The notes under the pieces: generated by a model
The model's input: only the letters and a program-made list of their open reading frames with translations
Told to the model about the DNA's origin: nothing
The model's database searches: none
NCBI GenBank assembly: GCA_021731085.1
Contig: JAKFYB010000001.1
Span: forward strand, 165,266 to 214,050
From: Dehalococcoidia bacterium
GTDB lineage: Bacteria > Chloroflexota > Dehalococcoidia > DSTF01 > JACRBR01
DNA length: 48,785 nt
Direction of reading: 5' to 3'
Program-made: the position numbers and the translations under genes
In this document: positions 1 to 48,785 of the stretch, in pieces
How the letters are laid out: the number at the start of each line of letters is the position of its first letter
How positions within the stretch are numbered: the first letter of the stretch is position 1

Positions 1-1544
1 TCGACGTCGAGGCGGCGGTTCGGGATGTCGATGGAGATCATGTCGCCTTCGCGGATGGCGGCGATAGGCCCGCCGACAAATGCCTCCGGTGCCACATGAC
101 CGACCATCAGCCCGCGTGAGGCGCCTGAGAAACGGCCGTCGGTGAGCAGCGCCACCGTCTCGCCCATACCTGCGCCGACGATCGCACTTGTCACGCCGAG
201 CATCTCGCGCATGCCGGGTCCGCCCTTCGGCCCCTCGTAGCGAATGACGACGACATCGCCAGGCTTGATGAGGTTCGCCGTCACGGCGTCCATCGCCTCT
301 TCCTCGTGGTCAAAAACGCGCGCCGGGCCACGGTGCTCCGGCCGCTCGTGTCCCGCGACCTTGGTGACGCACCCCTCCGGCGAAAGATTGCCCTTGAGGA
401 TGACGAGCCCGCCTGTCTTCTTCAGCGGCTCCTCGACAGTCACGACGACATCCTGCCCCGCCGTCTCATGCGCCGACGCCGTCTCTTCTGCGAGCGTCTT
501 GCCGCTGGGCGTGCGCTGCGACCCGTCGATCTTGCCAGCCGCGACCAGTCGCTTTGCAACCAGCTCCATCCCGCCGGCCTTGTCGAGATCGGCGGCTAGG
601 TAACGCCCTCCCGGCCGCAGGTCAGCGATCATGGGCGTGCGTGTGCTCACGGTGTCGAAGTCGTCGATGGTCAGCGGCACGTTGGCTTCGCGGGCCAGCG
701 CCAGCAGGTGCAGCACCGCGTTCGTCGACCCGCCCGTCGCAGCCACGCCCGCGATCGCGTTCTCGAAGGCTTCACGCGTCAGCACATCGAGCGGACGCTG
801 GTTGCGCCGCAGCACGTCCATCACGATCTCGCCCGCCCGCACCCCGGCGTCGTTCTTGCGTTCGTCCACCGCCGGAATGCCATTCAGCCCCACCGGCGAC
901 AACCCCAGAAACTCCATCGCCAGTGACATCGTGTTCGCCGTGAACTGCCCGCCGCACGCGCCTGGCCCTGGACATGCCGCGTGTTCGAGCAGGTCCAGCT
1001 CTTCATCCGACATCCCCCCCGCTGCGTTCGCGCCGACGGCCTCGAACACATCCTGTATGTTCACGTCGCGGCCTTTGAATGTGCCGGCGAGGATCGTGCC
1101 GCCATAGACGATGATTCCCGGAATGTTGAGCCGTGCAAGCGCCATCGATGCCGCTGGAATCGTCTTGTCGCAGCCCACCAGGCACACGAGCGCGTCGAAC
1201 ATGTACCCTCGCGTGCACAGTTCGATCGAGTCGGCGATGATCTCGCGGGAGATCAGCGACGTCTTCATGCCCTCCGTGCCCATCGTGATGCCGTCGCTGA
1301 TCGCGATTGTGTTGAACTCCATCGGCGTCCCGCCCGCGTTCCGCACGCCCACAGCCACCTTCTCGGCAAGGAGCCGCAGGTTGAAGTTGCATGGCATCGT
1401 CCCGATCCAGGTGTTCGCGATGCCTACGATCGGCTTGGCGATGTCCTCGGTTGTGAAGCCGATACTGTAGTAGTAGGCGCGCGCCGCCGCCCGCGTCGGC
1501 CCGTCCGTGATCGTGCGAGAATTGTGCTTGGGGTCGAATGCCAT
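1..1544 (-). CDS. ilvD: Dihydroxy-acid dehydratase, 3'-truncated by window edge
   Basis: The enzyme dehydrates 2,3-dihydroxy-isovalerate and 2,3-dihydroxy-3-methylvalerate to the 2-keto acids, the penultimate common step of valine and isoleucine synthesis in the cytoplasm. About 514 residues are visible of a family that usually runs near 555-570, so the C-terminus lies beyond base 1. The three cysteines expected to bind the iron-sulfur cluster are present in [12 protein letters not shown] and GACGGQF. The ATG at 1544 is preceded by an SD GGAGG (1551-1555). Later motifs such as GGSTNAVLH and GRFSGASRG also match the family. The next gene upstream is an unrelated hydrolase 82 bp away on the same strand. 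Family assignment is very secure; no attenuator or T-box can be judged here. Confidence 0.95.
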
Positions 1545-1626
1545 GTAGTCCTCCGTGGCACTCAGGTTAGCGAGTGAGGAGCGTCGAAAGTAGCTGCGTA
1601 GCTTTGAATACGCGTCGGTCGAGCGA

Positions 1627-2286
1627 CTACTTGAGCGCAAGCAACCAATCCACGAACACATCCACCGCCTCGGCGAACACGTCATCCTTCGTCCGCCCCG
1701 ACGCCTTCTTCACGGCGAACCCGTGGTCAGCGCCCTCAAGGAAGTGAACCTTCGAGCCCTTGACCATCTTCGCCGCGGCCTTTATCTCGTCCGGCGCGCC
1801 AAATGAATCGCTCGTGCCGGAAACGAACAGCGCTGGCAGCTTGAGCGCCGGCAGGTGCTCCGTGCGCATCTTCGCCGGATTCCCCGGCGGGTGCAGCGGG
1901 TACGCGAACAGCGCCAGCGCATCGGCCTGCGCGCCCTGCACGACCGCCTGCGATGCAATGCGCCCGCCCATGGATCGTCCGCCCACGACAAGTTTGCGTC
2001 GCGGCTCTCGAACGGCGTCCATCACGGCGCGCCATGTTGCTTCGAGTATGGCCGGCCGGTCGGGGCCGCTCTTGCCAGCCTCCATGTACGGAAACTGGAA
2101 TCGCACGACCGTGACGCCACGCGCCGTCAGCTCGCGTGTCGCGAACGCACCGAACGGGTCGTTGATGTTGGACCCAGCACCCGGCGCATACACAAACGTC
2201 CACTTGCCGCGCTTCGATGGTTCGCTGCGGACGGCCGAGATCTTGCCGCTTCCTTCGACCTCGATTTTGAGCTTCTGATCCGGCAT
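1627..2286 (-). CDS. Alpha/beta hydrolase, KANL3/Tex30-like family
   Basis: A 219-residue single-domain alpha/beta hydrolase. The nucleophile elbow GRSMGG is near residue 103, a likely catalytic Asp lies in GTSDSFG and the catalytic His in GADHGF near the C-terminus, so the triad order Ser-Asp-His is intact. The early segment YAPGAGSN would form the oxyanion loop. The architecture matches the KANL3/Tex30 group of small dienelactone-hydrolase-like proteins, whose bacterial substrates are not known. There is no signal peptide, so it is probably cytoplasmic. The ATG at 2286 has an SD TAGGAG about 8 nt upstream. It lies 9 bp downstream of the lipoprotein gene on the same strand and may be cotranscribed. 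The substrate cannot be inferred. Confidence 0.8.
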
Positions 2287-2295
2287 CGCGGGCTC

Positions 2296-3105
2296 CTACT
2301 CAGCGCCCTGCGCCTCTTGCGATCGTTCGAGGACAAGATCGACATACGGTCGCAGTTCGTCCATGGGCGGCTCGATCCCAGACACCGCCATACCGACGGC
2401 ATACGTCGCCGCGCTGTCGCGAAACGACACAACCAGAATGGTGAGGCCGATTTCGGTGCCGCCGGCGTCGGTCTGCCCGGTTAGCTTCCACGCGGATGAA
2501 CCTTCTCCGACGGCGTCAACGGAGGCGGGCTCACAGATTACGCCGTCGGGATTCGTGAAGACTTCGCCAAATGTCCGGGCAAGTGCGGGGCAGTCCGCGA
2601 GTCTGGCACCAGCCGCCGCCGCACATTCTTCGGCGCCATCCGGTGTTTCGTACAGCGTGCCCTGGGAGAAATACGCCAGGGTCGTGCCGTCGAAGAAGGC
2701 GGCGACACTGTCTGGCGGGAAGTTGGTGATCACGCGGCCCAAAAGGCGGCCGCAACTGTCGATGAGGGGAGCAGTCTCGGGATCGTCTGCCGCAGCAGCA
2801 GCGTTGTCCGTCGTCACATCGCTCTGGACTACCCAGTCCGGCACGGTGATGTCGCTCGGCTTGAGCAAGACGAAGTCGAGGAACGCCTCAGGGTCATCAC
2901 CCGTATACTCCGCGCCGTCGTCGCCGGAACCGGAAGTTGCCTCACCGGAGGGCACTCCCGTTGGATCTGCAGCGAGCGCCGTCGCCGTCAGCACGGGTGG
3001 TGGTGTGTCGCCGCTGTCGTCCCCATCGTCGTCGCCGCCGCATGACACGGCCCCGACGGACAGGATGACTGCGCTCAGCACTGTGAACCATCGGAACCCA
3101 CGCAT
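2296..3105 (-). CDS. Putative lipoprotein of unknown function
   Basis: A 269-residue secreted protein with an N-terminal hydrophobic signal ending in a lipobox-like GAVSC (Cys22). An acidic, Gly/Asp/Pro/Thr-rich linker follows to about residue 75. The mature domain carries four further Cys residues, two of them in DSCGRLLG and GVICEPAS, which could form disulfides outside the membrane. The lipobox has Ala rather than Leu at position -3, so lipidation is probable rather than certain. The start ATG follows GGGAGGA with a good spacer. I do not recognise the mature domain; it may be a small ligand-binding or sensor-like fold. It lies 85 bp downstream of lepB on the same strand and just before the KANL3-like hydrolase. 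Confidence 0.7.
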   Translation of the reverse strand: MRGFRWFTVLSAVILSVGAVSCGGDDDGDDSGDTPPPVLTATALAADPTGVPSGEATSGSGDDGAEYTGDDPEAFLDFVLLKPSDITVPDWVVQSDVTTDNAAAAADDPETAPLIDSCGRLLGRVITNFPPDSVAAFFDGTTLAYFSQGTLYETPDGAEECAAAAGARLADCPALARTFGEVFTNPDGVICEPASVDAVGEGSSAWKLTGQTDAGGTEIGLTILVVSFRDSAATYAVGMAVSGIEPPMDELRPYVDLVLERSQEAQGAE

Positions 3106-3190
3106 GCGTATCCTCCCAGGGGCACTCTGTCCGGCCTCGCGTTGCCAGAACGATGGGCGACCAGAGCCGGAGGATCAAGCCCTCCCCGCC

Positions 3191-4153
3191 TCAGGGAGCG
3201 TGTATGTTCTTGTTCGGGAGCAGACCGAAGTTCTCGAATGGCCAGTATGACACCCACGCTTGGCCGATGATGTTCTCCTCGGGGACGAACTCGCAGTTCT
3301 GTTCGGGCGCGCAGCTATTCCCCCATGCATGTGAGTCAAAGCTGTTGCGGCGGTTGTCGCCGAGCACGAAGAACATTCCCTCAGGCACCTCGCGCGGGCC
3401 GTACGTGTAGTTCGATGTCGCGAGAATATAATTCTCTTCCAGCACGATGCCATTCACGATGACTTGCTCGTCGCGAATCTCCACGACATCGTTCGGGACA
3501 CCGATCACACGCTTGATGAAGTCACGGCTCGGATCCAGCGGGTACCGAAACACGATGATGTCGCCACGGCGCGGCGCCCGAAACAGGTGCGACTCGCCGT
3601 CGTTCTCATCGCCTGGCAGGAACGGCACGATCTCGTTCAAGCGGCCGAGGTCGAGGCGGTAGAAGATCGCCTTGTTGACCAGCAGGTACTGGTCGTTGTG
3701 CATCGACGGTTCCATGCTGGCGCCTTCGACCCGAAAGTTCTGGACCACGGCACGTACGGCGAAAAATATGAGCAGAGCCAGGATGACGGTCTCGACCAGC
3801 TCGCGCGCGACCTTCCGGCTTCGGGCCCCACGCCTTCGCCGTTCGACGCGCTCGTAAGGAATCGCGCGCTCGTACGCGCGGTCGCTTAGCCCGACATCCG
3901 CGGATGTGTACGCAAGCTCCAGCGAAGCGGGCACGTCGCCATGCGGGTCATCGCTTGGTGCATCGACGAAGAACGGGCTGCCCTGAGTCGGATACCCGGC
4001 ATCAGCAGCAGGTTGTTCGATGTGCGTCGAGAATCGGTCGAGAGACGCGCCAGCATCCTCCGCGATCGGATCGGGGGTTGTCTGCTCGCCAGGAAGGCTT
4101 GTCTCTGGGGAAGGCTCGTCGCGGTTACCCGGACCAGCGGGATCGTATGCCAT
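3191..4153 (-). CDS. lepB: Signal peptidase I with long acidic N-terminal extension
   Basis: Type I leader peptidase, which cleaves signal peptides from exported proteins at the outer face of the membrane. It has 320 residues. Residues 1-100 are a hydrophilic, probably disordered cytoplasmic extension rich in Pro, Asp and Ser. A basic stretch RRRRGARSRK precedes one transmembrane helix (about 118-137). The catalytic domain follows: nucleophile Ser146 in EGASMEPSM, general-base Lys214 in RDFIKRVIG, and box E GDNRRNSFDSH near 265-275. The core length is normal; the roughly 100-residue extension is the unusual part. Only one membrane segment is evident. The ATG at 4153 is preceded by GAGGAG. It is divergent from the ECF sigma gene (58 bp between starts), so the two may share a regulatory region. 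Confidence 0.93.
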   Translation of the reverse strand: MAYDPAGPGNRDEPSPETSLPGEQTTPDPIAEDAGASLDRFSTHIEQPAADAGYPTQGSPFFVDAPSDDPHGDVPASLELAYTSADVGLSDRAYERAIPYERVERRRRGARSRKVARELVETVILALLIFFAVRAVVQNFRVEGASMEPSMHNDQYLLVNKAIFYRLDLGRLNEIVPFLPGDENDGESHLFRAPRRGDIIVFRYPLDPSRDFIKRVIGVPNDVVEIRDEQVIVNGIVLEENYILATSNYTYGPREVPEGMFFVLGDNRRNSFDSHAWGNSCAPEQNCEFVPEENIIGQAWVSYWPFENFGLLPNKNIHAP

Positions 4154-4194
4154 AAGCTCCTCAGTCTATCACGAGGCGAAGTGCGGATTGCTGC

Positions 4195-4200
4195 TAGAAT
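4195..4200 (+). promoter_or_regulatory. Possible -10 box for the ECF sigma gene
   Basis: TAGAAT lies 11 nt upstream of the sigma-factor ATG. No -35 match to sigma-70 is seen, and there is no SD before the ATG. The mRNA would have a leader of only about 4-5 nt. An autoregulatory ECF-type promoter cannot be excluded. Confidence 0.35.
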
Positions 4201-4211
4201 CTCGCGGACTC

Positions 4212-4868
4212 ATGAATGAGCAACCTGCCGAAGCTACCGCCGCGCAGGCCGGCGCCGATCCGGCGGAGGTAGAGGCAGCGCTCGTCCGCCGCGCCCTCGA
4301 TCGCGATCTGGAAGCGTTCAACGAGCTCGTCGACATCCACCAGCGCTCCGTGTTCAATCTCTGTCTTCGTATGCTCGGCAATGCGTCGGCCGCCGAAGAT
4401 GCCGCGCAGGATGCGTTTCTCTCGGCATTTCGCGGCCTGCACACCTTTCGCGGCTCGACATTTCGGCCCTGGCTCATGCGTATCGCCGCCAACGCCTGCA
4501 CGGACGAGTTGCGCCGTCGTGGCCGCCGCCCGGCGATCTCCCTCGACGCGCCGCTTGCGGGCACCGATGAGCACATTGACGTGCCAGACCCAGTTGCCGG
4601 CCCCGAAGCACTGACCCTGCGGTCGGAACAAGCCGCCGTCGTCCAGCGGGCGCTGCTCAAGATTCCGGCCGACCAGCGGCTCGCCGTCGTCATGTGCGAC
4701 ATCCAGGGGTACGCATACGAAGAGATCGCGACGGCAATGGACTGCTCCGTCGGCACCGTCAAGTCCCGGATTGCCCGTGGAAGAGAGAAATTGCGTCGCG
4801 AATTGGGGCCAATGCGGGCCATGCAGGAACAATCCTCGGATAAAGATCGTCAAGGGGTACAGACGTGA
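4212..4868 (+). CDS. RNA polymerase ECF sigma factor (RpoE-like)
   Basis: A 218-residue group IV (extracytoplasmic function) sigma factor that redirects RNA polymerase to stress promoters. Region 2 spans about residues 30-105, with DLEAFNELV, the core-binding helix AAEDAAQDAFLSAF and the -10-recognition segment FRPWLMRIAANACTDELRRR. Region 4 spans about 145-205, with LKIPADQRLAVVMCDIQGY and the helix-turn-helix IATAMDCSVGTVKSRIARGREKLRREL. There is no region 1.1 or 3, as expected. I chose the ATG at 4212 because it begins the conserved part; the open frame continues upstream into lepB. It lies 31 bp upstream of an anti-sigma factor gene, the usual paired arrangement, so its activity is probably held in check at the membrane. 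Confidence 0.93.
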   Translation: MNEQPAEATAAQAGADPAEVEAALVRRALDRDLEAFNELVDIHQRSVFNLCLRMLGNASAAEDAAQDAFLSAFRGLHTFRGSTFRPWLMRIAANACTDELRRRGRRPAISLDAPLAGTDEHIDVPDPVAGPEALTLRSEQAAVVQRALLKIPADQRLAVVMCDIQGYAYEEIATAMDCSVGTVKSRIARGREKLRRELGPMRAMQEQSSDKDRQGVQT

Positions 4869-4899
4869 TTCAGACTACCGCCACGGTAGAAGGAAACCT

Positions 4900-5811
4900 G
4901 TGAACAAGCTGTTGCGCCCGTTCCGAAAGCACCAGCCCGACATCGATGCGCTATCTGAGCACATCGACGGGCGGCTCAGTGCTGCGCGCTCGTCGGAACT
5001 CGAAGCCCATATCTCGACCTGCACGGCCTGCACCGACGCCCACGCGGAGCTCCTCGAAGCGCGCGCGCTGCTCGCCGCGTTGCCTGAGGTAGAGCACCCG
5101 CGATCGTTCCGCCTGCGCCAGGCCGACATCGAAGCACCTGTGCGCACGCCGGCACGTGGCGGCAGTTCCGCCGCGCTGCGATGGGCGCCCGCTTGTGCGG
5201 CGGTGTCAGCCGTTGTGTTCGTCGTCGTGTTGGGCGCAGACCTCGCCTCTCGCGAATCAAACAACTCCGCGCAGTTCTCGTCGTTGGAGTCGAGCGAACG
5301 CTTCGGCATGACGGCAGCCGACGAATCTGCGGATACAGCGCTAGCCCCAGGGGTTAGCGCAGCCGAACGGCAGAACTCGCCCACTACTGGTGGCGAGGGC
5401 GGCGGAGCAATTGATGGCACGTCCGGCACCGCGGCTTCACAGGCGGAAACCTCAAACCCACAAGATGCCACCGAGCCAACAGGCGCGCCCCCGAGCGGTG
5501 ACGCTCCCGTCGAAGGGGCAACGGGTGCCGAACCAGATCCAGATGCCGACGCGACCGCCGCCGCCAACGCCGGTGGATCGAACTTTGTGCCGCCGACGGC
5601 CACAGCGGCCGCGCTCGGCGCCGTACCGCCGGATGCCGTTCCGCCTACAACAGATGTAGACGCAGATGTCGAACAGTTTTCCAAGAAGGACTCGGATGAC
5701 GGGAACCGAAATGGCTTCCTCTTCGTCGAAATAACAGCAGCCGCGACTGCGGTGCTGGCCGGTGCGGCGTACGTCGCCTGGCGTTGGATGCGGAGGGGAA
5801 ACGCAGCATGA
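4900..5811 (+). CDS. Zinc-finger anti-sigma factor with two membrane segments
   Basis: A 303-residue predicted membrane anti-sigma factor for the ECF factor directly upstream. The N-terminal zf-HC2/ZAS domain contains the Zn motif His37-x3-Cys41-x2-Cys44 inside HISTCTACTDAH, preceded by the helix SEHIDGRLSAA. A first transmembrane helix lies near 95-113. A long Ala/Pro/Thr/Asp-rich, probably disordered extracytoplasmic stretch covers about 120-270. A second hydrophobic helix (FVEITAAATAVLAGAAYVAW) near 276-295 ends in a short basic tail RWMRRGNAA. The start is a GTG at 4900 with SD AGAAGG, not the ATG at 4771, which would overlap the sigma gene. Its stop overlaps the ATG of the next gene (ATGA), suggesting translational coupling. 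The second C-terminal anchor is unusual for this class. Confidence 0.85.
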   Translation: MNKLLRPFRKHQPDIDALSEHIDGRLSAARSSELEAHISTCTACTDAHAELLEARALLAALPEVEHPRSFRLRQADIEAPVRTPARGGSSAALRWAPACAAVSAVVFVVVLGADLASRESNNSAQFSSLESSERFGMTAADESADTALAPGVSAAERQNSPTTGGEGGGAIDGTSGTAASQAETSNPQDATEPTGAPPSGDAPVEGATGAEPDPDADATAAANAGGSNFVPPTATAAALGAVPPDAVPPTTDVDADVEQFSKKDSDDGNRNGFLFVEITAAATAVLAGAAYVAWRWMRRGNAA

Positions 5812-6560
5812 ACGGGAAGAAACTGGCATTACTCGCCGGCGTTAGCGGCGTCGTGTTTCTGTCGATGGTCGCGGCGACCTGTGGGGACACTACCACGACC
5901 GTCCAGAGTGATGGCGGCGAAAGTACTGGCGTCAGCGTTTCTGGCTCGGGAAAGGTGAAGGGCACGCCCGACATCGCCAACATCTCGCTTGGCGTCTCAG
6001 TGCTCGCCGCAACCGTCGCCGAAGCCCGCACGGAGGCAGCGACAGCCCTCGACGCGATGATCGCGTCGATGAAGACCAACGGCGTCGAAGAGAAAGACAT
6101 TCAGACGGACCAGCTCAGCATCTATCCGGAGTACGACTACCGCAATGACACGCAGGTACTCCGCGGCTTCCGCATCCAGAACACCGTGACCGCGATCATC
6201 CGCGACATCGACACGACCGGCAAAGTTGTCGACGATGCGGTGACGGCGGGCGGCGACAGTACCCAGATCAACGCCATCGGTTTCAGCATCGAGAACCCCG
6301 AAGACCTCAAGCGACAGGCTCGTGAAGCCGCAGTCGCCGACGCCCGTGCCCGTGCGGAGACCCTGGCCGGCGCCGCAGGCGTGAACCTCGGCGACGCCAT
6401 CAGCATTACCGAGACCTCGTACTCGCCACCGGTGTACTACGATGAGTTCGCGCGTGAGTCCGCAGCCGATTCCGCAGCAGGTTCGCTGGCTCCGACGCCA
6501 ATCGAAGCAGGCGAGCTAGATGTCGTGGTCGATGTCAGCGTCACCTGGGCGATCGAATAG
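5808..6560 (+). CDS. Exported SIMPL-domain protein (DUF541)
   Basis: A 250-residue protein with an N-terminal signal peptide (KKLALLAGVSGVVFLSM), a possible lipobox VAATC near residue 25, then a SIMPL domain from about 40 to 250. SIMPL (PF04402) proteins are periplasmic or outer-membrane proteins; members are linked to oxidative stress protection and interaction with signalling kinases, but the biochemical activity is unknown. Recognisable segments are SVSGSGKVKGTPDIANISLGV and VTAIIRDIDTTGKVVDDAV. The ATG at 5808 overlaps the anti-sigma stop by 4 bp and is preceded by GGAGGGG. Thr at lipobox position -1 is atypical, so it may be simply secreted. Position in the sigma/anti-sigma operon suggests an envelope-stress role. 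Confidence 0.88.
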   Translation: MNGKKLALLAGVSGVVFLSMVAATCGDTTTTVQSDGGESTGVSVSGSGKVKGTPDIANISLGVSVLAATVAEARTEAATALDAMIASMKTNGVEEKDIQTDQLSIYPEYDYRNDTQVLRGFRIQNTVTAIIRDIDTTGKVVDDAVTAGGDSTQINAIGFSIENPEDLKRQAREAAVADARARAETLAGAAGVNLGDAISITETSYSPPVYYDEFARESAADSAAGSLAPTPIEAGELDVVVDVSVTWAIE

Positions 6561-6588
6561 GCGCCAACCAACGAAGAGACCAAACAGG

Positions 6589-6637
6589 GCGCTCCCGTCG
6601 TAGGGACGAAGCTTAGCTCCGTCTTTGCCGGGAGCGC
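6589..6637 (+). terminator. Possible hairpin terminator or attenuator between SIMPL genes
   Basis: A 9-bp perfect stem GCGCTCCCG/CGGGAGCGC (6589-6597 with 6629-6637) encloses a 31-nt region that can form an inner GACG/CGTC stem. Only a weak T-rich run (TTCTTC) follows, so termination may be partial. It sits 28 nt after the first SIMPL gene. Confidence 0.4.
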
Positions 6638-6689
6638 TTCTTCGCGCACTGTCTAGATAAGTGTGCGATCATCACACGATGGAGGGGCG

Positions 6690-7319
6690 ATGGAACCACA
6701 GAACGGAATCACCACGACCGGCACGGGAAGCGTCCGCATAGCGCCGGACATCGCGCGCGTAAGCATCGGCGTGACCGTCCTCGAGCGCGAAGCCGACGCG
6801 GCGCGGACATCCGCGGCCACGGCGCTGGCAGCCGTCATCACTACACTGAAGGCGCACGGCGTAGCCGAAAAGGATCTCCGTACCAGTCGCCTGTCGCTCG
6901 TCCCGGAGTACGACTACAACGGCGGCAAGCAGAAGCGCCGTGGCTATCGCTCGACTCATGACCTTCTCGTCGTCCTGCGGGATATCGAGCGCGCCAGCGA
7001 GGCCGTCGACGCGGTTTCAGCGGCCGGCGGCGAAGCAATAACCATCCACGGGTTCTCGTTCGAGATCAACGATCCAGCGCCGTCGCAACGGGAAGCTCTC
7101 GTCGCAGCGTACGGCGATGCCCGAGCCCGAGCGGAGACGCTTGCTCACGCCGCCGGCGTCTCGTTGGGCGCACCGCTGCGGATCGAGGAAGCTGCCGCTC
7201 GTCCCACGCATGCCCCCGTGGCTCGAATGGCGATGATGGCGGAGTCTGCGCCAACACCCACCGCGCCTGGCGAAAGCGAAGTGACAGCGAGCGTAACTGC
7301 CACCTGGGCCATCGCCTAA
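6690..7319 (+). CDS. Second SIMPL-domain protein, without signal peptide
   Basis: A 209-residue SIMPL (DUF541) protein, clearly paralogous to the upstream gene: both share the [20 protein letters not shown]-like opening, [18 protein letters not shown] and the helical stretch [19 protein letters not shown]. Unlike its neighbour it begins directly with the domain and has no hydrophobic leader, so as annotated it would remain in the cytoplasm. The ATG at 6690 has GGAGGGG 4 nt upstream; an in-frame GTG at 6663 has no SD and adds no signal peptide. It ends with [11 protein letters not shown], matching SVTWAIE in the paralogue, so the domain is complete. A tandem duplication with loss of export is the simplest reading. 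Confidence 0.85.
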
Positions 7320-7362
7320 GCCGGGTGCCATAGCCCATTCGGCGAAAGCCCTCCGCGCTCGC

Positions 7363-7368
7363 TACAAT
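7363..7368 (+). promoter_or_regulatory. Possible -10 box of a dnaJ promoter
   Basis: TACAAT lies 69 nt upstream of the dnaJ ATG in the 118-bp gap after the SIMPL genes. The best -35 candidate TTCGGC (7338-7343) is 19 nt away and poor, so the call is tentative. No CIRCE-like inverted repeat is seen. Confidence 0.3.
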
Positions 7369-7437
7369 GGGCGTCTAGGGATACAACACCCCCATGCCCG
7401 TCGTGATCGACGTGCCGTTCTGCCGATCAAGGATTCG

Positions 7438-8568
7438 ATGGCTACCGACCAGAAGCGGGATTACTACGATGTGCTCGGCGTCGCCCGTGGCGCCAGCGCC
7501 GATGAGTTGAAGAAGGCATTCCGTCGCCTCGCGATGGAGTACCACCCCGACCGCAACAGCGAAGCCGGCGCCGAAGCCAAGTTCAAGGAAGTGAACGAAG
7601 CCTACGAAGTCCTCTCCGACCCGGAGAAGCGCTCGATGTACGACCGCTTCGGCCATGCCGCTGCCGGTGGCGCCGACGGCTTCGCGCGCGGGTTCGAAGG
7701 CTTTGGTTTCGGCGGCCTCGGCGACATCTTCGACGCGTTCTTCGGTGGCAGCGGCGCGCGCACCCAACGTGGGCCGACGCGCGGATCCGATGTTCGCAAA
7801 TCTCTGACATTGTCATTCGAGGAAGCAGTGTTCGGCCTCGACCGCGAAATCGAAATCATGACGGCCGAACTCTGTCCTTCATGCAACGGCATGCGCGCAG
7901 AGCCTGGAACGCAGCCCGAGAAGTGTTCCGCATGCAACGGCAGCGGCGAGACGCGCCGCGTCCAACAGAGCGTCTTTGGCCAGTTTGTGAACGTCGCCAT
8001 GTGCGAGCGCTGCCGCGGTGAGGGTCGCGTCGTCACAACTCCGTGCAAGCACTGCAAAGGCGTCGGCCGCGAGAAGAAGAAGCGCAAGCTCCAGGTGAAG
8101 GTCCCTGCTGGTGTCGACCATGGCCAGCAGATGCGTCTCAGCGGTGAGGGCGAGCTGGGCAATGCGGGCGGCCCACGCGGAAACCTTTATCTGCAGCTCA
8201 ACGTCAAACCGCATGACGTCTTCCGCCGCGACGAGGAAGACCTCCTGCTCGAGCTCGACCTAAACTTCGCCCAGGCAGCCCTCGGCGACATGGTCGACGT
8301 CCCGACGATCGACGGCGATGCGCACGAACTTCGCATCCCGGCCGGCACGCAGACAGGCGAGACGTTCATCGTGAAGGGCAAAGGCGTTCCGCGGCTGCGT
8401 GGCAACGGTCGCGGCGACATGATCGTTCATGCCCACGTCATCACGCCCAAGGCGCTCTCGAAGGAGCAGCGCGATCTGCTGAAGAAGCTCGCGGACTCCA
8501 TGGGCGTCGACGTCAGCCCGCAGGAAGACCGCGGCCTCATGGGCAAGATCAAAGACGCCCTGGGTTAG
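7438..8568 (+). CDS. dnaJ: Chaperone DnaJ (Hsp40)
   Basis: A cochaperone that delivers unfolded clients to DnaK and stimulates its ATPase in the cytoplasm. It has 376 residues with standard type I architecture: J domain 7-72 with HPD at 36-38, a Gly/Phe-rich linker about 73-108, a zinc-binding domain with four Cys pairs (146/149, 163/166, 189/192, 203/206), two C-terminal beta domains and a dimerisation tail. The first zinc motif reads CPSCNGMR instead of CxxCxGxG; the cysteines are intact. No dnaK or grpE is present in the window. The gene follows the SIMPL pair on the same strand after a 118-bp gap with its own possible promoter, so cotranscription with the stress locus is uncertain. Confidence 0.96.
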
Positions 8569-8581
8569 AGACGATTCCGGA

Positions 8582-8602
8582 GCACGGGCTTTCAGCCTGC
8601 GC
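8582..8602. repeat. Diverged copy of dispersed GC-rich hairpin repeat
   Basis: GCACGGGCT-TTC-AGCCTGCGC forms a 9-position stem with one mismatch and one G-T wobble. It matches the stronger copies near 20117, 40846 and 40884. It lies between convergent dnaJ and methyltransferase genes, where it could help terminate both. Confidence 0.55.
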
Positions 8603-8644
8603 CGAGCGAGCCACGCTCTTGTGTTCGAGAACGACTGACAACAG

Positions 8645-9703
8645 TTACTTCGTAGCCACGAACGCCGCGTACAGCGGCTGCTCCAATTCCAACTCCCGTA
8701 CGTCCCGCAATCCAGCCTCCGAGGCCATCTCCCGAATCTCCGCAAGGTTGAAGAATCCCACCGCATGCCCGCCCTTCGCGATCGCTTGGGGAATCTCGTA
8801 GAACAGGTCGATGTGCGCGAGGACGGCGTTGTACACGCCAGTGCACTCTTCCATACGCTCCGGACCGCGGATCTCCGTGATCAGCAACGTGCCGCCCTCA
8901 CGCAGGGCGTTGCGCGCGTTGGTCAGCGCAATACGCGCGTCGTCCATTTCATGCAGCGAGATCTGTGTGTAGATGAAGTCGAAGGCATCGGAGCCGGTTA
9001 GGTCTTCCGCGCGCATCTCCTCCGCATGTACGCGCTCGCCCATGCCGGCATCCTCGATACGCTGTCGCGCCAGCGCGATGGACGTTGGGTCCGGATCGAC
9101 GCCGGTGATGGTGCTCTCCGGAAACGAGCGACCGAGCGACACCAGCCCGGCACCTGCCCCGCAACCTAGCTCCAGGATCGTAGAACCGGCGCCCAACCGC
9201 TTGCGGAGGCCGGGAACCGCGGGTAACAGCACGCTGGGGAGGAACAGCTCGTACGCCGCCTTGCTGAATGCGTGGATGGTCTCGACCATCTCTTGGCCGT
9301 AGTCCGAAAAAGGAATGCCCTCGCCTGACGTGAAGCCGGCGCTGACACGGTCGGCCAGCCGCGACTCCACCGCGTTGTTGAACACGAGGCCAGCCAAATA
9401 GTGAAAGTCCTCATCATCGAGTAGAAGGGCGTCCATGAACGGCGCGATCGAGAAGCGCTGTGTGTCCGCGTCGTACGACAACAACTCCCCTGCGAGCGCC
9501 GTCTTCGCCCACGCGCGAAGGTAGCGTGGATCGATGCTGCATGACGCCGCCAATTCGTCGAGTGTCAGGCCGTCCTCGCTGGCGTGCATCGCCCGCAGCA
9601 TGCCGTGCTTCAGGCCGTAGTACGCCATCCGCATGCTGGCCGCGCCTGCCGCCCACGAGTACAGCTTGGCGACCTGACCCTCTTGCGTGAAGAACTGTTG
9701 CAA
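8645..9703 (-). CDS. Class I SAM-dependent methyltransferase with N-terminal helical domain
   Basis: A 352-residue methyltransferase. Residues 1-150 form a helical, winged-helix-like domain resembling the dimerisation domain of O-methyltransferases (LDELAASCSIDPRYLRAWAKTAL). The Rossmann domain starts near 175: motif I ILELGCGAGAGLV, motif II GVDPDPTSIALAR, motif IV DFIYTQISLHEM, and a post-motif REGGTLLITEIRGPE. The annotated start is TTG (9703) with SD GGGGAG six nt upstream; no better ATG with an SD is seen nearby. The substrate is unknown; small-molecule O- or C-methylation is the general expectation. It is 21 bp downstream of a second methyltransferase on the same strand, so the two may be cotranscribed. 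Confidence 0.8.
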   Translation of the reverse strand: MQQFFTQEGQVAKLYSWAAGAASMRMAYYGLKHGMLRAMHASEDGLTLDELAASCSIDPRYLRAWAKTALAGELLSYDADTQRFSIAPFMDALLLDDEDFHYLAGLVFNNAVESRLADRVSAGFTSGEGIPFSDYGQEMVETIHAFSKAAYELFLPSVLLPAVPGLRKRLGAGSTILELGCGAGAGLVSLGRSFPESTITGVDPDPTSIALARQRIEDAGMGERVHAEEMRAEDLTGSDAFDFIYTQISLHEMDDARIALTNARNALREGGTLLITEIRGPERMEECTGVYNAVLAHIDLFYEIPQAIAKGGHAVGFFNLAEIREMASEAGLRDVRELELEQPLYAAFVATK

Positions 9704-9724
9704 GAAATGCTCCCCTGACTTCCC

Positions 9725-10363
9725 TCAGGAATCCGTGTGTGCCCATACCGCGAACAGCGGGTCATTGTATCCGCCTCCCGTCGCTGGAATAGAGCAGTCC
9801 CGCGCCTGCACGTCGCCGAACCCACCGGCGTACTTGAAGTACGTGGAGATCAGGGTCGCCCGCTCGCGATCGTCCAGCGAACGCCAGATCCGCACGGCTT
9901 TCGTCGGAAACATGCGATTCGAGTAGGTGATGACGAACGGCGCTCTGGGCTTCAGCACGCGCGCTACGTCCCGGAATATCTCGACCGGGCGCGTCATGTA
10001 CTGGACGGAGACCGTCACGGCGGCGCCGTCGAAAGATGCGTCGTCGAATGGCATGCGCGGGTCGGCATTGAGGTCGTGGACGACATAATCCGTAAGTTGG
10101 TCGTTCTCGCGCAGTTCGGTCTCGTTCATGCCAAGTCCAATGAGTCGCGTCCAGTTGAGCTCCGCCGGGAGGTGGGACTTGTAGCTGGACATAAGGTCGA
10201 GCAGTGCTCCACCAGTCGGCAGCAGCTCGCCGTAGATTCGCCCGGCCGCTTCGATGGCGAAGTCATCGATATGAACGAGCAGCCGAGGCTGGACGTAGAA
10301 GAGCCCATCCGGCGTCTCATCCTCGCGCTCAAAGACCTCCGGCTTGAACGGCGTCTCATCCAT
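9725..10363 (-). CDS. Methyltransferase type 11-like protein
   Basis: A 212-residue protein with features of a SAM-dependent methyltransferase of the type 11 group: GGALLDLMSSYKSHLP in the motif I position, YVVHDLNADPRMPFDDASFDGAAV (motif II to IV), and VARVLKPRAPFVITYSNRMFPTKAV near motif VI. Motif I lacks the usual GxGxG, so SAM binding is less certain and the protein may have a variant pocket. The frame is open to 10510, but the ATG at 10363 is preferred: it begins the conserved region, avoids overlap with the divergent PCD gene and has a TAGGAT box seven nt upstream. The role and substrate are unknown; it may work with the adjacent methyltransferase. Confidence 0.75.
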   Translation of the reverse strand: MDETPFKPEVFEREDETPDGLFYVQPRLLVHIDDFAIEAAGRIYGELLPTGGALLDLMSSYKSHLPAELNWTRLIGLGMNETELRENDQLTDYVVHDLNADPRMPFDDASFDGAAVTVSVQYMTRPVEIFRDVARVLKPRAPFVITYSNRMFPTKAVRIWRSLDDRERATLISTYFKYAGGFGDVQARDCSIPATGGGYNDPLFAVWAHTDS

Positions 10364-10370
10364 ACGTGCG

Positions 10371-10376
10371 ATCCTA
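10371..10376 (-). promoter_or_regulatory. TANNNT box for a leaderless methyltransferase mRNA
   Basis: On the minus strand TAGGAT is followed by 7 nt and then ATG (10363). The spacing suits transcription starting at or very near the start codon. AGGA could instead act as a weak SD. Confidence 0.4.
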
Positions 10377-10503
10377 CCCGGATGCGGCGTCAGACGGGCG
10401 GACGGGTTCGGGCGGGTCGTCATGGCGACGGCTTCCGATTCCAGGTTTGCGCCCCGGAGCCGTTGTTGCGGACAATGGAACGAATCACGAAAGGCCACGG
10501 AAC

Positions 10504-10824
10504 ATGCCAACGCTCAGCAAGGTGGACATCAAGGCTCGTCTCAAGGATATGGACGGGTGGGCTCTTGACGACGGCGAGTTGGTGAAGAAATTCAAGCTCA
10601 ACGACTTCGCAGCATCGATGGCCTTCGTGAACAGCGTCGCTGAACGCGCAGAAGCCGCGGACCACCACCCGGACATCAGCATCAAATACAACAAGGTGAA
10701 GCTGAAGCTAGCAACCCACAGCGAAGGCGGCATCACCGAAAAGGACTTCGCCTTGGCTGCTGAAATCGATGCCGTTGCGCCAACGCGATCAGCTGACGAT
10801 CTTGCTGCGGCCGAGGACGTCTAG
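10504..10824 (+). CDS. Pterin-4a-carbinolamine dehydratase (PCD/DCoH)
   Basis: A 106-residue pterin-4a-carbinolamine dehydratase, which recycles the hydroxylated pterin made by aromatic amino-acid hydroxylases; many bacterial homologues have unknown pterin partners. The active-site signature is clear: HHPDISIKYNKVKLKLATH followed by GGITEKDFALA, with the paired histidines expected to act in dehydration. The ATG at 10504 starts the family's usual N-terminus; upstream in-frame codons read through the divergent methyltransferase promoter. It opens a compact plus-strand run of six genes, 50 bp before the DedA start. No aromatic amino-acid hydroxylase is in the window, so the physiological pterin reaction is unresolved. 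Confidence 0.93.
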   Translation: MPTLSKVDIKARLKDMDGWALDDGELVKKFKLNDFAASMAFVNSVAERAEAADHHPDISIKYNKVKLKLATHSEGGITEKDFALAAEIDAVAPTRSADDLAAAEDV

Positions 10825-10874
10825 CCACCGACATCCATGCAGACGCCGCGGTGACTGCACGATCCCGAGGAACC

Positions 10875-11732
10875 GTGGAAGAAGAACAATCGGCCTCAGA
10901 ATTCATAACTTCGCCGCGCTTTCGGCAAATCGTCAACTGGTCTGCGCTTATCGCCGCAACATTCCTGTTCGTCGTGCCGCGCGTGTCTCCGTTCGAGGGC
11001 CTGAACAGCTTTCTCAATGACCTCAATTTCTTTCGCCGCTTCAGCGAATGGCTCATCGGCAAGACCGAGGACCTGTTCCGCGAGTACGGCTACTACGTCG
11101 TGTTCTTCGGTGTCCTCGCTGAAAACAGCATGTTTCTCGGTCTCTTCGTCCCAGGCGCGATCATTCTCATTCTTGGTGGGCTTGCTGCGGAAAACGGATC
11201 GATAAACCTCGCCCTCGTCATCGTTCTTGGCATCGCCGCCACAATCATCGGTGACACGATTAGCTACTTCATTGGCCGCATGGGCTGGGCGCGCTTTCTC
11301 GAGAAGGGGTCTATGGGCAAGGCGCTCGACAGGGTTCGAGGGCCGGTCGAATCGAACAGCGTGTGGATCATTCTCGGTTATCACTTCGCCGGTTACTCTC
11401 GCGTCATTGGCCCCGTGGCGGCGGGCATCTTCCAGATTCCCTACAGGCGGTGGGCGCCGCTCGACTATGCCGGTGGTGCTCTCTGGGTCGTCACGTTCAC
11501 GATGATCGGAGTAGGACTTGGGCTTGCGGGGGTCGAGTTCGGCGACACTAAGCGGATGGTTTCGCTCGTCGAGATCGGTATTTTTGTGGCGTTTTGCGCC
11601 GCGGTCGTATTTGCCTTCATTCGCTTCAACAAGGGCGCCGGCGAAGGGAATGAAGGAGGCGACGCGTCGGGTCCACCTTCGGGCCGAACGGCCACCGTCA
11701 TCATTCCTGTTGAAGACGAGCAGCCTAGATGA
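10875..11732 (+). CDS. DedA-family membrane protein
   Basis: A DedA/SNARE-associated family integral membrane protein of about 285 residues, with five or so hydrophobic segments. Members are thought to act as lipid flippases (undecaprenyl phosphate or phospholipid) and influence cell division and envelope integrity. Diagnostic stretches are VFFGVLAENSMFLGLFVPG and FAGYSRVIGPVAAGIFQIPYRRW, the latter equivalent to the conserved F-x-R-x3-P motif with Tyr-Ser-Arg at its core. The C-terminal 35 residues are polar and probably disordered. The GTG at 10875 has GAGGA upstream and is preferred over the GTG at 10851, which has none. Its stop overlaps the next ATG by 4 bp, so translation of the two is probably coupled. 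Confidence 0.88.
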   Translation: MEEEQSASEFITSPRFRQIVNWSALIAATFLFVVPRVSPFEGLNSFLNDLNFFRRFSEWLIGKTEDLFREYGYYVVFFGVLAENSMFLGLFVPGAIILILGGLAAENGSINLALVIVLGIAATIIGDTISYFIGRMGWARFLEKGSMGKALDRVRGPVESNSVWIILGYHFAGYSRVIGPVAAGIFQIPYRRWAPLDYAGGALWVVTFTMIGVGLGLAGVEFGDTKRMVSLVEIGIFVAFCAAVVFAFIRFNKGAGEGNEGGDASGPPSGRTATVIIPVEDEQPR

Positions 11733-12277
11733 CGGGCCGTGATACTGCTTCCGCCGTGAACCCTCTCGCCGACTACCTGCGCCCGAACCTCGACCTCGTC
11801 TTCGTCGGCATTAACCCGGGCACGAAGTCCGCGGCCACCTGCCACCACTACGCCGGCCCGGGCAACCACTTCTGGCCACTGCTGTTCGAGTCAGGCCTCA
11901 TCGCCGAGCCGCTAACCTTCCACGAAGACGCGCGCATCCTCGAATGGAACATTGGACTCACAAACATGGTGGCCCGTCCGTCGCCGTCCATCACGGATCT
12001 CTCACTGGCTGAGATGCGTGCGGGTGCCGTGACCCTGCGCGAGAAACTCGAGCGGCACCGGCCTCGCATCGCATGCTTCAACGGCAAGCGCATCTACGAA
12101 ATATTCGCCGGCCACCAGTGCGAATTCGGCTTGCAGGAACAAAGTCTCAGCCAGACAGACGTCTTCGTGATGCCGTCGACTAGCGCCCGCACGGCTGCGT
12201 ATCAGCGGGCGGACAAGCTGAAGTTCTTCCAGGCGCTGGCGCACGTCGTGCGTCGCGAACAGCAGGTGGCATCATGA
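11729..12277 (+). CDS. mug: G/U mismatch-specific DNA glycosylase, Mug/TDG type
   Basis: A base-excision repair enzyme of uracil-DNA glycosylase family 2, which removes uracil or thymine mispaired with G (arising from cytosine deamination) and ethenocytosine. It has 182 residues, the usual size. Motif 1 is GINPGTKSA (near residue 28), with Asn as the catalytic-water ligand in this family; motif 2 is MPSTSARTAAYQ near 150, forming the insertion loop. NHFWPLL and NIGLTNMV are also family-typical. It overlaps the DedA stop (ATGA) and overlaps the following zinc-ribbon gene by 4 bp, so it is embedded in a translationally coupled operon whose other members concern membrane and ribosome functions; no functional link is obvious. 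Confidence 0.92.
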   Translation: MTGRDTASAVNPLADYLRPNLDLVFVGINPGTKSAATCHHYAGPGNHFWPLLFESGLIAEPLTFHEDARILEWNIGLTNMVARPSPSITDLSLAEMRAGAVTLREKLERHRPRIACFNGKRIYEIFAGHQCEFGLQEQSLSQTDVFVMPSTSARTAAYQRADKLKFFQALAHVVRREQQVAS

Positions 12278-12837
12278 GTGAACGACCGCCGCAGACCGAC
12301 ATACCCGTCTTTTCTCCACGCCTTGACGAAGTGCTCGGCATGATGATCGCAGGCGAAGCGCCAAACGCCGGACGCTTCTGTGGGTACTGCTACACGCCGA
12401 TGAGCAAGACTGCCGACAGCTGCCCATACTGCAAGCACGATGTCAGCACCACCGGCACGCTCGAGAAGCTGCCGCCTGAGGTGATCGCGCTCTATCGCCG
12501 CTGGCGAAAGCGCGAGAGCCTTGTTGTGAATTCGTTCGCGTTCGGCGGCCTGTTTCTGGCCGTACTCATCTTCATCGGACTCGTGGCGTACGCCGTCTAC
12601 CGGATGGAGGCTTCGCTGTGGATGCTGTCGTTCGCGACGCTGTTTATGCTGGTGGGCGGTCGCGTCTTCGCGGGCATCTTCGGCGGCTGGATCGGCGACA
12701 ACGTCGGCTACGAGTACGCGCACAAGAAGCTGGTGCTGGAATGGCAGGAGTTCGATCAGCTGCGCAGCTCCGGAGGCGCCCCGTCTTCAACTGATGGCGC
12801 GCCGAGTGCGACTGCACCAGCAGCGGGTGCACAATAA
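12274..12837 (+). CDS. Zinc-ribbon membrane protein of unknown function
   Basis: A 187-residue protein. The N-terminal part has a zinc-ribbon: C-x2-C in FCGYCYTPM (about 36-39) and C-x2-C in SCPYCKHDV (about 50-53), so it can bind one metal ion on the cytoplasmic side. Two transmembrane helices follow near 88-110 (FGGLFLAVLIFIGLVAYAV) and 117-140 (LWMLSFATLFMLVGGRVFAG), then a hydrophilic helix with YEYAHKKLVLEWQEFDQLR and a Ser/Ala/Pro tail. I do not recognise the family. The start overlaps mug by 4 bp and the stop is 3 bp before prmA, so it belongs to the same operon. A role as a membrane assembly or sensing factor would be speculation. Confidence 0.75.
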   Translation: MSERPPQTDIPVFSPRLDEVLGMMIAGEAPNAGRFCGYCYTPMSKTADSCPYCKHDVSTTGTLEKLPPEVIALYRRWRKRESLVVNSFAFGGLFLAVLIFIGLVAYAVYRMEASLWMLSFATLFMLVGGRVFAGIFGGWIGDNVGYEYAHKKLVLEWQEFDQLRSSGGAPSSTDGAPSATAPAAGAQ

Positions 12838-12840
12838 CGC

Positions 12841-13743
12841 GTGCGCTACATCGAGATTCTCACACAGGTCGCCGCTTCCGACGCTGAGCGCACGGCGGAT
12901 ATCCTCCGCGACGTGACAGGCGGCGGCGTGTGGATCGAGACACCATTTTCTCAACGCGACCTCGAATCAGACGCCGAAGTGGACCTCGCAGGCACGTATA
13001 TCGTGCATGCGTACATTCCGAGCGATGGCGACCGCGGCGGCGCGCTTCTCGACGCGCGTTCGCGCCTGACAGGGTCCGGCATCGTCGCCGAACTCGAGGC
13101 GCGGCTCGTCGCTGACGAAGACTGGGCGGAGGCGTGGAAAGAGCACTTCCACGTCGAGCGCTACGGCTCGCGCATCGTCGTCGTGCCGTCCTGGCGCACC
13201 CACGATCCGCAGCCCGACGACGTCGTCATCGCCCTCGACCCCGGCATGGCGTTCGGCACAGGGCAGCACGAGACCACGCGCATGTGCCTTGAAGCGCTCG
13301 AGCGAGCGGTCGTACCTGGCGCGCGCGTACTGGATGTCGGTTGTGGTTCGGGCATCCTCTCGATCGCTGCGGCGAAACTTGGAGCGGCGGCAGTCATCGC
13401 CGTCGACATTGATCCGATCTGCGTGCGTGTCACAGATGAAAATGCGGTGATCAATCACTCGACCATCCGTGCCGCTGTCGGCACACTGGGCGAGGGATGG
13501 CCATTCGTGAGTGCGCCGGCCGGAGCGTACGACGTCATCGTTGCGAACATTATCGCCCGCGCCATCATTGGTATGTCGAGGAGTCTTGCCGAAGCGTTGG
13601 CGCCAGGCGGCAGGCTGATCACGAGTGGCGTCATCGGCGAGCACGAAGCGGCTGTCATCGTGGCGCTCGAATCCCAGGGTCTCCGCGTCGATTCAGTCCG
13701 CGCGATGGGCGAGTGGCGTTGCATTGAGGCGGTGTTCGCATGA
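12841..13743 (+). CDS. prmA: Ribosomal protein L11 methyltransferase
   Basis: A SAM-dependent enzyme that trimethylates ribosomal protein L11 in the cytoplasm. It has 300 residues, the normal length. The N-terminal substrate-recognition domain (1-100, including DWAEAWKEHFHVERYGSRI) is followed by the catalytic domain: ALDPGMAFGTGQHETTRMCLE (the PrmA signature), motif I VLDVGCGSGILSIAAAKLG, DIDP in motif II, and YDVIVANIIARAI in motif IV. The start is a GTG just 3 bp after the preceding stop. It overlaps rsmE by 4 bp, an arrangement common in bacteria where both enzymes modify the ribosome. Confidence 0.95.
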   Translation: MRYIEILTQVAASDAERTADILRDVTGGGVWIETPFSQRDLESDAEVDLAGTYIVHAYIPSDGDRGGALLDARSRLTGSGIVAELEARLVADEDWAEAWKEHFHVERYGSRIVVVPSWRTHDPQPDDVVIALDPGMAFGTGQHETTRMCLEALERAVVPGARVLDVGCGSGILSIAAAKLGAAAVIAVDIDPICVRVTDENAVINHSTIRAAVGTLGEGWPFVSAPAGAYDVIVANIIARAIIGMSRSLAEALAPGGRLITSGVIGEHEAAVIVALESQGLRVDSVRAMGEWRCIEAVFA

Positions 13744-14486
13744 GGCGATTCTTTATCGATCCGGGCGCGCTGGAAGGCGGCAGCGTGCGTATCGAAGGAC
13801 CGCTCGCGCATCGGCTCGCGAAGGTGCTGCGACTCAAGCCCGGCGAGGGGGTGGCGTTCTTCGACGGTTCGGGCACTGACGTCGTGACGACGCTCAGTAC
13901 CGTGAGCGATAAGGCCGTGGCATGCGACGTCATCGAACGCGTGCCCGGCCCAGCGGAATCGCCGACGGTCGTTCACCTCTACCAGTCGATCACCAAGGGC
14001 GACCGGTTCGAGTGGCTTATCGAAAAGGCGACCGAGATCGGCGTTGCCCGCATTGTTCCGCTCGTGACCGCGCGCGCCGTCGTGAAGACCGCTGGCGAGG
14101 GCAAACGTGCCGATCGCTGGCGCCGTATCGCCGTCGAAGCTGCTGAGCAGTGCGGGCGAAGCCGCGTGCCATTGGTAGATGTACCGCGGCCATTCGCAGC
14201 CGCGCTTGAGTCATCGGTAGGCGTACGCCTGTTGCCGTTTGAGGCGGCTGATGATCTCGCGCCAAGCATCGCGACTGTCCTTCACGACCGCATCGATGAG
14301 CTGTACGCGGTGTCCGCGGTCAGCATCTTCATCGGGCCAGAAGGCGGCTACGAAGGTTCCGAAGTCGAAGCGGCACAGGCCGCAGGCGCGAGCGTCGTAA
14401 CGCTCGGACACCGCATCCTCCGCAGCGAGACAGCCGGCCTCGTCGCCTCAACGCTCGTCATGCAGGCCTGCGGCGAACTAGGCTAG
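13740..14486 (+). CDS. rsmE: 16S rRNA m3U1498 methyltransferase
   Basis: A SPOUT-class methyltransferase that makes N3-methyluridine at position 1498 of 16S rRNA. It has 248 residues: an N-terminal PUA-like RNA-binding domain (RRFFIDPGALEG, LRLKPGEGVAFFDGSG), then the trefoil-knot SPOUT domain with IEKATEIGVARIVPLVTARAV, IFIGPEGGYEGSEVEAA and LGHRILRSETAGLVA, which binds SAM in the knot. The ATG overlaps the prmA stop. It is the last gene of the operon and its stop overlaps the convergent CDF transporter stop by 4 bp, leaving no room for a separate terminator. Confidence 0.95.
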   Translation: MRRFFIDPGALEGGSVRIEGPLAHRLAKVLRLKPGEGVAFFDGSGTDVVTTLSTVSDKAVACDVIERVPGPAESPTVVHLYQSITKGDRFEWLIEKATEIGVARIVPLVTARAVVKTAGEGKRADRWRRIAVEAAEQCGRSRVPLVDVPRPFAAALESSVGVRLLPFEAADDLAPSIATVLHDRIDELYAVSAVSIFIGPEGGYEGSEVEAAQAAGASVVTLGHRILRSETAGLVASTLVMQACGELG

Positions 14487-15427
14487 TTCTCGTCACCGCT
14501 AGGTGAACTATCCAGATGGGCGTTGTCCGCGACCGCGCTCCCGTCATCCGGGTCGGCATGAATGCTCACGAGGGCGTTGGGCACATGTTGCGATAGATCC
14601 CGCTCGATCGCTTCGGAGAGTACGTGTGCGTCGTGGACGGACATCGCTGGATCAACAAGGACGTGCAGATCGATGTGCGTCTCTCGTCCCGACTTGCGCG
14701 TCCGAAGCGCATGGAACCCTCGCTGTCCTGCGCGCTCCGTCGCGAGCGATGCTCTGATCGCCGTCATCGTTTCGTCTGGAAGTGCAGTGTCCAAGAGCTC
14801 CGTCAAAGTGCCACGCAGGATCCCGAACGCGACCCAGCCGAGGTATAAGGCGAGGAGTAGCGCGAACATTGGGTCGTAGATCGGATTGCCGGTGATGCCC
14901 ACGAGCACGAGCGCCGCGCCGACAGCAACCGCCTGCACGACGTTCGTGAGCAGGTGCTTCGCGTCTGACGCCACGGCGACCGACCCGCTGATTCGCGCAG
15001 CGCGAAAGGAGTAGGCCGCGACGCCCAGGTTGACCACCGCAGTGATCGCGACGGCGACGAGCGACGGCCACACATAGATCTCCGGGTCGTCCGCGAATAG
15101 CCGCCTGCCTGCCGCCACGGCGATGAAGATGGCTCCGCCCGCTATCAGTGCTGCCTGAGACAGGGCTGCCAAGCTCTCCGCTTTTCCGTGCCCGTACGGG
15201 TGCGCCTCGTCCGGCGGTTGGAGTGCGAGTCGCACGCTGAAGAACACGAGCGCAGATGCAACGAGATCCTCAGCGCTGTCGATGCCGTCACCGAGTAGCG
15301 CGACGGAACCGAACAGCAGCGCAAAGACGAGCTTGACCACCATGAGCGTCGCGTTCGACGCGACAGAGAGAATGGCCGCCTTGCTCGCAATGTCGTAGGA
15401 GCGCACGCGCTCGATCACGGTGCTCAT
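14483..15427 (-). CDS. Cation diffusion facilitator transporter
   Basis: A 314-residue divalent-metal/proton antiporter of the CDF family, exporting Zn, Fe, Mn or similar ions from the cytoplasm. Six membrane helices span about 15-205, followed by a cytoplasmic ferredoxin-like domain (about 210-290). Helix II carries D-x3-D in IDSAEDLVAS; the conserved loop HPYGHGKAESLAAL follows; helix V has SDAKHLLTN, where the fourth metal ligand, normally Asp, is Asn. That substitution may change ion preference. The C-terminal domain has HIDLHVLVDPAMSVHDAH, typical of the regulatory metal site. The ATG overlaps the cofD stop by 4 bp, so translation is probably coupled to it. Confidence 0.92.
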   Translation of the reverse strand: MSTVIERVRSYDIASKAAILSVASNATLMVVKLVFALLFGSVALLGDGIDSAEDLVASALVFFSVRLALQPPDEAHPYGHGKAESLAALSQAALIAGGAIFIAVAAGRRLFADDPEIYVWPSLVAVAITAVVNLGVAAYSFRAARISGSVAVASDAKHLLTNVVQAVAVGAALVLVGITGNPIYDPMFALLLALYLGWVAFGILRGTLTELLDTALPDETMTAIRASLATERAGQRGFHALRTRKSGRETHIDLHVLVDPAMSVHDAHVLSEAIERDLSQHVPNALVSIHADPDDGSAVADNAHLDSSPSGDEN

Positions 15428-16371
15428 GGCGAGGCCGAGCCCGTGTCAATGCCAGCTGTCACTAGCGCAACGCTTGCTAGCTCACGGCGCGCCGCATCGT
15501 CCGCCATGACCGTGCGTGCGACCACGACGCGCACACCCAGCGACGTGACGGCGCCCGCCTGCGCCTCATCGCTTTCGTCGATGATCAGCAAGTCGATGAG
15601 ACCCGCATACGCGTTGGCGACGCCTGCAGGGTCGACTGAGAGCCCAAGGCCCGCCATCATCTCCCCGGCAGGTGGCTGCAGTGATCGTCCACCGACGATC
15701 GGACTGATCGCGATGCAGGGCGCGTCAGATGTCTCCACCGCTTCACGAATGCCCGGAACGGAAAGGATCGGCCATATGCTGCCAATCGGATTGCTAGGCG
15801 CGATGAAGATTGCCTCCGCCTCCGAGATCGCCTCGATCACGCCAGGCGCAGTGCGAGCCTGCTCCGCGCCCTCGAATCGCACGCCGCGAACAAGATCCTT
15901 CGCGTGCCGCTCGATGAGGTACTGCTGGAACGCCAGGTCGCCGCTGTCCGCCACTACGACCGTGCGTACGCGGTCATCGGACATCGGTAGGAGTCGTGCA
16001 CGTACATCAAACGCGGCCGCGATCTCCGTCACGCAGTCGGAGAGCGACGCTCCCGCGAGTAACCGCTCGGTGCGATAGACGTGCGTCGCCAGATCGCGGT
16101 CGCCGATCTGGAACCATGTCTCCCGTCCGAATCTCGCGACATGGACGTTCCAGCGAAAGGTCTCGTCCCGAAATCCCCACCCCCGCGCTTCGTCGACCTC
16201 ACCGGCGAGTGCGTACGTGACGATGTCCGGATCGGGGGAAACATGAAGCCCGTGGAACTCGTGGTCATCAGCCGTGTTGATGATCGCGGTGATCCGCTCC
16301 GGGGCGATGACGGACGACAACGCGCGTAAGAAACGAGAACCGCCAACGCCGCCGCAGAGTACGGTGATCAT
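15424..16371 (-). CDS. cofD: 2-phospho-L-lactate transferase (coenzyme F420 biosynthesis)
   Basis: CofD joins the activated guanylated 2-phospholactate or phosphoenolpyruvate unit to Fo, giving F420-0 (or its dehydro form). It has 315 residues, as is usual. Recognisable family segments are the N-terminal [16 protein letters not shown] nucleotide-binding loop, [35 protein letters not shown], and [19 protein letters not shown]. The presence of this enzyme implies that the organism makes F420 for hydride-transfer reactions. No fbiC/cofGH or cofE is in the window. It overlaps both the MFS gene upstream and the CDF gene downstream by 4 bp, so the three are one operon. Confidence 0.95.
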
Positions 16372-17633
16372 ACGGAGACGATCTCCGAGAGACGCTCGCG
16401 GCTGCCGTCGTCGCTCCCGGTGACTTCAGGATCGTCGTGCTCAGCACGATCCCACAAGATCAAGGCCACCATACCGCACGTCGCGATCGCGACTGCGTAC
16501 ATGAGGTACATCGCCTGCAACCCCCACGTGTCGGCGAAAAAACCCGCAAGTGGCTGCGCGCCCGCGAGGAGCAGGCTCAGCACGAGGCTTTGCACCGACA
16601 GCATCGTCGCGCGACGCTCGCTGGGAATACGATGATTGATGTAGTTCGCGAAGAGCGGGTTCTGCAAGCCGCCAACCAGGCCAAGGCCGATGAACGCGAC
16701 CAGCACCCACGACTGGTCAATGCCTGCCAGCGCGAGCGTGCAGATGCTGAGCACGACGGGCAACGCAAAGAACACCGCCCGCTCGCTCGTGCGCGCCAGC
16801 AGCCAGCCGATAGATAGCGCAGAGACGATGCCCGCTGCCCGTACCGGCGCCTGCAAGAAACCCTGGTACGCGACATCAATCCCAAAATCTGAGAGTGTCG
16901 GTTGCTGGAAGACAAGCGGCCCGAACACGCCCACGCTAATGATCCCGCTGTAGAGGATGATGTATCGCAAGGCGGGCGCCCGCCACACTTCTCGAACGCC
17001 GGTCGCGATGGTTGAGAAGTACGGCTCGTGTACGGTGTCGCGGTGTCGCGGCTCGTGCATGAAGAACGCCACCGGCAGTGCGCATGCCGCAATGAGAGCG
17101 CTGAGTGTGATCACGAATGTGTAGCTCGTCGCCGCGGCCAGTGGAGCGCCCAGAAGGAGGGCGAGGACAACTGCGACACTGCGCAGGGCCCACAGGCGAC
17201 CGTTTATCTTCTGGAACTCGTCCTCACGTCCGGCCTCCTTGAGGCTGTCATAGAGAAGCGCGATGTCGGCTCCGGACTGGAACGTGAGCGCCAGCCCCCA
17301 TGCGACGTATGAAATAAGAATGATGGCGTAGCTGTCCGCAACCCCGAAGACGAGAATTGCCACGGCAAAGAACCCGCTCCCGAGCATGAGTGACACACGT
17401 CGCCCCCAGCGGTCGGCGACCGCCCCCGTTGGCACTTCTGCCAGTACGATGAGCAGGAAGAACGGCGTGTCCAGCAGTGTGAATTGCTTGTACGAAAAGC
17501 CGCGTTCGTCCACCAAATACAGGACCCAGATCGGCAACCAGAGCTGAAACTCCATCAAGAAACGATAGATGTATGACTTGCGGACGTTCGACTCGAACGC
17601 CATGTCGCTCTCAATGCGCGTCAGGAGGTCCAT
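16368..17633 (-). CDS. MFS transporter
   Basis: A 421-residue major facilitator superfamily carrier with 12 predicted membrane helices. The loop between helices 2 and 3 carries the MFS signature in the form GAVADRWGRRVSLMLGS. The N-terminal region YRFLMEFQLWLPIWVLYLVDERG and the segment ALTFQSGADIALLYDSL resemble bacterial drug/solute exporters of the MFS_1 group. The C-terminus is acidic and polar. The substrate is not predictable; the operon partners are CofD and a metal exporter. The ATG at 17633 has no SD but a TATACT box 8 nt upstream, so the transcript may be leaderless and this gene is the head of the operon. Confidence 0.88.
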   Translation of the reverse strand: MDLLTRIESDMAFESNVRKSYIYRFLMEFQLWLPIWVLYLVDERGFSYKQFTLLDTPFFLLIVLAEVPTGAVADRWGRRVSLMLGSGFFAVAILVFGVADSYAIILISYVAWGLALTFQSGADIALLYDSLKEAGREDEFQKINGRLWALRSVAVVLALLLGAPLAAATSYTFVITLSALIAACALPVAFFMHEPRHRDTVHEPYFSTIATGVREVWRAPALRYIILYSGIISVGVFGPLVFQQPTLSDFGIDVAYQGFLQAPVRAAGIVSALSIGWLLARTSERAVFFALPVVLSICTLALAGIDQSWVLVAFIGLGLVGGLQNPLFANYINHRIPSERRATMLSVQSLVLSLLLAGAQPLAGFFADTWGLQAMYLMYAVAIATCGMVALILWDRAEHDDPEVTGSDDGSRERLSEIVSV

Positions 17634-17641
17634 AGGCGGGG

Positions 17642-17647
17642 AGTATA
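17642..17647 (-). promoter_or_regulatory. TATACT box for a leaderless MFS-cofD-CDF operon
   Basis: On the minus strand TATACT, a near-consensus -10, is followed by 8 nt and the MFS ATG. There is no SD between them. Confidence 0.5.
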
Positions 17648-17727
17648 ACGATGGCTACAGGCGACCAGACGCGAAACAGGGACGCTCGCGAGAGTCCCCG
17701 TTGTCAATCGGTTGGTCAATGAGCGTG

Positions 17728-18360
17728 TCAGCCGCGCAGGAATTCAGCGCCACTCTCAAAGATAAAGAATCCGGGCGCCATGATGCTGGTGTCGGAAACG
17801 AGGAATGACAGGACGAGCGCCCACACCGCGAATCCCGCCGCGTTCGCAACCAGAGCTCGACCTGCCGGCGCATCCGTCGCGCTCATCACCGCGATCAGCG
17901 TCGAGCCGAACAGCATCGCGATCGCCGTCAGGCCAATCGCGTACTCGAGCTGGGGAATGAACATGATGAGGCCGATTGCTAGCGGCGCCGCCGCAAACCC
18001 CATCACACGCACCAGTTCGTTCGCATCAGCACGCGCCTTGAACACCTGCGTGAGTAACACATAGGTGAGCCCAATCCACACGCCATACAGGATCAATGAG
18101 ATGACGCTGCCGATGATGAGCGACTTGAGAAAAATGTCGCCAGAGCCTTCGTAGAAGTCGCTATCGGGCCCATTGAGCGCCCACCAGAGGAAGCCGCCGA
18201 GCCCGAACAGCAGCGTTGAGACGGCGGCGACGATGAGCGCCGGAATCGTCGATGCCGCGTCTCCTCGGACTTCATCGAACACCGTCGTGTCGAGCATTGC
18301 CAGGCGGCGAATACGCTGCATCAGCGCGTTGGGGTCCATCCCTGTCGTTTGATCCATCAT
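17728..18360 (-). CDS. Yip1-domain membrane protein
   Basis: A 210-residue integral membrane protein with about five hydrophobic helices from residue 40 onwards (PALIVAAVSTLLFGLGGFLWW; SLIIGSVISLILYGVWIGLTYVL; VMGFAAAPLAIGLIMFIP; AIGLTAIAMLFGS; AVWALVLSFLVS). The pattern and the central helix with FAAAPLAIGL match the bacterial Yip1 family (PF04893), whose function is largely unknown. Residues 1-38 form a cytoplasmic amphipathic start (RIRRLAMLDTTVFDEVRGD). The ATG at 18360 follows AGGAGG with seven spacer nt. It stands alone between the MFS operon and rsmG, on the same strand. Confidence 0.8.
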   Translation of the reverse strand: MMDQTTGMDPNALMQRIRRLAMLDTTVFDEVRGDAASTIPALIVAAVSTLLFGLGGFLWWALNGPDSDFYEGSGDIFLKSLIIGSVISLILYGVWIGLTYVLLTQVFKARADANELVRVMGFAAAPLAIGLIMFIPQLEYAIGLTAIAMLFGSTLIAVMSATDAPAGRALVANAAGFAVWALVLSFLVSDTSIMAPGFFIFESGAEFLRG

Positions 18361-18485
18361 CGTCGTTCCTCCTGGGCTCCGCCTGGCGTGTTGCGAGGCA
18401 GCCTGAAGACATCCTGCCGAAACGGCTTAACTGCCATATCTAATACACCAATTGGATCAGGTTGTCTAGCCCCGGGATTTGGGGC

Positions 18486-19202
18486 TCACGAGAGCGGGGA
18501 CTTCGCGGGCACGCCCGGTCGCCGTGGGTACTCGGATGGGGTTGAAGCCTGCTTAAGCACCGCGATCAGCTTCTGCACCGGTCCCGGAACCTCGAATGGC
18601 ACGACGAAAGCCCGCCCGCCCAGCGTTCGAAGCGCGCCCGCAGCTTCAACCACCTCCGCATCCGCCCGCGAGCCCTTCGGTGTGATAAGGCGGCCGCCCA
18701 CGCGTGCGAACGGCAGCCCCAGTTCGACGAGGGCGGGCAGCGGCGCTACCGCACGGGCCAGAACCAGGTCGAAGTGCTCCCGGAGGGCGGGGTCGTGGGC
18801 TGCAGTCTCCGCACGGCCCGTGATGACGCGCGTGTCGGATAGGCCAAGCTTGTCGACAACAGCCTGCAGAAATGCCGTTTTCTTCGCCGTCGCTTCCAGC
18901 AGGGTCAACTCAATGGCCGGCCAGGCGATCTTGAGTGGAAGCCCGGGGAATCCGGCGCCAGCACCGATGTCAAGCACCCTCGTCTCCGGTCGCAGTATCT
19001 CGCGTTCCCGAAGCGCGGCGCCCAGCGCCAGCGATTCCAGGAAGTGGCGGCGCTGGACAACCTCAACATCTGTGTCGCCCACCAGGTTCATGCGCGATGA
19101 CCAGTCCACGAGCATGTTGTGGTACTGTTGAAAGAGATCCAACTGCACGTCTGTCAGCCGAAGGCCATACGCGGGCGCCTCTCGCGCCAATAATTCGAGC
19201 AT
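18486..19202 (-). CDS. rsmG: 16S rRNA m7G527 methyltransferase
   Basis: RsmG (GidB) methylates N7 of G527 in the 530 loop of 16S rRNA; loss gives low-level streptomycin resistance in many bacteria. It has 238 residues. Helical N-terminus QLDLFQQYHNMLVDWSSRMNLVG, RRHFLESLALG, then SAM motif I VLDIGAGAGFPGLPLKI, LLEATAKKTAFLQAVV, the DLVLARAVAPLPALVEL loop and GGRLITPKGSRADAEV. All blocks are in order. The ATG at 19202 lacks an SD and has TATGCT 6 nt upstream. It is divergent from greA, with overlapping promoter regions. A GGGGCT hairpin without a T-run lies just after the stop. Confidence 0.95.
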   Translation of the reverse strand: MLELLAREAPAYGLRLTDVQLDLFQQYHNMLVDWSSRMNLVGDTDVEVVQRRHFLESLALGAALREREILRPETRVLDIGAGAGFPGLPLKIAWPAIELTLLEATAKKTAFLQAVVDKLGLSDTRVITGRAETAAHDPALREHFDLVLARAVAPLPALVELGLPFARVGGRLITPKGSRADAEVVEAAGALRTLGGRAFVVPFEVPGPVQKLIAVLKQASTPSEYPRRPGVPAKSPLS

Positions 19203-19208
19203 GGCTAG

Positions 19209-19214
19209 AGCATA
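19209..19214 (-). promoter_or_regulatory. TATGCT box for leaderless rsmG
   Basis: On the minus strand TATGCT is followed by 6 nt and the rsmG ATG. It lies within the 71-bp divergent rsmG/greA promoter region. Confidence 0.45.
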
Positions 19215-19224
19215 ACAGCGCCAT

Positions 19225-19254
19225 TTGACCCTCCCACGGGAGCGAGCCTAGAAT
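19225..19254 (+). promoter_or_regulatory. Sigma-70-type promoter for greA
   Basis: TTGACC (19225-19230) and TAGAAT (19249-19254) are 18 nt apart, each one or two bases from consensus. Transcription would start near 19261, downstream of the ATG at 19256; this supports the ATG at 19274, which has its own SD, as the true start. Confidence 0.65.
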
Positions 19255-19273
19255 CATGACGGAGGGTGTCCTT

Positions 19274-20092
19274 ATGGCGACTGAAACCACCACGGAAACG
19301 GTAGCGCTGCACAAACTCGCGCACGACTACCTCGCAGGTCTCAAGAGCGCAGAGCTTCGCGAAGCAGCACAGCCTGAGATCCTGAAGTTCGTTCGGTGGT
19401 GTGGGCCCGACAAGGATCTCAGCGTCATGCGAGCGCATGAGATTTCGCAGTACGCAGAGAACTTTCCTCCAACGGTTTCAGATGCAGCAAAGCGCGCGGA
19501 TTTTGTCCGCGCGTTTCTCAAGTGGGCGAAGGACAAGGGCCACACGACGGGCAACCTCGGCATCCACCTCCGGGTGCGCAAGGCGACGAAGTCTTCGTCC
19601 GCGGCCCAGACGATCGTCGAGCAGCCGATCTACCTGACGCAAGAGGGTCACGACGCGCTCGTGGAAGAACACGAAGCACTCAAGGCACGCCGCCCGCTAA
19701 TCCAGCAAGACCTCGCCCGCGCGATGGCCGACAAGGACTTCCGCGAGAATGCCCCGCTGGACGCCGCGCGCAACGAGCAGGCACACCTCGAGGCCCGCAT
19801 CCGTGAAATCGACCAGACGCTCCGCCGCGCCGTCGTCCTCGAACACGGTCAGCACCATGCCGGCGAGGCTTCTCAGATCGGCGACACCGTCACGATCAAG
19901 GACCTGCGGACCGGCCTCGAGAAGAGCTACACCCTCGTCAACACCGACGAGATGCGCGCGGGGCAGGGCAAGATTTCGATCGCCTCACCCGTCGGCAAGG
20001 CCGTCTACCAGCATCGCTCCGGCGAAGAAGTCGAAGTGGAGGCGCCTTCCGGCACTTTCCGCGTCCGCATCGAAGCCATCTCCTCCGACTAG
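19274..20092 (+). CDS. greA: GreA/GreB-type transcript cleavage factor with extra N-terminal helical domain
   Basis: A transcription elongation factor that enters the RNA polymerase secondary channel and stimulates cleavage of backtracked RNA. It has 272 residues, against about 158 for classical GreA. Residues 117-188 are the Gre coiled coil (IYLTQEGHDALVEEHEAL) with the acidic tip KDFRENA (Asp155, Glu158) needed to hold the catalytic Mg. Residues 195-272 are the FKBP-like C-terminal domain. Residues 10-104 are an added all-helical domain (EILKFVRWCG, LSVMRAHEISQYAE, RADFVRAFLKWAKDKGHTTGNLGIHLRVRK) that looks like the N-terminal core-binding SAM-like fold of tyrosine recombinases. SD GGAGGG at 19261-19266 selects the ATG at 19274 over the one at 19256. 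A strong terminator follows. Confidence 0.9.
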   Translation: MATETTTETVALHKLAHDYLAGLKSAELREAAQPEILKFVRWCGPDKDLSVMRAHEISQYAENFPPTVSDAAKRADFVRAFLKWAKDKGHTTGNLGIHLRVRKATKSSSAAQTIVEQPIYLTQEGHDALVEEHEALKARRPLIQQDLARAMADKDFRENAPLDAARNEQAHLEARIREIDQTLRRAVVLEHGQHHAGEASQIGDTVTIKDLRTGLEKSYTLVNTDEMRAGQGKISIASPVGKAVYQHRSGEEVEVEAPSGTFRVRIEAISSD

Positions 20093-20118
20093 ATCACAGA
20101 TTGCAACGGCCGACGGAG

Positions 20119-20142
20119 CGCGGGCTTTCAGCCCGCGTTTTT
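20119..20142 (+). terminator. Intrinsic terminator of greA, also a dispersed hairpin copy
   Basis: Perfect 8-bp stem CGCGGGCT-TTC-AGCCCGCG followed by five T, 27 nt after the greA stop. The stem is the same sequence as the hairpins at 40846 and 40884. Confidence 0.85.
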
Positions 20143-20197
20143 GGCGTGGCGATTCTGCTGATTGCGAGAGCGCAATCTCACAGCGATGTGCTGATTC

Positions 20198-21064
20198 TTA
20201 TTCTTTGACTGTTGGCTCCAACCACGCGTTGAAATTTGCAGGTCGCTTCTCCTGAAACGCGCGCACTCCTTCGCGGCCGTCCGGGTGGTGATCGCTGATA
20301 GCCGTCTTCGCAGCGATGTCGTCGAGTGCGTGCGCCCACGTCATCTCGGCGGCGTTGTAGATCGTGCGCTTCAGCAGCCGCATCGACACCTGCGGACCTT
20401 CCGCAAGCTCGCGTGCCAGGTTCATCGCTCGCGCCATCAGGTCGCTGTCCGCCACGACCTCATGCACCAGCCCCAGATCCAATGCCTCACTCGCCGTCAC
20501 GATGCGCTTTCGCATCAGGAAATCCATCGTCCTCGCGACGCCGAGGAGCTGGACGAGCAGGAACTGTCCGCCCTCGTCGGGCAGCAGCCCGAACCGCAAT
20601 GTCGCACTGCCGAGTCGCGCGCTCTCTCCCGCGATGCGGAAGTCGCACGACAGCGCCAGCGACAGTCCCGTCTGTATCGCTACGCCATTGATCGCCGCGA
20701 TGGTCAGCTTGTCGATCCCGCGGACGGTCGAGTTCAGCGTTTGCGATAGCCACCGCAGACCTTCGTACGTGCCGATGGGGTTGTCGTGACCGGTGCCGAT
20801 CGGCGGCATAAGCGCCGTCGCGCCACCGCCGGAGAGGGAGCCGTGCGCGCTGATATCATCGCCCGCCGAGAACGCGCGTCCGCTGCCCGTGATCACGATG
20901 ACACGCACAGCATGGTCCATCTGGGCCTGCGTCAGCGTCTCGACGAGGTCGCGCTTGAACCCCTGCGTCATGCCGTTCATGCGCTCCGGCTGGTTCATCG
21001 TCACGACGAGAACCCCTGGATCCTCAAGCGCCGTCTCAAACCCGCGAAACTTGCCCGTGTTCAT
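20198..21064 (-). CDS. Enoyl-CoA hydratase/isomerase family protein
   Basis: A 288-residue crotonase-fold enzyme acting on acyl-CoA thioesters. The oxyanion hole is formed by GSGRAFSAGDDIS and the IAAINGVAIQTGLSLALSCDFRIA block. The region aligned with the catalytic Glu of mitochondrial hydratase reads SATLRFGLLPDEGGQFLL, with no Glu there but an Asp in PDEGG; this resembles isomerase-type members such as PaaG. The hydratase label is therefore a family name only. The ATG at 21064 has SD GGAGG six nt upstream; the longer open frame to 21574 runs antisense-frame through the next crotonase and is not used. Same strand as a second crotonase and an acyl-CoA ligase, so lipid or aromatic acid breakdown is likely. 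Confidence 0.88.
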   Translation of the reverse strand: MNTGKFRGFETALEDPGVLVVTMNQPERMNGMTQGFKRDLVETLTQAQMDHAVRVIVITGSGRAFSAGDDISAHGSLSGGGATALMPPIGTGHDNPIGTYEGLRWLSQTLNSTVRGIDKLTIAAINGVAIQTGLSLALSCDFRIAGESARLGSATLRFGLLPDEGGQFLLVQLLGVARTMDFLMRKRIVTASEALDLGLVHEVVADSDLMARAMNLARELAEGPQVSMRLLKRTIYNAAEMTWAHALDDIAAKTAISDHHPDGREGVRAFQEKRPANFNAWLEPTVKE

Positions 21065-21144
21065 ACTGCGCCTCCGAAAGCGAAACGCCCGCCAATGGCG
21101 AGCGTCCGCGTCTAGTCCATCCTCTACCGTCCAGCTTCCAGCAC

Positions 21145-21978
21145 CTAGATTCCCTTGAAGACGGGCTGCCGCTTTTCGACGAACGCCTTGGCCGCTTCCT
21201 GATGGTCCTGCGTCATGCCGGAGAGCTGCATGTTCATCGCCTCGTTGTCGAGTGCGGTCGCGAAGTCGATGGTCGAGCCCTTGTTGATGTTCTCCTTCAT
21301 GCGCGCGTACGCCAGCGCCGGACCCGCCGCCATGTGGTCGGCGACGGCGAGCGCTTCCGTCATCAGATCGTCGTGCGCGACGACCTTGTTCACCATGCCG
21401 ATGCGATGCGCTTCGTCCGCCAAGAGGATGTCGCCGCCGAGGTATAGCTCCTTCGCCTTCCCCATGCCGACGAGCCGCTGCAGCAGCCACGAGCCGCCGA
21501 AGTCGCCGCTGAAGCCGACGTTCCGGAATGCGGTCCCCAACTTCGCCTTGTCGGACGCGATTCGGATGTCGCACGACAGCGCGAGAGATAGTCCTGCGCC
21601 GACCGCATGGCCGTTGATGGCCGCGATGGTCGGCTTCGGCATCGCGTGCAGCATCAGGCTCGTCGCCCGCTGCGATGCGCGTAATCCCTCGACGCTGGCG
21701 TACAGCAACGACGCCGGCGAGCGCTCGCCATTATCGTTGTTTCCGCGCGAGAGGATGTCGCGTCCCGCCGCCATGCCCTTGACGTCGCCGCCGGCGCAGA
21801 ACGCGCGGCCCGCGCCCGTGAGTACGACGACGCGGGTCTTGCGGTCGCGTGCCGCTTCGGCGAGGTACTCCGACAGGAGCGGCATCAGCTCGCCGCCCAT
21901 GGCATTCAGGCTGTCGGGCCGGTTCAGCGTGAGCACCGTCACTCCGTTGTCCCGCTGTTCTCGAATGACGTCGCTCAT
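21145..21978 (-). CDS. Enoyl-CoA hydratase/isomerase family protein
   Basis: A 277-residue crotonase superfamily member. Oxyanion-hole blocks are GAGRAFCAGGDVKGMAAG and IAAINGHAVGAGLSLALSCDIRIA. The active-site region AFRNVGFSGDFGGSWLLQRLVG lacks the first hydratase Glu but has Asp in SGDFGG, and AKELYLGGD keeps the second acidic position. This combination is commoner in isomerases and uncharacterised crotonases than in true enoyl-CoA hydratases. The C-terminus (NMQLSGMTQDHQEAAKAFVEKRQP) is family-typical. The ATG follows AGGAGG. It lies 10 bp downstream of the acyl-CoA ligase, almost certainly cotranscribed with it. Confidence 0.9.
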   Translation of the reverse strand: MSDVIREQRDNGVTVLTLNRPDSLNAMGGELMPLLSEYLAEAARDRKTRVVVLTGAGRAFCAGGDVKGMAAGRDILSRGNNDNGERSPASLLYASVEGLRASQRATSLMLHAMPKPTIAAINGHAVGAGLSLALSCDIRIASDKAKLGTAFRNVGFSGDFGGSWLLQRLVGMGKAKELYLGGDILLADEAHRIGMVNKVVAHDDLMTEALAVADHMAAGPALAYARMKENINKGSTIDFATALDNEAMNMQLSGMTQDHQEAAKAFVEKRQPVFKGI

Positions 21979-21988
21979 GACAAACCTC

Positions 21989-23542
21989 CTACGCGTTCTT
22001 TGCGCGCTCCTTCTCGATGAGTTCTCGCCGCAGGATCTTCCCGGACGGATTCTTGGGGATAGCTTCGACCACCTCGATGTGGCGAATCTTCTTGTATGGC
22101 GCGACCTTACTCGCGACGAATATCAGCACTTCATCGAGATCGATGTTGTCGACGAGCGGCACAATAAACGCCTTGGGCACTTCGTCGCCGGCGTCGCCTT
22201 CCCTTACGGGAATGACGGCTGCATCGCGCACATCCTGGTGCTCCATCAGCAACGACTCAAGCTCCGCCGGGGCGATCTGGTAGCCCTTGTACTTGATCAT
22301 CTCCTTCTTGCGGTCGTGGATGCGGATGTAGCCGTCAGCGTCGGCGGTGACGATGTCGCCCGTCCGCAACCAGCCGTCGTCGGTGATGGTTTCCGCGGTC
22401 GCGTCGGGCCGGCCCCAGTAGCCCTTCATTACCTGAGGCCCGAAGACGAGCAGCTCGCCCACCTCTCCCGGCCCGACTTCCTCGCCGGTTTCGAGCGACA
22501 CCACCTTCTCGAGTGTGTCTGCGACCGGCGGCCCGACGGAACCTTCGCGTGGTGAATCGAGCGGATTGACGTTCGTGATCGGGCTGCTCTCAGTCATGCC
22601 GTATCCCTGCATGACGATCGCATCGAGGACCTTGGCGGCTTTGCGTCCGACCTCCGCCGGCAGCGGCGCCGCGCCGGACATCACGAACCGCAGCGACGAT
22701 AGATCTGCCTTCTCTGTTGCAGGGTTGTTCACGAGCACGAGCAGCGCCGGCGGTACCACGAACAGGTCCGTGACCTTGTGCTTCTCGATCAACTGCAATG
22801 CCTGTTCAGGATCGAACCGTGGCAGCACGATCTGCGTCGCGCCGACGGCCATGCCGCAGTTCAGCAGCACCATCATGCCGTAAATGTGATAGAAGGGCAG
22901 GAAGTCGAGCATGATCGAGTCTGCGCTGAACATGTTGAGCGCCAGCGTCTGCCGGATGTTCGCTGTCAGGTTCTGATGCGAGAGCATCACGCCCTTCGCG
23001 ATGCCCGTCGTGCCCGATGAGTAGGGCAGCACGGCGATGTCGTTCTCAGGATCGAACGCTATCGGTGCCGGATCACCTACAGCGCCTGCCGCCATCTCCC
23101 ACGCCTTGTCGAGCTCGAAAATCTGCTCCAACTTCGAGAGGTTCTTCCGGGCTTCCTCGACTACTGGCATCAGCGCGCCGAGTGTGAACAGCGCCTTCGC
23201 GCCCGCGTCGCCGAGCTGATGCTCGACCTCGCGCTCGCGATACAGCGGGTTCAGTGTTGTGACGGTAGCGCCGGCGATGATCGCGCCGTGGAGAGCGACG
23301 CCGTACTCGACTGAGTTAGGGGCGTAGATGCCGACGAAGTCGCCCTTCTTGATGCCCTTGTCCTGGAGTGCCCGGGCCATCCCTTTCGCGGCCTTCCAGT
23401 AGTCGCCGAAGGTCCACGTCTTCCCGTCGGGAGACATGAAGGCGACCCTTTCCGGATGCCTGGCGACGACAGCCTCCAGGTACGCCGGGAGCGACGTCGG
23501 AGCATAGGGCGCCTGGCTCGGCCACGGGCTCGTGTAGACCAT
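21989..23542 (-). CDS. AMP-forming acyl-CoA ligase (4-coumarate/long-chain type)
   Basis: A 517-residue adenylate-forming enzyme that activates a carboxylic acid with ATP and transfers it to CoA. The phosphate-binding motif A3 is LPYSSGTTGIAKGVMLSHQN, motif A5 is QGYGMTESSPITNV, motif A7 LRTGDIVTADADGYIRI, motif A8 DRKKEMIKYKGYQIAPAELE, and the C-terminal catalytic Lys is in NPSGKILRREL. Full length and intact. The overall resemblance is to 4-coumarate-CoA ligases and medium/long-chain acyl-CoA synthetases, so the acid could be fatty or arylpropanoid. The start has a perfect SD (AAGGAGG). It heads an operon with two crotonase enzymes, consistent with beta-oxidation-type catabolism; no dehydrogenase or thiolase is present here. 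Confidence 0.93.
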   Translation of the reverse strand: MVYTSPWPSQAPYAPTSLPAYLEAVVARHPERVAFMSPDGKTWTFGDYWKAAKGMARALQDKGIKKGDFVGIYAPNSVEYGVALHGAIIAGATVTTLNPLYREREVEHQLGDAGAKALFTLGALMPVVEEARKNLSKLEQIFELDKAWEMAAGAVGDPAPIAFDPENDIAVLPYSSGTTGIAKGVMLSHQNLTANIRQTLALNMFSADSIMLDFLPFYHIYGMMVLLNCGMAVGATQIVLPRFDPEQALQLIEKHKVTDLFVVPPALLVLVNNPATEKADLSSLRFVMSGAAPLPAEVGRKAAKVLDAIVMQGYGMTESSPITNVNPLDSPREGSVGPPVADTLEKVVSLETGEEVGPGEVGELLVFGPQVMKGYWGRPDATAETITDDGWLRTGDIVTADADGYIRIHDRKKEMIKYKGYQIAPAELESLLMEHQDVRDAAVIPVREGDAGDEVPKAFIVPLVDNIDLDEVLIFVASKVAPYKKIRHIEVVEAIPKNPSGKILRRELIEKERAKNA

Positions 23543-23906
23543 CGTCAGGACCTCCTTCGGAGAGCGCTGGATGAGACACCTACGCTATCACGTTCGGCCC
23601 AAACGTCATAGAAGGCCGTTATGGCTGAGGCTACCGGCTCGCGGTGTCGCGTGAGGTGGGCCTTCGAGCATGAGAGAAAAAACCGTGCAGAAAAAAAAGA
23701 CGAATAATAAGGTGTCAACCTGATCAATTAACCGAGCTGCGAAGGCGGTAACTGACTCTCGAGTGGAGCGAACCCAAGTCTGCATATCGCGAGGATAGGC
23801 AGCGTGGGCGCGATCTCCAACCCATTGGTGGCACTCGCCGGAAATCCCGACACTGGCGTGATCACGGCGAACCTGCTGACGAAGAATCGGTGCGGACGGC
23901 AACGCT
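23543..23906. other. Gene-free stretch with an AT-rich patch
   Basis: A 364-bp interval without a convincing gene. The part next to the ligase gives its SD. At about 23673-23720 two A-tracts (six and eight A) and AATAATAA make a marked AT-rich patch in otherwise GC-rich DNA. On the minus strand TTGACA occurs at about 23714-23719 but no -10 box follows at proper spacing. Open frames across 23606-23902 have no recognisable domain. The right half may be a decayed gene remnant, but nothing can be identified. Confidence 0.5.
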
Positions 23907-24557
23907 CTAGCGCCGGACGACCTTCCGGCCCGTCTTCTCGAGGTGCTCGGTCCACTCCGTCGCTGCTACCTCGAACGCTGCCACGGCTTCGGCCATCTGC
24001 TCCGCCATCCACTCGGGCTCGTCGTCGAACTCGGCTTTGCGCTTCGCGAGGGCTTTGCGTGCGTCGCGGATGGCGACCTGCGTCTCTTTGAAGCGAGCGC
24101 CGAGCGCAATCGACACCTCATCCTGAGGCACGATCTCCTCGAACACGCGCGGCGGGCGGTCACGGTTTCGGTCGCCGGAGCCGCGGTTGCGGTCGTAGCT
24201 TCCGCTGCTGCCACCCGAACCACCATCGCGCCGGGGCGGGCGGTCGTTGCGCGCGGGCGTACGGTTGCCATCAGCCGATGGCGGTCGGTGCGTGCGGCTT
24301 CCGCTCGTCCCACCCCCGCGCTCCTGACGCGGCTGACCGCGTGTGTCACGCCGCTGCGTCCGGCTGGCGTTCGTGCCGTCCGACGATGACGCGCCGCTTG
24401 CGGGCGCGCTGCTGGATGGTCCGGGAGGGCCAGGTGGCCCGGGCGGCGTGCCGCCTGCCGAAGCTTGCTGCTGGCCTTCGCCTTGAGGCTTGGGGCCGCG
24501 CCCACGCCGTCCCCGGCGCCGTTTGCCAGGCCGCGGCTGTTGTTGTTCGTCCGTCAT
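23907..24557 (-). CDS. Arg/Gly-rich disordered protein with C-terminal helical segment
   Basis: A 216-residue protein I cannot assign to a family. Residues 1-140 are low-complexity and highly basic: an initial RRRGRRGRG patch, a collagen-like GPPGPPGP near 45, a Ser/Ala stretch, then repeated RGG/RDG/RNR elements. Residues 145-216 are charged and helical, with RFKETQVAIRDARKALAKRKAEF and MAEAVAAFEVAATEWTEHL, and could form a coiled coil. The composition is like RGG-type RNA-binding proteins, so nucleic-acid binding is a reasonable inference but not shown. The ATG at 24557 has no SD; TACCCT lies 6 nt upstream. Consistent codon use and a structured C-terminus argue that it is real. Confidence 0.6.
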   Translation of the reverse strand: MTDEQQQPRPGKRRRGRRGRGPKPQGEGQQQASAGGTPPGPPGPPGPSSSAPASGASSSDGTNASRTQRRDTRGQPRQERGGGTSGSRTHRPPSADGNRTPARNDRPPRRDGGSGGSSGSYDRNRGSGDRNRDRPPRVFEEIVPQDEVSIALGARFKETQVAIRDARKALAKRKAEFDDEPEWMAEQMAEAVAAFEVAATEWTEHLEKTGRKVVRR

Positions 24558-24563
24558 ATCGGC

Positions 24564-24569
24564 AGGGTA
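24564..24569 (-). promoter_or_regulatory. TACCCT box for a leaderless disordered-protein gene
   Basis: On the minus strand TACCCT is followed by 6 nt and ATG at 24557. It is divergent from a similar box serving the aldolase-like gene. Confidence 0.4.
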
Positions 24570-24578
24570 CCACCCGCG

Positions 24579-24606
24579 GTTCTGAGTTCTAGGTTCTCGC
24601 TTCTGT
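24579..24606. repeat. Short imperfect GTTCT repeat
   Basis: Direct repeats built on GTTCT (GTTCTGA, GTTCTAG, GTTCTCG) lie between the divergent starts of the disordered protein and the aldolase-like gene. Similar phrases can occur as dispersed micro-repeats; none other is in the window. Confidence 0.35.
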
Positions 24607-24612
24607 CTGGGT

Positions 24613-24618
24613 TACGCT
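24613..24618 (+). promoter_or_regulatory. TACGCT box for leaderless aldolase-like gene
   Basis: TACGCT is followed by 6 nt and the ATG at 24625; no SD is present. Confidence 0.4.
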
Positions 24619-24624
24619 CAGCAC

Positions 24625-25722
24625 ATGAAGGTGAACAAGATACCGACACCCGCCCTCGTCGTCGACATCGCCGCGATGGAACGCAACATCAAGCACGCGG
24701 CCGACTACTTCGCGGCTCGCCAGAGCAAGCTGCGGCCACATTTCAAGGCGCACAAGACGCCGGAGATCGCACGACGGCAACTTGCGGCGGGTTCATGCAC
24801 GGGTATCACCGTTGCGACCGTACGCGAGGCCGAGGTTGTCGCCCGCGAACGCCTATGCGACGAGATCCTCATCGCGAACCAGATCCTCGGCCCCGGCAAG
24901 GCCGATCGCGCCGCCGTTGTCGCAAAGCAGGCTTCGCTTATCGTCGCCATCGACTCCGACGAGACGCTCGATGACCTCGCGCGCGCGGCGCAGGCGGCGG
25001 GCATTGAGATCGGCGTGCTCGTCGACGTCAATGTTGGGCTCCCACGGTGTGGCATCGCGCCGGGCGAGCCAGCCGTCGCGCTGGCGAAACGGGCGTCGCA
25101 GACGCCGGGTATCGTCCTGCGCGGCGCGATGGGCTACGAGGGGCACGTGATGGGCATCCGCGACCGAACCGAGCGCGAGGAGAAGGCGCACAAGTCTATG
25201 GACCGCCTACTCTCGACCGTGCGCATGATGCGCGATGAGGGCCTACGTTGTGAGATCGTCTCTGCGGGCGGCACGTGCACGTTCGACATCACAGGCGGCA
25301 TCGAAGGCATCACGGAGGTTCAGGCGGGCACGTACGTGCTCATGGACAACACTTACCTGTACGAGGATCTCCCGTTCGAGCTTGCCTTCGCCATCCACGC
25401 CACCGTCCTCAGCCGCCCACGTCCCGACCAGTGCGCCGCCGACGCCGGATTGAAGGCGATGGCCTCCGACCACGGCGTCCCAGCGATAGCGCCATTGCCG
25501 GGCATGGAAGACGCGACCGTCCTTTTCCTGAGCGACGAACACTGCACGATCAGCCTGCCAGCCGACTCAACGATCCGGCCGGGCGAGCGCATCAAGCTGC
25601 TCCCACCGCACATCGACCCGACGATCAACATGCACGACGTCCTTTATGCGGTTGAAGGCGATGAGGTTGTCGAGATCTGGCCCGTCGCCGCCCGCGGGTA
25701 TGTGGAACAGCGTTCGATTTAG
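24625..25722 (+). CDS. PLP-dependent D-threonine aldolase / D-serine dehydratase-like protein
   Basis: A 365-residue fold type III PLP enzyme (alanine racemase N-terminal barrel plus a C-terminal beta domain). The PLP lysine is expected in RPHFKAHKTPE (Lys41). The C-terminal metal site reads PPHIDPTINMHD (His329-x-Asp331). From family knowledge, D-threonine aldolases use His-x-Asp to bind Mn, while eukaryotic D-serine dehydratases use His-x-Cys to bind Zn, which favours D-threonine or D-3-hydroxy amino acid aldolase activity (to glycine and an aldehyde). Other conserved blocks are TVREAEVVARE and VSAGGTCTFDI. It precedes the tandem GT-C genes on the same strand by 36 bp, but a separate promoter box lies in that gap. 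Confidence 0.85.
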   Translation: MKVNKIPTPALVVDIAAMERNIKHAADYFAARQSKLRPHFKAHKTPEIARRQLAAGSCTGITVATVREAEVVARERLCDEILIANQILGPGKADRAAVVAKQASLIVAIDSDETLDDLARAAQAAGIEIGVLVDVNVGLPRCGIAPGEPAVALAKRASQTPGIVLRGAMGYEGHVMGIRDRTEREEKAHKSMDRLLSTVRMMRDEGLRCEIVSAGGTCTFDITGGIEGITEVQAGTYVLMDNTYLYEDLPFELAFAIHATVLSRPRPDQCAADAGLKAMASDHGVPAIAPLPGMEDATVLFLSDEHCTISLPADSTIRPGERIKLLPPHIDPTINMHDVLYAVEGDEVVEIWPVAARGYVEQRSI

Positions 25723-25744
25723 ATAGAGATCCGCGTTCCATCGA

Positions 25745-25750
25745 TATACT
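25745..25750 (+). promoter_or_regulatory. TATACT box for the first GT-C-like gene
   Basis: TATACT is followed by 8 nt and the ATG at 25759, the same box and spacing as the MFS operon at 17633. No SD is seen. Confidence 0.5.
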
Positions 25751-25758
25751 CACCTCCG

Positions 25759-27234
25759 ATGGCCGTCGCCGCTCCCGAACAGCGCGCCAAGCACGAAGAT
25801 GCCGCCGCCACGCGGACATCCGTGTCGCCGCACCTCATCTTCCTCCCGATCGCGCTGATGGCGACGCTCGCGCTTCAGTTCACCACGCTCAACCACTACT
25901 TCTATTTCGACGACTATGTGCCGTTCGCGGAGATAGTCACCCAGTCGCGCTGGGAGTACATCTCCAACCTGGTCACATCCACGGATCTGACGCCGAACTG
26001 GCGACCGCTCCCCGGACTGCTCTTCCTCGCGAACTACGAGATCGCCGGCATGGATCCGCTGCCCGCCCGCATCGTCATGGTCGCGATGCATGTCGGCACG
26101 GCGGCGATGCTGTACTACGTCGTCCAGCGCACGACGAGACAGGCATGGGCAGCCTGCGTCGCGGCGCTCGTCTTCGGGCTGAACCCTGCGTACGTCGGAG
26201 CGCTCTCCCAGGTGACGACGGCGACGCAGATCATGGCCGGCTTCTTCCTCGTCGCCACGCTGATCGCGGTTATCGAGTGCGCGCTGAGCGATGACCGAAG
26301 GCGATCGTTGATGTGGCTCGGCGCATCGGCGGTGCTCTATATCCTCGCGATCGCGTCGCACGAAGGCATGGCGATCATGTTCCCTGCGTACGGGCTCGCC
26401 TTTCTCACGTTCGACGCGAACTCCAGGGGGCGCCTTCGCCGCAGCGCGCTTCGGATCGCGCCGCTTGCCCTTGTGGCGTTCGCGACGGCTATCTCGTTCA
26501 CGGCGTGCGGATGTAACGAAGGCACCGACGTCTGGGGCACGAGCTATGTCGCCGAGCAGACGCTGATTTACCTTGGTCGCCTGCTGTATCCGGTTGGTCT
26601 CGAACTCCCGAACGACGTGGGGCTCGCGCATGCGGTCGCCGCGCCAGTTCTCATCGTCGTCATGGCCGTCGTGTCGTTTGGTGGCCCGAAGGTCGGGCGC
26701 GTCGGGGCGCTGTGGGTCGTACTTGCGGTCGCTCCGCACGTCTTCATCGAGTACTTCACCGCCAGCCGCTACCTCTATCTCGCAACGCCTGGATACGCGC
26801 TCGTGTTCGCTGCCGCCGCGATGATGGTGGTTGAGCGGCTTCCGACCGCGGTCGATCGCCGTGCTGTGGCCGCTGTCGGGGGCGCGGCTGTCGTCCTGCT
26901 CGCCGGGTGGTATGCGTACCAGACCTACGAGCAGGACGAACACTTCCGCGACGCATCGACCGCGTGGCGCGGCTATCACGATGACGTCACCGCACTTTGG
27001 CCCGACGTTCCGCCTGATACGCGCGTCATTACGATCGGCGGGCCGTTCCAGAAGTACGAGTATCAGCTCTACATCCTGCCTGCGTTCGCCGAGACGACGT
27101 GGGGGCCGACGCGCATATTGCAGGACTACGAGCCGGGCTCACTGCCGGCACAGCTCGCGCTGACGTCCGACAGCCCATACGTCGCCGTTTATCAGGACGG
27201 TGTGCTCACGCCGATCAATCATGGCGATCGCTGA
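25759..27234 (+). CDS. Polytopic membrane protein, putative GT-C glycosyltransferase
   Basis: A 491-residue protein with about 10-11 predicted membrane helices and a C-terminal extracytoplasmic part of roughly 100 residues. After the first helix comes an acidic extracytoplasmic motif, YFDDYVPFAEI, as in GT-C enzymes that use lipid-linked sugar donors, where an Asp there binds metal or acts as base. Further on are LTPNWRPLPGLLF, a Cys pair in TACGCNEGT, and RYLYLATPGYAL, which resembles the conserved segment of TMTC/PMT-type O-mannosyltransferases. It shares these blocks with the next gene. Acceptor and sugar are unknown. Its 3' end overlaps the following gene by 14 bp if that gene starts at 27221. 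Confidence 0.75.
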   Translation: MAVAAPEQRAKHEDAAATRTSVSPHLIFLPIALMATLALQFTTLNHYFYFDDYVPFAEIVTQSRWEYISNLVTSTDLTPNWRPLPGLLFLANYEIAGMDPLPARIVMVAMHVGTAAMLYYVVQRTTRQAWAACVAALVFGLNPAYVGALSQVTTATQIMAGFFLVATLIAVIECALSDDRRRSLMWLGASAVLYILAIASHEGMAIMFPAYGLAFLTFDANSRGRLRRSALRIAPLALVAFATAISFTACGCNEGTDVWGTSYVAEQTLIYLGRLLYPVGLELPNDVGLAHAVAAPVLIVVMAVVSFGGPKVGRVGALWVVLAVAPHVFIEYFTASRYLYLATPGYALVFAAAAMMVVERLPTAVDRRAVAAVGGAAVVLLAGWYAYQTYEQDEHFRDASTAWRGYHDDVTALWPDVPPDTRVITIGGPFQKYEYQLYILPAFAETTWGPTRILQDYEPGSLPAQLALTSDSPYVAVYQDGVLTPINHGDR

Positions 27235-28720
27235 ACGCACCGCCCTTGCGAGCGGCGATACCGAAGGCTTGAAGCGTCCATCGCGGCGCATCCACGTGCT
27301 GCTGCTTCTGGCGATCGCGTTCACGTTCGCGGCGCAGGCACGCACGCTGACGTTCTATTTCTTTCAAGACGACTATGTTGCCTTCGGTGAGATCGTCACC
27401 AACGGTGCAGGCGACTACACATGGAACCTGCTGACACTAAACGACCTGACGCCCAACTGGCGCGTCTTCACTGGCATCACGTATCTCGCGAGCTACGAGA
27501 GTTTTGGCATGGCAGCATGGCCAACCCGCGGCGTCATGATCGTGCTGCACCTTGCGATCGTTGCGTTGCTCTATCGAGCCGTTTGGCGCACGATGTCGAG
27601 CGCGTGGGCGTCGTTTGCGGCGGCTGTCGTATTTGGGATCAGCCCCGCCTATGCCGGCACACTCGGCCAGCTCGGCAGCGTCACGTACATGTGGGCGGGC
27701 TTTTTCCTCGTAGCGGCATTGAACTGCGCGATCGAATGCGCGCTCGCGAAAAACGCGCGCATCTCGACCTTGTGGCTCTGCGCTACAGTGGCCGCTTTTG
27801 CCTGCGTGATGGCGTCCAACGAGTCGATGGCGATCATGTTCCCCGTGTTCGGCCTGGCGTTCCTGCTCTTCGATACGAATGCGGCTCTGACGACGCGCCT
27901 TGCGCGAACACTGCTTCGTACATTGCCGTTCGCCATCATCGGCTTCGCCACTGCGCTGTACTTCACGACGTGCGGCTGTACGGCTGCGGAGGACACGTTT
28001 GGTCTCGAGAACGTACACCGCACGTTCCTGATTTACGCCGGACGGCTCGTCTACCCGGTCGGCCTCGAACCGCCGTCGTATATCGACCCTCCGCACCTTG
28101 GCTTCGGGCTCGCGCTTCTTGTGGCGTGCGGACTGATGCTCGCGTTCGGTCCCTCAATCGGCCGCATCGGCGCCGTCTGGCTGCTGTTGGCGATCGTCCC
28201 GCACGCGCTGATCGAGACGCACACTGCGCATCGCTTCGTGTATCTCGCCATGCCTGGCTTTGCGTTGTTCGTCGGCGGCGCCGTAGCGTGGATGGCCGAG
28301 CGGTTCGAGCAACATAAAACAGCGGGCCGGCGCGAACTCAGCTCGATGCTGGTCGCTGCGGCCATCCTCTTCGCGATCGCGCTACCGTGGTATGCGTGGC
28401 AGACGCATCTCCAAAACGATGCGTACTTCGTGGCGACGGAGGACTGGCGCACGCTCCATGACGACCTCCAGCGCACATTCCCCGCCGTTGAATCCGGAGC
28501 GACGGTCGAAGTGATCGGCGGGCCGCTGACGCATCCGCTCGACAACTTCTACGTGATGCCCGCGCTGGGCTACACCATCTGGGGACCGGATGTCGGCCTT
28601 CAGACGATCGCGGCGGACGACCCGTACGCCGAGACTGTGCGCGGCGGCGCAAATCGCTATGCGGCTGAATTCGAAGGACCTCGTCTGGTGCCGCTGCACG
28701 AGGACCAGGGAGGGCCGTGA
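27221..28720 (+). CDS. Second polytopic membrane protein, tandem paralogue, putative GT-C
   Basis: A 499-residue membrane protein, clearly paralogous to the preceding gene: YFFQDDYVAFGEIVT, LTPNWRVFTGITYLASYE, SPAYAGTLGQLGS, TTCGCTAAEDTFG and HRFVYLAMPGFAL match its blocks in order. The DD pair after the first helix and the Cys-Gly-Cys motif are kept in both copies, so both are probably functional and the duplication is old. The ATG at 27221 lies inside the upstream gene's 3' end (14-bp overlap). The C-terminal region after the last helix (about 400-499) is soluble and probably faces outside. Sharing an operon with a beta-propeller-like lipoprotein suggests an exported glycosylation function; this is inference. 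Confidence 0.75.
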   Translation: MAIAERTALASGDTEGLKRPSRRIHVLLLLAIAFTFAAQARTLTFYFFQDDYVAFGEIVTNGAGDYTWNLLTLNDLTPNWRVFTGITYLASYESFGMAAWPTRGVMIVLHLAIVALLYRAVWRTMSSAWASFAAAVVFGISPAYAGTLGQLGSVTYMWAGFFLVAALNCAIECALAKNARISTLWLCATVAAFACVMASNESMAIMFPVFGLAFLLFDTNAALTTRLARTLLRTLPFAIIGFATALYFTTCGCTAAEDTFGLENVHRTFLIYAGRLVYPVGLEPPSYIDPPHLGFGLALLVACGLMLAFGPSIGRIGAVWLLLAIVPHALIETHTAHRFVYLAMPGFALFVGGAVAWMAERFEQHKTAGRRELSSMLVAAAILFAIALPWYAWQTHLQNDAYFVATEDWRTLHDDLQRTFPAVESGATVEVIGGPLTHPLDNFYVMPALGYTIWGPDVGLQTIAADDPYAETVRGGANRYAAEFEGPRLVPLHEDQGGP

Positions 28721-28726
28721 TATCCT
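28721..28726 (+). promoter_or_regulatory. TATCCT box immediately after GT-C stop
   Basis: TATCCT is followed by 7 nt and the lipoprotein ATG, starting right after the preceding stop. GGAGG (28709-28713) can pair with CCTCC (28724-28728), so any SD on a read-through transcript would be sequestered. Confidence 0.4.
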
Positions 28727-28733
28727 CCGCAAC

Positions 28734-29753
28734 ATGAACGAATCGCTCGCCCGCCTAACGATCGCCATGTTTGTTGCCTGTGCGCTCGTTGTTTCTTCGT
28801 GCTCAGGCGGTGACGATGATACGCAGGATCCCACCACCGTTCCGACAGAAACGGCAGAATCGCCCACAAAGTCGGCTGAAGTGACTGCTGCATCCCTGTG
28901 CGCTGGTGCGTCTGCTTCGGTCGCCGGCGCAGTCGCGTCGCCGGATCTCATCGAGATCTCTGGGCTCGCGGCGAGCCGCACACAGGATGTCATCTGGGCG
29001 CACAACGACAGCGGCGACACCCCGCGCGTGTTCGCGATGTCGCTCACCGGCGATGATCTCGCGACATACGAAGTCCGAGGCGCCGAGGCGACGGACTGGG
29101 AAGACATGGCCATCGGCCCTGGTCCCGAGGCCGACACCGACTACCTGTACCTCGCCGACATCGGCGACAACGCATCGCTTCGGCCGGAGATCGTCGTCTA
29201 CCTCGCGCCCGAACCGGTGTACGATGCCGCCTCATCGCTGCATGCGGTCGATGCGGAGGCGTTGCGATTCGTGTACCCGGACGGCGCACACGATGCTGAG
29301 ACGTTGCTTGTTGACCCGGTTAGCGGCGACATCATCGTTGTCACGAAGAACATCGCGGGTGGCGTTTCGGGCGTGTACCGCGCCGTGTTTCCGCAGGATG
29401 CGGCGGTCACGACGACGCTCGAGAAGATTGCCGAGATCGACTTCGCCGCGCTCACGCCGGCAAAGACGATACCAGCGGGCAGCGGTGCACTCCCCGAAGC
29501 GCTGGGCAAGATCCCTACGGGCGGGGAGATCTCGCCTGACGGCAGTATCACCGCGATTCGGACGTACGGAACGATCTGGCTCTGGCAGCGCGACGGCAAC
29601 AGCATCGCCGCGTCGTTCGCGCAGGCGCCGTGCGAAGCGCCATCAGCCGTCGAGACTCAGGGCGAAGCGATCGCATTTCGTTCAGACGGCCGCGGATACT
29701 TCACGGTGAGCGAGGGCCAGAACGTCGCGCTCAACGCCTTCGCGCTGGAGTGA
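28734..29753 (+). CDS. Lipoprotein with predicted beta-propeller-like domain
   Basis: A 339-residue exported lipoprotein: signal peptide RLTIAMFVACALVV ending in a good lipobox VSSC (Cys23), then an acidic/Thr linker. The mature domain (about 55-339) has repeated beta-rich segments such as EISGLAASRTQDVIWAHNDSGD, GAEATDWEDMAIGPGPE, YLYLADIGDNASLRPE and HDAETLLVDPVSGDIIVVTK, typical of uncharacterised secreted propeller proteins. The DIGDN and DWED acidic loops could bind metal. The function is unknown. The ATG at 28734 is used because the signal peptide begins there; the open frame continues upstream inside the GT-C gene. It ends convergently, overlapping the glgB 3' end by 23 bp. Confidence 0.75.
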   Translation: MNESLARLTIAMFVACALVVSSCSGGDDDTQDPTTVPTETAESPTKSAEVTAASLCAGASASVAGAVASPDLIEISGLAASRTQDVIWAHNDSGDTPRVFAMSLTGDDLATYEVRGAEATDWEDMAIGPGPEADTDYLYLADIGDNASLRPEIVVYLAPEPVYDAASSLHAVDAEALRFVYPDGAHDAETLLVDPVSGDIIVVTKNIAGGVSGVYRAVFPQDAAVTTTLEKIAEIDFAALTPAKTIPAGSGALPEALGKIPTGGEISPDGSITAIRTYGTIWLWQRDGNSIAASFAQAPCEAPSAVETQGEAIAFRSDGRGYFTVSEGQNVALNAFALE

Positions 29754-31713
29754 CCGGAGCAGGCTTCGGCGCAAGGAACAGCATGCCCAGTGGTGGCAGC
29801 GTCAGTACTAGAGAGTGTGGCCTGCCGTGTGAAGGCAGATCCGTCGCAACGACGTCATCGCCGTTGCCCAGCGCGCTCCCACCGTACACCGCCGCATCGC
29901 TGTTCAGCAGTTCGTACCATACGCCGCCGGTCGGCACACCGACGCGGTAGTCGCGGCGCGGCACCGGTGTGAAGTTCCCGACGCAGAGCACGACGCGACC
30001 TGTTGAGTCGCGACGCAGAAAGCTGATGACGCTGTTGGCGGTGTCGCCACCGTCGATCCATGAGAAGCCATCGAACGAGCAGTCCAGCTCGTGGAGCGGC
30101 CGGGACTCCCGGTACAGATGGTTGAGATCGCGCACCCAGCGCTGGTGACCAGCTTGACGCTCGTCGCCCATGCGATCCCACTCGAGCTGGCCGTCATGGT
30201 GCCACTCGTCGCGCTGACCGAACTCAGTGCCCATGAACAGCAGCTTCTTGCCCGGCTGCGCGTACATGTATCCGAGCAGCAGTCGCAGGTTGGCGAACTG
30301 TTGCCATTCGTCGCCTGGCATCCGGCTGAGGATCGAGCCTTTGCCGTGCGCGACCTCGTCGTGTGAAAGCGGCAGCATGTAGTTCTCGGCGAAGGCGTAC
30401 ATCGCGCGGAACGTCAGCTCGTGTTGGTGGAACTGACGATGTACGGGTTCGCGCTTCATGTACTCCAGCGTGTCGTGCATCCAGCCCATGTCCCACTTCA
30501 TCCCGAAGCCAAGGCCGCCTGAGAAGGTGGGGCGAGATACGCCGGGCCACGCTGTCGATTCTTCAGCGATCGTCTGGATGTGCGGAAGGGCGCTGTACGC
30601 CTCTTCGTTGAGGCGCTTGAGGAACGACACGGCCTCGAGGTTCTCACGTCCGCCGTGCACGTTCGGGATCCATGCGCCCTCGTCGCGGGAGTAGTCGAGG
30701 TACAGCATCGACGCGACGGCATCGACGCGCAGGCCGTCTGCGTGAAACACATCGAGCCATAACATCGCGCTGCTCAGCAGGAAGCTGCGGACTTCATTGC
30801 GCCCGTAGTTGAAGATCGAACTGTCCCAGTCTGGATGATGTCCCTGACGCGGATCTTCGTGTTCGTACAGGTGCGTGCCGTCGAAGAACTGCAGTCCATG
30901 TTCGTCCTTCGGGAAGTGGGATGGCACCCAATCGAGAATCACACCGATCCCGCGCTGGTGCAGTGTGTCGATCAAGAACATCAGGTCCTGTGGCGTGCCG
31001 AATCTCGATGACGGCGCGAAGTACGACGTCACCTGGTATCCCCACGAGCCGAAGAACGGATGCTCCATCACGGGCATCAGTTCGACGTGCGTGAATTCCA
31101 TCTCGGCGACGTAGTCGACAAGTTCGACCGCAAGTTCCCGGTAGGAGAGTGACCGCCAACCCTCCGCTGGCCGCCGCCGCCACGAGCCCAGATGCACTTC
31201 ATAGACGCTGATTGGCGCCGCGAGGGCGTTTCGCTCCTTTGCGTGCCCCATCCATTCAGCATCACCCCACTCGTAGGCGTGATCCCAGACGACGGAGGCT
31301 GTGTTCGGCGGAATCTCCGCCGCGAACGCGAACGGATCAGCCTTCTGGACGCGGTAGCTCTTCACGCGCGACCGAATCTCGTACTTGTAGAGCGCGCCCA
31401 CGCCGACGTGCTCGACGAACCCTTCCCAGATGCCCGAACTTCCGCGAGGTGCGAGCGCGTCCCTCGAACCGTCCCAGCCGTTGAAGTCGCCGACCACGGA
31501 CACAGAGCGCGCGTTCGGCGCCCAGACAGCGAAGTGCGTCCCCGCGCTGCCGTCCGCCGACGTGGCGGGATGCGCGCCGAGACGCTGCCACAGCCGCGCG
31601 TGTCCACCTTCGCCGAATGCGCGGAGATCGTCATCACCGAGCAGCGTCACCGTCGGCGGCGCGCTGATCGCGGTTCGCCGTTGGCGCCTTGGCTGCTCGG
31701 GCGTGGTTGCCAT
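29731..31713 (-). CDS. glgB: 1,4-alpha-glucan branching enzyme
   Basis: A cytoplasmic GH13 enzyme that makes alpha-1,6 branches in glycogen. It has 660 residues. The N-terminal CBM48 domain includes HFAVWAPNARSVSVVGDFNGWDG and is followed by the barrel: HVELMPVMEHPFFGSWGYQ, ILDWVPSHFP, nucleophile Asp in DGLRVDAVAS, acid/base Glu in IAEESTAWP and transition-state Asp in PLSHDEVAHGKGS. A C-terminal all-beta domain follows. The ATG at 31713 is preferred over the in-frame start at 31797, because the latter would overlap the neighbouring gene; TACGAT lies 8 nt upstream of it. No other glycogen genes (glgA, glgC, glgP) are in the window. Confidence 0.95.
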   Translation of the reverse strand: MATTPEQPRRQRRTAISAPPTVTLLGDDDLRAFGEGGHARLWQRLGAHPATSADGSAGTHFAVWAPNARSVSVVGDFNGWDGSRDALAPRGSSGIWEGFVEHVGVGALYKYEIRSRVKSYRVQKADPFAFAAEIPPNTASVVWDHAYEWGDAEWMGHAKERNALAAPISVYEVHLGSWRRRPAEGWRSLSYRELAVELVDYVAEMEFTHVELMPVMEHPFFGSWGYQVTSYFAPSSRFGTPQDLMFLIDTLHQRGIGVILDWVPSHFPKDEHGLQFFDGTHLYEHEDPRQGHHPDWDSSIFNYGRNEVRSFLLSSAMLWLDVFHADGLRVDAVASMLYLDYSRDEGAWIPNVHGGRENLEAVSFLKRLNEEAYSALPHIQTIAEESTAWPGVSRPTFSGGLGFGMKWDMGWMHDTLEYMKREPVHRQFHQHELTFRAMYAFAENYMLPLSHDEVAHGKGSILSRMPGDEWQQFANLRLLLGYMYAQPGKKLLFMGTEFGQRDEWHHDGQLEWDRMGDERQAGHQRWVRDLNHLYRESRPLHELDCSFDGFSWIDGGDTANSVISFLRRDSTGRVVLCVGNFTPVPRRDYRVGVPTGGVWYELLNSDAAVYGGSALGNGDDVVATDLPSHGRPHSLVLTLPPLGMLFLAPKPAPVTPARRR

Positions 31714-31721
31714 ACAGGGTG

Positions 31722-31727
31722 ATCGTA
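31722..31727 (-). promoter_or_regulatory. TACGAT box for leaderless glgB
   Basis: On the minus strand TACGAT is followed by 8 nt and ATG at 31713, inside the short gap after the lactonase gene. Confidence 0.4.
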
Positions 31728-31750
31728 GTCGATCGCGTGGCGGGGGGCAT

Positions 31751-32608
31751 TTAGTGCAGCCCGTAGGCGCGCGTGGCTGTCCCGCCGAGAATCGCATCGC
31801 GCTCGCTCACTGCGAGGGTCGAGGTTGCGCCCTTGACGATGCCCGTGACATCGTCATACGACCCGGTGAGCGTGCACACAGGCCAGTCGGAGCCCATCAT
31901 GCACCTCTGCGGACCAAAGGCCTCGAGCACCGTGTGCAGGTATGGCTCGAAGGTCGAGGCCGTCCACCCGGACCAGTCGGCCTCGGTGACCATGCCTGAT
32001 AGCTTGCAGAAAACATTGTCCTGCGCGGCGATGGCCTTGATGCCTGACACCCACGCATCGAAGCTCGACCTGTCGCCGCCGACATGATCACGGATGTGCG
32101 GTTTGGCGATGTGATCCAGCACGAAGACCTGCTGGGGGAACGCGCGTACAAGATCGACGGCCTCGGCAAGCTGTCGCTGGTAGATCAGCACATCGTACGC
32201 CAGGTCAAACTCCCGCAACGCAGCGATTCCGCGCCGAAAGTCGGGACGAGCCATAAACCCCTCCGTCTCGGCCTGCACGACATGACGGATGCCTACGAGC
32301 TTCTGGTGCGCGGCGACGTTCGCCAGTCGCTGTCGAACGTCGTCATTGAGCAGGTCCACCCATCCGACGACACCGCGAATGAACGGATGCTCGTCGGCCA
32401 GCGACAGCAGCCATTCCGTTTCGTCGACGACTTGTTGAGCCTGTACCGCGATGCAGCCATCGAACCCCGCCGCAGCCAGCAGCGGCGCAACACCATCAGG
32501 CAAGAAGTCACGACGCAGCGACTTCATTGAGTCATCGATCCAGTCGTGGGTTGTGGGACTGTACCGCCAGAAGTGCTGGTGTGCATCGATGCGTCGCGTG
32601 TTGGTCAT
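31751..32608 (-). CDS. Amidohydrolase, L-fucono/rhamnono-lactonase type
   Basis: A 285-residue TIM-barrel amidohydrolase of the COG3618 lactonase group, expected to hydrolyse a sugar-acid lactone to the acid. The metal-binding HxH is in DAHQHFWRY near the N-terminus; the later His is in VLDHIAKPHIRD and the final Asp in MGSDWPVCTL. QAQQVVDETEWLLSLA is typical of L-fuconolactonases. It overlaps the Gfo/Idh/MocA gene by 4 bp. Together with fuconate dehydratase, mutarotase and dehydrogenases it fits the lactone-hydrolysis step of a non-phosphorylative L-fucose (or related 6-deoxy or L-sugar) pathway. The sugar specificity is inferred from neighbours. Confidence 0.85.
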   Translation of the reverse strand: MTNTRRIDAHQHFWRYSPTTHDWIDDSMKSLRRDFLPDGVAPLLAAAGFDGCIAVQAQQVVDETEWLLSLADEHPFIRGVVGWVDLLNDDVRQRLANVAAHQKLVGIRHVVQAETEGFMARPDFRRGIAALREFDLAYDVLIYQRQLAEAVDLVRAFPQQVFVLDHIAKPHIRDHVGGDRSSFDAWVSGIKAIAAQDNVFCKLSGMVTEADWSGWTASTFEPYLHTVLEAFGPQRCMMGSDWPVCTLTGSYDDVTGIVKGATSTLAVSERDAILGGTATRAYGLH

Positions 32609-33675
32609 GACTCCGGCACAGGCGTCCCACCGGCCGCGCTCGACTCATAGCACGCCTCGACCACAGCCATCGTTCGAAATGCGTCGTCGATCGGCGACAC
32701 AAGTGCTTGGTCTTTACCAGCGACATAACGCTGCAGGTTCGCCATCGGCCCCTCGAACGCCTCCGTGAACCAAGACCCCCTTAACTGCACGCCAATCCAG
32801 TCCGCCGTACCGCGCGCGCAGAACTCCAGCTCGTCCGCCTCACCGTCGGGGTAGTTCAGGTTCACGCCCATCGACGCCCGGGCGGCCGCCAGCGTTCCCT
32901 CGACGCGCAATTCCGATGCTGCATGTTGCGAGCCGAACTCGTGCGTGTGATTCATCGTCAGGCTGCAGCGCAGGAAATCGCCGTAGTCGAGAATGATGCT
33001 CGTGCGCACGTCCGGGAACGCATCCATGCCGGGGTAGCGCACACCACGGCAGTACACCCCGCGAGGCTCGCCCGCGATCGAGCGGATGAGGTCAAGGTAG
33101 TGAATCGAGTGCATCAGCACCTCGAGCCTTGGTACGCCCTCGAGAAATTTCCAGTATCGCCACGGTGTGTAGAGGTTGATCCGCACGTCGATGTCGGTAA
33201 CTTCGCCCAGCACACCGCGCCCGATCGCATCGCGCAGCGCGAGCATGTTCGCCGCGAACCGCAACTGGAAGTTCATCGCCGCAGTGAGCGAGCGTTCTCG
33301 GCACAATTCCAGAATTCGGCGTGCTTCGTCGAGATCCCTACCCATCGGCTTCTGAATCAGCGTCGCCGAGCCAGCCGGCATGCGTTCGAGGATTCCGGCG
33401 ATCTCACCGGGCGGTACTGCGAGATCGAACACCGCATCGGGTTCCGCGAGCGCTGCGTCAAGCGAGTCGAACACGCGCGACAGTGAGAACTGCTCGGCAC
33501 GCTGGCGCGCGGCACCTGCGTCCACATCGAAGATCCCGGCGACAGGAAGACCGAGCCGCGTGTACACGGGAAGGTGTGAGTCCCGCACGATGCTACCCGC
33601 GCCGATGATCACGATCGGTCGCGGCGACGTCGGTAAGGGCCAGGTCTGTCGCAGGTCGTCGGGCGGAAATGTCAT
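32605..33675 (-). CDS. Gfo/Idh/MocA family oxidoreductase
   Basis: A 356-residue NAD(P)-dependent sugar or sugar-derivative oxidoreductase. The Rossmann N-terminus has IVIIGAGSIVRDSHLPVY, followed by FDVDAGAA, LIQKPMGRDLDEAR (the consensus EKP motif with Gln in place of Glu) and a C-terminal alpha/beta domain with RLEVLMHSIHYLDLIRSI, where the His is the likely catalytic general base. The ATG at 33675 overlaps the upstream mutarotase stop (ATGA), so it is preferred to 33714. In context it could oxidise the free sugar, or act on an epimer. The Gln substitution in EKP is unusual and may affect substrate or cofactor geometry. Confidence 0.88.
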   Translation of the reverse strand: MTFPPDDLRQTWPLPTSPRPIVIIGAGSIVRDSHLPVYTRLGLPVAGIFDVDAGAARQRAEQFSLSRVFDSLDAALAEPDAVFDLAVPPGEIAGILERMPAGSATLIQKPMGRDLDEARRILELCRERSLTAAMNFQLRFAANMLALRDAIGRGVLGEVTDIDVRINLYTPWRYWKFLEGVPRLEVLMHSIHYLDLIRSIAGEPRGVYCRGVRYPGMDAFPDVRTSIILDYGDFLRCSLTMNHTHEFGSQHAASELRVEGTLAAARASMGVNLNYPDGEADELEFCARGTADWIGVQLRGSWFTEAFEGPMANLQRYVAGKDQALVSPIDDAFRTMAVVEACYESSAAGGTPVPES

Positions 33676-34010
33676 CGCGCCAACTCGAACACGAGCCGCA
33701 TCTCGGCCCACCACTCGCCGGTCGCTGCTTCAGGCGCGGGCTCTTGTAGCGACTCCATCAGGCGCTGCCATTCCGCTGCTCGCGGCGTATCTCGCTCGTA
33801 GCGCTCGAAGTCGCGCGCCATATCGAACCCGTCGACCGTCTCCATGTGCATGAACAATCGCCGTCCGGCGAGCCAGATCTGCATCTGCTCGATACCGATC
33901 GCCTTGAGGCCCGACTCGACTTCGGGCCAGATCGCAGCGTGCTCAGCGACGTAGCGTTCGGTCACGCCGGGCTCGTCCTTCAGCAGCAGCGTCATACCGT
34001 AATGCTTCAC
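33672..34010 (-). CDS. L-rhamnose/L-fucose mutarotase-like protein
   Basis: A 112-residue member of the RhaM/DUF718 family, small dimeric proteins that interconvert sugar anomers. Key blocks are KHYGMTLLLKDEP, RYVAEHAAIWPEVESGL (His and Trp near the active site), and MQIWLAGRRLFMHMETV. The GTG at 34010 is favoured because CGAGGG lies 5-6 nt before it and the family normally begins there; the ATG at 34046 would add 12 residues inside the SDR gene. It overlaps the dehydrogenase start by 4 bp. It supplies the correct anomer to the sugar dehydrogenase in this cluster; whether the sugar is fucose or rhamnose is not determined. Confidence 0.85.
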   Translation of the reverse strand: MKHYGMTLLLKDEPGVTERYVAEHAAIWPEVESGLKAIGIEQMQIWLAGRRLFMHMETVDGFDMARDFERYERDTPRAAEWQRLMESLQEPAPEAATGEWWAEMRLVFELAR

Positions 34011-34023
34011 GTATGCCCTCGGG

Positions 34024-34794
34024 TCAGAAGACCAGAACGCCGCCATCGATCGGATAGCACTGGCCCGTGATGAACGACGCTTCGTCGCTGCAGAGATAGA
34101 GCGCGAGCGCTGCCACTTCGTCGGGCTGCCCCATCCTGCCGATTGGCTGGTACTCGCTCAATTCCTTGAACATCTCGTCTTCGCGACCTGGGTACGTGTT
34201 CTTCAGATATCCATCGACAAAGGGCGTATGCACGCGTGCCGGCGCGACACAATTGCAACGGATGCCCTGTTTCACGTAGTCCACTGCGATCGACCGCGTC
34301 ATCGCCAGCACGGCGCCCTTGCTCATCGAGTAGGCGAACCGATCAGTCAGGCCAATGAGGGACGCGATCGACGCGAGGTTCAGAATGACACCGCCGCCAT
34401 TCTTCAACATCATTCCGACGCCGGCCTGCGAACAGAGGTGCAGTCCTTTGACGTTCACGGAGTAGATGCGGTCGAGGTCCGCCTCAGTCGTCGACTCTAC
34501 AGTGCCGATATGCGCGATACCGGCATTGTTAACGAGAATGTCGAGCCGACCCGCGGCAGCACGCACCGCGTTGAAGGCAGCCGCTACGGACGCCGCGCTC
34601 GACACGTCGCACGAGACGACGTCCGCCTTCCCGCCCGCCGTCCGAATCCGGGCTGCAGTCTCATCGCCAGCGCTGGCACTTAGCTCGAGGACGAAGACGT
34701 GAGCGCCCTGTGCGGCGAACGTTTCGGCAATCGCCGCCCCGATCCCGGAGCCCGCGCCTGTTACGACGGCGATCCTGTTATCGAGTCTGAACAT
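34024..34794 (-). CDS. SDR-family dehydrogenase, sugar or keto-deoxy-sugar acid
   Basis: A 256-residue classical short-chain dehydrogenase. Cofactor motif TGAGSGIG near residue 12, acidic loop in VLELSASA (favouring NAD), NNAG at about 90, and the catalytic Ser in LASIAS with YSMSK at about 155. The block RCNCVAPARVHTPFVDGYL and GREDEMFKELSEYQPIGRMG resembles SDRs found in L-fucose/L-rhamnose clusters, including 2-keto-3-deoxy-L-fuconate dehydrogenase. It could instead be the L-fucose dehydrogenase. The ATG at 34794 has no SD; TATCCT lies 6 nt upstream, so this gene heads the SDR-mutarotase-Gfo-lactonase operon. Confidence 0.88.
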   Translation of the reverse strand: MFRLDNRIAVVTGAGSGIGAAIAETFAAQGAHVFVLELSASAGDETAARIRTAGGKADVVSCDVSSAASVAAAFNAVRAAAGRLDILVNNAGIAHIGTVESTTEADLDRIYSVNVKGLHLCSQAGVGMMLKNGGGVILNLASIASLIGLTDRFAYSMSKGAVLAMTRSIAVDYVKQGIRCNCVAPARVHTPFVDGYLKNTYPGREDEMFKELSEYQPIGRMGQPDEVAALALYLCSDEASFITGQCYPIDGGVLVF

Positions 34795-34800
34795 TGCGAG

Positions 34801-34806
34801 AGGATA
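34801..34806 (-). promoter_or_regulatory. TATCCT box for the deoxy-sugar operon
   Basis: On the minus strand TATCCT is followed by 6 nt and the SDR ATG. It would drive the SDR, mutarotase, Gfo/Idh/MocA and lactonase genes. Confidence 0.45.
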
Positions 34807-34922
34807 GCGCGGGAGACCGACAAGCGCAGTAGTTCGTTGCTATCCATCCGGCTAGGTGCTCCGGTTCGCTTGGGCGCGTATCCTGAGCGAGAGACTCAGC
34901 GCTAAGTCCGGAGGAGCCGCAG

Positions 34923-35537
34923 ATGACGATCGTGTTCGAAGGCCTCGTGATCTGGCTAATAATTGTGCTCGTCAGCATGCTGGTGGTTGCCTACCTCGCA
35001 CGGCGCTGGGGCCACGACCCTTTCGGTTGGCTCATCCTCGCGGCCGCTATGGGACCAATCGCAATAATCGCGCTTGTCGGAACTCGTCACAAGAATGAAG
35101 AGACCGCGCGCCGCGGGGCGGGTTCCGTCCGCGATGACGGGCCGGTGCCCGTGATAATCGCGTGCGACGGATCCGAGGCAACCTCACGCGCCGCGCGGTA
35201 CCTCACGTCATCGAACCCAGGTTCGAGGATCGTACTCCTCGTAGTCGAAGGCCACGAAGCAGAGCCCCGCACGTCGCAAGAGTCAGAACAACAAGCGGCC
35301 AGGGTCGCCCGCATGGTCGCACCTGCGGAAGCCGAACTGAAGAGAATGGGCGTCGCGAGCGAAACCGTCGTCGTGTATGGCAAGGCGGGAGAAGAAATTG
35401 TTCGCTACGCCGACGCCTCAGGTGCCACTGCGATCGTCGTTGGCCGCCGGGGCGCTGGCCTTTCGCGAGCCCTGCTGGGGTCCGCATCTGATCACGTTGT
35501 GCGCAACGCGAAGCAGCCAGTCGTGGTGGTCAGCTAG
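34923..35537 (+). CDS. Membrane-tethered universal stress protein
   Basis: A 204-residue fusion of two short N-terminal transmembrane helices (VIWLIIVLVSMLVVAYLA and FGWLILAAAMGPIAIIALVG) with a cytoplasmic UspA domain (about 72-204). The Usp part has IIACDGSEATSRAARYL, the typical start with the nucleotide-contacting Asp, and GATAIVVGRRGAGLSRALLGSASDHVV, the G-x2-G-x9-GS ATP-binding motif. So it is likely to bind ATP at the membrane. The ATG has SD GGAGGAG. It is read opposite to the surrounding sugar cluster and overlaps the fuconate dehydratase 3' end by 8 bp. Most universal stress proteins are soluble; the membrane anchor is unusual. Function unknown. Confidence 0.85.
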   Translation: MTIVFEGLVIWLIIVLVSMLVVAYLARRWGHDPFGWLILAAAMGPIAIIALVGTRHKNEETARRGAGSVRDDGPVPVIIACDGSEATSRAARYLTSSNPGSRIVLLVVEGHEAEPRTSQESEQQAARVARMVAPAEAELKRMGVASETVVVYGKAGEEIVRYADASGATAIVVGRRGAGLSRALLGSASDHVVRNAKQPVVVVS

Positions 35538-36831
35538 GCACCCACTCACGACCAGTCGGATACGTCATCGTCTCTAGCGAATCCGGCAACATCTCGATGC
35601 TGAAGCCGGGCGATGTCGGTGGCATATACCGCCCTTTCCGCACAAACAGTGGGTTGATGAAATGCTCGTGCAGGTGATCCGCGAACTCCAGCATTCGTCC
35701 GTCGAGGGATCCGCTCACGCAGATGTAGTCGATGAGCGATACATGTTGGCCGTACTCGCATAGCCCAATGCCGCCGGCATGCGGACACACCGGCACGCCG
35801 AACTTTGCGGCGAGCAGGAGCACAGCCATGACCTCGTTCAGGCCGCCAAGCCTGCAGTTGTCCATCTGCAAGAAGTCGATCGCCTCTGCCTGCAACAACT
35901 GCTTGAACATCACGCGATTGTGCGCGTGCTCGCCCGTTGCGACACCGACTGGTGCGACGGCGCGACGGATCGCCGCGTGCCCCAGCACGTCGTCGGGCGA
36001 TGTCGGCTCTTCGATCCATAGCGGCTTGAACTGCTGCAGCGCGTTCACGTACTCGATCGCCTCGCCGACATCCCATGCCTGGTTCGCGTCCACCATAAGT
36101 AGGCACTCGTCGCCGATCTCCTCGCGCATCAACGCCGCGCGGCGCACATTGTCGGCGTTGTCGCGTCCGACCTTCATCTTGAACGCCGTCCATCCGTCCG
36201 CGAGCGCCTCCTTGCACAGCCTGCGCACCTTCTCGTCGGGATAGCCAAGCCAGCCCGCCGACGTGATGTACGCCGGATAGCCGTCACGCAGCATCTCGGC
36301 TTTGCGCGTGGCCTTCGTCGCCGCCCGTGCACGTAAGATGTCCAGCGCTTCGTCCTGCGTGAGTGCGTCGCTCAAGTAACGCCAGTCGATGCAGGCGACG
36401 AACTCCTCTGGCGTCATGTCCGCGACAAGGTCCCAGACCGGCTTTCCTTCTGCCTTCGCCCAAAGATCCCACGCGGCATTCGAAATCGCCGCGGTCGCAA
36501 GGTGAATGACGCCCTTCTCGGGGCCGAGCCAGCGCAGTTGCGACTCGTTCGCCAGCCGGCGCCAGAAGGCGCCCATATCGTTGCGGATCTCGTCGAGCGT
36601 GACACCGACCATCTGCGGTGCCAACGCCTTGACGGCCGCCAGCACGACTTCATTCCCGCGTCCGAGCGTGAACGTCATGCCGTGACCACGGAGGTCGCCG
36701 TCGGTTTCCAGCACCACGTATGCGGCGGAGTAGTCCGGATCCGTATGCATCGCGTCCGAGCCCGCCAGCGTCCGTGAAGTTGGCGCGCGCACGTCTATCG
36801 TCGTGATGCCTGTGATCCTGGTCATCGTCAC
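35530..36831 (-). CDS. L-fuconate dehydratase (enolase superfamily)
   Basis: A 433-residue enolase-superfamily dehydratase that converts L-fuconate to 2-keto-3-deoxy-L-fuconate. The base lysines are in TAFKMKVGR; the Mg ligands are Asp in LMVDANQAW, Glu in LWIEEPTSP and Glu in VATGEHAHNR; the late His is in CPHAGGIGLCEYGQH. The N-terminal capping domain has TDPDYSAAYVVLETDG and WRRLANESQLRWLGPEKG. These blocks match the L-fuconate dehydratase subgroup; related acids may also be accepted. The ATG has SD AAGGGTG. It is next to, but separated by the Usp gene from, the SDR-mutarotase-Gfo-lactonase operon. Confidence 0.92.
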   Translation of the reverse strand: MTMTRITGITTIDVRAPTSRTLAGSDAMHTDPDYSAAYVVLETDGDLRGHGMTFTLGRGNEVVLAAVKALAPQMVGVTLDEIRNDMGAFWRRLANESQLRWLGPEKGVIHLATAAISNAAWDLWAKAEGKPVWDLVADMTPEEFVACIDWRYLSDALTQDEALDILRARAATKATRKAEMLRDGYPAYITSAGWLGYPDEKVRRLCKEALADGWTAFKMKVGRDNADNVRRAALMREEIGDECLLMVDANQAWDVGEAIEYVNALQQFKPLWIEEPTSPDDVLGHAAIRRAVAPVGVATGEHAHNRVMFKQLLQAEAIDFLQMDNCRLGGLNEVMAVLLLAAKFGVPVCPHAGGIGLCEYGQHVSLIDYICVSGSLDGRMLEFADHLHEHFINPLFVRKGRYMPPTSPGFSIEMLPDSLETMTYPTGREWVPS

Positions 36832-36909
36832 CCTTCAGGCGATCGCTGGAGTGCAAACGATCGCGCGGAATCGTATCATTGGCACATGTCAGACCGAAGG
36901 GAGAGCGCC

Positions 36910-37143
36910 ATGGCACGTCACGACGTCCGGTTCACGATCCCGGAGCGCACACTCGGCAACAGTGATATCGAATTTACCGTCTACAGCGACGACGTGCGTC
37001 TCGGTGTGCTGAAGGTCAGCAAAGGCGCGCTCGTCTGGCGCAGCGCCAACAAGAAGCGAGGCCACATGCTCGCGTGGGATGCGCTTGATCGTCTGGCGCA
37101 GGAGCATGGCCGCCGTGAACCCGTCCGCATCCCTTCGCTATAA
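36910..37143 (+). CDS. Small conserved hypothetical protein
   Basis: A 77-residue protein beginning MARHDVRFTIPERTLGNSD, predicted to be mostly beta-strand (IEFTVYSDDVRLGVLKVSKGALVW) with a C-terminal helix, AWDALDRLAQEH. I have an impression of similar small proteins in many bacteria but cannot name a family. ATG 36910 has GGGAGAG upstream; an earlier ATG at 36886 lacks an SD. A possible promoter TGCAAA-N16-TATCAT (36852-36879) would start transcription near 36886. It ends within the -10 box of the tRNA-Gly gene, so the two units nearly touch. Confidence 0.7.
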   Translation: MARHDVRFTIPERTLGNSDIEFTVYSDDVRLGVLKVSKGALVWRSANKKRGHMLAWDALDRLAQEHGRREPVRIPSL

Positions 37144-37144
37144 T
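37139..37144 (+). promoter_or_regulatory. -10 box (TATAAT) of tRNA-Gly
   Basis: A consensus TATAAT overlaps the last codons of the 77-residue gene and lies 11 nt before the tRNA 5' end. No good -35 is visible. Confidence 0.5.
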
Positions 37145-37155
37145 CCCCCTATCGA

Positions 37156-37231
37156 GCGGGGGTAGCTCAATTGGCAGAGCGCTAGCCTTCCAAGCTGGAT
37201 GTTGAGGGTTCGAGCCCCTTCCCCCGCTCCA
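37156..37231 (+). tRNA. tRNA-Gly (anticodon UCC), CCA encoded
   Basis: A complete 76-nt cloverleaf. The acceptor stem GCGGGGG pairs perfectly with CCCCCGC; the discriminator base is T and the 3' CCA is encoded. The anticodon loop CTTCCAA gives anticodon TCC, reading GGA. The T-arm contains GGTTCGAGCCC. It reads glycine codons ending in A (and G by wobble). Confidence 0.97.
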
Positions 37232-37252
37232 TTTCAATCACGAACGCAGGAG

Positions 37253-37277
37253 CGCCCGCCTTTGGGCGGGCGTTTTC
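37253..37277 (+). terminator. Intrinsic terminator of tRNA-Gly
   Basis: An 8-bp stem CGCCCGCC/GGCGGGCG with a TTTG loop, followed by four T. It ends 21 nt before the next start codon and separates the tRNA unit from the hydrolase gene. Confidence 0.85.
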
Positions 37278-37296
37278 ACACGCGAGGGAGTCAGCG

Positions 37297-38019
37297 ATGC
37301 CAGCATTCTTCATCCACGGCGTCCCGGACACGGCAGAGCTCTGGGACGCCGTCCGCAGCCATCTCAAGCGCGATGATGTCGTTGCGCTGAACATGCCCGG
37401 ATTCAATGCCGCTGTCCCTGATGGCTTCGATGCCACGATGGACAGCTACGCAGCCTGGCTCATCGCCCGCATCGAGGAGCTTGGGCAGCCGGTCGACATC
37501 GTCGGCCACGACTGGGGCTCGCTCCTCACGCAGCGCATCGTCCAGCAGAGGCCGGATCTGATACGCACGTGGGCGGCCGGCGGCGGTCCCGTCGATGTCG
37601 AGTACGTCTGGCACGACATGGCGAAGGCATGGCAGACGCCCAACGTCGGCGAGCAGGTCATGCAGGCGTTCACACCGGATGCGATCGCAAGCGCGTTCAC
37701 GCAGCAGGGCATCGACGAAGCGACCGCGCGCAAGGTAGCGTCGCATATCGACGACGCGATGAAGGACTGCATCCTCAAGCTCTATCGGTCGGCGAAGGAT
37801 GTCGGGGCGACGTGGCCGATGCTCGACAACAAGTCGCTGCCCGGCGTCGTGCTCTGGGGCGCTGACGACCCGTACTGCCCGGCGTCGTTCGCTCAGCGAC
37901 TTGGCGACCGCACGGGCGCCAAGGTAGTCGTCCTACAGGACTGCTCGCACTGGTGGCCGACGCAGCGCCCGAAGGAAGTGGCGGCGCTGCTAGAGGATCT
38001 ATGGTCGAGCGCAACGTAG
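37297..38019 (+). CDS. Alpha/beta hydrolase, epoxide hydrolase/haloalkane dehalogenase-like
   Basis: A 240-residue alpha/beta hydrolase. The nucleophile elbow is GHDWG with Asp72 as nucleophile, as in epoxide hydrolases and haloalkane dehalogenases rather than Ser esterases. The oxyanion HGVPDTAELWD is typical, and LWGADDPYC and DCSHWWPTQRP supply the acid and His. The cap domain is short and helical. It is probably cytoplasmic (no signal peptide). The ATG follows GGGAG. The GNAT gene starts inside its last codons (19-bp overlap), so translation of the two may be coupled. The substrate cannot be predicted from sequence alone. Confidence 0.85.
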   Translation: MPAFFIHGVPDTAELWDAVRSHLKRDDVVALNMPGFNAAVPDGFDATMDSYAAWLIARIEELGQPVDIVGHDWGSLLTQRIVQQRPDLIRTWAAGGGPVDVEYVWHDMAKAWQTPNVGEQVMQAFTPDAIASAFTQQGIDEATARKVASHIDDAMKDCILKLYRSAKDVGATWPMLDNKSLPGVVLWGADDPYCPASFAQRLGDRTGAKVVVLQDCSHWWPTQRPKEVAALLEDLWSSAT

Positions 38020-38504
38020 GCGCGCTCGTCCAGCGTCGCCCCGCCAGGGAAGTCGACCGCGAATTCTTCTACGAGCTCAACCGAGCGACGATGCGCGACT
38101 ATGTCGTCGCAACATGGGGTGCGTGGGATGAGGACTTCCAGCATCGCTACTTCGACGAGCACTTCGCCTCCGGAAGCACGGACATCCTTGAAAACGACGG
38201 CCAACCCGTCGGCATCCTGAGGATCGAGCAGCATGAGACCGCCATCTTCCTAGCCGAGATTCAGATCCTGCCCGCGCACCAGGGTCGGGGCATCGGAGCA
38301 CGGTTGATGAAGCAGGCGATCGCACATGCCGAAGCTGCAAGCCTTCCGCTCGCACTGCAGGTACTCAAAGTCAACGTGCGTGCTCGGGCTCTGTATGAAC
38401 GCCTGGGACTACATGTAACGGGCGAAACGGACACGCACCATCTGATGAGCACGTACAGAAGGCCCCGCATGCGGGACCTTCCATGTATTTCTCTGGGTTC
38501 TTAG
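38001..38504 (+). CDS. GNAT-family N-acetyltransferase
   Basis: A 167-residue acetyl-CoA-dependent N-acetyltransferase. Motif A is ILPAHQGRGIGARLMKQAI, with the Q/R-x2-G-x-G/A CoA pyrophosphate loop; motif B is LQVLKVNVRARALYERLGL, where Tyr is the usual catalytic acid. The N-terminal part RREVDREFFYELNRATMRDYV-like region contributes to substrate binding. ATG 38001 overlaps the hydrolase gene by 19 bp; AGAGGA lies just before it. The last 20 residues run through a palindrome that may terminate transcription, so the C-terminus is partly constrained by RNA structure. Acceptor unknown. Confidence 0.85.
   Translation: MVERNVGALVQRRPAREVDREFFYELNRATMRDYVVATWGAWDEDFQHRYFDEHFASGSTDILENDGQPVGILRIEQHETAIFLAEIQILPAHQGRGIGARLMKQAIAHAEAASLPLALQVLKVNVRARALYERLGLHVTGETDTHHLMSTYRRPRMRDLPCISLGS
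38459..38482 (+). terminator. Palindrome at end of GNAT gene, possible two-way terminator
   Basis: Near-perfect 24-nt palindrome GAAGGCCCCGC/GCGGGACCTTC with one mismatch, overlapping the last codons of the GNAT gene and facing the convergent helicase stop. No clear T-run on the plus side. Confidence 0.4.
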
Positions 38505-38522
38505 CTGCTCTGCGGCGAAAAC

Positions 38523-39740
38523 CTACCGCCGTCCCGCGAACGCAGGCCTGCGCCGCCGCGTTCCGAACCCACCAGAGCCCATGCGGGATTGCGGCTTCGG
38601 GGCCATCTGCTTGATCTCGACGCCGTCCGGCGACAAACGCGGCATCGTCTTGCCGAGACCGCGCTCGATCTCCTTCCATTTCGGGAAGTCGGCCGGCCCG
38701 ATGATCGTGATCGCCTGGCCGCTGCGGCCCATGCGGCCCGTGCGTCCGACGCGGTGTGTGAACAGCTCCGCCGTCTCCGGCAGTTCGTAGTTGATGACGC
38801 GCGTGATGTGAAGCACGTCGAGCCCGCGCGCGGCAACGTTCGTCGCAAGCAGGATCGGCGTCTTTCCGGCGCGGAACTTCGAGAGTACGCGCTCGCGCTG
38901 GCCCTGGCTCAGGTTGCCCTGCAGCACATCTACCTGGTAGCCCATGCGCTCCAGCTTCACGCCGAGGTTGCGCACGCCATGCTTGGTCCGCCCGAAAACG
39001 AGCGTCGTGCCGCCTTCTTCGCTCGGCTCGTCGAGGAGCTTGAGCAGCACCTTCATCTTGTCGTCGCTGAAGCACTCGTACACGACGTGCTCGATGTCGG
39101 GCTCGTACTCGACATCGTCGTCGATCGAGCGAACAACGACCGCATCGCGAAGGTGCTTGTCCATCACCTTCATCACCCATTCCGGCGTGGTCGCCGAGAA
39201 GAGCGCTGTCTGGCGAGCCTTGTTTGTCTGGGCGAGAATCCGCTCGACATCCGGCGCGAAGCCGCGGTCGAGCATCTGGTCCGCTTCGTCGAGCACCATG
39301 TAGGTGACGCCGTCGACGCGCATCGTGCCCTGGTTCAGGTGGTCAAGCACGCGGCCAGGTGTACCGACGACGATCTGCGCGCCGCCGTAGATGGCGTCGC
39401 GCTGCGGGCCGTACGCCCGTCCGCCATAGATGACGGTCGACTTGATTTTCGTCGCCTTCGCCAGCATCTCGATCACGTCGTGAACCTGGATCGCAAGCTC
39501 ACGCGTCGGCACAAGCACCAGCGCTTGGAGCCACTTGTTCTCGGGCACGATGCTCTCTATGAGCGGCAGCCCGAAAGCCAGCGTCTTGCCGGAGCCCGTG
39601 TGGGCCTGTCCGATGACGTCGCGGCCCTCGAGCAGCGGCGGTATCGAGTTGGCCTGAATGTCGGTGGGTGTGATGATATCCATCCCGTCGAGCACCTTGA
39701 GGCTCGATGGGCGGATCTTAAACTCGTGGAACGTGGTCAA
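38523..39740 (-). CDS. DEAD-box ATP-dependent RNA helicase
   Basis: A 405-residue RNA helicase. Q motif ADIQANSIPPLLEG-like, motif I AHTGSGKT, Ia PTRELAIQV, Ib TPGR, motif II DEAD, motif III SAT, and the second RecA domain with GRTKHGVRNLG, motif V ARGLDV and VI HRVGRTGRMG. The C-terminal tail is short and basic (GSGGFGTRRRRPAFAGRR), giving some RNA affinity. The start is TTG (39740) with SD AAGGAG 5 nt upstream; no upstream ATG fits. It probably aids rRNA or mRNA remodelling; which RhlE/CsdA-type role is not certain. The 240-bp gap upstream of it could hold a long 5' leader. Confidence 0.93.
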   Translation of the reverse strand: MTTFHEFKIRPSSLKVLDGMDIITPTDIQANSIPPLLEGRDVIGQAHTGSGKTLAFGLPLIESIVPENKWLQALVLVPTRELAIQVHDVIEMLAKATKIKSTVIYGGRAYGPQRDAIYGGAQIVVGTPGRVLDHLNQGTMRVDGVTYMVLDEADQMLDRGFAPDVERILAQTNKARQTALFSATTPEWVMKVMDKHLRDAVVVRSIDDDVEYEPDIEHVVYECFSDDKMKVLLKLLDEPSEEGGTTLVFGRTKHGVRNLGVKLERMGYQVDVLQGNLSQGQRERVLSKFRAGKTPILLATNVAARGLDVLHITRVINYELPETAELFTHRVGRTGRMGRSGQAITIIGPADFPKWKEIERGLGKTMPRLSPDGVEIKQMAPKPQSRMGSGGFGTRRRRPAFAGRR

Positions 39741-39980
39741 TGGCTCTCCTTCTCTGACTGAGGTCTCCTGACACCCTCGCTTGTTGAGGGGCTCGACGAA
39801 GCCTCGCCGAGATAGGAGTCATGTGGCTAACGGCCGTGGCAACAGGCCTTGGTGGGGCGGTGTGATGCGACAGGCGTATGCCTTGCGTATTGATACTCCT
39901 AGTGTACGGTTTCACACACCCGCGCGGCAAATCAGTGATTCCCCGCGGATTTGAAGGCGAATCGCACGAAGGACGGCGGC

Positions 39981-40829
39981 ATGTCATACGAAACCATCGA
40001 CTACACCACGGACGGCGCGATCGCCCGCCTGACCCTCAGCCGGCCCGAACGGCTGAACGCCATCAACACGCAACTCGTCGCCGACCTACGTGCTGCCGTC
40101 ATCGCCGCGAACGACGACGGCGCGGTGAAAGTGCTCGTCCTCAGCGGTTCCGGCCGCGCGTTCTGCGCCGGCTACGACCTCGACTGGGGCACGAAGGCAG
40201 AGGACGCATCCCAGCGCGCGGCGTCCGGCATCTGGGATCCTGTCCGAGACTTCGTCGGCATGTCACGCAACGTTCGTGCCTACATGTCGCTCTGGGAGAG
40301 CCCGAAGCCCGTCATTGCGCAGGTCCACGGCTGGTGCGTCGGCGGCGGCACCGATCTCGCCCTGTGCAGCGACCTCATCTTCATGGCCGACGACGCACAC
40401 ATCGGCTACCCACCCGCGCGCGTCTGGGGAGAACCAACGACGATGATGTGGGTCTACCGCCTCGGCCTCGAGCACGCGAAGCGCCTCGTTCTCACCGGCG
40501 AGTCGCTTTCTGGTACCGAAGCCGAACGTCTCGGCCTCGCATCGAAGGCCGTTCCCGCGGCACAGCTCGCCGACACGGTCGACGCGATGGCCGCGAAGCT
40601 CGCGACGATCCCGCTCAACCAGCTCGTCATGAGCAAGCTGCTCGTGAACCAGGCGTACGAGAACATGGGGCTGCGCACGACGCAAATGCTCGGCACCGTC
40701 TTCGATGGTATCGCCCGTCACACACCCGAAGGCATCGCCTGGCGCGACATGGCCATGCAGGATGGGTTCCGCGAAGCCGTTCGCCGCCGCGACGCGCCGT
40801 TCGGCGATTACGGCGAACGCAAGAAGTAG
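39981..40829 (+). CDS. Enoyl-CoA hydratase/isomerase family protein
   Basis: A 282-residue crotonase-fold protein. The oxyanion-hole blocks are SGSGRAFCAGYDLDW and IAQVHGWCVGGGTDLALCSDLIF. The active-site stretch YPPARVWGEPTTMMWVYRLGLEHAKRL differs from the canonical QPE motif of hydratases, having Trp-Gly-Glu-Pro instead; the Glu could be catalytic. So the reaction is uncertain and may be hydration, isomerisation or hydrolysis of an acyl-CoA. ATG 39981 has SD GAAGGA; the upstream in-frame start at 39951 lacks one. It stands alone between the divergent helicase and a hairpin pair; no CoA ligase is nearby. Confidence 0.88.
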   Translation: MSYETIDYTTDGAIARLTLSRPERLNAINTQLVADLRAAVIAANDDGAVKVLVLSGSGRAFCAGYDLDWGTKAEDASQRAASGIWDPVRDFVGMSRNVRAYMSLWESPKPVIAQVHGWCVGGGTDLALCSDLIFMADDAHIGYPPARVWGEPTTMMWVYRLGLEHAKRLVLTGESLSGTEAERLGLASKAVPAAQLADTVDAMAAKLATIPLNQLVMSKLLVNQAYENMGLRTTQMLGTVFDGIARHTPEGIAWRDMAMQDGFREAVRRRDAPFGDYGERKK

Positions 40830-40845
40830 CGTTAATGAGCACGTA

Positions 40846-40904
40846 GCGCGGGCTTTTCAGCCCGCGCGGTGGTGGTAGATGTAGCGCGGGCCTTCAGCCC
40901 GCGC
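40846..40904 (+). repeat. Two adjacent copies of GC-rich hairpin repeat
   Basis: Copy one is GCGCGGGCT-TTTC-AGCCCGCGC (40846-40867), a 9-bp stem. Copy two is GCGCGGGC-CTTCA-GCCCGCGC (40884-40904), an 8-bp stem. Both are preceded by GTA, and they are spaced 38 bp apart. They match the greA terminator stem. Located between the crotonase and amine oxidase genes, each could act as terminator or a RNA-stability element. Confidence 0.75.
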
Positions 40905-40917
40905 CGGGCTCGAGAAG

Positions 40918-42198
40918 ATGGACATGACCGACACAAATCGCACAATCGTCATTGGCGCGGGTGCCGCCGGTCTCGCCGCCGCCCGTGCGCTTCACGACGC
41001 TGGCGCACCAGTGACACTCCTCGAAGCCCGCGACCGTCTCGGTGGCCGCGCCTGGACCTCGTACGACATCGCTCCGCACCCGGTCGAACTTGGCGCGGAG
41101 TACGTGCACGGCGAGAACGTCGTGACGTGGGAGTACATCAACCGCTATGGCTTCAACACCAACGACCAGACGACGGTCATGAACCTGTACGGCGTGCTCG
41201 ACGGCAACCTCGCGCCCGCTGCCGACATGCTCCGCACAACAGGCATGGCACTGGCCCTGAGCACGCACGCGGCCGCTCTTGACGCGAACCCTGGCGACAC
41301 GCTCGTCGACGCGATGCGCGTTTGGGTCGCTGCGCAGGGCCGAACGGCGACTGATGACGACTGGGCGATCTGGCGCAGCTTCACGCGACAGTACTTCGCC
41401 GCCGACCCTGAGCAGATTGGTGCAGGCGAATTCGGTGAACCGACCTTTGATGGCGACGGCACGCGCCTGCAATTCCGCATCCTCGAGGGCTATTCCGCGC
41501 TCTGGCAGCGCATGGCCGAGGGCATCGATGTCCGCCTCTCGACGCCTGTTACTCGGGTGAAGTGGTCCCGCGACGGGGTTCAGGTCGAGACAGAGGCCGG
41601 CACGATCGAAGGCCGCCGCGCCGTCATCGCGTTGCCGGTGTCGTTGCTTCAGCGCGAGACCATCGCGTTTGACCCGCCGCTGCCCGCCGCGAAGACGCAG
41701 GCAATCAGCGCTATCGGCGCTGGCGCGAACGGCAAAATCGTCTTCCATTTCGACCACATGCCGTGGCCAGAGGACCTCACACTGCTCCTCACCGGCGACG
41801 ACACGCAGCTCTGGTGGCGTCCCGGCCGGCTGCGTGAGGACGAAGCGCCGGTGATCACCGCATTCTTCGGTGGTTCGTCCGTCGGCCGCTTCCGGGCGCT
41901 TGGCGACGATGCGCCGACAGCAGCGCTCAGCGTCCTCGAAGGCGCGCTCGGCAAGAATCTTGGCGCGTCGCTGGTCTCAGCGCGATTCGTCGACTGGGAA
42001 GCCGACCCGTGGGCAGGCATGAGCTACAGCTACCTGCCCGTCGGCGGCGCCGGCATGCGCGCTCGCCTCGCCGAGCCGATCGACGGCACGCTGTTCTTCG
42101 CTGGTGAGGCGAGCAGCCCAGTACGCCCATCGTGTGTGCACGGCGCTCTCGACACGGGTCGTCGCGCCGCCAGCGAGATACTCGCCATCAACGGGTGA
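40918..42198 (+). CDS. Flavin-dependent amine oxidase
   Basis: A 426-residue FAD enzyme of the monoamine oxidase/polyamine oxidase superfamily. N-terminal dinucleotide-binding IGAGAAGLAAARAL and LLEARDRLGGRAW (the R-x-G-G-R stretch), a substrate domain with ILEGYSALWQRMAEGIDV, and the C-terminal FAD block GTLFFAGEASS followed by VHGALDTGRRAASEIL. It oxidises a primary or secondary amine to an imine with release of peroxide; the substrate is not predictable. Start either 40918 or 40924 (MDM); the reading is the same. It follows two GC-rich hairpins by 13 nt, with only a weak AGAAG in place of an SD. Confidence 0.85.
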   Translation: MDMTDTNRTIVIGAGAAGLAAARALHDAGAPVTLLEARDRLGGRAWTSYDIAPHPVELGAEYVHGENVVTWEYINRYGFNTNDQTTVMNLYGVLDGNLAPAADMLRTTGMALALSTHAAALDANPGDTLVDAMRVWVAAQGRTATDDDWAIWRSFTRQYFAADPEQIGAGEFGEPTFDGDGTRLQFRILEGYSALWQRMAEGIDVRLSTPVTRVKWSRDGVQVETEAGTIEGRRAVIALPVSLLQRETIAFDPPLPAAKTQAISAIGAGANGKIVFHFDHMPWPEDLTLLLTGDDTQLWWRPGRLREDEAPVITAFFGGSSVGRFRALGDDAPTAALSVLEGALGKNLGASLVSARFVDWEADPWAGMSYSYLPVGGAGMRARLAEPIDGTLFFAGEASSPVRPSCVHGALDTGRRAASEILAING

Positions 42199-42218
42199 TT
42201 CCTGTGACGCCGGTGCAT

Positions 42219-42395
42219 TTAGGGACTGCGCTGGGCCTTCCAGACAGCTGCCGCTAACGACCCGACGATGAGCAGCATGCCGATCCCGCCGAGGCCGGGT
42301 GAGTCATCGGCCTCACCTGCCATCATGGCAGCGACGCCCAGCGCTATGACGGCGAGCGCGGGCACGAAGATAAGGAAGAACGACTTCACGAGCAT
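42219..42395 (-). CDS. Small 58-residue membrane protein
   Basis: A 58-residue ORF: start ATG 42395, stop TAA 42219. It has two hydrophobic helices, SFFLIFVPALAVIALGVAAM and IGMLLIVGSLAAAVW, joined by an acidic Gly/Pro loop (GEADDSPGLGG), and a positively charged tail WKAQRSP. The positive charges suggest both ends are in the cytoplasm. GGAAAGGG lies directly before the ATG, so the SD is unusually close. It is convergent with the amine oxidase gene (20 bp between stops). I do not recognise it; the length, composition and two clean helices make it likely to be real. Confidence 0.6.
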   Translation of the reverse strand: MLVKSFFLIFVPALAVIALGVAAMMAGEADDSPGLGGIGMLLIVGSLAAAVWKAQRSP

Positions 42396-42513
42396 CCCTT
42401 TCCACGACCAAGTGCGGCAGTCAACCGCATCGTAACGCGTAGTGTGCGCGCCACGATGCAGGCCGTGGGTAGCGAGTCCGCAGCTTCACATGCTCGCCGT
42501 TTGTGGATGCGCT

Positions 42514-42726
42514 CTACGCGTCCTCGTACTTGAACGACAACTTGATTTTCGCGCGGAACAGCGACACTTTGTTGTTCTCGACGGTCATGTCCAGTGTCAC
42601 CACCTCCGCGACGCGCAGGTCGCGAAGTGACCCACCGGCCCGCTCGACGGCAGCCCGCGCCGCGTCCTCCCATGATTTATCGCTCGTCCCCACCAGCTCG
42701 ATGATCTTGTACACGCTCTCGGCCAT
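42514..42726 (-). CDS. Dodecin-family flavoprotein
   Basis: A 70-residue protein of the dodecin family, which forms hollow dodecamers that store or buffer riboflavin/FMN, and in some bacteria CoA. The whole chain matches: SVYKIIELVGTSDKSWEDA, AAVERAGGSLRDL, AEVVTLDMTVEN and SLFRAKIKLSFKYE. The usual length is about 65-75. The Trp in DKSWEDA stacks on the flavin. ATG 42726 has SD AAAGGAG seven nt upstream. No riboflavin gene is adjacent. Confidence 0.95.
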   Translation of the reverse strand: MAESVYKIIELVGTSDKSWEDAARAAVERAGGSLRDLRVAEVVTLDMTVENNKVSLFRAKIKLSFKYEDA

Positions 42727-42880
42727 GTCACGACTCCTTTCCGCTGCTCGACGTTGGATTGCGATCGTACACCCGCTGTCAATACCCCGGCCTGTATTGG
42801 CCCATTAAAGGCCAGCTCTGGTGGTAGGTCGTCGAACATCGCGATAGCGCCAGCAGAACCTCACTAGAAGCCCCACCGAC

Positions 42881-42917
42881 CCTCTGTGTCCGCTTCGTGC
42901 GTCTGTGCCTCTGTGTT
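42881..42917. repeat. Degenerate CTCTGTG repeat
   Basis: CTCTGTGT, GTCTGTGC and CTCTGTGTTT occur within 37 bp, 43 bp upstream of the MFS start. A short degenerate repeat of no obvious function; slippage-prone. Confidence 0.4.
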
Positions 42918-42959
42918 TAACCTCGCTAAGATGCGCCCACTCACATCGCAGGAGACAGC

Positions 42960-44216
42960 ATGTCAGCGCAGCCACCCGCAGCTTCGCTCCCGCCGAGCGG
43001 GCTCCGAGGCTACAGGGCGCGTACGTTCTCTTCGCTCGCCATCCCCGACTTCCGGCGCCTCTGGCTCGGCAATGTCGGCACCATGCTCGGGCAGTGGATC
43101 CAGTTCGCTGCGCAGGGCTACCTCGTGTTCCAGCTCACGGATTCCCCATTCCAGGTCGGCGCGGTCAGCTTCGCGCGCGGAATCTCGTCCGTCATCTTCG
43201 CGCCGTTCGCCGGGCTGATCACCGACCGCTTCAGCCGACGTTCGGTGCTGATGGTGATGACGACGCTCAGCGCCATCGTCGCCGTGCTCCTTGCCATACT
43301 CATCGTCACCGACGTCATCAGCGTCTGGATGATGTATCCCATCGCGCTTGCCGAAGGGATCACGGACGCGATCAACCAGCCCGCGCGCCAGGTGATGGTC
43401 TACGACGTCGTCGGCGAGGAAGAGCTGGCGAACGCGGTCGCGATCAACTCGCTCGGCTCGAACACGATGCGCGTCGTCGGGCCGTCGGTGGCAGGTGCGC
43501 TCATCGGCTTCTCCGGCATCGAAGCGGCGTTCATGCTCCAGGCGGTGGCGTATGCCGTATCCGTGTACTTCACGTCGCGTATCCGTACGCAAGGCATCCC
43601 CACGTCAAAGTCCACATCGTCCGTCCTGCGCAGCATGATGGACGGCATCGACTACGCCCGCCGCGACCGTGACGTGCTCTTGCTCGTCGTGATGGCGGGC
43701 ATCCCGTCCCTGCTCGTGTACCCGTATGTGCAATACATAGCGGTCTTCGCCGAAGACGTACTTGATGTGGGTTCGGTCGGCTTCGGATTCCTCGCTTCGG
43801 CCGTGGGCTACGGCTCGATCATCGGGGCGCTACTAGCCGCGAACATGACGCAGATCAAGAAGCGCGGCCAGATCCTCGTCTGGACGACGTTCGTCTACAT
43901 GGCGCTCGTGACCTTGTTTGCGCTCTCGACGAACTTCGCCCTGTCATTCGCATTGCTCGTCGTCGCGGGCATCGCGAACTCGATCTACCTCATGTTCAAT
44001 CAGGTAATGTTGCAACTCACCGTCGATGATGAGTACCGCGGGCGAGTGCTGTCGCTGTATGTGATGGTCAGCGGCATCACACCGTTCAGCGCGCTGCTCA
44101 TGGGCGCCCTCATCGGCGTCTTCGGAGCGCAGGTTACGGTCGCTGTGTTCGTCGGCCTCGCCGCGACGATCGTCCTCTTCATCGGCATCTTCAGCCGCCG
44201 CTTGCGGGAGATCTAG
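42960..44216 (+). CDS. MFS transporter, EntS/exporter-like
   Basis: A 418-residue MFS transporter with 12 helices. FAGLITDRFSRRSVLMVMTT is the loop 2-3 signature. QPARQVMVYDVVGEEELANAVAINSLGSNTMRVVGPSVAGALI is typical of the exporter subgroup related to EntS and macrolide exporters. The N-terminus has PDFRRLWLGNVGTMLGQWIQFAAQGYLVFQL-like sequence, also characteristic. It may export a siderophore, drug or lipid-like metabolite; the substrate cannot be fixed. ATG 42960 has GGAG upstream. It is convergent with the MATE gene across a 33-bp gap holding a short tandem repeat. Confidence 0.88.
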   Translation: MSAQPPAASLPPSGLRGYRARTFSSLAIPDFRRLWLGNVGTMLGQWIQFAAQGYLVFQLTDSPFQVGAVSFARGISSVIFAPFAGLITDRFSRRSVLMVMTTLSAIVAVLLAILIVTDVISVWMMYPIALAEGITDAINQPARQVMVYDVVGEEELANAVAINSLGSNTMRVVGPSVAGALIGFSGIEAAFMLQAVAYAVSVYFTSRIRTQGIPTSKSTSSVLRSMMDGIDYARRDRDVLLLVVMAGIPSLLVYPYVQYIAVFAEDVLDVGSVGFGFLASAVGYGSIIGALLAANMTQIKKRGQILVWTTFVYMALVTLFALSTNFALSFALLVVAGIANSIYLMFNQVMLQLTVDDEYRGRVLSLYVMVSGITPFSALLMGALIGVFGAQVTVAVFVGLAATIVLFIGIFSRRLREI

Positions 44217-44220
44217 CGTC

Positions 44221-44245
44221 ACCGACGACCGACGACCGACGACCG
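44221..44245. repeat. ACCGACG tandem repeat
   Basis: Three perfect copies of the 7-bp unit ACCGACG and a partial fourth between the convergent MFS and MATE stops. It is slippage-prone but outside coding sequence. Confidence 0.8.
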
Positions 44246-44249
44246 GAAC

Positions 44250-45632
44250 CTACACATTCAACGACTTCCACTTGCCCGATCGGAAGCGCCACGTCGTCAG
44301 CCCCGCTCGCACCCAGTTCTCCGTTACGGCCGCCGTCCACACGAACGGCACCGAGAACCCAAGCACGAACACCATGAACGCGGCTATAGGCACGCGGATG
44401 CCCCAGGCGCTGAACGTGAAGGTCGCCAGAACGAACTTCACGTCGCCCGCGCCACGCAGCGCACCCGACAGCGAGGCATGTATCGCCATCCCGGGCAGCG
44501 CGAATGAGAACACGCGCAGCAATCGCGTGCCCGTCGTCACGACATCCGGATCATCGACGAATATCCGCACGATGTACGGCGCCATGACGAACTGCACGAC
44601 GGCCATCACGCACAACGCCGTCAGCGCAAAGAACCGCACGCGCTTGGCGACTTCCTCGGCGCGATCCGGATCGCCCGCGCCCAAACTCTGTCCGACCAGC
44701 GCCGTCGCCGCCGTCCCCAGCGCGAACGCCGGCAGGATTGCCACCTCCAGCGACCGCAACGCGAGCGAGTGCGCCGCGAGTTGGTTCGTTCCGAGGTCTG
44801 CGACGATGCGTGTGTACACGAGGAACGCCAGCATGAACTGGCCCTCCTCCAGCGCCACCGGCACGCCAATCCGCCCCAGTCGCGCGAACGACTCGCGATT
44901 CGTCGCAAAGATGTGCGCGATGTCCAGACGCAGTGGCGCGACGCCGCTGACGAGTAGACCAAGCGCGATGATCCCGGAACTGATGCCTGCGAGGGCGTAC
45001 CCGATACCGGTGGCCTGCACTCCGAGATCGGCGACAGCGCCACTAATGAGCAGGAATGACACGCCAGCGTTAACCAGATTCACGACGATCAGGATGATCA
45101 TCGACATCCACGTGTTGCCCATCCCTCGCAGGGCTCCCGCGATGGCGTAGAACACCATCAGGAACGGCAGCCCGAAACATGCAGCCCGGAGAAAGGTCAC
45201 GCCCAGCGCTTGCACGTCGGCATCGGCGCCCATCACGCGCATCATTTGTGGCGCGAACGCAAAGATTGTCACCGCGCAAGCGAGTCCCCACGCGAACGCG
45301 GCGAGAATCGCCGCATGCAGCCCCGCCTGCACCTTCGACTGATCTCCGGCGCCGACATCGCGCGCGATCACCGCCGTCGACCCGACGTCCATCGCAAGCG
45401 CGCCCGCCAGCGGAATCCACAGCAGCAGCGCGCTGATGCCGATCGCAGCGAGCCCGTCCGAGCCGACATAGTGCCCGACGAGCACCGCATCGACCGCGCT
45501 CAGCACCGATAGCGACAGGCGTTCGAGGATGACCGGCCAGGCCAGCTTGATGATCGTCTTGTTGATGCTGTCGGCGTATACCGCAGCCCCCAGCGGTGGG
45601 CCGTGAGGAAGCGCCTCCGCTTCGATTGACAC
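44250..45632 (-). CDS. MATE-family efflux transporter
   Basis: A 460-residue multidrug and toxic compound extrusion protein with 12 membrane helices in two MatE halves: AWPVILERLSLSVLSAVDAVLVG and LPFLMVFYAIAGALRGMGNTWM in the first, GVPVALEEGQFMLAFLVYTRIVADLG and ALVGQSLGAGDPDRAEEVAKR in the second. Na- or H-driven export of cationic compounds is typical. The start is a GTG at 45632 with GGGAG seven nt upstream. The last 20 residues (TTWRFRSGKWKSLNV) are a basic cytoplasmic tail. It is convergent with the MFS exporter; the two are not obviously linked. Confidence 0.93.
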   Translation of the reverse strand: MSIEAEALPHGPPLGAAVYADSINKTIIKLAWPVILERLSLSVLSAVDAVLVGHYVGSDGLAAIGISALLLWIPLAGALAMDVGSTAVIARDVGAGDQSKVQAGLHAAILAAFAWGLACAVTIFAFAPQMMRVMGADADVQALGVTFLRAACFGLPFLMVFYAIAGALRGMGNTWMSMIILIVVNLVNAGVSFLLISGAVADLGVQATGIGYALAGISSGIIALGLLVSGVAPLRLDIAHIFATNRESFARLGRIGVPVALEEGQFMLAFLVYTRIVADLGTNQLAAHSLALRSLEVAILPAFALGTAATALVGQSLGAGDPDRAEEVAKRVRFFALTALCVMAVVQFVMAPYIVRIFVDDPDVVTTGTRLLRVFSFALPGMAIHASLSGALRGAGDVKFVLATFTFSAWGIRVPIAAFMVFVLGFSVPFVWTAAVTENWVRAGLTTWRFRSGKWKSLNV

Positions 45633-45734
45633 TGAAGACTCCCGCAGGCGCGAGCAAGCGCACCGTGATCAGCTAGGTGTGATCCAGCCTAGCAAGGCTG
45701 ACGGCGGCGCGGACGACCTGGGCGGGAGGGGTGT

Positions 45735-46763
45735 TTAGGGCGTCGGCTCTTCCAACATCAATTCGGGCGTGGGCGTCTCCGTTGGCGGCACGGATGTGTC
45801 GGTCGGTATCGGCGTCACCTGTGGCAGCGGTGTGTGCGTTGAGGTCGGTGGCGGCGGAACGGCTGTCGGCGGTTCCAGCGACGGTTCTGGTTCCAGCGTT
45901 GGCTCCGGTGTCGGCTCTTCAGTCGGCACTTCTGGCGTGATCGTCAATTCAGCAAGCGGCAGCGGCGTCCGCGTCGGACTCGGCGTAAACGACGGCCAGA
46001 GCACAGGTGTGCCCGAGATCGGTGCCTCGCCTGGATCCTCAGCCTGCTTCAACTCAGGGTTCAGGGGCACAGCTTGAGGATTGAACACGCGTGACACGCG
46101 ATACGGCGTCAGCCCGATCTTCTGAGGCTTGCCAGGTCCGTAGTTGCCGCTCACGTACGACCTCCCGTACACGGGCACGCCGTTGTTCGTCGGAATATCG
46201 TCGAACGCGATCGGCTGCGACTGCGTGAAGAACTTACCTTCGACGAACGGCTGCACCTGGAAGTGCAGGTGCGCGCCAGGATCAAGGCCCGTGTCGCCGG
46301 AGCACGTCACGCCCGTCTCGCCGGATATCGCGACCGGCTCGCCCTGACGTACTTCCTGTCCGACAGCGACCTGCGCCGAGTCGTACGCGAGGTGTAGGTA
46401 AAGGCCGGCCGTTCCGTCGCCGTGATCGATCACGACATAATTCGCCGAAGCGGAGTAGAACGAGCTACAGCCGCCCTGGTTCGAGTCCTCGCGGACCATC
46501 GCGACCTTGCCCGAACGGGCGGCGACCACGGTCGTGTAGCTCAGATCGAAGTCGAATGCGTACGCCGCAGAGCCGTTGTGCGTGAAGCCGGTCTCTTCGC
46601 CTTGCGTGACGGAGTGGATCTGACCGCCTTCCCATGGCAAGAGGTAGCCGGGGGGCGACGGGTAGACGGGGTTCTCTTCGGAACCGCCAGGGATGTTGAT
46701 GATGGGCGTGATCGCCATGACGGCTGAAAACGCGATGCCTATGGCTGCGGCGACGAACGGCAC
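45735..46763 (-). CDS. M23-type peptidase with Pro/Thr-rich C-terminal tail
   Basis: A 342-residue exported protein. Residues 1-20 form a signal peptide (FVAAAIGIAFSAVMAITPII). The LytM/M23 fold at about 45-200 carries His and Asp in FTHNGSAAYAFDFDLS, YVVIDHGDGTAGLYLHLAYD, and the terminal HLHF in GAHLHFQVQPF, so all zinc ligands appear present. From about 255 to 342 the chain is a repetitive Pro/Thr/Glu tail (TPEPTLEPEPSLEPPT-like), like a wall-spanning or surface-exposed spacer. GTG 46763 has AAGGG eight nt upstream. It may cleave peptidoglycan crosslinks; whether it is active is untested. A TTGACG promoter lies upstream. Confidence 0.85.
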   Translation of the reverse strand: MPFVAAAIGIAFSAVMAITPIINIPGGSEENPVYPSPPGYLLPWEGGQIHSVTQGEETGFTHNGSAAYAFDFDLSYTTVVAARSGKVAMVREDSNQGGCSSFYSASANYVVIDHGDGTAGLYLHLAYDSAQVAVGQEVRQGEPVAISGETGVTCSGDTGLDPGAHLHFQVQPFVEGKFFTQSQPIAFDDIPTNNGVPVYGRSYVSGNYGPGKPQKIGLTPYRVSRVFNPQAVPLNPELKQAEDPGEAPISGTPVLWPSFTPSPTRTPLPLAELTITPEVPTEEPTPEPTLEPEPSLEPPTAVPPPPTSTHTPLPQVTPIPTDTSVPPTETPTPELMLEEPTP

Positions 46764-46870
46764 TAATCAACCCTTAATGGCTGGGACGCAGCGTCTGCCA
46801 CCCAACCTGAAGTTCTTGCAAGGTAAGTAACGCGGCACCGGGCGGGGAATGCGCCCAGTATGGCCGTATG

Positions 46871-46894
46871 CGCGATAGATGTCGAGTCCGTCAA
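46871..46894 (-). promoter_or_regulatory. Possible promoter for the M23 gene
   Basis: On the minus strand TTGACG (46894-46889) is followed 17 nt later by GCATAC. The -10 is poor. The rest of the 253-bp gap (46764-47016) holds a short GCGGGA/TCCCGC hairpin at 46961-46974, which may end the DUF952 transcript. Confidence 0.3.
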
Positions 46895-47016
46895 GTCCCT
46901 GGCGCCCAGACATAGCTTCGGCATAACAGAATCATAACCGCACCGGCGCGCGAACCAGACGCGGGATTTCCCGCCCTTTGCGTTCGGCAGAGGCGTGGAG
47001 TTGTCATAACGGATAG

Positions 47017-47355
47017 CTAGAGCAGTTTCGGCGCCAGAAACGTGCCGTCGGCCTCCCGCAGCATCGGTAGCACCTTGACGATGGCATCCCGATTCAAAGG
47101 CCCGTAGATGTGGGGATACATGGCGTTGGGGTCCTCATACCGAATCTCCGCCACCACCTCGTCCTTCTCGATGGCCAGGGCGATGTACATCCGCTGGTCG
47201 TCCTTGTAGTAGCGGTTGGCCACAGCCGCGACGTTGTCCTCGCCGTCAGTGCAGTGGATGAAGCCCTCGTCGGCGAAGGGCTCCGGCACATACGGCACGC
47301 TCGAATCGCAGTCGCGGAAGTACTCGCCGGCAACAAGGTGGTACGTGATGCTCAT
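47017..47355 (-). CDS. DUF952 family protein
   Basis: A 112-residue member of the DUF952 family, widespread small proteins of unknown function with an ADP-ribosyltransferase-like fold proposed. Blocks: YHLVAGEYFRDCDSSVPYVPEPFADEGFIHCTDGED, VANRYYKDDQRMYIALAIEKDEV, YPHIYGPLNRDAIVKVLPM. The conserved GFIHCT and YPHIYGPL motifs are strongly family-specific. Its ATG overlaps the moxR stop by 4 bp, so translation is probably coupled to the AAA ATPase gene. No partner is identified. Confidence 0.88.
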   Translation of the reverse strand: MSITYHLVAGEYFRDCDSSVPYVPEPFADEGFIHCTDGEDNVAAVANRYYKDDQRMYIALAIEKDEVVAEIRYEDPNAMYPHIYGPLNRDAIVKVLPMLREADGTFLAPKLL

Positions 47356-48311
47356 GGCACCGCCACAGCAGCAAGAACGCGCTCGACGATGTGTTCCGAC
47401 GTCACGTTCTCCGCCTCAGCCTCATACGTCACGACGATGCGATGGCGCATGACGTCCGCGGCGATCGCCTTCACGTCATCAGGCTCGACGTACCCGCGGC
47501 CGTTCACAAACGCGTGCGCGCGCGCCGCCTGTGCGAGAAAGATGCTCGCACGCGGCGACGCACCGTACTCGATGAGCTGCACCATCCCCGAGAGCTTGTA
47601 CGCATCCGGTTCGCGCGTCGCGTACACAAGATGCACGATGTAGTCTCGCAGCCGTTCGTCCATGTGCACGTCGGCCAGCGCGCGCGATGCAGCCAGCACC
47701 GCCTCCGGCGTTGCTACACGCGCAATGTCCGGTTCTTCGCCCGGAACGACGAAACGATCCAGGATCTGCTTTTCCTCATCCCGCGTCGGATACGTAACGT
47801 GGACCTTCAGCATGAACCGGTCGAGCTGGGCCTCCGGCAGGGCGTAGGTGCCCTCATGCTCGATTGGATTCTGCGTCGCCAGCACCATGAACGGATCCTC
47901 AAGTGGGAACGTCGTCCCGCCGATGCTGACCTGACGTTCCTGCATGGCTTCCAGCAGCGCCGACTGCACCTTCGCCGGTGCACGATTAATCTCGTCCGCA
48001 AGCACGATGTTCGCGAATACCGGACCCTTTCGGACGTGAAACTGCCCATCCTGTGGGCTATAGATCGTCGTCCCGGATATGTCCGCTGGCAACAAATCCG
48101 GCGTGAACTGGATTCGCACAAACGATGCCGCGATCGCCCTCGCCAGCGTGTGGACCGTCAGCGTCTTGGCAAGGCCGGGCACACCCTCGATAAGGATGTG
48201 GCCCTTGCACAGCATCCCGATGATCAAGCGCTCGACGAGCGCGTCCTGCCCAACGATGACCTTGGCCACCTCGCGCTTGACGCCGTCGACGAACGCGCTC
48301 TGACTACGCAC
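47352..48311 (-). CDS. MoxR-family AAA ATPase
   Basis: A 319-residue AAA+ ATPase of the MoxR group, thought to act as a chaperone that inserts metal cofactors or assembles von Willebrand factor A protein complexes. Walker A GVPGLAKT, Walker B IVLADEINRAP, sensor 1 LATQNPIEHEGTYALPEAQ, arginine finger in LDRFMLKV, and the C-terminal lid LSGMVQLIEYGASPRASIFL. GTG 48311 is given as start; an in-frame CTG at 48344 has GGAG 7 nt upstream and adds LSTDISAINER, closer to the usual MoxR N-terminus. MoxR genes are usually followed by a DUF58/VWA gene; here DUF952 follows instead. Confidence 0.93.
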   Translation of the reverse strand: MRSQSAFVDGVKREVAKVIVGQDALVERLIIGMLCKGHILIEGVPGLAKTLTVHTLARAIAASFVRIQFTPDLLPADISGTTIYSPQDGQFHVRKGPVFANIVLADEINRAPAKVQSALLEAMQERQVSIGGTTFPLEDPFMVLATQNPIEHEGTYALPEAQLDRFMLKVHVTYPTRDEEKQILDRFVVPGEEPDIARVATPEAVLAASRALADVHMDERLRDYIVHLVYATREPDAYKLSGMVQLIEYGASPRASIFLAQAARAHAFVNGRGYVEPDDVKAIAADVMRHRIVVTYEAEAENVTSEHIVERVLAAVAVP

Positions 48312-48472
48312 CCGTTCGTTGATTGCCGAAATGTCTGTACTCAGCGCCTGACTCCGTCACAACAGATTCGCAACACGACGCATCAGTCTACAGGCGGATA
48401 CTGAAGTTGCGATTCGAGAATGAGCCAGATGGCCATTCCGATGACTAGCCTCTGCAATCGATACTGAGTGTG

Positions 48473-48785
48473 ATGGCGCTACGTCTACTCCGGTTCTCGC
48501 TCGATCACAAGGGCATCGTCACGCTGGCCGTGCTCGTCGGCCTGCTGCTGAATCTGATTGTCATCGGTGTCGCTGACCCGTCGGACAACTCCTTCGATGG
48601 CGCCCTGACCAATGCCGCTTCCTGTCAGGGCGGCGGCGGCCCGGGCTGCGCCGAGCAGCCACTTATTCCACCTCCCGCCGTCGGCATGCCCCACTTCGAC
48701 GCTCCGCCGCCGCCCGTCTTTGGCGCACTGGTCCTCGTCGAACAGAAGGCAGCGGCCCCTCTTCATGAATCCCCGCCACGCATCG
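48473..48785 (+). CDS. Predicted secreted/membrane protein, truncated by window end
   Basis: The last 313 bp form an open frame from ATG 48473 (or GTG 48470) with no stop before the edge. The N-terminus has a basic start and a single hydrophobic helix, GIVTLAVLVGLLLNLIVIGVA (about 15-35), serving as signal anchor. The exported region has CQGGGGPGCAEQ, with two cysteines that could form a disulfide, then PPPAVGMPHFDAPPPPVFG. No family recognised. It is divergent from moxR. No SD is seen, so the start is not certain; the coding potential rests on the clean hydrophobic segment. Confidence 0.45.
   Translation, partial: MALRLLRFSLDHKGIVTLAVLVGLLLNLIVIGVADPSDNSFDGALTNAASCQGGGGPGCAEQPLIPPPAVGMPHFDAPPPPVFGALVLVEQKAAAPLHESPPRI

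Follow-up and report, generated by a model that had tools for sequence, protein, structure and literature searches.

The usual picture of Gre factors is that of small proteins diffusing freely and competing for the channel of RNA polymerase. Their coiled coil is inserted into the secondary channel and places its tip at the active site, whereas the N-terminus lies outside the channel, at the coiled-coil base. GreA and GreB share with the protein described here the coiled coil, the globular domain, and the acidic tip at the D41/E44 positions, whereas the latter adds an N-terminal domain of ~100 residues and a linker. Gre homologues not acting as cleavage factors have been described with Gfh1 (Thermus/Deinococcus) and Rv3788 (PMC4598747). 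The PRK14720/PRK06330 Gre fusions (NF011309, NF004969) likewise carry a long extra region N-terminal to Gre; these models comprise 718-906 positions and match our protein in the Gre part only. On the side of the added domain, the closest described systems are the tyrosine recombinases (lambda Int, XerD, 3nrw), which have in common with the fused protein a helical core-binding fold, profile similarity, and the location of this domain N-terminal to the working module. Recombinase-type DNA-binding parts have been reused for transcription control without recombination in the MrpR/YopR and SroF repressors as well as in the plant ALOG domain (PMC10516654; PMC3537659). These proteins regulate particular genes, whereas the protein analyzed here carries such a domain on a general elongation factor.

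The window, i.e., the whole analyzed stretch of 48,785 nucleotides from a Dehalococcoidia bacterium, encodes this protein of 272 amino acids in one open frame, reading from ATG 19274 to TAG 20090-20092 on the forward strand (Table 1). The initial annotation had described a promoter, a Shine-Dalgarno sequence, and a terminator flanking one continuous frame, and all three signals were located. The promoter-like site shows 10 out of 12 matches and was found once compared with 0.2 expected occurrences in shuffled sequences, and the stretch forming the terminator reached -26 kcal/mol (z -3.3). An alternative ATG at 19256 comes directly 3' of the predicted -10 box, making 19274 the likelier start. 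An internal start yielding a separate short Gre was considered and rejected, the sole in-frame start-like codon in the linker of the window protein being a GTG at V101 without Shine-Dalgarno sequence; some start-like codon exists within the linker in 35 of 55 members. The rsmG gene is found divergently upstream of the fused greA in 38 of ~75 loci, the window included.

Table 1. Positions of the fused greA gene, its expression signals, encoded domains, and neighbor within the window
Feature	Position	Strand	Basis
Fused greA gene (272 aa + stop)	19274..20092	+	Open frame, Pfam domains, homologues
Sigma-70-like promoter of fused greA, TTGACC-18-TAGAAT	19225..19254	+	Consensus match only
Shine-Dalgarno GGAGGG, 7 nt 5' of ATG 19274	19261..19266	+	Sequence
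Intrinsic terminator (GCGCGGGCTTTCAGCCCGCGTTTTT)	20116..20142	+	GC-rich hairpin followed by T run
Tyrosine-recombinase core-binding (SAM-like) domain, residues 8-100 (almost certain assignment)	19295..19573	+	AF2 models, Foldseek, VIA-align, profiles, hhalign, Pfam scan
Flexible, fast-evolving linker, residues 101-118	19574..19627	+	pLDDT <50 at 107-112; relaxed dN/dS
Gre N-terminal coiled coil, residues 119-188	19628..19837	+	Pfam PF03449 GreA_GreB_N, E 2.4e-18
Catalytic tip D155-F-R-E158, equivalent of E. coli GreA D41/E44	19736..19747	+	Acidic pair conserved in 58/58 fused proteins
Gre C-terminal globular domain, residues 202-270	19877..20083	+	Pfam PF01272 GreA_GreB, E 1.1e-20
rsmG (gidB), divergent neighbor, not a functional part	18486..19202	-	Marks shared ancestral locus

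Residues 119-270 constitute a complete GreA. Both Pfam matches exceed their curated cut-offs (PF03449, 66.5 versus 24.5 bits; PF01272, 73.8 versus 26.9 bits) and the Gre fold was confirmed by Foldseek (E 1.7e-14 to GreA 9a7t_B, TM 0.90 by target). The identity to GreA, GreB, and Gfh1 structures amounts to 22-34% over ~155 columns, and Gfh1 and GreA are matched about equally well by structure, so that fold and sequence cannot separate the two. The NCBI GreA equivalog cut-offs were missed (NF001263, 132.6 versus 145; TIGR01462, 120.5 versus 139); judged by these scores, the fused protein is a divergent Gre clade. At the tip, the fused proteins present a clade-specific KDFRENAPL where GreA/GreB have GDLxENAEY. 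As noted initially, the acidic tip of the window protein is intact (ADKDFRENAP), with both D155 and E158 in place.

For residues 1-118 as a single sequence, nothing significant was found in Pfam and no Phage_int_SAM model gave a match, let alone one above its curated cut-off; Phage_int_SAM_4 was the commonest weak match of the N-terminal domain (18 of 78 members). The relation to recombinases becomes visible with profiles or structure only. The AlphaFold2 model calculated with 55 homologues averaged a pLDDT of 90.7 along the whole chain, with 95-98 for the bulk of the N-terminal domain, the pTM of only 0.61 implying that the relative placement of the two domains is not trustworthy. Modelled alone, the domain was predicted less confidently (pLDDT 74 for the whole model, 81-88 in the larger part of the helical core). 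A Foldseek search with the isolated domain placed tyrosine-recombinase domains on all ranks from 1 to 24 (3nrw, lambda Int, XerD), with TM 0.69/0.73 to 3nrw and a probability of 1.00 for the first seven matches at E-values of only 0.08-1.9. In the VIA-align comparison, every row from 1 to 28 was of recombinase type, and four of these rows were the non-catalytic phage repressors MrpR/YopR and SroF. The alignment with 3nrw (Z 12.7 over 96 residues) is by itself weak for a helical bundle, Z being near 13, and the identification is carried by the uniform match list together with independent sequence evidence. A profile of the domain compared with the PDB returned the phage integrase domain 3nrw as best match (E 2e-4), and hhalign against recombinase domains gave 97% at E 8e-11. 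Of the 17 loci read among the genome-wide profile matches beyond Gre fusions, 16 encode tyrosine recombinases; nine of the 17 were checked with Pfam and the others judged from sequence. The remaining locus (L133, G174:C1, 614-1825) combines Phage_int_SAM_1 with a MerR helix-turn-helix and is devoid of the integrase catalytic domain.

Based on these data, the N-terminal domain is almost certainly homologous to the core-binding domain of tyrosine recombinases and of the same fold. The initial annotation had assigned residues 1-115 to an integrase SAM-like domain, on which fold search and profile comparisons agree, the leading structure matches all being of this type. It had also stated that no catalytic recombinase domain follows; the Pfam scan of the window protein bears this out, returning GreA_GreB_N and GreA_GreB as sole domains without PF00589. 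RsbRD_N, a weak match in 11 of 78 members (best 9e-4), was dismissed as identity of the domain as no such fold appeared among the structure matches listed, and Rad50 and HrcA were dismissed as relatives, their PDB profile matches being weak and partial. Unlike recombinases, the fused proteins have no catalytic domain next to this module and display a conserved GxxR (G44, R47) after the second helix, and they lack the R/K-T...Y motif with which the recombinase DNA-contact helix begins.

A homologue search retrieved 80 loci, more than 70 of them with the N-terminal domain and all from Chloroflexota metagenome-assembled genomes by record titles. The fusion is no frame error or sequencing artefact, since it reads as a single open frame on more than 70 separate contigs. 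Absence from close relatives, which the initial annotation had named as an argument against it, was not observed: counting by eye from tables, with fusion status defined by profile hits and incomplete genomes possibly hiding a copy, the domain occurs in 210 of 245 genomes of the class Dehalococcoidia and in 144 of the 155 high-quality ones. A phylum-wide sample contained it in 23 of 24 class genomes, including that of the window, and 26 of 177 genomes from other Chloroflexota classes encode it as well (E <= 3e-17), there with a Gre match near full length. All 58 fused sequences fell on one side of a branch in a quick tree of the Gre parts (SH-aLRT 99), which gives a single predicted origin of the fusion. 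An apparent fusion in Omnitrophota (L075) was discarded, as the match crosses a stop before an ordinary GreA, and one scan for viral copies of the fusion retrieved none. In a literature search extending mostly to sources other than subscription journals, no publication describing the fusion in title or abstract was found.

Estimates of dN/dS for the N-terminal domain ranged from ~0.03 to 0.32 in 11 of 12 estimable pairs, mostly near the value of the Gre part, with the pair L041/L032 as the exception (~0.75); these ratios are rough, several synonymous distances being near saturation. The linker showed relaxed values. Judged from these ratios, the domain is under purifying selection.

In respect to nucleic-acid binding, the aligned set of 55 sequences splits into two populations. 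In 41 of them, positions 38, 74, 79, 86, 100, and 103 are K/R at a frequency of 90-100%, and the net charge of the domain ranges from 0 to +8, compared with mostly 0 to +11 for recombinase core-binding domains of the same phylum. The other 14 form an acidic clade (support 99) with a net charge of the domain between -3 and -17. Here, basic residues are missing at positions 74, 86, and 103 and remain in 43% at position 38 and in 29% at position 100; positions 47 and 79 stay basic. The domain is nevertheless present in nearly all members of this clade and can thus persist without most of the basic set. Since the acidic clade lost most of these residues, DNA binding by the N-terminal domain, as predicted from sequence, cannot be universal. 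The missing R/K-T...Y motif and a net charge of only 0 to +8 in the other lineages likewise speak against DNA binding. For the role suggested in the initial annotation, binding to DNA or a polymerase surface, the evidence is indirect: the basic set favors a nucleic acid as partner in most lineages, and the acidic clade speaks against it in that one lineage. An acetylated K17 was reported for GreA of Dehalococcoides mccartyi CBDB1 (PMC7918482) and would be located in the N-terminal domain if this GreA were the fused one; it was set aside as evidence on the domain, because the three genomes of genus g2 that were read have N, S, and N at residue 17.

Three relatives possess a fused-type Gre devoid of the N-terminal domain. 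Added to the quick tree, they were placed inside the fused type, which remained together (support 100), and this nesting suggests a secondary loss of the domain. One of them (L265, G268) is nested in the acidic clade with support 100, its N-terminal domain being lost. The placement of another (L272, G375) is uncertain, as BLAST finds it closest to the acidic clade, whereas the quick tree gives it a very long branch in a different place. Both genes still lie head-to-head with rsmG. In the third case (L264, G269; 1468-2013), located outside the acidic clade, a Lys-rich tail (MPKAKKVTKKRPSKK) replaces the domain. Overall, the pattern fits a domain that putatively acts on nucleic acid in most sequences and has lost this role in one clade, the three domain-less cases being few.

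Most genomes of the class also encode a short Gre. New here is the observation that the fused Gre proteins carry both tip acids, a pair that is lost in the co-resident short paralogues. The D/E pair is conserved in all 58 fused proteins examined and was found in none of the 68 short Gre proteins of fusion-bearing genomes (SN, GN, DD, GD, and others). Among 30 short Gre proteins of fusion-free genomes of the phylum, 29 have D or E at the first tip position and E at the second. Fisher's exact test of this pattern gave a p-value of 5e-24, which is far too strong for sequences sharing ancestry; mapped on the tree, the short-with-fusion label requires approximately five changes and thus represents few independent events. 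Short copies in fusion-bearing genomes of other classes mostly show D/D, a milder change. The second, short Gre of the window genome (G000:C18:16084-16302; L180, L089; 159-residue frame) has the tip ELSNTQNNAEY with Asn at both catalytic positions. The ten closed genomes checked in family f2 contain one Gre coiled-coil match each, located in the fused gene. The match to the C-terminal model is single too in eight of these ten and in the closed genome G367 (family f6), and a further match, limited to the C-terminal model, occurs in G074 and G388. In this way, no Gre factor other than the fused protein was found in nine closed genomes. In four class genomes of at least 90% completeness (G178, G243, G259, G298), no Gre factor was found.

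As E. coli GreA D41A/E44Y is impaired in the rescue of arrested complexes (PMC7527559), most short paralogues probably have little cleavage activity. Gfh1 and Rv3788 might be regarded as analogues of the short paralogue; they keep acidic tip residues, whereas the short paralogues lost or changed theirs. Considering the tip pattern of fused and short proteins together with the nine closed genomes in which the fused protein is the sole Gre, the cleavage role appears to have moved to the fusion. A wider reading, according to which cleavage in Dehalococcoidia and some other Chloroflexota was transferred to a DNA-tethered GreA built with a recombinase domain, while the ordinary copy became a secondary-channel factor with an altered tip, possibly competing with the tethered GreA or regulating it, is put forward tentatively, its chances being slightly less than even.

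In the mechanism we propose, the Gre part would enter the secondary channel of RNA polymerase, where D155 and E158 would stimulate cleavage of backtracked RNA. A linker of ~18-25 residues, attached to the coiled-coil base, would hold the core-binding domain outside the channel and allow it to reach nearby DNA or a polymerase surface. In most lineages, it would most likely bind duplex DNA near the polymerase and keep the factor by stalled complexes, and such a tether would enrich the cleavage factor locally around polymerases that are transcribing or have stalled. The fused protein is very probably an active cleavage factor, and a nucleic-acid tether is the slightly favored role of its N-terminal domain. 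For the overall picture of a transcript-cleavage factor tethered to nucleic acid, we consider the chances to be even.

The activity of the Gre part could be questioned because Gfh1 fails to cleave RNA despite having acidic residues at its tip (PMC4598747), so that an intact tip is no proof of cleavage. Together with structure matches of similar quality to Gfh1 and GreA, this would allow the fused protein to be a Gfh1-like inhibitor blocking the secondary channel. We regard such a function as improbable, as every fused protein examined has D and E in the positions known from GreA while the short paralogues lost the pair, and an inhibitor would be odd as the sole Gre found in nine closed genomes. 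Still less probable is an N-terminal domain that represents a functionless remnant of an early gene fusion. Its absence from fused-type Gre in the three sampled genomes would agree with this, whereas purifying selection near the level of the Gre part over many lineages, the wide distribution in the class (210 of 245 genomes), and the retention in small genomes of ~1 Mb argue for a function.

More weight has to be given to a core-binding domain turned protein-binding module, contacting the polymerase or another elongation or repair factor and aiding or regulating Gre docking without DNA binding, although this remains rather unlikely in our assessment. It would account for a domain that is strongly acidic in one clade and yet present in nearly all its members, and for G44 and the basic residues 47 and 79 being kept even there as the other basic positions fade; the linker would also hold the domain close to the polymerase surface. 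Against it stand the basic positions conserved in two helices and the linker in the majority of sequences, as well as the Lys-rich tail taking the place of the domain in L264. We thus continue to prefer the nucleic-acid tether for most lineages.

If this holds true, a class-wide Gre with a putative DNA anchor makes the recruitment of a cleavage factor to DNA or stalled complexes testable, and a recombinase DNA-binding domain would have been absorbed into the core transcription machinery. Much of the significance of the fusion is given by the altered tips of the short paralogues. The fusion Gre seemingly replaces the ordinary factor. Genes annotated as plain greA in Dehalococcoidia need a different reading. 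In small closed f2 genomes, the fused greA adjoins genes resembling S2P-type membrane metalloproteases and in several cases sits between them (L124, L126, L128, L179, L181, L182, L183).
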